DNA of 40,501 bases. Origin: Candidatus Dorea gallistercoris. Its GTDB lineage: Bacteria; Bacillota; Clostridia; Lachnospirales; Lachnospiraceae. Position 1 is the first letter of the stretch. Each line of letters opens with the position of its first letter. The position numbers and the translations under genes were made by a program. The stretch is taken from contig DXGF01000132.1 of assembly GCA_019114065.1 (NCBI GenBank), positions 1 to 40,501 of the forward strand, given 5' to 3'. Below the pieces are notes generated by a model, which worked only from the letters and a program-made list of their open reading frames with translations, was not told where the DNA came from and did no database searches. This document shows positions 1-40,501 of the stretch, in pieces.

Positions 1-2
1 TC

Positions 3-1151
3 CTATATTCCTCCAGGCTGCCGGAGCATTTCAAGAAATACGCGGCGTTGATCTCGGTGACGACCAGTTCAATCCAGTATGAAAATGATGAGGTGATGCG
101 TCCGGTATGGGGCGATGATTACTCGATCTGCTGCTGTGTATCCGCCACTCAGACGGGGAAAGAGATGCAGTTCTTCGGAGCCAGGGCAAATCTGGCGAAA
201 TGCCTGTTGTACGCGATCAACGGAGGCATCGATGTGAAGACAAAAGAGCAGGTAGGTCCTGCCTTTCGCCCGATCATTTCGGAGTACCTGGATTATGACG
301 AAGTGATGGAACGCTATGATGCTATGATGGAATGGCTGTCCAAACTCTATGTGGATACTCTGAACATGATCCACTATATGCATGATAAATATAATTATGA
401 GGCGGTGGAGATGGCGCTGATCGATACAGATGTGCGCCGGACCTTTGCCACTGGCATCGCTGGGTTCTCCCATGTGGTGGATTCTCTGAGCGCCATCAAG
501 TACGCAAGGGTGAAGGTGATCCGGGATGGGGACGGGATCGCGGTGGATTTCCAGACAGAGGGAGATTTCCCAAGATATGGAAATGATGATGACAGAGCCG
601 ATGATATTGCGGTGTGGCTTCTGAAAACCTTTATGCATAAGCTGAAAAAATGCCATACCTACCGAAATTCCGAACCGACTACGTCTATTTTGACGATCAC
701 CTCCAATGTGGTCTACGGCAAAGCAACAGGATCCCTGCCAGATGGAAGAAAAGCAGGCGAACCGCTGGCACCCGGAGCCAATCCCTCTTATGGGGCGGAA
801 AAAAGCGGTCTGCTGGCATCGCTGAACTCGGTGGCCAAGCTGCCTTACGAACTGGCGCTGGACGGAATCTCCAATACGCAGACGATCAGCCCCGGGGCCC
901 TGGGGCACAGTGAAGAAGAGCAGAAAGATCATCTGGTCCGGATCCTGGACGGGTATTTTGATCAGGGGGCTCACCATCTAAATGTCAATGTATTTGGAAC
1001 GGAGAAACTAAAAGATGCGATGGAACACCCGGAGAAACCGGAGTACGCCAATTTTACCGTCCGTGTATCTGGCTATGCGGTAAAATTCATCGATCTGACC
1101 AGAGAGCAGCAGATGGATGTGATATCCAGAACCTGCCATGACAGGATGTGA
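3..1151 (+). CDS. pflB: Formate C-acetyltransferase (pyruvate formate-lyase), C-terminal part; 5' end lies outside the window
   Basis: Frame is open from the window edge ([34 protein letters not shown]...). Has the active-site Cys region [25 protein letters not shown] and the C-terminal glycyl-radical motif RVSGYAVKF. Confidence 0.97.
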
Positions 1152-1280
1152 CGGAACGCAGGCAGAGCCGCCCGTGAAAAGCAGCGGGAAGAATCATCCA
1201 TGAAAGTGGGACTGTAAAAGGAGATACAACCATGGTATCATAGGGAAAGATCATATAGGAGAAAGGGAGTTGGAGACGGG

Positions 1281-2003
1281 ATGGAAGGATACATTCATTC
1301 GTTGGAGAGTTTTGGCTCAGTGGATGGTCCGGGCGTCCGGTATGTGATCTTTTTCGCCGGCTGTCCTATGCGCTGCCAGTTCTGCCACAATCCGGACACC
1401 TGGAAGATGGAGTCGGGAACCAAGTATACGGCGGAGGAACTGATCCGGAAGGCTCTTCGGTACCAGTCTTACTGGGGAGCGGACGGAGGGATCACCGTCA
1501 GCGGGGGTGAACCGCTTCTGCAGATTGATTTTCTGACAGAATTATTTCAAAAGGCGAAGGAAGAGAAGATCCATACTGTCCTGGATACCAGCGGCAGTCC
1601 ATTTGTCAGGGAAGATCCCTTCTTTGAGACTTTTCAGAAATTGATGGAGGCGACGGATCTGATCCTTCTGGATATCAAGCACATAGACGAGGAACAGCAC
1701 CGGCGGCTGACGGGGCGCAACAATCAAAATATCCTGGACCTGGCGAGGTATCTTTCAGAGATCGGGAAACCGGTGTGGATCCGCCATGTGCTGGTGCCGG
1801 AGAGAAACGACGAGGATGTGTATCTGGAAAGACTCAAGGCGTTCCTGGACACCTTGGACAATGTGGAGAAGATCGAAGTCCTTCCCTACCATACCCTGGG
1901 CGTCTACAAATGGAAGGAGCTGGGGCTTGCGTATCCTTTGGAGGGGATCGAGCCGCCGTCCAGGCAGAGGGTGGAAAACGCAAGAGATATACTAGGCTTC
2001 TGA
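1281..2003 (+). CDS. pflA: Pyruvate formate-lyase activating enzyme (radical SAM)
   Basis: CPMRCQFCHNPDTW (CxxxCxxC) motif, GGITVSGGEPLLQ, 240 aa, immediately downstream of pflB. Confidence 0.97.
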   Translation: MEGYIHSLESFGSVDGPGVRYVIFFAGCPMRCQFCHNPDTWKMESGTKYTAEELIRKALRYQSYWGADGGITVSGGEPLLQIDFLTELFQKAKEEKIHTVLDTSGSPFVREDPFFETFQKLMEATDLILLDIKHIDEEQHRRLTGRNNQNILDLARYLSEIGKPVWIRHVLVPERNDEDVYLERLKAFLDTLDNVEKIEVLPYHTLGVYKWKELGLAYPLEGIEPPSRQRVENARDILGF

Positions 2004-2005
2004 CA

Positions 2006-2035
2006 GGGGCTGCGCAGGAAAGCGCAGCCCCTTTT
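2006..2035 (+). terminator. Rho-independent terminator after pflA
   Basis: Perfect 10-bp stem GGGGCTGCGC-aggaaa-GCGCAGCCCC followed by TTTT, starting 3 nt after the pflA stop. Confidence 0.9.
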
Positions 2036-2111
2036 CCAAAAGCTTTCACCGAACCCTTCGCCCCGCATATGCTATCATAAGGCACTCCAAGAGCGGGAAA
2101 GGAATGGGAGC

Positions 2112-4439
2112 ATGGAGAAACCGAGCATGGCAGATCTGAGACCGGGAGACAAGGCGGCAGTGGAATCTATAGAGACAGAGCAGGACAAAGGCCGGCGGTT
2201 GAGGGAACTTGGGCTGATCGAAGGGACCCTGGTGGAATGTGTGGCGGTGAGCCCCCTGGGAGACCCTCGCGCCTATCGGATACGTGGAGCGGTATTCGCG
2301 CTCCGGCAGACTGAGGCGGAGACAGTGAAAGTCAGAGTGACCGAGACGGGGAGGGAACACAGGGCGGAACCAAGAGCAGATAAAAAGAAAGCGGGAAGAA
2401 GGATCGCCCTGGCCGGAAACCCGAATGTGGGGAAGAGCACCCTTTTTAACGCTCTGACAGGCAGCAGGCAGCATACCGGAAACTGGGCGGGGAAGACGGT
2501 AGAATACGCCAGAGGATATAGTACATATGGAGGGAGGGACTACGAATGGATCGATCTGCCCGGATGCTATTCTCTGTCCTACTGCTCCAAAGAAGAGGAG
2601 GCGGCCAGAGATTATCTGTATTTCAGAGCGTATGACGGGGTTCTGGTGATCTGTGACGGCGTGTGCCTGGAGCGGAATCTGGTTCTGGCGCTCTCGATCC
2701 TGGAGACTACAGACCGGGTGGTCTTATGTGTAAATCTCCAGGACGAGGCGGCGAAGAAGGGAATCCATACAGATCTGAAAAAGCTGGAGGAGTATCTGAA
2801 GATCCCAGTGGTGGGGATAGCCGCCAGGGAGAAAACCGGCATAAGAGAGGTCTATCAGGCGCTGGAGCGGATGTTTGAGAAGAAGCCGGAACCGGCAGCA
2901 GCTGCTTATCCAAAATGGCTGGAAGAGAAAGTAAAGCCCTTAGAGACCGCGATCCGGGAGGAAGGAGTGGGAGCAAGACGGGCAAGATGGCTTGCCCTGC
3001 GGCTCCTGGAGGGAGACGAGAAGCTGACCCATCTTCTGGAAGAGGCATATCCTCTACTGGAGGAGGAAAGAATCCAGAACATACTGGAACGGACTCGAGA
3101 TCAGATCAAAGAAGGCGGGCCGGATCAGAATGTACGGCGGGAGATTGCCGAAAGCTGGGTGAAACAGGCGGAAGCTCTTGCCGGGAAAGTGGTTTCCTGT
3201 CAGACAGAAGATCACGACCGGGCAGACCGGAGGCTGGACGGCATCTTCACGGGAAAATGGACGGGACTGCCCCTGATGGCCGCAGGATTGTTTGTGATTT
3301 TCTGGCTGACTATCTGCGGCGCCAATTATCCGTCAGAACTGCTCTCTTCCGGGTTGTCCTGGCTGGAAGGAAAGCTGGTGGAAGGCGCGCTTGCGGCCGG
3401 GATTCCAGAGATGGTCTATGAACCACTGATCTATGGCGTATATCGGGTGACCGCCTGGGTGGTTTCTGTCATGCTTCCGCCTATGGCTGTTTTCTTCCCG
3501 CTCTTTACGCTGCTGGAGGATCTGGGCTATCTGCCGAGAGCCGCTTTTAATCTGGACCGGTGTTTCTGTAAATGCCGCTCCTGTGGGAAGCAGGCGCTGA
3601 CCATGTGTATGGGGCTTGGCTGCAACGCCGTAGGTGTGATGGGCTGCAGGATCATCGATTCCCCAAGAGAGCGGATGATCGCGGTGTTGACGAACAGTTT
3701 TGTCCCTTGTAATGGAAGATTTTCTATGATGGCGGCGGTCATTTCCATGTTTCTTGTGGGAAATGGAAAGGGGCCTGGGAAAACGCTGGGGTCAGCCGCG
3801 CTCCTGGCGCTGGTGATCATGCTGGGGATCCTGATGACCTTCCTGGCCTCTGCCGGCCTTTCCGCCACCATCCTAAAAGGAATGCCCTCTTCTTTTGTGC
3901 TGGAACTCCCGCCTTATCGGAGGCCACAGGTGGGAAAGGTGGTGCTCCGATCGGTTCTGGACCGGACGGTCTTTGTACTGGGAAGAGCGGTGCTGACCGC
4001 CGCTCCGGCGGGGCTTCTGATCTGGGGGATGGCAAACATAAGCGTGGGGGAGGTTTCATTCCTGGATCGGTGCGCCGCGTTTCTGGACCCTGTGGGGAAG
4101 GTGATGGGTCTGGACGGAATGATTCTGCTGGCGTTTCTCCTGGGACTGCCCGCCAATGAGATCGTGCTTCCCATCATTCTGATGGGATACCTTTCCCAGG
4201 GGAATCTGACAGAGATCGGAAACCTGGGAGAAGTGCGGCAGATTCTGATCCAGAACGGATGGACCTGGACAACAGCAGTCAGTACGCTTTTGTTTTCCCT
4301 GCTGCACTGGCCCTGCGCGACCACCTGTCTGACCATCCGCAGGGAGACCGGAAGCTGGAGATGGACAGCGGCCGCGGTCCTGCTCCCGGCAGCTCTGGGG
4401 GTGGCCTTGTGCGCAGGATTTACAGCCATTGCCGGGTGA
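2112..4439 (+). CDS. feoB: Ferrous iron transporter B with N-terminal FeoA-like domain
   Basis: N-terminal FeoA-like segment (MADLRPGDKAAVESIE...RRLRELGLIEGTLVECV), then FeoB G domain [30 protein letters not shown], and Gate/nucleoside-recognition-like membrane regions. Confidence 0.95.
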   Translation: MEKPSMADLRPGDKAAVESIETEQDKGRRLRELGLIEGTLVECVAVSPLGDPRAYRIRGAVFALRQTEAETVKVRVTETGREHRAEPRADKKKAGRRIALAGNPNVGKSTLFNALTGSRQHTGNWAGKTVEYARGYSTYGGRDYEWIDLPGCYSLSYCSKEEEAARDYLYFRAYDGVLVICDGVCLERNLVLALSILETTDRVVLCVNLQDEAAKKGIHTDLKKLEEYLKIPVVGIAAREKTGIREVYQALERMFEKKPEPAAAAYPKWLEEKVKPLETAIREEGVGARRARWLALRLLEGDEKLTHLLEEAYPLLEEERIQNILERTRDQIKEGGPDQNVRREIAESWVKQAEALAGKVVSCQTEDHDRADRRLDGIFTGKWTGLPLMAAGLFVIFWLTICGANYPSELLSSGLSWLEGKLVEGALAAGIPEMVYEPLIYGVYRVTAWVVSVMLPPMAVFFPLFTLLEDLGYLPRAAFNLDRCFCKCRSCGKQALTMCMGLGCNAVGVMGCRIIDSPRERMIAVLTNSFVPCNGRFSMMAAVISMFLVGNGKGPGKTLGSAALLALVIMLGILMTFLASAGLSATILKGMPSSFVLELPPYRRPQVGKVVLRSVLDRTVFVLGRAVLTAAPAGLLIWGMANISVGEVSFLDRCAAFLDPVGKVMGLDGMILLAFLLGLPANEIVLPIILMGYLSQGNLTEIGNLGEVRQILIQNGWTWTTAVSTLLFSLLHWPCATTCLTIRRETGSWRWTAAAVLLPAALGVALCAGFTAIAG

Positions 4440-4456
4440 TCAGCAAGAAATGTGTA

Positions 4457-4516
4457 CTGTGAGCAACTGTGAGCAAAAAAGAATCACTGGTACATCCGCC
4501 GCCAGAATGGTATGAT
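4457..4516 (+). promoter_or_regulatory. Putative promoter/operator region of udp-deoD-cdd: tandem CTGTGAGCAA x2 plus extended -10 TGGTATGAT
   Basis: Perfect tandem 10-bp repeat at 4457-4476. Extended -10 TGg-TATGAT with hexamer at 4511-4516. The -35 position (4488-4493, TGGTAC) is poor. Confidence 0.45.
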
Positions 4517-4549
4517 AAAGGTAATCTTCAGTACAAGGAGGCGAAAGGG

Positions 4550-5335
4550 ATGATCAACTATTCAGAGGATAAAGACAGACAGTATCATATCCAGGTGGCG
4601 AAAGGAGAAGTGGGAAGATATGTGATCCTGCCCGGCGACCCCAAGCGTTGCGAGAAGATCGCGGCACACTTTGAAAATCCCAGACTGATCGCGGACAGCC
4701 GGGAATATGTGACCTACACGGGATATCTGGAGGGGGAGAAGGTGAGTGTGACATCCACTGGCATCGGAGGCCCCTCCGCCGCCATTGCCATGGAAGAACT
4801 GTCCAGAGTTGGAGCGGACACATTTATCCGAGTAGGGACCAGCGGGGGGATGGCACTGGAAGTAAAAAGCGGAGACGTGGTGATCGCTTCCGGAGCCATC
4901 CGGATGGAAGGGACAAGCAGAGAATACGCGCCCATTGAATTTCCGGCAGTGGCAGATGTAGAAGTGACCCAGGCGCTCATCCAGGCGGCGAAGAAGCTGG
5001 GGCAGGAGTATCATGTGGGAGTGGTCCAGTGCAAGGATTCTTTCTATGGGCAGCATTCTCCGGAGACGAAACCGGTAGGCTATGAACTTCTGAATAAATG
5101 GGATGCCTGGGTGAAATGTGGATGTCTGGCATCAGAAATGGAGTCGGCGGCCCTTTTTGTAGTGGGAAACTGGCTCAAGGCCCGGGTGGGGACGGTGCTC
5201 CTTACTATGGCAAACCAGGAGCGGGCCAAAGAGGGGCTTCCCAATCCTATCGTCCATGATACGGAGGCGCCTATCCAGACAGCGATCGAGGCCATCCGTT
5301 CCCTGATCCGCCAGGACCGGGAGAAGAATCAGTGA
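4550..5335 (+). CDS. udp: Uridine phosphorylase / nucleoside phosphorylase family
   Basis: [54 protein letters not shown] motifs. Start moved to ATG 4550 because AAGGAGG lies just upstream (ORF track starts at 4469). Confidence 0.9.
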
Positions 5336-5350
5336 AAGGAGAGAATAGTT

Positions 5351-6052
5351 ATGAGTACACCACACAATGAAGCGGGAAAAGGAGAGATCGCCGGCACGGT
5401 CCTGATGCCGGGAGATCCTCTGCGGGCCAAATATATCGCGGATCATTACCTGGAAGGAGCCAGATGCTTTAATACGGTGAGGAATATGCTGGGCTACACC
5501 GGCACCTATCAGGGGAGAAAGATTTCCGTCATGGGAGGCGGGATGGGGATGCCTTCCATCGGGATCTATAGCTATGAGCTGTATCATTTCTACGATGTGG
5601 AGGCGATTATCCGTATTGGTTCCGCAGGGGCGCTACAGGACGATCTGAACGCAAGGGATATTGTGATCGGCATGGGAGCCTGTACCAATTCGGACTATGC
5701 CAGCCAGTATCGTCTGCCGGGCATATTTGCCCCCATCGCGGATTATGGTCTCTTGAAAAGAGCGGTGGAAGCGGCGGAGAGAAAAGAGATTCCTGTGAAA
5801 GTGGGAAATATCCTCTCCTCAGACATTTTCTATAACGATGATGACAGTGTCAATGAGAAATGGCGGAGAATGGGTGTCCTGGCAGTGGAGATGGAAGCGG
5901 CCGCCTTGTATATGAACGCGGCCAGGGCCGGAAGGAAAGCACTATGTATCCTGACGATCTCAGATCATCTGTTCAAGGAACAGAATTTAAGCGCCAGGGA
6001 TCGGGAGACCAGCTTTACCCAGATGATGGAGATCGCGCTGGAGCTATCGTAA
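5351..6052 (+). CDS. deoD: Purine-nucleoside phosphorylase (DeoD type)
   Basis: MSTPHNEA.KGEIAGTVLMPGDPLRAKYIA, MGGGMGMPSIGIYSYEL, RIGSAGALQ, VEMEAAALY motifs. Confidence 0.95.
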   Translation: MSTPHNEAGKGEIAGTVLMPGDPLRAKYIADHYLEGARCFNTVRNMLGYTGTYQGRKISVMGGGMGMPSIGIYSYELYHFYDVEAIIRIGSAGALQDDLNARDIVIGMGACTNSDYASQYRLPGIFAPIADYGLLKRAVEAAERKEIPVKVGNILSSDIFYNDDDSVNEKWRRMGVLAVEMEAAALYMNAARAGRKALCILTISDHLFKEQNLSARDRETSFTQMMEIALELS

Positions 6053-6086
6053 AGGCAGCGGATATTGTTAGGGAGGAAATGATGGA

Positions 6087-6530
6087 ATGGAAGAACGAAA
6101 AGACATTGCCGGGGCAATTTTGGCGGAGACTTTGATCCAGCACGCGTTCGACGGGCTGGATCATGCCTACGCGCCGTATTCTCATTTCAAGGTAGGGGCC
6201 GCTCTTTTGACAAAGAGCGGCAGAATTTTTACTGGCTGTAATGTGGAGAACGCGGCCTACAGCCCGGGAAACTGCGCGGAGCGGACTGCGGTGTTCAAGG
6301 CTGTGAGTGAGGGGGAGAGGGATTACGCGGCGATCTGTATTGTCAATGAGGACGAAGAAGGGCGCCATGGCCTGTGCCCGCCCTGTGGCGTCTGCCGGCA
6401 GGTATTGATGGAATTCTGCGATCCGGAAACGTTTCAGATCATTCTGGCGGACAGTATGGAGAACTGGGAAATCCATACCCTGGGGGAACTCCTGCCTCTG
6501 GGATTTGGCCCTGGAAATCTGAAAAAATAG
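6087..6530 (+). CDS. cdd: Cytidine deaminase
   Basis: AYAPYSHFKVGAALLTKSGRIFTGCNVENAAY, CAERTA and PPCGVCRQVLMEF zinc motifs. Confidence 0.96.
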   Translation: MEERKDIAGAILAETLIQHAFDGLDHAYAPYSHFKVGAALLTKSGRIFTGCNVENAAYSPGNCAERTAVFKAVSEGERDYAAICIVNEDEEGRHGLCPPCGVCRQVLMEFCDPETFQIILADSMENWEIHTLGELLPLGFGPGNLKK

Positions 6531-6575
6531 ACAAAAACCGCCGAGTTTCAGGAAATATTTTAGTAGATTAAAGTC

Positions 6576-6604
6576 TTGAAACCTATAAAAAAATAGGATA
6601 TCAT
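6576..6604 (+). promoter_or_regulatory. Sigma-A-type promoter for the leuB-ilvD-ilvB-serC-serA operon
   Basis: TTGAAA (6576-6581) - 17 bp - TATCAT (6599-6604), 72 nt before the leuB start. Confidence 0.6.
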
Positions 6605-6675
6605 AAAATTTATAGATTTTTGTCTGAAAAGAGCGAAACTCTCTGAACAGGTGGGGAAAAGGAAGGAAGAGGACT

Positions 6676-7758
6676 ATGAACTTGAATATCGGAGTGATCA
6701 AGGGGGACGGGATCGGCCCGGAGATCGTGACAGAGGCCATGAAGGTCTTGGATCAGGTGGCCGAAATATACGGTCATACCTGTGATTATACACAGCTTTT
6801 GATGGGGGGAGCTTCCATCGACGTACACGGGATCCCTTTGACGGATGAGACGATCCGTCAGGCCAAAGCTTGTGATGCCATACTGATGGGATCCATCGGC
6901 GGAGATGCCAGGACTTCTCCCTGGTATCAGCTGGATCCATCCAAAAGGCCGGAGGCGGGCCTTCTGAAGATCCGCAAGGAACTGAATCTGTTCGCCAACT
7001 TACGGCCCGCTATTCTGTATGAAGAATTAAAAGGAGCCTGCCCGCTGAAAGAAGAGATCACAGAAGGCGGCTTCGACATGATGATCATGCGGGAACTGAC
7101 GGGAGGATTGTATTTCGGAGAGCGGGGTACAGTGGAAAAAGACGGCGTAGTGACCGCTTACGATACTTTGACATATAATGAAGAGGAGATCCGCCGGATC
7201 GCGAAGAGAGGCTTTGACATCGCCCGGAAGCGGAGGAAGAAATTGACCAGCGTAGACAAGGCGAATGTGCTGGATTCCTCCAGGCTTTGGCGTAAGGTCG
7301 TGGAAGAAGTGGCGGCGGATTACCCAGAAGTAACATTGGAACATATGCTGGTGGACAATTGCGCTATGCAGCTGGTCAAGGCCCCCAGGCAATTTGATGT
7401 GATCCTGACGGAAAATATGTTTGGCGATATTTTGTCTGACGAGGCAAGTATGGTCACAGGCTCCATCGGGATGCTCTCAAGCGCCAGCTTAAACGAGACC
7501 AAATTCGGCCTGTATGAACCAAGCGGAGGCTCCGCGCCGGATATCGCCGGCAAAGGGATCGCCAATCCGATCGCGACGATCCTGTCGGCGGCCATGATGC
7601 TGCGGTTCAGCTTCGACTTAGACCAGGAGGCGGACGCTATCGAGAAGGCGGTCATTCAGGCATTAAAGGAAGGCTATCGGACCATCGATATCATGTCCGA
7701 GGGAAAGAAGCAGATTGGAACAAAAGAGATGGGCGACCGGATCGCCAGCTTTATATAA
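6676..7758 (+). CDS. leuB: 3-isopropylmalate dehydrogenase
   Basis: [75 protein letters not shown]. Confidence 0.97.
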
Positions 7759-7771
7759 AGGAGGAACTACT

Positions 7772-9445
7772 ATGAGAAGCGATACAGTGACGAAAGGGAA
7801 ACAGCAGGCGCCCCACCGCTCGTTATTCAACGCGCTGGGGCTTACACAGGAGGAGATGGACCGGCCGCTGGTGGGCATCGTCAGCTCTTACAACGAGATC
7901 GTCCCGGGGCATATGAACCTGGATAAGATCGTGGAGGCGGTCAAGCAGGGAGTTGCTATGGCAGGCGGCACCCCCATCGTTTTCCCAGCGATCGCGGTCT
8001 GTGACGGGATCGCCATGGGACATATCGGTATGAAATATTCTCTGGTGACCAGAGATCTGATCGCGGATTCTACGGAAGCGATGGCGATGGCTCATCAGTT
8101 TGACGCATTGGTGATGGTTCCTAACTGTGACAAGAATGTGCCGGGACTTCTGATGGCGGCGGCCCGGATCAATGTGCCGACGATCTTCGTCAGCGGCGGT
8201 CCTATGCTGGCCGGCCATGTGAAGGGGAAGAAGACCAGTCTGTCCAGTATGTTTGAGGCGGTAGGCGCCAACGCGGCCGGGCTTATCACCGATGAAGATT
8301 TGTGTGAGTTTGAGAATAAAACCTGTCCCACCTGTGGATCTTGTTCCGGAATGTACACCGCCAACAGTATGAACTGTCTGACGGAAGTGCTGGGTATGGG
8401 ACTTCAGGGAAATGGAACGATCCCGGCGGTCTACTCCGCGAGGATCCGTCTGGCGAAGCAAGCGGGGATGCAGGTCATGAAGCTGTGGGAACAGAACATC
8501 CGTCCCAGAGATATCATGACGAAGGAAGCAATCTTAAATGCCCTGACCGTGGATATGGCTCTGGGCTGTTCCACCAACAGTATGCTGCATCTACCAGCCA
8601 TCGCCCATGAGGTGGGTATGGATTTTGAGATAGATTTTGCCAACGGGATCAGTGAAAAGACCCCGAATCTCTGTCATCTGGCGCCAGCAGGGCCGACCTA
8701 TATCGAGGACCTGAATGAGGCCGGCGGCGTGTATGCGGTGATGGCGGAGCTGAACAAAAAGGGACTGCTGTATACAAACTGCATGACGGTGACCGGCAAG
8801 ACGGTGGGAGAAAATATCGCGGGAGCGGTAAACAAGAACCCGGAGGTCATCCGTCCTATCGATCATCCCTACAGTGAAACGGGCGGTCTGGCTGTCTTAA
8901 AAGGCAATCTGGCGCCGGACGGAAGCGTGGTCAAACGCTCGGCCGTGGTATCGGAGATGCTGGTACATGAGGGACCGGCCAGAGTCTTTGACTGTGAGGA
9001 AGACGCCATTGAGGCCATCAAAGGCGGCAAGATCAAAGAAGGAGATGTGGTGGTCATCCGCTATGTGGGACCCAAAGGCGGCCCGGGAATGCCGGAGATG
9101 CTCAACCCCACTTCCGCTATTGCCGGGATGGGACTTGGCTCCAGCGTGGCCTTGATCACAGACGGACGATTCAGCGGCGCTTCCAGGGGCGCTTCCATCG
9201 GTCATGTTTCCCCGGAAGCGGCGATAGGAGGCCCCATCGCCCTGGTGGAAGAAGGAGATATCATCAGGATTGATATTCCGGGTCTGAAGCTTGAACTGGA
9301 TGTGCCAGAAGAAGACCTGGATCGGAGAAGGAAAGCGTGGAAGCCGAGACAGCCGGAAGTGACTACAGGCTATCTGGCAAGATACGCGTCCATGGTAACT
9401 TCCGGCAACCGGGGAGCGATCCTGGAGGTACCAAAGGCAGAATAA
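7772..9445 (+). CDS. ilvD: Dihydroxy-acid dehydratase
   Basis: [73 protein letters not shown] 7772 follows AAAGGAGG. Confidence 0.97.
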
Positions 9446-9459
9446 AGGAGAGATCAGAT

Positions 9460-11139
9460 ATGCAGTTGACAGGAGCAGAAATCGTAATTGAGTGTTTGAA
9501 AGAGCAGGGCGTGGATACCGTCTTTGGCTATCCGGGCGGGGCGATCTTAAATGTATATGATGAGTTATATAAGCACAGCGATGAGATCCGCCATATCCTG
9601 ACCTCCCACGAACAGGGGGCGGCCCACGCGGCAGACGGATACGCCAGGGCCACCGGCAAGGTGGGGGTATGTTTCGCCACCAGCGGCCCCGGGGCGACCA
9701 ATCTGGTGACCGGGATTGCCACCGCTTATATGGATTCCATCCCGATCGTGGCTATCACCTGTAATGTAGGGGTCTCTCTGCTTGGAAAAGACAGTTTTCA
9801 GGAAATCGATATCGCGGGGATCACCATGCCGATCACCAAGCATAATTTTATCGTCAAGGATGTGAAAGACCTGGCAGATACGATACGGAAGGCATTCGTG
9901 ATCGCCAGATCCGGACGTCCGGCACCCGTTCTGATCGACATTCCCAAGGATGTGACCGCAAACCAGGCCGAGTATGAGCCAAAGCCGGCTCAGTCCGTGG
10001 AACCTTCCAGAGATCTTTGCGAGGAAGACCTGCAGACAGCGGCAGCGCTGATCCAGAAGTCCAAGAAACCTTATATTTTCGTGGGAGGAGGCGCCGTTCT
10101 GTCCGGGGCCAGTGAAGCGCTCTGTGAATTTGTGAGGAAGGTGGATGCGCCGGTAACAGACACCCTGATGGGGAAAGGCGCGTTTCCGGGGACGGATCCG
10201 CTTTATACGGGGATGCTGGGAATGCACGGGACGAAGACTTCCAACTATGGAGTCAGTGAATGTGATCTTCTGATCGTCATCGGAGCCAGATTCAGCGACC
10301 GTGTCACCGGCAACGCGAAGAAATTCGCCAAAAACGCAAAAATTCTGCAATTTGACATCGATGCGGCAGAAATGAATAAAAATGTACTGATCACCGAAGG
10401 CGTGGTGGGGGACATCAAAGTGATCCTTGAGACCTTAAACCAGCGCCTGGAGCAACAGGATCACTCAGAATGGCTCCAGAAGATCATGGAGTACAAAGAG
10501 AGATATCCCCTGGTATATCCTCAGGATCATCTGACCGGGCCCTATGTGGTGGAGGAGATCTACCGGCAGACGAAAGGGGACGCTCTGGTGGTGACAGAGG
10601 TGGGGCAGCATCAGATGTGGGCCGCCCAGTTCTACCGCTTTACCAAGCCCAGGACTCTGATCACCTCCGGCGGCCTGGGTACGATGGGATATGGGCTGGG
10701 AGCATCTATCGGGGCGAAAATAGGAAGGCCGGAAAAGACGGTGGTCAACATCGCGGGGGACGGATGTTTCCGCATGAATATGAACGAGATCGCCACTGCG
10801 GCCAGATACAATATCCCGGTGATCCAGGTGGTGATCAACAACCACGTGCTGGGCATGGTGCGCCAGTGGCAGGATCTGTTCTATGGGAAACGGTATTCCG
10901 CCACCGTGCTGAACGATCAGGTGGATTTTGTGAAACTGGCAGAAGCGCTGGGAGCAGAAGGTGTGCGCGTCACGACCAGGGAGGAGTTTCAAGAGGCATT
11001 TGCCAGAGCGCTGACCCTGGGACGCCCCATCGTGATCGACTGTCAGATCGACTGCGATGATAAGGTCTGGCCTATGGTGGCGCCGGGGGCGGCTATCAGC
11101 GAAGCTTTTGACGGCAAAGATTTGGAACAGAAAAAATAA
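9460..11139 (+). CDS. ilvB: Acetolactate synthase, large subunit
   Basis: ThPP enzyme: MQLTGAEIVIECLKEQGVDTVFGYPGGAILNVYDELY, HEQGAAHAADGYARATGKVGVC, GDGCFRMNMNEIATAARYNIPV. Start set at ATG 9460 after AAAGGAGAG. Confidence 0.96.
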   Translation: MQLTGAEIVIECLKEQGVDTVFGYPGGAILNVYDELYKHSDEIRHILTSHEQGAAHAADGYARATGKVGVCFATSGPGATNLVTGIATAYMDSIPIVAITCNVGVSLLGKDSFQEIDIAGITMPITKHNFIVKDVKDLADTIRKAFVIARSGRPAPVLIDIPKDVTANQAEYEPKPAQSVEPSRDLCEEDLQTAAALIQKSKKPYIFVGGGAVLSGASEALCEFVRKVDAPVTDTLMGKGAFPGTDPLYTGMLGMHGTKTSNYGVSECDLLIVIGARFSDRVTGNAKKFAKNAKILQFDIDAAEMNKNVLITEGVVGDIKVILETLNQRLEQQDHSEWLQKIMEYKERYPLVYPQDHLTGPYVVEEIYRQTKGDALVVTEVGQHQMWAAQFYRFTKPRTLITSGGLGTMGYGLGASIGAKIGRPEKTVVNIAGDGCFRMNMNEIATAARYNIPVIQVVINNHVLGMVRQWQDLFYGKRYSATVLNDQVDFVKLAEALGAEGVRVTTREEFQEAFARALTLGRPIVIDCQIDCDDKVWPMVAPGAAISEAFDGKDLEQKK

Positions 11140-11165
11140 GCAGAAAAGAAGTGGAGGAATGAGAA

Positions 11166-12248
11166 ATGAGCAGAGTGTATAATTTTTCAGCGGGACCGGC
11201 AGTACTGCCGGAGGAAGTGCTGCGGGAAGCATCCGAAGAGATGCTGGACTACAAGGGAACTGGCATGTCCGTGATGGAGATGAGTCACCGCTCCCATTCC
11301 TTCCATGAGATCATCGATCAGGCGGAGGCTGATCTCCGGGAATTGGCGGGGATTCCGGAGAATTACAAAGTATTGTTCCTGCAGGGAGGCGCTTCCCTGC
11401 AGTTCGCCATGATCCCCATGAACCTGATGAAGAACCGGAAGGCGGATTTCATCCTGACGGGACAGTGGTCCAAGAAGGCTTACGCCGAAGCGAAGCGGTA
11501 TGGAGACGCAAGGGTAGTGGCTTCTTCCGAGGATCAGACTTTTTCTTATATTCCGGACTGCTCCGATCTGGATATCTCGCCAGATGTGGATTACGTATAT
11601 ATCTGTGAGAATAACACCATCTACGGGACCAAGTTCAAGGAACTCCCTGATACCAAGGGGAAACTTCTGGTGGCGGATGTGTCTTCCTGTTTCCTCTCGG
11701 AACCCTTAGATGTGACCCGATATGGGATTGTCTATGGAGGAGTGCAGAAAAATATCGGACCCGCAGGCGTGGTGATCGTGATCATCCGGGAGGATCTGAT
11801 CACGGATGAAGTCCTGCCGGGAACGCCCACGATGATGAAATACAAGACCCACGCGGATGCGGGTTCCTTATATAATACGCCCAATACTTACGGGATCTAC
11901 ATCTGCGGCAAAGTCTTCCAGTGGCTGAAGAAACGAGGCGGCCTGTCTGCCATGAAAGAGTATAACGAGAAAAAGGCGAAGATTCTCTATGATCACCTGG
12001 ATCAGAGCCGGCTGTTCAAGGGGACGGTCGCGCCGAAAGACCGGTCCCTGATGAACGTGCCTTTTGTCACGGGAAACGAGGAGCTGGACGCGAAATTTGT
12101 AAAAGAAGCAGCCGCGTCAGGGCTTGTGAACCTGAAAGGCCATCGTACCGTGGGAGGGATGCGGGCCAGCATATACAACGCGATGCCCATAGAGGGCGTA
12201 GAAGCGCTGACAGCATTTATGAAAAAATTTGAAGAGGAGAACGTATAG
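11166..12248 (+). CDS. serC: Phosphoserine aminotransferase
   Basis: MSRVYNFSAGPAVLPEEVL, LFLQGGASLQFAMIPMNL, YGGVQKNIGPAGVVIVIIRED, HRTVGGMRASIYNAMP. Confidence 0.97.
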   Translation: MSRVYNFSAGPAVLPEEVLREASEEMLDYKGTGMSVMEMSHRSHSFHEIIDQAEADLRELAGIPENYKVLFLQGGASLQFAMIPMNLMKNRKADFILTGQWSKKAYAEAKRYGDARVVASSEDQTFSYIPDCSDLDISPDVDYVYICENNTIYGTKFKELPDTKGKLLVADVSSCFLSEPLDVTRYGIVYGGVQKNIGPAGVVIVIIREDLITDEVLPGTPTMMKYKTHADAGSLYNTPNTYGIYICGKVFQWLKKRGGLSAMKEYNEKKAKILYDHLDQSRLFKGTVAPKDRSLMNVPFVTGNEELDAKFVKEAAASGLVNLKGHRTVGGMRASIYNAMPIEGVEALTAFMKKFEEENV

Positions 12249-12250
12249 CC

Positions 12251-13414
12251 ATGTTTGATTATCACTGCATGAATCCGATCTCTGACGTAGGATTGGAAGA
12301 ATTTACAGAAGAATACGTTCCGGTGAGCACGCCGGATAACGCGGATGCAATCCTCGTGCGCAGCGCTTCTCTGCACGAGATGGAGTTTGGGCCGGAACTG
12401 AAAGCCATCGCGAGAGCAGGGGCCGGCGTCAACAACATCCCACTGGATCGCTGCACAGAGAAAGGGATTGTTGTGTTTAATACGCCGGGAGCCAACGCCA
12501 ATGGCGTCAAGGAACTGGTGATCGCGGGGATGCTCCTGGCTTCCCGGGATATCATCGGCGGCATCAACTGGGTGGAAGAGAATGAAGAAGACGGAAATAT
12601 CGCCAAGGATGCGGAGAAGGCCAAGAAACAGTTCGCCGGATGTGAACTGGACGGGAAGAAACTGGGAGTCATCGGCCTTGGAGCCATCGGCGTTCTGGTG
12701 GCCAACGCGGCGATCCATCTGGGGATGGAAGTCTATGGCTATGACCCTTATATCTCTGTAAAATCTGCCTGGAACCTGTCCCGGAATATCCGCCATGCCT
12801 CCACGGTGGATGAACTGTATAAGGAGTGTGACTATATCACTGTCCATGTGCCGGCTGCGGAGGACACCAGAGGAATGATTGACCAGGACGCCATCAGCCT
12901 GATGAAGAAGGGGGTGGTCCTTTTAAACTTCGCAAGGGATGTGCTGGTGGACGAGGAGGCGGTGATCGATGCTCTGGTATCCGGCCAGGTCAAGCACTAT
13001 GTGACGGACTTCCCGACACCGGTGATCGCCGGAGTGAAGGGAGCCATCGTGATCCCTCATCTGGGGGCTTCCACCGAGGAGTCGGAGGACAACTGCGCCA
13101 AGATGGCGGTGGCCCAGCTCAGGGATTATCTGGAGAACGGAAATATCAAGAATTCGGTGAACTATCCCAACTGTGAGATGGGCAGACAGGCCAACACGAC
13201 CCGAATCGTACTGCTGCACCACAATGTGCCCAATATGATCGGCCAGTTTACCAAGATTCTTGCCCGGGATAATATGAACATCGCGGATCTGACCAACAAG
13301 AGCAAAGGAGAATACGCTTACACCATGATCGACATTGATGATCATGTGCCGGAAAATGTGGCGGATGATCTGCGGAAGGTGGGAGAAGTGCTGCGGGTCC
13401 GTGTGATTCATTAA
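12251..13414 (+). CDS. serA: D-3-phosphoglycerate dehydrogenase with C-terminal ACT-like domain
   Basis: GAGVNNIPLDRCTEKGIVVFNTPGANANGVKEL, LGVIGLGAIGVLVANAA, FARDVLVDEEAV, PHLGASTEESEDNCA, C-terminal NMIGQFTKILARDNMNIADL. Confidence 0.96.
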   Translation: MFDYHCMNPISDVGLEEFTEEYVPVSTPDNADAILVRSASLHEMEFGPELKAIARAGAGVNNIPLDRCTEKGIVVFNTPGANANGVKELVIAGMLLASRDIIGGINWVEENEEDGNIAKDAEKAKKQFAGCELDGKKLGVIGLGAIGVLVANAAIHLGMEVYGYDPYISVKSAWNLSRNIRHASTVDELYKECDYITVHVPAAEDTRGMIDQDAISLMKKGVVLLNFARDVLVDEEAVIDALVSGQVKHYVTDFPTPVIAGVKGAIVIPHLGASTEESEDNCAKMAVAQLRDYLENGNIKNSVNYPNCEMGRQANTTRIVLLHHNVPNMIGQFTKILARDNMNIADLTNKSKGEYAYTMIDIDDHVPENVADDLRKVGEVLRVRVIH

Positions 13415-13463
13415 ATCTTAATAAATAGTAATAAAACTTAATAAAATCTAAATGGAACCTTTC

Positions 13464-13492
13464 TTGCGAAATCTGTCGAAAAAAGCTATACT
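13464..13492 (+). promoter_or_regulatory. Sigma-A-type promoter for the polysaccharide deacetylase gene
   Basis: TTGCGA (13464-13469) - 17 bp - TATACT (13487-13492). Confidence 0.55.
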
Positions 13493-13525
13493 GGTTTTAT
13501 CATAAGACAGGGGAGAATACTACAG

Positions 13526-14959
13526 ATGGAACAGGGGAGAAGACAAGGGATCAGAAACAGAAGGAGACAAGGGAGAGTGAGAACGCTGGCAAAGGTTTTT
13601 GCTCTTCTTTTGTTGTGTTGCTCTATGCCGTTTTTGCTGAGGACGGCTTCCGCATCCTCGCCGGGGGCGGTGATCAGGATTTCCGTAAAGGACACAGCGA
13701 TCCTCCAGGGGGAGGAGATGCCAGCTCTTACGGCAGAGGCGGCGGTCCAGGGAGATGAAGATCAGAAGCTGGACAAGGATGGAGGTACCGTCCAGGATCT
13801 TCTGGAGCGGTTCCGGAAGGGTGAGGGATATACCATCGTTTGCCAGGCAGACCCAAATATAGAGGGAGAATATCCGGCAGAGATCGTGCTGAATGATGAG
13901 ATCACCCAGAAGCTGGAGAAAGACTGGATCGGACTGGTGCAGATCCAGACACAGGACGGAACCTTTCAGGTGAAGAATCCGGTAGGTGAGTGGGACGGAA
14001 ATAAATTCAAAAAATACGACGGAACCTATGTGACAAATGATTTCGTAGTGTCTATGGGAAATACCTATTATTTTGGGGAAGAGGGAGAGAAAGCGACCTC
14101 CTGGCAGACCATCGGCGGCCGGCTGTATGATTTTGACGAAGACGGTGTTATGCAGACGGGATGGAAGGAGAAGGAGGGCGCCACCTATTATCTGGGAGAA
14201 GATGGAGCGGCCGTCACCGGATGGCAGGAGCTGGAAGGCAGTACATATTATTTCCATCCGGATGGGAGGATGGCCACAGGAACCCTGTATCTGGGTACCA
14301 TGCTTTGCAAATTTGGAGATGACGGAAAGCTGCTCTCCAAGGAGGAGAGCACAGTAGATCCCAGCCGTCCCATGGTCGCCCTGACCTTTGACGACGGGCC
14401 GGGAGACCGGACGGTGGAGCTGCTGGAGCATTTGCGGCAATATGGGGCCAGAGCCACCTTCTTTATGCTGGGACAGAAGGCCGTTTCTCACGCGGACGCG
14501 GTCAAGCTGATGAAGGAGATCGGCTGTGAACTGGGGAATCACTCCTATGACCACGCGAATCTGGCGAAGCTGGACGCCAATGGAGTGAAGAAACAGATCG
14601 AGGATACAAACCTTAAGATTAAGGAGATCATCGGAGAAGGGGCGACTGTCATGCGTCCGCCCTATGGGGCCATCAGTTCCACCTTAAAGGAGAACGCTGG
14701 GATGCCTCTGATCTTGTGGAATATTGATACGCTGGACTGGAAGACCAGGAACGCCAAGGCGACGGTGGATATGGTCATGAACAATGTGAAAGACGGAGAT
14801 ATCATCCTGATGCATGATATCCATACAGAAACAGTGGATGCGGCCATCGAACTGATTCCAAAACTTTTGGAAGAAGGATACCAGCTTGTGACGGTTTCTG
14901 AGCTGGCGGCTTATAAGAATGTGCCTTTGGAGAATGGGCAGAAGTATACAGATTTTTAA
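13526..14959 (+). CDS. Secreted polysaccharide deacetylase (NodB homology) with choline/cell-wall-binding-like repeats
   Basis: N-terminal signal/TM segment; repeats YYFGEEGEKATSWQ / LYDFDEDGVMQTGWK / YYLGEDGAAVTGWQ / YYFHPDGRMATG; NodB motifs ALTFDDGPG, ELGNHSYDHANL, MRPPYG, LMHDIH. Confidence 0.92.
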   Translation: MEQGRRQGIRNRRRQGRVRTLAKVFALLLLCCSMPFLLRTASASSPGAVIRISVKDTAILQGEEMPALTAEAAVQGDEDQKLDKDGGTVQDLLERFRKGEGYTIVCQADPNIEGEYPAEIVLNDEITQKLEKDWIGLVQIQTQDGTFQVKNPVGEWDGNKFKKYDGTYVTNDFVVSMGNTYYFGEEGEKATSWQTIGGRLYDFDEDGVMQTGWKEKEGATYYLGEDGAAVTGWQELEGSTYYFHPDGRMATGTLYLGTMLCKFGDDGKLLSKEESTVDPSRPMVALTFDDGPGDRTVELLEHLRQYGARATFFMLGQKAVSHADAVKLMKEIGCELGNHSYDHANLAKLDANGVKKQIEDTNLKIKEIIGEGATVMRPPYGAISSTLKENAGMPLILWNIDTLDWKTRNAKATVDMVMNNVKDGDIILMHDIHTETVDAAIELIPKLLEEGYQLVTVSELAAYKNVPLENGQKYTDF

Positions 14960-14976
14960 GTTCAGCAGAAGAGAAA

Positions 14977-15018
14977 AACAGCGGACCGCTTTCTGTGATC
15001 TCAGAGCGGTCCGCTGTT
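14977..15018. terminator. Bidirectional intrinsic terminator between convergent deacetylase and PRPP synthase genes
   Basis: Perfect 14-bp inverted repeat AACAGCGGACCGCT (14977-14990) / AGCGGTCCGCTGTT (15005-15018), between two convergent stops. Confidence 0.85.
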
Positions 15019-15031
15019 GTGTCTTGTCTTT

Positions 15032-16210
15032 TTATGGAGAAATAGACCTGCGCTTCTCCAGCAGCGCGTGGATCTTGTCCGTCGGATTCAATACATGGCT
15101 CATGGTGATGTCATGATTGAAAGAGTCGATGATCAGAGCGATAAACTTGCTCATATCCGCCACCACAAAATAAGGCTTCTCCTGGGTGGCGGGAGGAAGA
15201 TAGGTCAGATTGGTGGTGATGACCCGGTCAATGTAGCCTTTCTCATAGTATTCGTCGAATTTATCAAAGCCATTGGTGAAAAGTCCGAACGTGGTACATA
15301 CGAACACCCGGCTGGCGCCCCGGTCTTTCATCTGTCTGGCCACATCCAGCATACTCTCCCCGGAGGAGATCATGTCGTCTACTACGATCACATATTTCCC
15401 CTTGATGTCTTCCCCCAGGAATTCGTGGGCCACAATGGGATTCCTTCCGCCTACGATGGTAGAGTAATCCCGCCGCTTATAGAACATTCCCATATTGACG
15501 CCCAGGACATTGGAGAAATAGACAGCCCGGTGCATGGCCCCCTCGTCCGGGCTTACGATCATCAGATGCTCCTTGTCAACAGGAAGATCCGGCTCCGCCC
15601 GCAGCAACGCTTTGATAAACTGATAGGGCGGGTTGAAGTTGTCGAAGCCGTGGAGCGGGATTGAATTCTGCACCCTTGGGTCGTGGGCGTCAAAGGTGAT
15701 GATGTTGCTGACGCCCATGTCCACCAATTCCTGAAGGGCCAGGGCGCAGTCTAGAGATTCCCGCTTGGTCCGCTTGTGCTGACGGCTTTCGTACAGAAAC
15801 GGCATGATCACATTGAGACGATGGGCCTTGCCGTTGGCGGCGGAAATGACCCTTTTCAGGTCCTGATAGTGATCATCCGGGGACATATGGTTCAGATGCC
15901 CATTGACGGTATAGGTAAGACTGTAGTTGCAGACGTCCACCATGATGAATAGATCCTTGCCACGGATGGATTCCTCCAGAACACCTTTGGCCTCGCCGGT
16001 CCCGAATCGGGGGCAGTGAAATTTCAGCAGATAGTTGTCCAGCTGGTAATTGTAGAAAAGAGGAGATTCCAGGGGATCCCTTACGGTATCCCCGCGAAAT
16101 CCGACAATGTAGTCATTTACCTTTTTCCCTAATTCCCGACAGCTTTCCAAAGCGGCAATCTTGAGAGGAGCTACCGGGAGCGCCTCTTCTATGAGTTTTA
16201 TATTCGACAT
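15032..16210 (-). CDS. prs: Ribose-phosphate pyrophosphokinase (long variant, 392 aa)
   Basis: PRPP-binding loop YVIVVDDMISSGESMLDVARQMKDRGASRVFV, FDAHDPRVQNSIPLHGFDNF, IVSPDEGAMHRAV. Confidence 0.88.
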   Translation of the reverse strand: MSNIKLIEEALPVAPLKIAALESCRELGKKVNDYIVGFRGDTVRDPLESPLFYNYQLDNYLLKFHCPRFGTGEAKGVLEESIRGKDLFIMVDVCNYSLTYTVNGHLNHMSPDDHYQDLKRVISAANGKAHRLNVIMPFLYESRQHKRTKRESLDCALALQELVDMGVSNIITFDAHDPRVQNSIPLHGFDNFNPPYQFIKALLRAEPDLPVDKEHLMIVSPDEGAMHRAVYFSNVLGVNMGMFYKRRDYSTIVGGRNPIVAHEFLGEDIKGKYVIVVDDMISSGESMLDVARQMKDRGASRVFVCTTFGLFTNGFDKFDEYYEKGYIDRVITTNLTYLPPATQEKPYFVVADMSKFIALIIDSFNHDITMSHVLNPTDKIHALLEKRRSISP

Positions 16211-16283
16211 GGCAATCTCCTAAACGATATGATCTATACTTCTATTTATATCATTATTTCCTCTGTAAGGTCAATGATTTACA

Positions 16284-16312
16284 TAGACTATTTTTGGAGG
16301 GTACGTTATAAT
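16284..16312 (+). promoter_or_regulatory. Candidate promoter of the DUF512 gene operon
   Basis: TAGACT (16284-16289, weak -35) - 17 bp - TATAAT (16307-16312). Confidence 0.4.
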
Positions 16313-16344
16313 GGGAGCGTAATGGAGAAAGGAAATCTTGTTGT

Positions 16345-17652
16345 ATGAAGCATGGACATAAGATCAGAGAGGTAAAGAAAGGCAGCATCGCGGAGGAACT
16401 GGAACTTCTGCCCGGAGACCGGCTGCTTACGATCAACGGGCAGGAGATCGAGGATGTGTTTGACTACCACTACTGTGTCAATGATGAGTTCCTGACCCTT
16501 CTGGTGGAAAAGGAGGACGGGGAAACATGGGAACTGGAGATCGAGAAGGATTATGAGGAAGATCTGGGACTGGAGTTCGAGCAGGGACTGATGGATGAAT
16601 ACCGTTCCTGCAGGAATCAGTGTATCTTCTGCTTTATCGACCAAATGCCAAAAGGAATGCGGGATACGCTGTATTTTAAGGATGATGATTCCCGGCTTTC
16701 TTTTCTGCAGGGGAATTATGTGACACTGACCAATATGAGCGACCACGACATTGATCGGATTGTCCGATATCATCTGGAGCCCATCAATATTTCGTTCCAT
16801 ACCACGAACCCCGCCCTTCGCTGTCAGATGCTCCACAATCGGTTCGCCGGGGAGGCGTTGGAGAAGGTGGATACTCTTTATGAGCACGGCATCCGCATGA
16901 ATGGCCAGATTGTGTTGTGCAGAGGGATCAATGACGGGGAGGAACTGGAGCGCAGCATCCGGGATCTGTCCCGCTATCTTCCGGCGCTGGAGAGCGTGTC
17001 GGTGGTGCCGGCGGGGCTTACCAAATACCGGGAGGGACTGTATCCTCTGGAAACATTCACGGAGGCGGATGCAGAGAAAGTTCTGGAGGCGATCCACCGG
17101 TGGCAGGAGAAATTTTTCCGGGAGCAGGGGGTCCATTTCATCCACGCAAGCGATGAGTGGTATCTGCTGGCCGGAAGGGAGCTGCCGGAGGAAGAACGGT
17201 ACGACGGCTATCTCCAGCTGGAAAATGGAGTGGGGATGCTGCGGCTTTTGGAGGAGGAGTTTGCGGAAGGATTGCGAAAGCTTCCCGGAGATGAGAGGGA
17301 GAGGCTTGTTTCCATCGCCACGGGAGAACTGGCCGGTCCCTACATCAGGAAGCTGACGGGACAGCTCCGGGAGAAATATCCGGGCGTCCGGGTCAATGTC
17401 TACCCCATCCGCAATGAGTTCTTCGGGGAGAAGATCACGGTGTCGGGCCTGATCACCGGCGGGGATCTGATCGCCCAGTTAAAGGATAGGTCGCTGGGAG
17501 ATAGGCTTTTGCTGCCCTGCAATATGTTCCGCAGCGGGGAGGAGATATTTCTGGACGATGTCACCCTGTCTCAGGTGGAAGAGGCTTTACAAGTGCGGGC
17601 AGATATTGTAAAATCAAGCGGACAGGATCTGATCGACGCGGTCCTTGGATAA
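16345..17652 (+). CDS. PDZ-like / radical-SAM-like / DUF512 protein of unknown function
   Basis: N-terminal PDZ-like segment (IREVKKGSIAEELELLPGDRLLTINGQEIEDV), CRNQCIFCFIDQMPKGMRDTLYFKDDDSRLSFLQGNYVTLTN, C-terminal DUF512-type region. Located upstream of der. Confidence 0.9.
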   Translation: MKHGHKIREVKKGSIAEELELLPGDRLLTINGQEIEDVFDYHYCVNDEFLTLLVEKEDGETWELEIEKDYEEDLGLEFEQGLMDEYRSCRNQCIFCFIDQMPKGMRDTLYFKDDDSRLSFLQGNYVTLTNMSDHDIDRIVRYHLEPINISFHTTNPALRCQMLHNRFAGEALEKVDTLYEHGIRMNGQIVLCRGINDGEELERSIRDLSRYLPALESVSVVPAGLTKYREGLYPLETFTEADAEKVLEAIHRWQEKFFREQGVHFIHASDEWYLLAGRELPEEERYDGYLQLENGVGMLRLLEEEFAEGLRKLPGDERERLVSIATGELAGPYIRKLTGQLREKYPGVRVNVYPIRNEFFGEKITVSGLITGGDLIAQLKDRSLGDRLLLPCNMFRSGEEIFLDDVTLSQVEEALQVRADIVKSSGQDLIDAVLG

Positions 17653-17680
17653 GGGCCTTCCATAGAATAGGAGAGAAAAC

Positions 17681-19009
17681 ATGAGTAAACCGATCGTAGC
17701 TATCGTGGGCCGGCCCAATGTGGGGAAGTCCACGCTGTTTAACGCGCTGGCGGGGGAGAAGATCTCCATCGTCAAAGATACACCAGGAGTGACAAGAGAC
17801 CGGATCTACGCGGATGTGAACTGGCTGGACCGGGAGTTTACCCTGATCGATACGGGAGGGATCGAGCCGGAGAGTAAGGATGTCATCCTTTCCCAGATGC
17901 GAGAACAGGCGCAGATCGCCATCGATACGGCGGATGTGATCATCTTCATCACCGATGTGCGCCAGGGATTGGTGGACGCGGACTCCAAGGTGGCGGACAT
18001 GCTGCGCCGCTCCGGGAAACCGGTGGTCCTGACGGTCAATAAAGTAGACAGCATACAGAAATTCATAGCGGATGTATATGAATTCTATAATCTGGGGATC
18101 GGCGATCCTATGCCGATCTCGGCTTCCGGCAAGATCGGCCTGGGGGATATGCTGGATGCGGTCATCGCTCATTTCCCGAAAGCGGAAGAAGGAGAAGGGG
18201 AAGATGAGCGTCCCCGGGTGGCTATCGTGGGGAAACCCAATGTGGGGAAATCCTCGATCATCAATAAGCTGCTGGGACAGCAGCGGGTGATCGTGTCAGA
18301 GGTGGCCGGAACCACAAGGGACGCGGTGGATACGGAGGTCGTGCACGACGGCAGGGAGTATGTCTTTATCGACACAGCGGGCCTGCGCCGAAAGAGTAAG
18401 ATCAAAGAAGAGCTGGAGCGCTACAGCATCATCCGCACAGTATCAGCGGTAGAGCGGGCGGATGTGGTCCTGGTGGTGATCGATGCCACAGAAGGGGTCA
18501 CAGAACAGGACGCCAAGATCACAGGAATCGCCCATGAGAGAGGAAAGGGCATCGTGATCGTGGTCAATAAATGGGACGCCATTGAGAAAAACGACCGGAC
18601 CATGCGGGAGTATGAGCAGGAGATCCGGCGTGTACTTTCCTTTGTGCCCTATGCGGAGATCATGTATATTTCCGCCCAGACAGGGCAGAGGTTAAAGCAG
18701 ATCTATGACCGGATCGATATGGTCATTGAGAATCAGAATCTCAGAGTGGCCACCGGCGTTTTGAACGAGATCATCATGGAGGCGGTGGCGATGCAGCAGC
18801 CTCCCTCGGATAAAGGGAAGCGGCTGAAACTGTACTATGCCACTCAGGTGGCGGTGAAGCCGCCAAGCTTTGTGTTGTTTGTCAATGACAAGGAATTGAT
18901 GCATTTTTCTTATATCAGATATCTGGAGAACAAGATCCGGGAGGCATTTGGCTTTCGGGGAACTTCTTTGAAGTTCTTTGTGCGAGAAAGAAAGGGGAAA
19001 GAGAAGTAA
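17681..19009 (+). CDS. der: Ribosome biogenesis GTPase Der (EngA), tandem G domains
   Basis: Two G1 motifs [14 protein letters not shown] and [16 protein letters not shown]-like C-terminus ([45 protein letters not shown]). Confidence 0.98.
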
Positions 19010-19011
19010 GG

Positions 19012-19671
19012 ATGGAACGGCTGGTTTGTGTGATCATTGGATATGCTTTTGGCCTGATCGAGACAGGGTATTTTTATGGCAGACTGCACCACATAGACAT
19101 CCGCAAGCAGGGCAGCGGCAACGTGGGGACCACCAACGCCCTGCGCACGCTTGGATGGAAGGCGGGACTTGTCACGTTCCTGGGGGACTCTTTCAAGTGT
19201 ATCTTCGCGGTACTCCTGGTGCGGTTCCTTTACCGGAACGCTTACGCGGATACGGATATGCTTTCCCTGCTGTCCATGTACGCGGGACTGGGAGCGGTGC
19301 TGGGGCATAATTATCCATTTTATATGAAATTCAAAGGAGGAAAGGGGATCGCTGTGACGGCGGGTCTGATCGCCAGTACCACCAATATCTGGATGGTTCT
19401 GATCTGCGTCGTAGTGTTTGCTGGGACGGTGGCGGCGACCAGATATGTGTCTGTGGGGTCCCTTTTGGTTGTTATCGTCTATCTGATCGAGGTGATCGTA
19501 TATGGTCAGATGGGCGGCTACGGCCTGGATGGACCTTATCTCTATGAAATGTATGGGATAGCTGTCTTCCTGGTGCTTTCCGCTTTCATCAAGCATTGGG
19601 CCAATATCAAGCGGCTATTGAACGGGACGGAAAATAAACTCAGTGTGGGAAAACAATCTAAGAAGTCATAA
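19012..19671 (+). CDS. plsY: Glycerol-3-phosphate acyltransferase PlsY
   Basis: IRKQGSGNVGTTNALRTLGWKAG, GHNYPFYMKFKGGKGIAVTAG; multi-pass hydrophobic profile. Confidence 0.96.
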   Translation: MERLVCVIIGYAFGLIETGYFYGRLHHIDIRKQGSGNVGTTNALRTLGWKAGLVTFLGDSFKCIFAVLLVRFLYRNAYADTDMLSLLSMYAGLGAVLGHNYPFYMKFKGGKGIAVTAGLIASTTNIWMVLICVVVFAGTVAATRYVSVGSLLVVIVYLIEVIVYGQMGGYGLDGPYLYEMYGIAVFLVLSAFIKHWANIKRLLNGTENKLSVGKQSKKS

Positions 19672-19685
19672 AGGAGGAGATTTAC

Positions 19686-20699
19686 ATGGCCAACGCAGGT
19701 ATCATGGGCGCGGGAAGCTGGGGAACTGCCCTTGCGCTTCTGCTCTGCAGGAATGGACATCAGGTCACAGTCTGGTCCATCGATGAGAAGGAGGTGGAGA
19801 TGCTCTCCAAAGAGCGGGAGCATAAGAGTAAGCTGCCGGGAGTGAAACTGCCAGAGGATATGGAATTTACCACTGATCTTGAGAAAGCGGTGGCGGGCAG
19901 AGACTTTATCGTGATGGCGGTGCCATCCACCTTTACCAGAGGGACAGCCCGGAATATGGAACCTTATGTCAAGGAAGGGCAGATCATCGTGGATGTGGCC
20001 AAAGGCATCGAGGAAGATACGCTGATGACCCTTTCCCAGCAGATCGAGGAGGAGATCCCCCACGCGGATGTGGCGGTCCTGTCCGGGCCGAGCCACGCGG
20101 AGGAAGTGGGGAGGGGCCTTCCCACCACAGTCGTGATCGGCGCTAAGACTAAGGAGACCGCGGAGTATCTCCAGAGCATGTTTATGAATGAAGTGTTCCG
20201 GGTGTACACAAGCCCGGATATCCTGGGGATGGAGCTGGGGGGATCGTTGAAGAACGTGATCGCCCTGGCGGCAGGAATCGCCGATGGCATGGGATATGGG
20301 GACAATACCAAGGCAGCCCTGATCACCCGAGGGATCGCAGAGATCGCCAGACTGGGCGTGAAGATGGGCGGATCTATTGAAAGCTTTACCGGACTTACCG
20401 GGATCGGGGATCTGATCGTTACCTGCGCCAGCGTCCACAGCCGGAACCGGAAGGCGGGATATCTCATGGGCCAGGGGAAATCCATGGAAGAGGCCATGAA
20501 GGAGGTCAACATGGTGGTGGAAGGCGTGTACTCCACGAAAGCGGCGGTCAAGCTGGGCGAGAAATACGGCGTTTCCCTGCCTATCATCAACAAAGTCAAT
20601 GAAGTCCTCTTTGAAGGCAAAGACCCAAGGGAGGCGGTCAACGAACTGATGCTCCGGGACAGCAAGGCGGAGAACAGTTCCCTGACGTGGAAAGAGTAA
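19686..20699 (+). CDS. gpsA: NAD(P)H-dependent glycerol-3-phosphate dehydrogenase
   Basis: GAGSWGTALALLLCRNGHQVTVW, VLSGPSHAEEVGRGLPT, LKNVIALAAGIADGMGYGDNTKAALITRG, FTGLTGIGDLIVTCAS. Confidence 0.97.
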   Translation: MANAGIMGAGSWGTALALLLCRNGHQVTVWSIDEKEVEMLSKEREHKSKLPGVKLPEDMEFTTDLEKAVAGRDFIVMAVPSTFTRGTARNMEPYVKEGQIIVDVAKGIEEDTLMTLSQQIEEEIPHADVAVLSGPSHAEEVGRGLPTTVVIGAKTKETAEYLQSMFMNEVFRVYTSPDILGMELGGSLKNVIALAAGIADGMGYGDNTKAALITRGIAEIARLGVKMGGSIESFTGLTGIGDLIVTCASVHSRNRKAGYLMGQGKSMEEAMKEVNMVVEGVYSTKAAVKLGEKYGVSLPIINKVNEVLFEGKDPREAVNELMLRDSKAENSSLTWKE

Positions 20700-20753
20700 C
20701 ACTGCCGGCGGAAAACGGAAGAGTTTCACCCGCTTCAGTTCTAAAGCGGTCAG

Positions 20754-20788
20754 CCCCCTCATACACTGTTATCAGCATAACAAGGGGG
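20754..20788 (+). promoter_or_regulatory. Putative sigma-E-type -10 (CATACACT) embedded in a hairpin overlapping the spoIVA Shine-Dalgarno
   Basis: CATACACT at 20760-20767 matches the sigma-E -10 consensus CATACAnT, but no convincing -35 is visible. Stem CCCCCT (20754-20759)/AGGGGG (20783-20788) plus TGTTAT (20767-20772)/ATAACA (20777-20782). Confidence 0.5.
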
Positions 20789-20795
20789 TATTAGA

Positions 20796-22268
20796 ATGAA
20801 TACGTTCCAACTCTACAAAGATATACAGGCCAGAACAAAGGGAGAGATATACATAGGAGTGGTGGGGCCGGTGCGTACCGGGAAATCCACCCTGATCAAG
20901 AGATTCATGGATGTATTGGTACTCCCGCACATGGAGGATGACCATGAGAGATCTCAGACCCGGGATGAACTGCCTCAGTCCGCATCCGGCCGGACGATCA
21001 TGACGACAGAACCAAAATTTGTGCCGAAAGAGGCGGCGAATGTCCGCCTTTCGGAGGAGACGGAGGTCAAGGTCCGGCTGATCGACTGTGTTGGATATAT
21101 GGTGGAAGGGGCGTCGGGACATATTGAGGGAGGGCAGGAGCGGCAGGTGAAGACGCCCTGGTTTGATTATGAGATCCCGTTTACCAAGGCGGCGGAGATC
21201 GGAACACGCAAGGTCATCCATGAACACGCCACCATTGGGCTCGTAGTGACCACAGACGGGAGCATCGGGGAGATCCCCCGGGAGAACTACCGAGAGGCGG
21301 AAAGCAGGACTATCCGGGAATTACAGGAGATCGGCAAGCCCTTTGTGGTTCTGGTGAATTCCCGAAAGCCGCTGGGAGAAGAGGCGGCCAGGATGGCAGA
21401 GGAGCTGGAAGAGACCTATGGAGTGAGGGCCTTGCCTGTGAACTGCGAGCAGCTCAAAGAGGAAGATATCTGCCGGATTATGGAGGCGGTGCTCTATGAG
21501 TTTCCGGTTTCCGAGGTACAGTTCTTCATTCCCAAGTGGGTGGAGATGCTTCCCAGAGACCACAAGATCAAGCAGGATCTGGTGGAACATGTGCGGCGCA
21601 TCCTGGACGGCCTGGGAGAGATCAAGGATGCGGCGGAGGGGCTTGAGACGCCGGAGAGCCTGTACATAGAAGATCTGCGGATCGAGCATATTGAGATGGA
21701 TACGGGGTGTGTGCAGATCCGGGTGCGGATTGGAGAGCAGTTCTATTATGAAACCCTCAGTGAGCTGACCGGGCTGCCCATCGCCGGCCAGTACGAACTG
21801 ATCGAGGCGATGAAGGATCTGTCAGCCTTAAAGGCGGAATATGAGGAAGTCAAAGATGCCTTTACCGCTGTGAAGATGAAGGGGTATGGGGTGGTGAGCC
21901 CCCGCAGGGAGGAGATCACTCTGGAGGATCCGGTGATCATCAAGCAGGGCAACAAGTTTGGAGTCCGCATCCACTCAGAGGCACCGTCCATCCATCTGAT
22001 CCGGGCTAATATTGAGACAGAGATCGCGCCGATCGTAGGAAATGAGCAGCAGGCCCAGGATCTGGTAGATTATATCAAGGAACGGAAAGAAAGTGAGGGC
22101 GGAATCTGGGAGACCAACATTTTTGGCAAATCTGTAGAAGAACTGGTCATGGATGGGATGCGCAATAAGATTTCCATGATTGGGGATGCCAGTCAGGAGA
22201 AGCTGCAGGATACCATGCAGAAGATCGTCAATGACAGCAACGGGGGACTGGTCTGCATTATTATCTAG
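20796..22268 (+). CDS. spoIVA: Stage IV sporulation protein A (spore coat ATPase)
   Basis: IYIGVVGPVRTGKSTLIKRFMDVLVLP, TTEPKFVPKEA, LIDCVGYMVEGASGH, C-terminal MQKIVNDSNGGLVCIII; about 490 aa. Confidence 0.97.
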   Translation: MNTFQLYKDIQARTKGEIYIGVVGPVRTGKSTLIKRFMDVLVLPHMEDDHERSQTRDELPQSASGRTIMTTEPKFVPKEAANVRLSEETEVKVRLIDCVGYMVEGASGHIEGGQERQVKTPWFDYEIPFTKAAEIGTRKVIHEHATIGLVVTTDGSIGEIPRENYREAESRTIRELQEIGKPFVVLVNSRKPLGEEAARMAEELEETYGVRALPVNCEQLKEEDICRIMEAVLYEFPVSEVQFFIPKWVEMLPRDHKIKQDLVEHVRRILDGLGEIKDAAEGLETPESLYIEDLRIEHIEMDTGCVQIRVRIGEQFYYETLSELTGLPIAGQYELIEAMKDLSALKAEYEEVKDAFTAVKMKGYGVVSPRREEITLEDPVIIKQGNKFGVRIHSEAPSIHLIRANIETEIAPIVGNEQQAQDLVDYIKERKESEGGIWETNIFGKSVEELVMDGMRNKISMIGDASQEKLQDTMQKIVNDSNGGLVCIII

Positions 22269-22274
22269 TTTTCA

Positions 22275-22303
22275 TTGCATTCCTGGATCAAAAGCGTTAA
22301 AAT
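22275..22303 (+). promoter_or_regulatory. Sigma-A-type promoter for the MogA/MoaB-like gene
   Basis: TTGCAT (22275-22280) - 17 bp - TAAAAT (22298-22303). Confidence 0.5.
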
Positions 22304-22346
22304 GCTACTATGCGGGATACGTTAAGAGAAAAGATGGAGGTACGAT

Positions 22347-22817
22347 ATGAAGATCGCGATTCTTACAGCGAATACAGACATTTACAGAGAAAAAGAAGAA
22401 GATAAAGCGGGCATCGAGATCCGAAAGCTGGTGGAAGATGCGGGCAATCACGTAGTATTTCAGAAGGCGCTTCCTACGGATCGCAAGGTTCTGGCGACGG
22501 TGATGCAGAGAATGGCGGACAATCGTCTGGCCGATCTTATCCTGACTACCGGGGGAGCCGGCTGCGCGCCTGTGGATTGTACGCCGGAGGCGACGATGGA
22601 TGTGACGGAACGGCTGATCCCCGGAATCCCGGAAGTGATGCGGATCCACATGATGAAGCTTACCAGGCGTTCCATGCTGAACCGCGGGGTTGCGGGGATC
22701 CGGGGAGAGACGGTGATCGTAAATCTCCCGGGGAAGGCCGGAGCGGCAAAAGAGTGTCTTTCCTATCTGCTGGAAGAGATTACCCATGCTGTGGAAGTTG
22801 TGAAGGGAGAAGCATAG
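22347..22817 (+). CDS. MogA/MoaB family molybdopterin-binding-domain protein
   Basis: LADLILTTGGAGCAPVDCTPEATMDVTERLIPGIPEVMR, RSMLNRGVAGIRGETVIVNLPGKAGAAKECL. Confidence 0.9.
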   Translation: MKIAILTANTDIYREKEEDKAGIEIRKLVEDAGNHVVFQKALPTDRKVLATVMQRMADNRLADLILTTGGAGCAPVDCTPEATMDVTERLIPGIPEVMRIHMMKLTRRSMLNRGVAGIRGETVIVNLPGKAGAAKECLSYLLEEITHAVEVVKGEA

Positions 22818-22821
22818 AGGA

Positions 22822-23517
22822 ATGAAAGTGACTTACCTGGATCACAGTGGGTTTGTGGTGGATTTGGGAGAGAATATGTTGGTCTTTGATTATTACAAGG
22901 GGGAGCTTCCTGCCAGGGCAGTTGACAGGAAGCTTTATGTTTTTTCCAGCCACGCTCACTACGATCATTTTCAGAAGAAAATTTTTGACTGGGCGGAAGA
23001 TCTTGATGTGACCTACATTTTATCTGACGATATCCAAGTGTCAGCGGCAGAGAGGCAGAAAGCCGAGGGGAAGGTGCACCGCATTGCGCCACGGCAGACC
23101 TTTCGGACAGAAGGGCTTTCGATCCAGACTCTGCGGTCCACAGATGAAGGCGTGGCGTTTCTTGCCCAGGTGGACGGCAGGACCATCTATCACGCGGGGG
23201 ATCTGAACTGGTGGCACTGGGAGGAAGAGAGCCGGGCTTATAACGAGATGATGAAGCGCAATTATCAGTATGAGATCGGCAAGATCGAGGGACAGGCTGT
23301 CGATGTGGCTTTTGTGCCGCTGGATGCCAGGCAGGAAAATCAGTATTACTGGGGGATGGACTATTTCATGAAGCATACCGATACAAAGGTGGTATTCCCC
23401 ATGCATATGTGGGAACATTATGAAGTGTACGACTGGCTGATGGACGAGACTGAGGCCATTTCCTACAAGGACAAAGTCATGCACATCACCCGGGCGCCCC
23501 AGGAATTCGAAGTGTGA
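22822..23517 (+). CDS. MBL-fold metallo-hydrolase
   Basis: VFSSHAHYDHFQKKIFDWAED (HxHxDH) and IYHAGDLNWWHWEEE motifs. Confidence 0.85.
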   Translation: MKVTYLDHSGFVVDLGENMLVFDYYKGELPARAVDRKLYVFSSHAHYDHFQKKIFDWAEDLDVTYILSDDIQVSAAERQKAEGKVHRIAPRQTFRTEGLSIQTLRSTDEGVAFLAQVDGRTIYHAGDLNWWHWEEESRAYNEMMKRNYQYEIGKIEGQAVDVAFVPLDARQENQYYWGMDYFMKHTDTKVVFPMHMWEHYEVYDWLMDETEAISYKDKVMHITRAPQEFEV

Positions 23518-23553
23518 AGAAGCCTTGGAGATGGGAGAAATAGGAGGAAGATC

Positions 23554-24027
23554 ATGCATGTAGATATCTATACAGACGGAGCGGCCAGGGGCAACCCGGA
23601 TGGACCAGGAGGTTACGGGACCGTTCTGGAATACCGGGATTCCAGGGGAGAACTCCATACCAAAGAAATTTCCCAAGGCTACCAGAAGACCACCAATAAC
23701 CGGATGGAACTGATGGCTGCCATAGCCGGACTGGAAGCTTTGAACCGGCCCTGCCAGGTAGATCTGTATTCCGATTCCAAATACCTGGTAGACGCCTTCA
23801 ATCAGAATTGGATCCAGGGCTGGGTCAAGAAAGACTGGAAAAGAGGGAAAAACGAACCGGTCAAAAATATTGATCTCTGGAAACGGCTTCTGAAAGCCAA
23901 AGAGCCCCATCAGGTGACCTTTATCTGGGTCAAAGGCCACGACGGCCATCCGCAGAATGAGCGCTGCGATGAGCTGGCGACAACCGCGGCGGATGGAGAG
24001 GAGCTGATTGAGGACGTAGTAAAATGA
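23554..24027 (+). CDS. rnhA: Ribonuclease HI
   Basis: [75 protein letters not shown]. Confidence 0.96.
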
Positions 24028-24041
24028 AAAAAGGCTACGTC

Positions 24042-24096
24042 CCAAATTGACCTCAAGGGTGTACCAAAATGAAAAATGGGGTGTACCCGATTGATT
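24042..24096. repeat. Short tandem ~22-bp imperfect repeats, possible mobile-element end remnant
   Basis: CCAAATTGACCTCAAGGGTGTACC (24042-24065), CCAAAATGAAAAATGGGGTGTACC (24064-24087), then CCCGATTGATT; GGGTGTACC occurs twice. Confidence 0.5.
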
Positions 24097-24119
24097 ATTC
24101 TTTGATTTTGTGATACAAT
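24091..24119 (+). promoter_or_regulatory. Sigma-A promoter of rnpB
   Basis: TTGATT (24091-24096) - 17 bp - TACAAT (24114-24119), 8 nt before the RNase P P1 helix. Confidence 0.75.
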
Positions 24120-24127
24120 CTAAAACC

Positions 24128-24476
24128 GCGAGTAAGACAGGTAATCGCAGCTGCATGTGCCGAAAGGCCGCAGGTGAGGAAAGTCCGGGCTTCACAGGGC
24201 AGGATGCCGGATAACGTCCGGTGGAGGCGACTCCAAGGAAAGTGCAACAGAAATGTACCGCCTTCTCTAAAGGGAGGTAAGGGTGGAAGGGCAGTGTAAG
24301 AGACTACCGCCCTGCCGGTAACGGCGGGGGCACATGTAAACCCCATCCGAAGCAAGGCTGAATAAAGACGATGTGGCGGCCCGTCACGTCTTAGGTAGGC
24401 TGCTGGAGCCTGCCGGCAACGGCAGGCCTAGATAGATGATTACCCACGACATAACCCGGCTTATCGTCTTGCTCGC
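24128..24476 (+). ncRNA. rnpB: RNase P RNA, bacterial class A
   Basis: Conserved GAGGAAAGTCCGGGCT and ACATAACCCGGCTTAT blocks. P1 pairing GCGAGTAAGAC (5') with GTCTTGCTCGC (3') defines the ends. Confidence 0.95.
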
Positions 24477-24480
24477 AAGT

Positions 24481-24984
24481 TTATTCTAATGCTTTATCAT
24501 AGGCTAGTTTTCCGCTTCCCTGGAAAACGATCACTCCACGTTTGACAAATCCGTTTTTTTCTAAAATATGCTGCATCCGTTTGTTTGGAAAATCTGTGTC
24601 AACCCGAATGCTTGCGATCTGATTGTCAAGGCAAAGTTTCTCGATCAGGCGGAAAGCGACATCAGCCAGACCCCTCCCTCTGAAATCTCCATGGAATGCC
24701 ATCCGGTGTACGACGGCATAGGGGGCTTTCGTGTGCCATTCTCCTTCGATATTATTATAAGCAGGTTCCCCGTCAAAATCGACACACATGTAGCCGGCGA
24801 TCCGGCCGTCCGCCTTGATCACATACCCTTTCTGTGCCTCAATATCATCCCGGATCGTATCCGGATTAGGATAGTCTTCGGTCCATTGTGTGAATCCCTG
24901 TTCTTTCTGAAAATTTCGTCCCATCGCTATGATCTCCCAGCAGGTTTGCAGCTCATCCGGGCGCGCCAGTTCTAAGGTATACAT
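24481..24984 (-). CDS. GNAT family N-acetyltransferase
   Basis: YTLELARPDELQTCWEIIAMGRNFQKEQGFTQW, GYMCVDFDGEP, VHRMAFHGDFRGRGLADVAFRLIEKL, ILEKNGFVKRGVIVF. Start taken at Met7 of the ORF (SD AAGGAG). Confidence 0.9.
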   Translation of the reverse strand: MYTLELARPDELQTCWEIIAMGRNFQKEQGFTQWTEDYPNPDTIRDDIEAQKGYVIKADGRIAGYMCVDFDGEPAYNNIEGEWHTKAPYAVVHRMAFHGDFRGRGLADVAFRLIEKLCLDNQIASIRVDTDFPNKRMQHILEKNGFVKRGVIVFQGSGKLAYDKALE

Positions 24985-25053
24985 GTTTCGTTCTCCTTCC
25001 ATAAATATCTTGCAGAATTTCTTTCTTCTACATATAATAGCATTATATAATAA

Positions 25054-25100
25054 TTAAAAACAATTTAAAGATAAATGAGTAACAATTAAAAGAAATTTAA
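25054..25100. promoter_or_regulatory. Paired LysR-type operator-like sites
   Basis: TTAAAaacaaTTTAA (25054-25068) and TTAAAagaaaTTTAA (25086-25100): TTAAA-N5-TTTAA (T-N11-A class), spaced 32 bp, in the GNAT/LysR intergenic region. Confidence 0.55.
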
Positions 25101-25113
25101 GTATGGAGGAAAA

Positions 25114-25998
25114 ATGGAATTAAAGTATCTGAATACATTCCGCACGGTGGTGGAGACGGGAAGTTTTAGAGCTGCCGCGGAAAAGCTGAATTATACCCAA
25201 TCGGCCATCACTTTCCAGATGGGTCAGTTGGAGCAGGAATTATCTGTGAAATTGTTCGAGAAATCCGGGAGAAACATGGTCCTGACCCAGGCGGGGGAAC
25301 TGTTGGTCCCTTATGTGGATGAGGTGTTTCAGTCGGTAGAAAAACTGCGGTATTTTGAAAATGATCTGGCCGATTGCCAGGGGAGCATCCATATTGGAGT
25401 AGGAGAGACACTGCTGTGTTACAAGATTCCCACCGCGCTGAAAAAGTTTTGTCAGCAGGCGCCAAAGGCCCAGATCTATCTGCGCTCCATGAACTGTTAC
25501 GATATCCGGAATGAATTACTGCGGGGAAGTTTGGATCTGGGGATTTTCTATGAAGATATCGGCGGTTTTGGTTCTAGCCTGATCACCTATCCGATTGGTG
25601 ATTTTCCGTTGGTGCTGGTGGCCTCGCCGGAGACCAGGCGCAGATTCCCGGATTTTGTGACGCCGGACCAGACGCTTTCGGTCCCTTTGGTCATTAATGA
25701 GCCAACCTGTGTGTTTCGGCAGATTTTTGAAGAGTATTTAAGGAGAAAATCTATCACCCTGGATCATACGATCGAGATGTGGAGCATCCCCACGATCAAG
25801 AATCTGGTGAAAAGTGATGTGGGGATTTCCTATCTTCCTGAATTCACGGTGCGGGAAGAGTTAGAAGCAGGTGAACTGGAGATCGTCCCAACAGAGATCT
25901 CACACAATAGGATCACAGCCGTCTGCGCCCATAACAAGAATAAATGGATCAGCCCCCTGATGCGGATGATGATCGGGCTTTCCGGCTCGATCGCGTAA
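25114..25998 (+). CDS. LysR family transcriptional regulator
   Basis: N-terminal HTH MELKYLNTFRTVVETGSFRAAAEKLNYTQSAITFQMGQLEQELSVKLFEKSGRNMVLTQAGELL. Confidence 0.95.
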   Translation: MELKYLNTFRTVVETGSFRAAAEKLNYTQSAITFQMGQLEQELSVKLFEKSGRNMVLTQAGELLVPYVDEVFQSVEKLRYFENDLADCQGSIHIGVGETLLCYKIPTALKKFCQQAPKAQIYLRSMNCYDIRNELLRGSLDLGIFYEDIGGFGSSLITYPIGDFPLVLVASPETRRRFPDFVTPDQTLSVPLVINEPTCVFRQIFEEYLRRKSITLDHTIEMWSIPTIKNLVKSDVGISYLPEFTVREELEAGELEIVPTEISHNRITAVCAHNKNKWISPLMRMMIGLSGSIA

Positions 25999-26026
25999 AA
26001 AAATCTGGATTGTGTAAAAAATCTAG

Positions 26027-26527
26027 AGATATTTCAGTATATTTGAGTATGAAAAGGAACAGGAATATCTCTGTAATATGCTCAGATCCGGCTGGAGATT
26101 TGTAAGAGTCTAGCGGCATAGGGACCTATTACTTTGAGAAATGTGCGCCGGAAGATGTAGTCTATCAGCTTGACTATAATCAGGAGGGCCGCAGGAACAA
26201 AGAAGAATATGTGCAGATGTTCCAGGACCGCGGTTGGGAATATCTGCAGGATCATGTGGACTACAGCTACTTCCGCAAGAAGGTTTCTGAAATGACAGGG
26301 CCGGAAGAGATTTTCTGCGATATGAATCAAGAATTCAGATGATGAACTGGGTCTCCAAGGGAAGGATGATCCCTTTGCTGCTGATCTTCTTCTGCTGTCC
26401 GATTCCTCAGCTGTTAAACACGCTCTTTTACTTACACGACAATTTTGGCGCGATTCTGGTCAGCGCCGTCTTGGCGCTGTATGTGGCTGTCTTTACCATT
26501 TTCATGATGAAATATAACGCCTATTGA
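26027..26527 (+). pseudogene. Decayed DUF2812-type membrane protein gene (no start codon, two frameshifts)
   Basis: Consecutive frames give RYFSIFEYEKEQEYLCNMLRSGWRFVRV / SGIGTYYFEKCAPEDVVYQLDYNQEGRRNKEEYVQMFQDRGWEYLQDHVDYSYFRKKVSEMTGPEEIFCD / YESRIQMMNWVSKGRMIPLLLIFFCC...TM. Shifts lie near 26111 and 26321. Confidence 0.75.
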
Positions 26528-26547
26528 AGAAACGCGGAAAAGTAAAA

Positions 26548-26587
26548 GAAAAGCACGGCCGCCTGCTGTCTGACGGCCGTGCTTTTC
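26548..26587. terminator. Bidirectional intrinsic terminator (DUF2812 pseudogene / pyrBI)
   Basis: Perfect 14-bp inverted repeat GAAAAGCACGGCCG (26548-26561) / CGGCCGTGCTTTTC (26574-26587). Confidence 0.9.
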
Positions 26588-26599
26588 CTTTATGATCAA

Positions 26600-27040
26600 T
26601 TATCTTCTGTGGTATTTCTCTTCGCAGTATTTGCAGCGGTATACTTCATTCTCCGGATCTGTCAGTACAAAGACATGATCCAGCCCCTGCTCGATGGAAG
26701 TGATGCACCGGGGGTTCTTACAGCGGATCACATTGGTGATCTCCTTGGGAAGGTGGAGACATTTCTTGTCTACGATCTCGCTGTCCTTGATGATATTGAC
26801 GGTGATATCATGATCGATGAAGCCCAGAATATCCAGATCCATGAAATCAATGGGACATTCGATCTTCATAATGTCTTTGCGTCCCATCTTGCTGCTCCTG
26901 GCGTTCTTGATGATAGCCACACAGCAGTCCAGTTTATCCAGATGCAGATATTTGTAGATGTCCATGCTGCGGCCCGCCTGGATGTGATCCAGGACGAAGC
27001 CCTCCTCGATTCGTCCGACGGTCAGTGTATTTTTTACCAT
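26600..27040 (-). CDS. pyrI: Aspartate carbamoyltransferase regulatory subunit
   Basis: MVKNTLTVGRIEEGFVLDHIQAG, Zn-site cysteines CKNPRC...CKYC; adjacent to pyrB. Confidence 0.96.
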   Translation of the reverse strand: MVKNTLTVGRIEEGFVLDHIQAGRSMDIYKYLHLDKLDCCVAIIKNARSSKMGRKDIMKIECPIDFMDLDILGFIDHDITVNIIKDSEIVDKKCLHLPKEITNVIRCKNPRCITSIEQGLDHVFVLTDPENEVYRCKYCEEKYHRR

Positions 27041-27058
27041 GATCTCTTGGCCTCCTTC

Positions 27059-27976
27059 TTATACTTCAATCTCCAACAGTGTCAGGATCAGCGCCATTCT
27101 TATGTAAACGCCGTATTGGGCCTGTTTAAAATAAGCGGCTCGTGGATCGTCGTCCACTTCCACGGAGATCTCATTGACCCTGGGAAGGGGATGGAGCACG
27201 TACATGTCCTCAGGAGCAAGCTCCATTTTCTTGCGATCCAGGATGTAGAAATCCTTCATGCGCACATAATCTTCCTCATTGAAGAAACGTTCCTTCTGCA
27301 CCCGGGTCATGTAGAGCAGGTCCAGGTTGGGAAGAGCATCCTCCAGCCGGACTACTTCTTCATAAGGAATGTCCTGCTGATCCAGCACATCGGAACGGAT
27401 GTAGCTGGGAAGCCGCAGCTCCTCCGGGGAGATCAGCACGAAACGAATCCCTGGATAGCGGACCAGAGCGTGGATCAGAGAGTGGACGGTACGGCCAAAT
27501 TTCAGATCCCCGCACAGACCGATGGTCATGTTCTCCAGCCGGCCTTTCAGACCGCGGATGGTCAGGAGATCGGTCAGGGTCTGGGTGGGATGCTGATGGC
27601 CTCCGTCCCCCGCGTTGATGACCGGGATTCTGGAATGCTTGGCGGCAACCATGGGAGCCCCCTCTTTGTGATGCCGCATAGCGCAGATATCCGCGTAGCA
27701 GGAAATGGTGCGGATGGTGTCAGCCACACTTTCTCCTTTGGCGGCGGAACTGGAGTCGGCAGTGGAAAATCCCAGCACGCTGCCTCCCAGGTTGAGCATG
27801 GCCGCCTCGTGGCTGAGACGGGTCCTGGTGCTTGGCTCATAGAAGAGGGTGGCCAGCTTCTTCCCCGCGCAGGCATGGGCGTATTTCCCCGGATCTGCCT
27901 CAATGTCGGATGCCAGATTCATCAGATAATCCAATTCTTCCACGGAAAAATCCAGTGGACTCATTAAATGTCTCAT
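27059..27976 (-). CDS. pyrB: Aspartate carbamoyltransferase catalytic subunit
   Basis: [56 protein letters not shown]. Confidence 0.97.
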
Positions 27977-28155
27977 AGAAACCTCCTTTGAAGATGTATC
28001 AATATTCCGTTGGTATTCTGGGATATTGTGAGTTTGGAATAAAAATAGAAAATAAAAGATCCTAATTGAAAGAACAGGGAAAAGAACGGGCGATCCTCGC
28101 GGACAAGAACAGGAACAGCGGCCTGCCTGGCTATTCTATATTCATACTGGCGCAT
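27973..28155 (-). CDS. 60-aa leader ORF upstream of and overlapping pyrB; candidate regulatory leader peptide
   Basis: SD GGAGG (GGAGGTGGGAAAGAG-ATG); peptide [43 protein letters not shown]...; its TGA overlaps the pyrB ATG (ATGA). Confidence 0.55.
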
Positions 28156-28169
28156 CTCTTTCCCACCTC

Positions 28170-28219
28170 CATTGAAAATCTTTCATACATCATATACTAA
28201 ATGCGGAAGATTTTCAATG
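28170..28219 (-). promoter_or_regulatory. pyrBI promoter inside a 13-bp inverted repeat
   Basis: Minus strand TTGAAA (28212-28217) - 17 bp - TATGAT (28189-28194). Perfect arms CATTGAAAATCTT (28170-28182) / AAGATTTTCAATG (28207-28219). Confidence 0.65.
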
Positions 28220-28597
28220 TCTGCAGAGAATTTTTTCAAAGACAAGTCCGGCGCCGAACCACAGAGGCGCGTAATCCAGGCGGATCAGCCCGTTGATGTT
28301 ATAGGGGGTGCCGCTGTAGTTCCAGGGGCAGGCGTCAAACTTACGGAGAAAGGAACCGGTGAGATATTCGCAAAAGAAGATACAACAGGTATACACACCT
28401 CCTCTGAGTATCAGGTTCCGGCCTTTCAGGAGTCTGCAGATGGGGGAGAGAAAGCTTGCCATCCCGTAGATGGGAAACATCCAGATGGAAGTGCTTCCCG
28501 TCAGTGTGTGGTTTTTGCTGTGGAGGGAGTGCAGGCCGGTGAAAAGGATCTCCATGCACCAGCCGGTCGTCCCGCAGGTCAAAAAATCATGTCTCAT
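28214..28597 (-). CDS. CmpB-type (putative ABC transporter type IV) small membrane protein
   Basis: GWCMEILFTGL...IWMFPIYGMASFL...FFCEYLTGSFLRKFDACPWNYSGTPYNINGLIRLDYAPLWFGAGLVFEKI, as expected for PF06541-like proteins. Confidence 0.7.
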   Translation of the reverse strand: MRHDFLTCGTTGWCMEILFTGLHSLHSKNHTLTGSTSIWMFPIYGMASFLSPICRLLKGRNLILRGGVYTCCIFFCEYLTGSFLRKFDACPWNYSGTPYNINGLIRLDYAPLWFGAGLVFEKILCRH

Positions 28598-28621
28598 ATC
28601 TTTAAGTATGGCTTGGAAAGG

Positions 28622-28650
28622 TAGATTTTATGCGGAAAATGTATTATAAT
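28622..28650 (+). promoter_or_regulatory. Candidate pheA promoter
   Basis: TAGATT (28622-28627, weak) - 17 bp - TATAAT (28645-28650). Confidence 0.45.
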
Positions 28651-28680
28651 ACACTTTAACTTGCGAAAAGGAGATAGAAC

Positions 28681-29811
28681 ATGGCGTCATTGGAAGAATT
28701 GAGGGCACAGTTAGACAAGGTAGACGATCAGATTGTAGCGCTTTATGAGGAGCGGATGCGGATTTGCCAGGAAGTGGGAGAATATAAAGTCCATGCCGGG
28801 ACGAAGGTATTTGACAGTCAGAGAGAAAAGGAAAAGCTGGCGGATGTGGCAGGGAAGGCTGCCACAGAGTTTAATAAAAAGGGGATCCAGGAGTTGTATC
28901 AGCAGCTCATGTCCATGAGCCGTAAGCTCCAGTACCAGAAGCTGGTACAGGCGGGCGCTCTTGGAAGGCTTCCCTTTATCCAGATCGATTCTCTGGATAA
29001 GAAGAATGCCAGGATCGTGTTCCAGGGGACAGAAGGAGCTTACAGCCAGGCCGCTATGCAGGCGTACTTTGGAGAGGACTGCAACGGCTTCCATGTCAGG
29101 ACCTTCCGGGATGCCATGTATGCCATCGAGGAGGGGGCGGCGGATTACGCGGTCCTTCCCATCGAGAATTCCACGGCGGGAGCCGTAGCTGAGATGTATG
29201 ATCTTCTGGTGGAGTTTGAGAACTATATCGTGGGGGAGACGATCATCCCGATCACCCACACGCTGGCTGGACTGCCGGGAACAGATATCCGCGGGATCAA
29301 GCGGGTCTATTCCAAGGCGGAAGCCCTGATGCAGACATCCCGATTCCTTGACGAGCATGGCGACTGGCAGCAGATCAGCGTATCCAACACGGCCATTGCG
29401 GCTCAGAAGATTCTGGAAGATGGGGACAAGAGCCAGGCGGCGGTGTGCAGCGCTTACGCGGCCAAGATCCACGGTCTGTCTGTGCTAAAAGATGCCATCA
29501 ATGATGACGAGAACAATTCCACCAGATTTATTGTGGTCACCAACCAGAAAGTGTTTTTGAAAGAAGCCGGCAAGATCAGCCTTTGTCTGGAACTGCCTCA
29601 TGAGAGCGGTTCTCTGTATCATCTACTGTCTCACTTTATTTACAATGACCTGAACATGACGAAGATCGAGTCCAGGCCCATTGAGGGAAGAAGCTGGGAA
29701 TATCGGTTTTTCATTGATTTTGAAGGAAATCTGGCGCAGGCCGCGGTGAAAAACGCGCTCCGGGGATTAAGAGAGGAAAGCCGCGGCTTAAAGATACTGG
29801 GGAACTACTAA
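28681..29811 (+). CDS. pheA: Bifunctional chorismate mutase / prephenate dehydratase (P-protein)
   Basis: N-terminal chorismate mutase helix LEELRAQLDKVDDQIVALYEERMRICQEVGEYK; prephenate dehydratase FQGTEGAYSQAAMQAYFG, PIENSTAGAVAEMYDLL; ACT-domain KIESRPIEGRSWEYRFFIDFEG. Confidence 0.97.
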   Translation: MASLEELRAQLDKVDDQIVALYEERMRICQEVGEYKVHAGTKVFDSQREKEKLADVAGKAATEFNKKGIQELYQQLMSMSRKLQYQKLVQAGALGRLPFIQIDSLDKKNARIVFQGTEGAYSQAAMQAYFGEDCNGFHVRTFRDAMYAIEEGAADYAVLPIENSTAGAVAEMYDLLVEFENYIVGETIIPITHTLAGLPGTDIRGIKRVYSKAEALMQTSRFLDEHGDWQQISVSNTAIAAQKILEDGDKSQAAVCSAYAAKIHGLSVLKDAINDDENNSTRFIVVTNQKVFLKEAGKISLCLELPHESGSLYHLLSHFIYNDLNMTKIESRPIEGRSWEYRFFIDFEGNLAQAAVKNALRGLREESRGLKILGNY

Positions 29812-29830
29812 GGTGAGAGGAAGACAGACA

Positions 29831-31126
29831 ATGAGAGTGAACGAACTGATGATCTACAAAAATATGGAGAGGGATCAGGTCCTGAAAGATATGGTCTTCC
29901 TGATGGAGCACTACGACAGCGACTATTATAACCGGGAAGATTTAAAAAGCCTGTTCTTCGACACGGCCAACCCGATCCTGGAACTGTCGGTCAGTCACGG
30001 ATTTGAGGGGAACCTGTGGCATACCTATCTGACGTATCTTCTGGCGAACCATGAGAACGCCTACAGCACTTCCTGTGAGATCGTAGGTGAGGTGGAGGGG
30101 ACCATCAATGAAGTGGCGCTCCACGATTTTGCTATTTTCAAGGAACTGTTTGACTATGATTTCCGGGCCATGGAAGAGAAACTGGGAGCGGAATGTCTTT
30201 CCATGCTGTCGCGTTATCAGGGGATTGACAGCCTGGGCAAGGTGTTCAACCAGAGGATCCGGGACCGGATCTGCCAGCTTGCGGCACATCTGGGAGAGGC
30301 TGGGACGGCGAGGGAGTTTAAGACGACTCTGACCCAGTTCTACAAGGAAGTGGGAGTCGGCAAGCTGGGCCTGCACAAGGCGTTCCGCATCGAACATACA
30401 GAAGAAGGGGCACAGATTCTGCCGATCACCAAGATCGCCCATGTCCATCTGGACGATCTGGTGGGATATGAGATCGCCAAGAAAAAACTGATAGATAATA
30501 CGGAGGCTTTTGTGGAAGGACGAAAGGCCAACAACTGCCTGCTCTTTGGAGATGCGGGGACGGGGAAATCCTCCTCCATCAAAGCGGTCCTCAATAAATA
30601 TTATGATAAGGGACTGCGGATGATCGAAGTCTATAAGCATCAATTCCAGTACCTGAATTCTGTGATCGCCCAGGTGAAAAACCGAAATTATAAGTTTATC
30701 ATTTATATGGATGACCTATCCTTCGAGGAATTTGAGATCGAATATAAATATCTGAAGGCGGTGATCGAGGGGGGACTGGAGAGGAAGCCGGACAATATCC
30801 TGATCTACGCCACCTCCAACCGGCGGCATCTCATCCGCGAGACTTTCCGGGATAAAGAAGAACGGGATGAGGAGCTCCACACCAGTGATACAGTCCAGGA
30901 GAAGCTGTCCCTGGTGGCCAGATTTGGTGTGACGATCTATTTCGGGAAGCCGGACAAAAAGGAATTCCAAGAGATCGTGCGGCAGCTGGCAAAAAGGAAC
31001 GAGATCCGGATGCCGGAAGAGGAGCTGCTGAAGGAGGCAAACAAATGGGAACTGAGCCACGGTGGTCTGTCAGGCAGAACGGCACAGCAGTTCATTGATT
31101 ACCTGGCGGGGACGATAGAGGCGTAA
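29831..31126 (+). CDS. DUF815 family AAA+ ATPase
   Basis: Walker A NNCLLFGDAGTGKSSSIKAVLN, Walker B-like FIIYMDDLSFE, IYATSNRRHLIRETF. Start chosen at ATG 29831. Confidence 0.9.
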   Translation: MRVNELMIYKNMERDQVLKDMVFLMEHYDSDYYNREDLKSLFFDTANPILELSVSHGFEGNLWHTYLTYLLANHENAYSTSCEIVGEVEGTINEVALHDFAIFKELFDYDFRAMEEKLGAECLSMLSRYQGIDSLGKVFNQRIRDRICQLAAHLGEAGTAREFKTTLTQFYKEVGVGKLGLHKAFRIEHTEEGAQILPITKIAHVHLDDLVGYEIAKKKLIDNTEAFVEGRKANNCLLFGDAGTGKSSSIKAVLNKYYDKGLRMIEVYKHQFQYLNSVIAQVKNRNYKFIIYMDDLSFEEFEIEYKYLKAVIEGGLERKPDNILIYATSNRRHLIRETFRDKEERDEELHTSDTVQEKLSLVARFGVTIYFGKPDKKEFQEIVRQLAKRNEIRMPEEELLKEANKWELSHGGLSGRTAQQFIDYLAGTIEA

Positions 31127-31145
31127 AAGTACGAGAGACAGAGGG

Positions 31146-31424
31146 ATGAGGTCTATGGAACCAAGAGAAGGAGTCTGGGAAAGGGTAACGGCCCATCAGG
31201 GCGAGCAGTTCTATACGATGAAAAAACTGCCCTTTGTGTACGAGATCAAAGGAGGGGAGTGTTTCATCGACCGGCGCAAGAAATCAATCACACGGGCCAC
31301 TTTTGAGAAGGCATACGAGAAGATACGCAAAGAAGGGAAAGAAAATATCAAAGGCCCCAAACAGCTTGGCGTGTTTGGAGCCCCTTATATCTGGGCCATT
31401 TTCCGGCAGCTGGAGATGATCTAG
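31146..31424 (+). CDS. Small uncharacterised protein
   Basis: 92-aa ORF between DUF815 and rqcH with typical soluble composition (MEPREGVWERVTAHQGEQFYTMKKLPFVYEIKGGECFIDRRKKSITRATFEKAY...GPKQLGVFGAPYIWAIFRQLEMI). Start could be 31155. Confidence 0.75.
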   Translation: MRSMEPREGVWERVTAHQGEQFYTMKKLPFVYEIKGGECFIDRRKKSITRATFEKAYEKIRKEGKENIKGPKQLGVFGAPYIWAIFRQLEMI

Positions 31425-33166
31425 CTGTCAGCAGAAGCCTCTTTGATCTGGGAGATATCGGAGTCAATGACCAGGGAGTAGTTGGTGTAGTAGACTACGA
31501 AACCGGGCTTGGCTCCGTTTGGCTTTTTCACATGCTTTTTCTCTACATAGTCGACCTCCACCTTGTCGCTTCCCCGGTTTTTGGAGTAGTAGGCAGCCAG
31601 GCGGGAGGCCTCCTCAAAGGTTCGATCCGGCAGCTCGTCCCCGTTGGTCTTTACGATCACATGGGAGCCGGGGGCGCCTTTGGCGTGGAACCACCAGTCA
31701 TTTCCGGAGGCGAAGGAGAAGGTCAGTTCCTCATTCTGAACATTATTTTTCCCCACATACATGTGATATCCGTCGCTGGAAATATAGTGGAGCGGCCGGC
31801 TTGCGCCCCGGGCTTTCCTGCGCCCCGGCCTGTGCCGGATGAAACCGCTTTCTGCCAGTTCTTCTTTGATCTGAGACAGGTCGTCCTCATTCTCCGCGAT
31901 TTCCAGAGCGTTCTCTACAGATTCCAGATAGCGGATCTCCTCGGCGGTCTCCTGAATCAAACCGTTCAAAGCCTCATAGGTACGCTTCAGCTTGTTGTAC
32001 CGCGCGAAATACCGCTGGGCGTTCTCCTGGGGAGTCTGTGCTGGATCCAATGGGATGGTGATCTCTTTCCCGTCATAGTAGTTCAGAGCCTTAAGCTCTT
32101 TTGCGTTTCCCGGGAGGCTGTATCCGTAGGTGTTGATCAGTTCCCCATAGACGCGGTACCGATCCCGGCCTTCGGTATCCTTTAGCTGGCGAAACTGCAG
32201 GTCATATTTCTTCCGGTTCCGTTCCAGGGCAGTGTGGACAATATGGCGCAGATCCACGCTCTTCTGCCGGATGCGCGTCAGCGTGTTCCGGGCGGAATAG
32301 TAGGAGGAAAGCATCATGGAGACGGAAGGAAACTCCTTCCTGGTGTAATCCCCATAATGGGTCATAGGAAGGACGGAGAAATCTTTCGGCATAAGACCGT
32401 CATAATAGATGGCGGGGTGAAAGCTGCCGGATCTCACATCATCCATATAATAAGAAAACTGCCGGAACAGATGGATGAGCACATCCTGGGACAGCCCCCT
32501 GGGGGTGACGTCAGGATCGACCCCTGAAAGAGCGCAGATCTCCCGGGCGATAGCAGGGCCAAGGCCGGTGAATCCGGTATAGATGGCTTTTTCCAGAGGA
32601 ACAGGCTTGGACACCAGGGTTTGGATAAACTGGCTCTGGTCCGCAGTCAGAGGATCCTCCTTGGACATGGTATCCGGTATAAAATAAGTCCGTCCTGGCA
32701 ATACTTCCCGTACCGAGCTCATCTGGGCGGACACATGCTTGATGCTGTCGATAATCCGGCCTTTGTCATCGCAGAAGATGATATTGCTGTGTTTTCCCAT
32801 GATCTCTACGATCAGCGTCTTCCGGCAGGGATCCCCCAGATCATCCAGGTGCTCGATCTTAAGGTGGATGATCCGCTCCAGCCCCGGCTGGGCCACGTCC
32901 GTAATCCGGCCATTGCCGATGTGTTTGCGCAGAAGCATACAGAAATTGGGAGCCGTCATGGGGCTTGGTTTATTCTCATCTGTCAGATAGATGAGGGGCA
33001 GAGAAGCGCTGGCAGAGAGATAGAGCCTCTGCTGTCCCTTAGGTGTCTTGATCGTCAGGAGCAGCTCATCCGCCTCCGGCTGGGCGATCTTGGCGATGCG
33101 GCCCTGGGTGAGTGTCTCTTTTAATTCCCGCGCAAGGGCGGCTACAGTGATTCCGTCAAATGCCAT
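31421..33166 (-). CDS. rqcH: Rqc2/RqcH homolog (NFACT protein; formerly fibronectin-binding protein A family)
   Basis: MAFDGITVAALARELKETLTQGRIAKIAQP, NFCMLLRKHIGNGRI, NDWWFHAKGAPGSHVIVKTNGDELPDRTFEEASRLAAYYSKNRG. Confidence 0.94.
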   Translation of the reverse strand: MAFDGITVAALARELKETLTQGRIAKIAQPEADELLLTIKTPKGQQRLYLSASASLPLIYLTDENKPSPMTAPNFCMLLRKHIGNGRITDVAQPGLERIIHLKIEHLDDLGDPCRKTLIVEIMGKHSNIIFCDDKGRIIDSIKHVSAQMSSVREVLPGRTYFIPDTMSKEDPLTADQSQFIQTLVSKPVPLEKAIYTGFTGLGPAIAREICALSGVDPDVTPRGLSQDVLIHLFRQFSYYMDDVRSGSFHPAIYYDGLMPKDFSVLPMTHYGDYTRKEFPSVSMMLSSYYSARNTLTRIRQKSVDLRHIVHTALERNRKKYDLQFRQLKDTEGRDRYRVYGELINTYGYSLPGNAKELKALNYYDGKEITIPLDPAQTPQENAQRYFARYNKLKRTYEALNGLIQETAEEIRYLESVENALEIAENEDDLSQIKEELAESGFIRHRPGRRKARGASRPLHYISSDGYHMYVGKNNVQNEELTFSFASGNDWWFHAKGAPGSHVIVKTNGDELPDRTFEEASRLAAYYSKNRGSDKVEVDYVEKKHVKKPNGAKPGFVVYYTNYSLVIDSDISQIKEASADS

Positions 33167-33224
33167 TTTATGTCATTCCTTTCCTAAATATTTAAGGGAT
33201 GGATTCTATTGAGTTCCGGCTATC

Positions 33225-33265
33225 AGTATACCATGGTTGACGGGAATTGCCAAATAGCTTATAAT
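33225..33265. promoter_or_regulatory. Interleaved opposing sigma-A promoters (rqcH minus, small membrane protein plus)
   Basis: Plus: TTGACG 33237-33242, N17, TATAAT 33260-33265. Minus: TTGGCA (33248-33253), N17, TATACT (33225-33230). Confidence 0.65.
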
Positions 33266-33318
33266 AAGAAGACAGACCTGCGGTCAAAAGCAGAGACGAA
33301 CGGGAGAGAGAAAGCGCT

Positions 33319-33492
33319 ATGAAACCATGGAAACGGGCGGTCCTGAATGAGGTTTTATATATCCTGGTTTATTTGGGAGTTCTGTTGGTGACGGGCCATT
33401 CGGTTGACTGGAAACTCCTTGCTATTTTGGCGGCAGTATATTTTGTGCTAAATTTTGTGCTCTACTCTATTTTGGATCGGGTGTCGAAATAG
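33319..33492 (+). CDS. 57-aa small membrane protein, absent from the supplied ORF track
   Basis: MKPWKRAVLNEVLYILVYLGVLLVTGHSVDWKLLAILAAVYFVLNFVLYSILDRVSK; two hydrophobic segments; strong promoter TTGACG-N17-TATAAT upstream. Confidence 0.7.
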   Translation: MKPWKRAVLNEVLYILVYLGVLLVTGHSVDWKLLAILAAVYFVLNFVLYSILDRVSK

Positions 33493-33582
33493 AGCCGGTT
33501 GTGATCAAAGGATATGGACGGACATGCAAGAGATCGGAAGGGATAATCTCTAATTACAATAAAGGAATGGAGTATCAAGAAC

Positions 33583-34464
33583 ATGATAAAAAGTATGACG
33601 GGCTTCGGGCGCTGCGAGGTGTCTGACGGAGATCGAAAATTCGCGGTTGAGATGAAGGGTGTCAATCACCGGTACCTGGATGTGAACATCCGAATGCCGA
33701 AGAAACTGAATTTTTTCGAGACTTCCATACGAAGTCTGCTGAAGCAGAGAATCCAGAGGGGGAAGGTAGACCTTTTTATCACCTATGAGGATCTGTCGGA
33801 GGGGCAGATTTCCCTGAAATACAACGAAGAGCTGGCCAAGGAGTATGTGGCCTGTTTTCGGAAGATGGAAGAACAGTTTGAGTTGGAAAATGATGTGCGG
33901 ACTTCTGTCCTGCTGCGATGCCCGGAAGTGCTGACTATGGAAGAGCAGGCTCTGGATGAGAAAGAGCTCTGGAATGGCCTGGAGAAAGCGCTGAATGGCG
34001 CGGCTGACCAGTTTATCGAAACCCGCTCTCTGGAGGGAGAGAATTTAAAAAGGGACATCTTGGAGAAGCTGGAGGGGATGCTGGAACTGGTAGGCCATAT
34101 CGAAGAGCGGGCGCCCAAGATCATGGAGGAGTACCGGGAGAAGCTGGAGACGAAGGTGCAGGAACTCCTCTCTGACACCCAGATCGAGGAGAGCAGGATT
34201 GCCGCGGAGGTGGTGATCTTCGCGGACAAGATCTGTACAGATGAAGAACTGGTGCGCTTAAGGAGCCACATCATACATATGAAGGAGACCCTGGAGGCTT
34301 CTGAGAGCGGGGTCGGGAGAAAGCTGGACTTTATCGCCCAGGAAATGAACCGGGAGGCCAACACGATCCTGTCCAAAGCCAATGATCTGGAGGTTTCAAA
34401 CGTGGGGATCGACTTAAAGACGGAGATCGAGAAGGTAAGGGAGCAGATCCAGAATATTGAGTAA
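33583..34464 (+). CDS. YicC family protein
   Basis: MIKSMTGFGRCEVSDGDRKFAVEMKGVNHRYLDVNIRMPKKL; C-terminal GRKLDFIAQEMNREANTILSKANDLEVSNVGIDLKTEIEKVREQIQNIE. Confidence 0.96.
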   Translation: MIKSMTGFGRCEVSDGDRKFAVEMKGVNHRYLDVNIRMPKKLNFFETSIRSLLKQRIQRGKVDLFITYEDLSEGQISLKYNEELAKEYVACFRKMEEQFELENDVRTSVLLRCPEVLTMEEQALDEKELWNGLEKALNGAADQFIETRSLEGENLKRDILEKLEGMLELVGHIEERAPKIMEEYREKLETKVQELLSDTQIEESRIAAEVVIFADKICTDEELVRLRSHIIHMKETLEASESGVGRKLDFIAQEMNREANTILSKANDLEVSNVGIDLKTEIEKVREQIQNIE

Positions 34465-34495
34465 AGACGATTTGACAGGAAAAGGGAGGAGACCT

Positions 34496-35116
34496 GTGGG
34501 CAGAAAAGGAATTTTGACGGTGGTGTCCGGATTCTCCGGCGCGGGAAAAGGGACGATCATGAAGGAACTGGTAAGACAGTATGACGATTACGCGCTCTCT
34601 GTTTCCGCCACTACCAGAGAACCCCGGCCGGGAGAGGCTGAGGGAAGAGAATATTTCTTCCGGAAAGTGGAAGAATTTGAAAAAATGATTGCGAAAGAAG
34701 AATTGATAGAGTATGCTAAATACGTGGACAATTATTACGGAACGCCACGGGCATACGTGGAAGAACAGCTTGAGGCGGGAAAAGATGTGATCCTGGAGAT
34801 TGAGATCCAGGGCGCTCTGAAGGTAAAAGAGAAGTTTCCGGAGACGCTGCTTTTGTTCGTGACGCCTCCATCGGCGGAGGAATTGAAGCGGCGGCTGGTC
34901 AAGCGGGGCACCGAGACCATGGAAGTGATCGCCTCTCGGATGGAAAGGGCCAGGGAAGAGGCGGAAGGAATGGAGCAGTACGATTATCTGATCGTCAACG
35001 ATGTGCTCCAGGACTGTGTGGAGGAAGTCCATCAGATCATCCAGGGGGAACACAGGAGAAGTTTCCGTAATAGGGATTTTATAGAGAAGATGAGGAAGGA
35101 ATTGAAAGGAGATTAG
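34496..35116 (+). CDS. gmk: Guanylate kinase
   Basis: GILTVVSGFSGAGKGTIMKEL, SVSATTREPRPGEAEGREYFF. GTG 34496 preceded by GGGAGGAG is the likely start; ORF track start is TTG 34457. Confidence 0.95.
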   Translation: MGRKGILTVVSGFSGAGKGTIMKELVRQYDDYALSVSATTREPRPGEAEGREYFFRKVEEFEKMIAKEELIEYAKYVDNYYGTPRAYVEEQLEAGKDVILEIEIQGALKVKEKFPETLLLFVTPPSAEELKRRLVKRGTETMEVIASRMERAREEAEGMEQYDYLIVNDVLQDCVEEVHQIIQGEHRRSFRNRDFIEKMRKELKGD

Positions 35117-35122
35117 AAGTAT

Positions 35123-35362
35123 ATGCTGCATCCATCTTACACCGATTTAATGAAGGTCGTAAACAAAGACGTAGAGGAGGGAGAGACACGGGTGGTCAAC
35201 AGCCGCTACTCCATCGTCATGGCAACGGCGAAGCGGGCCAGAGAGATCATCAACGGGGCGGAGCCACTGGTACGTACCAGGGAGGGAGAGAAACCACTTT
35301 CGATCGCGATCGCCGAACTGAACCAGGGGAAGGTCAAGATCGTGGGAGAAGAAGAGGATTAA
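35123..35362 (+). CDS. rpoZ: DNA-directed RNA polymerase omega subunit
   Basis: MLHPSYTDLMKVV...SRYSIVMATAKRAREIINGAEPLVRTREGEKPLSIAIAELNQGKVKI, located after gmk. Confidence 0.93.
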   Translation: MLHPSYTDLMKVVNKDVEEGETRVVNSRYSIVMATAKRAREIINGAEPLVRTREGEKPLSIAIAELNQGKVKIVGEEED

Positions 35363-35433
35363 CAGACATAGATGTGGACAAGAGGGCAGATGCCGGCAGG
35401 TATCTGCCTTTCTTCTAAAAGAAGGAGGAAGCA

Positions 35434-36759
35434 ATGAAGCTGTTGTTTATTTCCCTGGGCTGTGACAAGAATCTGGTGGATTCGGAGATTATGCTGGGGA
35501 TCCTGGATGGTAAAGGCTGGCAGATCGTGGATGACGAGGCCCAGGCCGATGTGATCGTCATCAATACCTGCTGCTTTATCCATGACGCGAAGGAAGAAAG
35601 CATCCAGGCGATCCTGGAGATGGCGGAATATAAGAAGACCGGGCGGCTGAAGGTGCTGGTCGTTACCGGGTGTCTGGCACAGCGCTACCAGGAAGAAATC
35701 TTAGAAGAAATCCCGGAGGTGGACGTGGTCCTTGGAACCACCTCCTATGACAAGATCGCAGAGGCAGTGGAGCAGGCACTGAAAAAGAGCGGTTTTGTCC
35801 AGGCGGATGATGTCAACGCCCTGCCTCTGCCGGACACAAAACGTCTGGTCACCACAGGCGGCCATTACGCCTATCTGAAGATCGCGGAGGGCTGTGACAA
35901 GCACTGTACCTACTGCATCATCCCGAAGCTCAGGGGAAGCTACCGGAGTGTCCCCATGGAGCGGCTTCTGAGAGAGGCGGAGGGCCTGGTGGAGCAGGGA
36001 GTCAGGGAACTGATCCTGGTGGCCCAGGAGACCACGATCTACGGGAAGGACCTCTATGGTGAGAAAGCGCTTCCCAAACTGCTGCGTGAGCTGTGCAGGA
36101 TCCCGGGACTCTATTGGATCCGGGTGCTCTACTGTTACCCGGAAGAGGTGGATGATGAGTTGATCCGGGTGATGAAAGAAGAGCCGAAGATCTGTCACTA
36201 TATCGACCTTCCCATCCAGCACGCCTCAGATGAGATCTTAAGGCGGATGGGCCGGCGGACTTCCAGAGAGCAGCTTTGTGAGACCATTGAGAAACTAAGA
36301 AAAGAAATTCCCGACATTGCAATTCGGACCACGCTGATCACAGGTTTTCCGGGAGAGACGGAAGATCAGCAGGAAGAGCTGATGGATTTTGTGGACGAGA
36401 TGGAATTTGACCGGCTGGGAGTCTTCACTTATTCTCCGGAAGAGGATACGCCGGCGGCACAGATGGAAGGCCAGATCCCGGAAGAAGTCAAGGAGGAGCG
36501 GAAAGCCCAGATCATGGAACTGCAGCAGGAGATTGCCTTTGATCAGGCGGAAGGGATGAAAGGCCGCAAAATGCTGGCCATGATCGAGGGGAAAGTGGCC
36601 GATGAGAACGCTTATGTGGGAAGGACCTACAAAGATGCGCCCGGTGTGGACGGGCTGATCTTCATCAATACGGATGAGGAACTGATGACCGGAGATTTTG
36701 TGAAAGTCAAAGTGACCGGCGCGCTAGAATATGATTTGATAGGAGAGTTGATAGAATGA
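35434..36759 (+). CDS. rimO: Ribosomal protein S12 methylthiotransferase RimO
   Basis: ISLGCDKNLVDSEIMLGIL, AEGCDKHCTYCIIPKLRGSYRSVPME (CxxxCxxC), C-terminal TRAM-like region. Confidence 0.96.
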   Translation: MKLLFISLGCDKNLVDSEIMLGILDGKGWQIVDDEAQADVIVINTCCFIHDAKEESIQAILEMAEYKKTGRLKVLVVTGCLAQRYQEEILEEIPEVDVVLGTTSYDKIAEAVEQALKKSGFVQADDVNALPLPDTKRLVTTGGHYAYLKIAEGCDKHCTYCIIPKLRGSYRSVPMERLLREAEGLVEQGVRELILVAQETTIYGKDLYGEKALPKLLRELCRIPGLYWIRVLYCYPEEVDDELIRVMKEEPKICHYIDLPIQHASDEILRRMGRRTSREQLCETIEKLRKEIPDIAIRTTLITGFPGETEDQQEELMDFVDEMEFDRLGVFTYSPEEDTPAAQMEGQIPEEVKEERKAQIMELQQEIAFDQAEGMKGRKMLAMIEGKVADENAYVGRTYKDAPGVDGLIFINTDEELMTGDFVKVKVTGALEYDLIGELIE

Positions 36760-37298
36760 ATCTGCCGAATAAACTGACCGTGCTGCGGGTGATCATGGTA
36801 CCCTTTTTTGTTTTCTTTATGCTGACGGATGTGGGAGGGGCGGCTAACAAATGGATCGCGCTAGTGCTGTTCTGTGTGGCCAGCCTTACCGATATGCTGG
36901 ATGGAAAGATCGCCAGATCCCGGAACCTGGTGACGAATTTTGGAAAGTTCATGGATCCTCTGGCGGACAAACTGCTGGTCTGCTCCGCCATGATCTGTAT
37001 GATCCCGGACGGCACTCTTGCCGCCTGGTTTGTGATCGTGATCATCGCCAGGGAATTTATCATCAGCGGGTTCCGGCTGGTGGCTTCCGACAGCGGGATC
37101 GTGATCGCTGCCAGCTACTGGGGGAAATTCAAGACGGTCTCCCAGATGTTCATGATCATCGTGCTGATCGCGGACCTGGGCGGCATCTTTGACGGGATCG
37201 GAACGATCCTGATGTGGCTGTCTCTGATCCTGACGGTGGTATCCCTGATCGATTATGTGGCCAAGAATGTACAGGTGCTGACAAAAGGAGGAATGTAA
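36756..37298 (+). CDS. pgsA: CDP-diacylglycerol-glycerol-3-phosphate 3-phosphatidyltransferase
   Basis: MNLPNKLTVLRVIMVPFFVFFML; CDP-alcohol phosphotransferase motif TDMLDGKIARSRNLVTNFGKFMDPLADKLL. Confidence 0.96.
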   Translation: MNLPNKLTVLRVIMVPFFVFFMLTDVGGAANKWIALVLFCVASLTDMLDGKIARSRNLVTNFGKFMDPLADKLLVCSAMICMIPDGTLAAWFVIVIIAREFIISGFRLVASDSGIVIAASYWGKFKTVSQMFMIIVLIADLGGIFDGIGTILMWLSLILTVVSLIDYVAKNVQVLTKGGM

Positions 37299-37301
37299 GA
37301 C

Positions 37302-38546
37302 ATGACGGTGGAACTGATCTCGGTGGGGACGGAACTCCTTCTCGGGAATATCATCAATACTAACGCCTCTTATCTGGCGGAGCACTGCGCGCTTCTGGGG
37401 CTCTCCTGCTATCATCAGAGTGTGGTGGGGGACAACGAGGAAAGGCTGGAGGAGGAACTGCGCAGGGCCTTGTCTCGGTCAGATATCGTGATCTTAAGCG
37501 GCGGCTTGGGTCCCACCAAGGACGATCTGACCAAGGAAGTGACGGCCAGGGTCTTTGGCTGGGAGTTAAAAGAAGATGCCCATACAAGGGCCAGGATCCA
37601 GGAATATTTTGAGCGGAACCGCAGGCGGAAGATCACATCCAACAATTGGAAGCAGGCATTGGTGCCGGAAGGCGCCACTGTGGTGGATAATCATAACGGG
37701 ACGGCGCCGGGGCTGATCCTGGAGAAGGATGGGAAGACAGCCGTGCTGCTGCCGGGGCCCCCCAATGAGCTCCGGCCTATGTTTGAGCGGGATATCGCCC
37801 CCTATCTGAACAAACGGGAACCGGAGGGGATCTATTCCCGTATGATCAAGATCTGCGGGATGGGAGAGAGTCAGGTGGAGTCCCAGATCACAGATCTGAT
37901 GGACCGGGAGAACCCCACGCTGGCGCCCTACGCCAAGACCGGGGAGGTCCACCTCAGGGTGACAGCGAAAGCGGGAGATGAGGAACAGGCAGAGGCCCTG
38001 ATCCGTCCGGTGGAAGAGGAGTTGTATCAAAGATTTGGAAAGCTGATCTACACGGATCGGGAAGAGGTGACACTGGAAGCGGCTGTCGTGAGCCTGCTGG
38101 AGGAGCGAGGAATGACGCTCACCACGGCGGAATCCTGTACCGGAGGCCTTCTGGCCGGAAGGATCATGAATGTGCCGGGGGTTTCGAATGTATATCAGGA
38201 AGGTCATATTACCTATTCTAATGAGGCCAAGGAAAAGATTCTGGGCGTGAAGCATGGGACCCTGGCAACCTACGGCGCGGTCAGTCCCCAGACGGCGGCG
38301 GAGATGGCGGCGGGGGCGGCAGCAGCGGCCGGGGCTTCCGCCGCGCTCTCTGTGACCGGGATCGCCGGACCAGGAGGCGGGACCAGGGAAAAACCGGTAG
38401 GACTGGTCTACATTGGCTGCCAGGTGGATGGCCGTGTCCGGGTGGAGGAATATCATTTTACCGGCAGCCGGGAGAAGAACCGGGAATTCGCAGTGGTAAA
38501 CGCGCTGACGATTCTCAGGGAGGAACTGCTGAAAGCTTCAGAGTAA
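37302..38546 (+). CDS. cinA: Competence/damage-inducible protein CinA (nicotinamide-nucleotide amidase)
   Basis: MTVELISVGTELLLGNIINTNASYLAEH, LSGGLGPTKDDLTKEV, LLPGPPNELRPMFE, TTAESCTGGLLAGRIMNVPGVS. Confidence 0.96.
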   Translation: MTVELISVGTELLLGNIINTNASYLAEHCALLGLSCYHQSVVGDNEERLEEELRRALSRSDIVILSGGLGPTKDDLTKEVTARVFGWELKEDAHTRARIQEYFERNRRRKITSNNWKQALVPEGATVVDNHNGTAPGLILEKDGKTAVLLPGPPNELRPMFERDIAPYLNKREPEGIYSRMIKICGMGESQVESQITDLMDRENPTLAPYAKTGEVHLRVTAKAGDEEQAEALIRPVEEELYQRFGKLIYTDREEVTLEAAVVSLLEERGMTLTTAESCTGGLLAGRIMNVPGVSNVYQEGHITYSNEAKEKILGVKHGTLATYGAVSPQTAAEMAAGAAAAAGASAALSVTGIAGPGGGTREKPVGLVYIGCQVDGRVRVEEYHFTGSREKNREFAVVNALTILREELLKASE

Positions 38547-38558
38547 GGAGGGATGACT

Positions 38559-40022
38559 ATGGAAATCAGACGGTTGGAGTATCAGGAACTGCTACCGGCC
38601 CTTCATCTGGTATGGGAAGTGTTTGCCCAGGATGTGGCAACCTCCTATACGCCGGAGGGAGTGGCAGAATTTCAGGACTTCATTAAATACGAAAATATCA
38701 GTCCCCTGTTCCAGAAGCAGGAACAGATCTTCTTTGGAGCCTTTGACAACGGACAGATGTGCGGAGTGATCGCATCTGGCGGAAATGGGCACATCAGCCT
38801 GTTTTTTGTGAAAAAAGAATATCAGAGGCAGGGCATAGGGAGGATGCTTTTCCAGACAGTCTACAATTACTGCGCCCAGCGGCTCATGGTCCGGGAACTT
38901 ACGGTACACGCGGCCCCCGCGGCAGTACCGGTCTATGAGCGGCTTGGGATGCGCGCGGCCGGCCCGGAGAGGGAAGAACATGGCATCCGATATGTGCCCA
39001 TGTCTGTGTATGTCAGCCCGGGGCTGGTACAGCCGGTGAAGCCAAGATCCAAAGCGCCGCTGATCATCGCGGCGGTGGCGGGAGTTGTGCTGCTGATCGC
39101 GCTCATCCTGGCGGGAGTGTTCTTTGTCCGCAATTTCCAACGGGCGATGCGGCTGACTGACGAGTATCTGGAAGAGCAGCCGGAGAACGGCTGGGATTCC
39201 GGAGGCGGCTGGGATTCCGGAGGCGGCTGGGATTCTGGCGGCGGCTGGGATTCTGGCGGCGGAAGCCAGGAGTCAAGCGGTCTTAACGCGATCCCTGCCT
39301 ATGAGGCGGAAGGACTTTCTTATGAAATCCGGGAAGAAACTTACAACTTCATTGACGATGAGAAACAGTCCACGATCATCCAGTTCGATGTCCGGTATCC
39401 GGTGCTGGAGGGGCTGGATTCTCAGACGACAGCCAAGATCAATGAGGCGATCAAAAACTGCGCCATGGCGACGGTGGATAAGATCTACACCAATCCGTCC
39501 CAGGAGATCAAAGAAAAGGTCCTGGGAGAAGAGGTTCCCATCTTGGCAAGTTATGTGACCTATAAAGTCTGCTACGCGGGAGAGGATCTCATCAGCATCG
39601 CTTTCGAGGATTACAGCTATCAGGGGAGCCAGGATAGCTTTGGGGCGGATCTTCGGACGATCAATATCGGTCTGAAGGACGGGAAGGTCTATCAGGTCCA
39701 GGATATCGTGGATCTGGACGAAGCTTTTGTGGAGGACTGGCTGGAAGTCATGCGGGCAGAGGCGGAGAATCAAGCGTTCCTGTCCGAATTGGACACAGAG
39801 CAGATGATCGGGACACTGGGAGGAGATACACAGGATGGCGTATATACGCCCAACTTTTTCGTGTACGCGGATGGGATCGAGATCGGATATGACCTCAACT
39901 ATCCTCAGGGGGATTCCCATGATCTGGGCTATGTCTGGGTGACGGCGCCTTTTACCTTCGAAGAACTGGAGGCATATGCCTCAGACAGTGATTTCTGGAA
40001 CTGTCTCGATGCCGCGCCGTAA
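38559..40022 (+). CDS. GNAT acetyltransferase - TM - (WDSGGG)4 - extracytoplasmic DUF4163/DUF3298-like domain fusion
   Basis: GNAT motif FFVKKEYQRQGIGRMLFQTV...VYERLGMRAAG; single TM APLIIAAVAGVVLLIALILAGVFFV; repeat linker; C-terminal domain IIQFDVRYPVLEGLDSQTTAKINEAIKN...YKVCYAGEDLISIAFEDYSY. ATG 38559 has SD AAGGAGGG 7 nt upstream. Confidence 0.85.
   Translation: MEIRRLEYQELLPALHLVWEVFAQDVATSYTPEGVAEFQDFIKYENISPLFQKQEQIFFGAFDNGQMCGVIASGGNGHISLFFVKKEYQRQGIGRMLFQTVYNYCAQRLMVRELTVHAAPAAVPVYERLGMRAAGPEREEHGIRYVPMSVYVSPGLVQPVKPRSKAPLIIAAVAGVVLLIALILAGVFFVRNFQRAMRLTDEYLEEQPENGWDSGGGWDSGGGWDSGGGWDSGGGSQESSGLNAIPAYEAEGLSYEIREETYNFIDDEKQSTIIQFDVRYPVLEGLDSQTTAKINEAIKNCAMATVDKIYTNPSQEIKEKVLGEEVPILASYVTYKVCYAGEDLISIAFEDYSYQGSQDSFGADLRTINIGLKDGKVYQVQDIVDLDEAFVEDWLEVMRAEAENQAFLSELDTEQMIGTLGGDTQDGVYTPNFFVYADGIEIGYDLNYPQGDSHDLGYVWVTAPFTFEELEAYASDSDFWNCLDAAP
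39192..39263 (+). repeat. 4 x 18-bp in-frame tandem repeat encoding (WDSGGG)4
   Basis: TGGGATTCCGGAGGCGGC x2 then TGGGATTCTGGCGGCGG(C/A) x2. Confidence 0.97.
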
Positions 40023-40048
40023 GAGATGGGAGGGAAAAAAGAGAGCGT

Positions 40049-40501
40049 ATGGAAATTCGAGTGTTGAGAGAAACTGAGATCCATGAGGCGCTGGAAATGT
40101 CTGCCGGAATCTTTAGCGGATTGGAGCAGGAAGAGGAGATCACCCATCAGGCAGAGGAAGGGAACCTTATCCTGGCTGGATGCTTTGGAGACGGCCCGGT
40201 CAGCGGCCTTTTGGGCTGGGGGATGGTAGACAGCGGCGGACAGATCCTGTTTGTGTATGTCCGGGAGGAACACCGCCGGCATGGCATGGGTACGGCGATC
40301 ACGGGGTTGCTCTGTCAGGTGTGCAGTCAGAACTATTCGGTCCTCAGGATCATGGCGGAAGTCCCACCGGAACTGGTTCCCTTTTTCGGGCACTGTGGCC
40401 TTCGGCCCTACGGTCCGGAGCAGCAGAGGGATGGAAGAAGCTTTCTTCCTATGGAATTGATGATCTCCCCGGTGCAGGTAAAGCCTCATAAGAACGGCTT
40501 T
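40049..40501 (+). CDS. GNAT-type acetyltransferase, truncated by the window end; likely paralog of the preceding gene's GNAT domain
   Basis: Open frame from ATG 40049 to the edge: MEIRVLRETEIHEALEMSAGIFSG...ILFVYVREEHRRHGMGTAITGLLCQV...VPFFGHCGLRPYGPEQQRDGRSFLPMELMISPVQVKPHKNGF. Missing from the ORF track in this frame, probably because no stop is reached. Confidence 0.8.
   Translation, partial: MEIRVLRETEIHEALEMSAGIFSGLEQEEEITHQAEEGNLILAGCFGDGPVSGLLGWGMVDSGGQILFVYVREEHRRHGMGTAITGLLCQVCSQNYSVLRIMAEVPPELVPFFGHCGLRPYGPEQQRDGRSFLPMELMISPVQVKPHKNGF

Follow-up and report, generated by a model that had tools for sequence, protein, structure and literature searches.

A predicted one-pass envelope protein of Lachnospiraceae with a GNAT domain inside and an RsiV-like domain outside

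What is an acetyltransferase fold doing on a membrane anchor, joined to a domain that would lie outside the cell? To our knowledge, bacterial acetyltransferases are described as soluble proteins that are regulated by cytoplasmic metabolites. The window analysed here, a stretch of 40,501 nucleotides from Candidatus Dorea gallistercoris, encodes a protein that raises this question. A GNAT fixed to an outer domain of the RsiV type would physically link the envelope directly to acetyl-CoA chemistry.

The gene and its parts

The gene, hereafter copy a, occupies 38559..40022 on the forward strand, as do all features described below, and encodes a GNAT-TM-linker-RsiV-like protein of 487 residues. The mechanically called open reading frame starts at 38553 and would yield 489 residues. 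We prefer the ATG at 38559, because the Shine-Dalgarno sequence AGGAGG (38546..38551) lies 7 nt before it, while almost touching the ATG at 38553. Full-length orthologues in the same frame occur in two genomes of the same genus, each on one contig, with 80% (G001) and 62% (G002) identity, and eleven further genomes hold full-length relatives. We also sought points in favour of an assembly or frameshift artefact, in which a GNAT gene had become joined to the gene of some other, unrelated membrane protein, and found none; given the intact relatives, such an artefact is scarcely conceivable and was rejected. Nei-Gojobori dN/dS values against G001 and G002 are 0.08 and 0.17 for the GNAT and 0.07 and 0.22 for the C-domain, rough figures because synonymous sites are close to saturation, and they indicate purifying selection on the two domains alike.

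The order of GNAT, transmembrane (TM) helix, repeat and C-domain given in the earlier note is confirmed by Pfam, hydropathy and the sequence. Residues 27-150 (38637..39008) match Acetyltransf_10 (PF13673, 1.1e-40; 139 bits against a cut-off of 23.6) and also PF00583 (5.6e-12), in line with the proposed GNAT fold. Not all GNATs need a catalytic tyrosine. Tyr126 (38934..38936), aligned with stand-alone GNATs, takes the position of the tyrosine that is the general acid of many members. The acetyl-CoA P-loop, whose loss would have spoken against the fold, is present as QRQGIG at residues 89-94 (Q89, G92, G94; 38823..38840). Both features agree with the published descriptions of GNATs, in which the motif A P-loop reads R/Q-x-x-G-x-G/A and tyrosine acts as the general acid in some members (PMC8556138).

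A single strong hydrophobic segment with a mean Kyte-Doolittle value of 3.1 forms the core of the TM helix (residues 169-187; 39063..39119), as the one-TM claim had it. Across the family the flanks of this helix carry a charge of about +3 on the N side, positive in nearly all members, and mixed charge on the C side. In copy a alone, the K/R count is the same on both flanks and only acidic residues tip the bias. The positive N-side flank, the position of the helix after a soluble acetyl-CoA-type domain and the C-domain, of a type known to be extracytoplasmic in RsiV, support the predicted one-pass N-in/C-out topology, which had been proposed before.

Between membrane and outer domain lies the linker with its repeat (WDSGGG)4, residues 212-235 (39192..39263). 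Its DNA is an 18-bp tandem repeat with 96% matches and a score of 122, far above chance. The repeat is perfect, as first described, but it is no conserved device: WDSGGG occurs four times in copy a, the orthologues carry WDSGDG-type (G001) and GSDGWD-type (G002) linkers, and other genera have differing strings rich in Asp, Gly and aromatic residues. We thus rejected the repeat as a conserved functional element, since linkers differ in every genus. The linker, a flexible Gly/Asp/Trp-rich segment, is the most changeable part of the protein and differs from relative to relative, so the repeat is a local expansion of recent date. Such a long variable linker argues for tethering over rigid coupling of the two sides.

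The extracytoplasmic domain extends from residue 245 to the end (39291..40019; about 243 residues) and comprises a PdaC/DUF4163 region at residues 269-356 and a second half. PF13739 (PdaC) is matched at 4.9e-9 by the whole protein (37.6 bits, curated cut-off 29.1) and at 1.3e-9 by the C-domain alone, and five relatives match at 22-29 bits, under the cut-off. A profile of 18 C-domains matches PDB entry 3CYG at 8.8e-8, covering chiefly the first 160 profile positions; a smaller profile of seven C-domains gave only a chance match against PDB (telomerase, 0.038). The RsiV ectodomain combines DUF4163 and DUF3298, and 3CYG is reported as its closest structure (PMC5014341). Of the DUF4163/DUF3298 label in the earlier note, the first part stands by the PF13739 match; the DUF3298 model matched none of seven C-domains tested, and the second part leans on 3CYG and the RsiV literature. 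A single-sequence AlphaFold model of the C-domain reached a pLDDT of 47.5, had no Foldseek match below E = 0.001 and was discarded. The identity of a ligand is not transferable from RsiV, because Rv1980c shares this fold and yet does not bind lysozyme (PMC5014341).

Distribution, tandem copies and the cinA slot

Of 299 genomes spread over the GTDB family, 14 carry the GNAT-type architecture according to a C-domain profile search, counting one (G184) whose gene is split over contig ends. Order-wide (246 genomes) and class-wide (288 genomes) samples yielded no additional full member, so that, in the genomes sampled, the fused proteins form a family that stays within a single bacterial family. 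In the GNAT tree, one branch with a support of 100/98 divides the 19 fused GNATs from 25 that lack a TM helix and are mostly stand-alone. This tree, in which several fused GNATs form long branches, is consistent with one fusion event. Among further relatives, a related GNAT is joined to a methyltransferase domain and has no membrane domain (L032:5523-6830, G031). A scan of public contigs matched only two stand-alone GNAT stretches (L027:5980-6447 and L028:2850-3400); both carry in-frame stops in the public records and are decayed or mis-sequenced.

Copy a opens a tandem pair. A second family member, omitted from the earlier note, starts at 40049; of this copy b, only the GNAT part recognised by Pfam (40049..40501) is present, as the contig ends just before the expected TM helix. 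The opening of contig C146 of the same genome (L005:1-876) holds, in an open frame, a matching C-terminal half. Most likely this is the C-terminal part of b, with the TM part missing in between; we infer the join of C97 and C146 from synteny. The pair is intact and adjacent in G001 and G002, so each of the three genomes from this genus has it in tandem, as does a genome of another genus (G162). Copies of b keep the P-loop and carry Phe or Leu in place of Tyr. In G162, the first protein of the tandem (L073, 6087-8873) combines an a-type C-domain with a GNAT nearer to the b types, possibly through domain exchange between tandem copies or as a long-branch effect.

The locus is conserved. In 14 of 15 carrier genomes the gene directly follows cinA (37302..38546 in the window, assigned by synteny), in the order yicC-type, gmk, rpoZ, rimO, pgsA, cinA; we take these names from reading the proteins, not from database labels. 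The exception (G017) has its copy among sugar-transport-like genes. Elsewhere in the window, an imperfect 21-bp tandem repeat of 2.2 copies lies at the 3' end of pgsA (37205-37250), and a dip in GC and GC skew spans 24001-28000, a region that includes a 22-bp tandem repeat (25059-25103) and a 462-aa open reading frame (26579-27967) without a Pfam match.

The corresponding slot of other genera, frequently right ahead of recA, encodes a TM helix and a homologous outer domain behind a different N-terminus. This is a zinc ribbon in four genomes (G005, G225, G137, G103), a repeat-rich stretch in G129, and almost absent before the TM helix in G053, G049 and G097. A match was found in 10 of 70 regions downstream of cinA, 30 of which covered 1.5 kb only, and many of these genomes have no such gene there within the stretch covered. 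A homologous outer domain is found in the zinc-ribbon-TM proteins L034:4920-6176, L059, L060, L054, L062 and L061, several of them in the cinA slot; Pfam gives nothing at E<0.001 for the L034 protein, and this protein family looks uncurated.

The zinc-ribbon proteins form a group of their own in the C-domain tree, set apart with a support of 100/100. The protein of G053 (L078:254-1250), a bare TM helix and RsiV-like domain in the cinA slot, groups by its C-domain with the GNAT types, a hint that its GNAT was lost, although it forms a long branch. Because the slot keeps the outer domain while the N-terminus varies, the outer domain is the constant part and the GNAT an exchangeable module.

Proposed working and alternative explanations

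We propose, giving it about an even chance, that copy a is a one-pass envelope protein in which a constant RsiV-like, ligand-binding outer domain is combined with an exchangeable inner module, here a GNAT. The conserved function would be the binding of a wall or surface ligand by the outer domain, with a cytoplasmic module that differs by lineage and, in this one, is a GNAT held at the membrane. The GNAT of a most likely still binds acetyl-CoA and would acetylate an amine in its vicinity. Copy b, without the catalytic-type Tyr, probably pairs with a as a weak or inactive subunit. The neighbours of a are housekeeping genes and indicate no substrate.

Among the 19 fused GNATs, 15 retain the Gly pattern of the P-loop and 12 the catalytic-type Tyr; both occur together in ten copies, a among them, and one or the other is lost in nine. 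Catalysis in a is thus plausible. Acetylation is not required family-wide, because the P-loop is gone from four fused copies and the Tyr from seven. Relatives without a TM helix keep both features in 23 of 24 cases, against 10 of 19 fused copies (Fisher p=0.002, a value inflated by shared ancestry and by the choice of these relatives for their similarity to the a GNAT).

This difference invites the explanation that the GNAT is mainly a non-catalytic module for acyl-CoA binding, dimerisation or docking, the work being done outside through inside-out control or anchoring. The long branches that several fused lineages form in the GNAT tree, the position of the TM-only G053 protein inside the GNAT-type C-domain clade and the use of the same slot by zinc-ribbon versions point the same way. 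Against this, the stand-alone set chosen by similarity makes the comparison a biased one, the full signature persists in the a lineage under purifying selection and in about half of the family, and Tyr is dispensable in some GNATs. We consider this explanation somewhat unlikely.

The earlier note had suggested a switch from outside to inside, in which a ligand on the C-domain alters the GNAT and thereby the acetylation of a cytoplasmic target. Layout and topology fit such a switch, as does the intact catalytic signature of a; GNATs with small regulatory domains are known as type III (PMC8556138), and RsiV is an example of ligand sensing by the same type of outer domain (PMC5014341). However, the long variable linker between TM helix and C-domain is poorly suited to rigid coupling, the outer domain is retained in relatives that have exchanged or lack the GNAT, and the losses of P-loop or Tyr in 9 of 19 fused copies also weigh against it. 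Control of acetylation in this direction is possible, but as the explanation of the protein we rate it rather unlikely. The further proposal that a and b form a new kind of receptor, a heteromer of an active and a catalytically weakened GNAT, both fixed to RsiV-like outer domains, in which an envelope ligand sets acetylation in the cytoplasm, is distinctly improbable in our estimate. Kinship of the C-domain with 3CYG and RsiV could also suggest a receptor for lysozyme or wall damage, with ligand binding leading to regulated proteolysis and release of the GNAT into the cytoplasm. There is no ECF sigma gene among the neighbours of a, and the same fold in Rv1980c does not bind lysozyme (PMC5014341); we regard such a receptor as very improbable. 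The preferred reading remains a constant outer domain with an exchangeable inner module.

Comparison with known systems

The search for a described counterpart, mostly without subscription papers, returned no membrane-anchored GNAT with an outer domain. As far as we found, the conserved layout is not described in this literature, in keeping with the earlier statement that no system of this kind is known to be characterised. Reviews of bacterial protein acetyltransferases distinguish five domain types and describe none of them as anchored in the membrane and joined to an outer domain (PMC8556138, PMC11254643). Among these types I-V, type III joins a GNAT to a regulatory domain and type V combines an active with an inactive GNAT (PMC8556138). 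Whereas type III proteins have an N-terminal soluble ligand domain followed by the GNAT, the order in a is GNAT, TM helix, outer domain; in contrast to types I-V, the GNAT of a and b is N-terminal and the pair is encoded by two genes.

Stand-alone Acetyltransf_10 GNATs of about 155-190 residues from the same family and order share 28-45% identity with the a GNAT, together with the same P-loop and Y-x-x-x-G-F region. Unlike the fused copies, they have no TM helix or outer domain, and most keep an SPY motif that is absent from the fused proteins.

On the envelope side, RsiV resembles a in its single TM helix, its N-in/C-out orientation and its PdaC/DUF4163-type C-domain with 3CYG as the best solved relative. 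It differs in having a sigma-binding domain inside and an adjacent sigma gene, whereas a has a GNAT inside. A role of a as an ECF anti-sigma factor was rejected, as the N-terminus is a GNAT and the neighbours, presumably cinA, pgsA, rimO, rpoZ and gmk, include no sigma gene. With the peptidoglycan deacetylase PdaC, a shares the accessory DUF4163 domain only; Pfam finds no polysaccharide deacetylase catalytic domain in a, and a deacetylase reading of the PdaC match was rejected. TcaA of Staphylococcus aureus has a small zinc-finger module inside, one TM helix and most of the protein outside (PMC10328498), an analogy of layout and not a claim of homology; TcaA has no GNAT.

A further comparison lies in the cinA slot. 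Zinc-ribbon-TM-RsiV-like proteins (for example L034:4920-6176) share with a the slot, the single TM helix and a homologous outer domain, but carry the zinc ribbon inside, and their C-domains form a separate clade (100/100). The slot amounts to a natural experiment in which one type of outer domain stays while the inner module is swapped between a GNAT, a zinc ribbon and almost nothing, and through this exchange a comparison can test what the inner module does.
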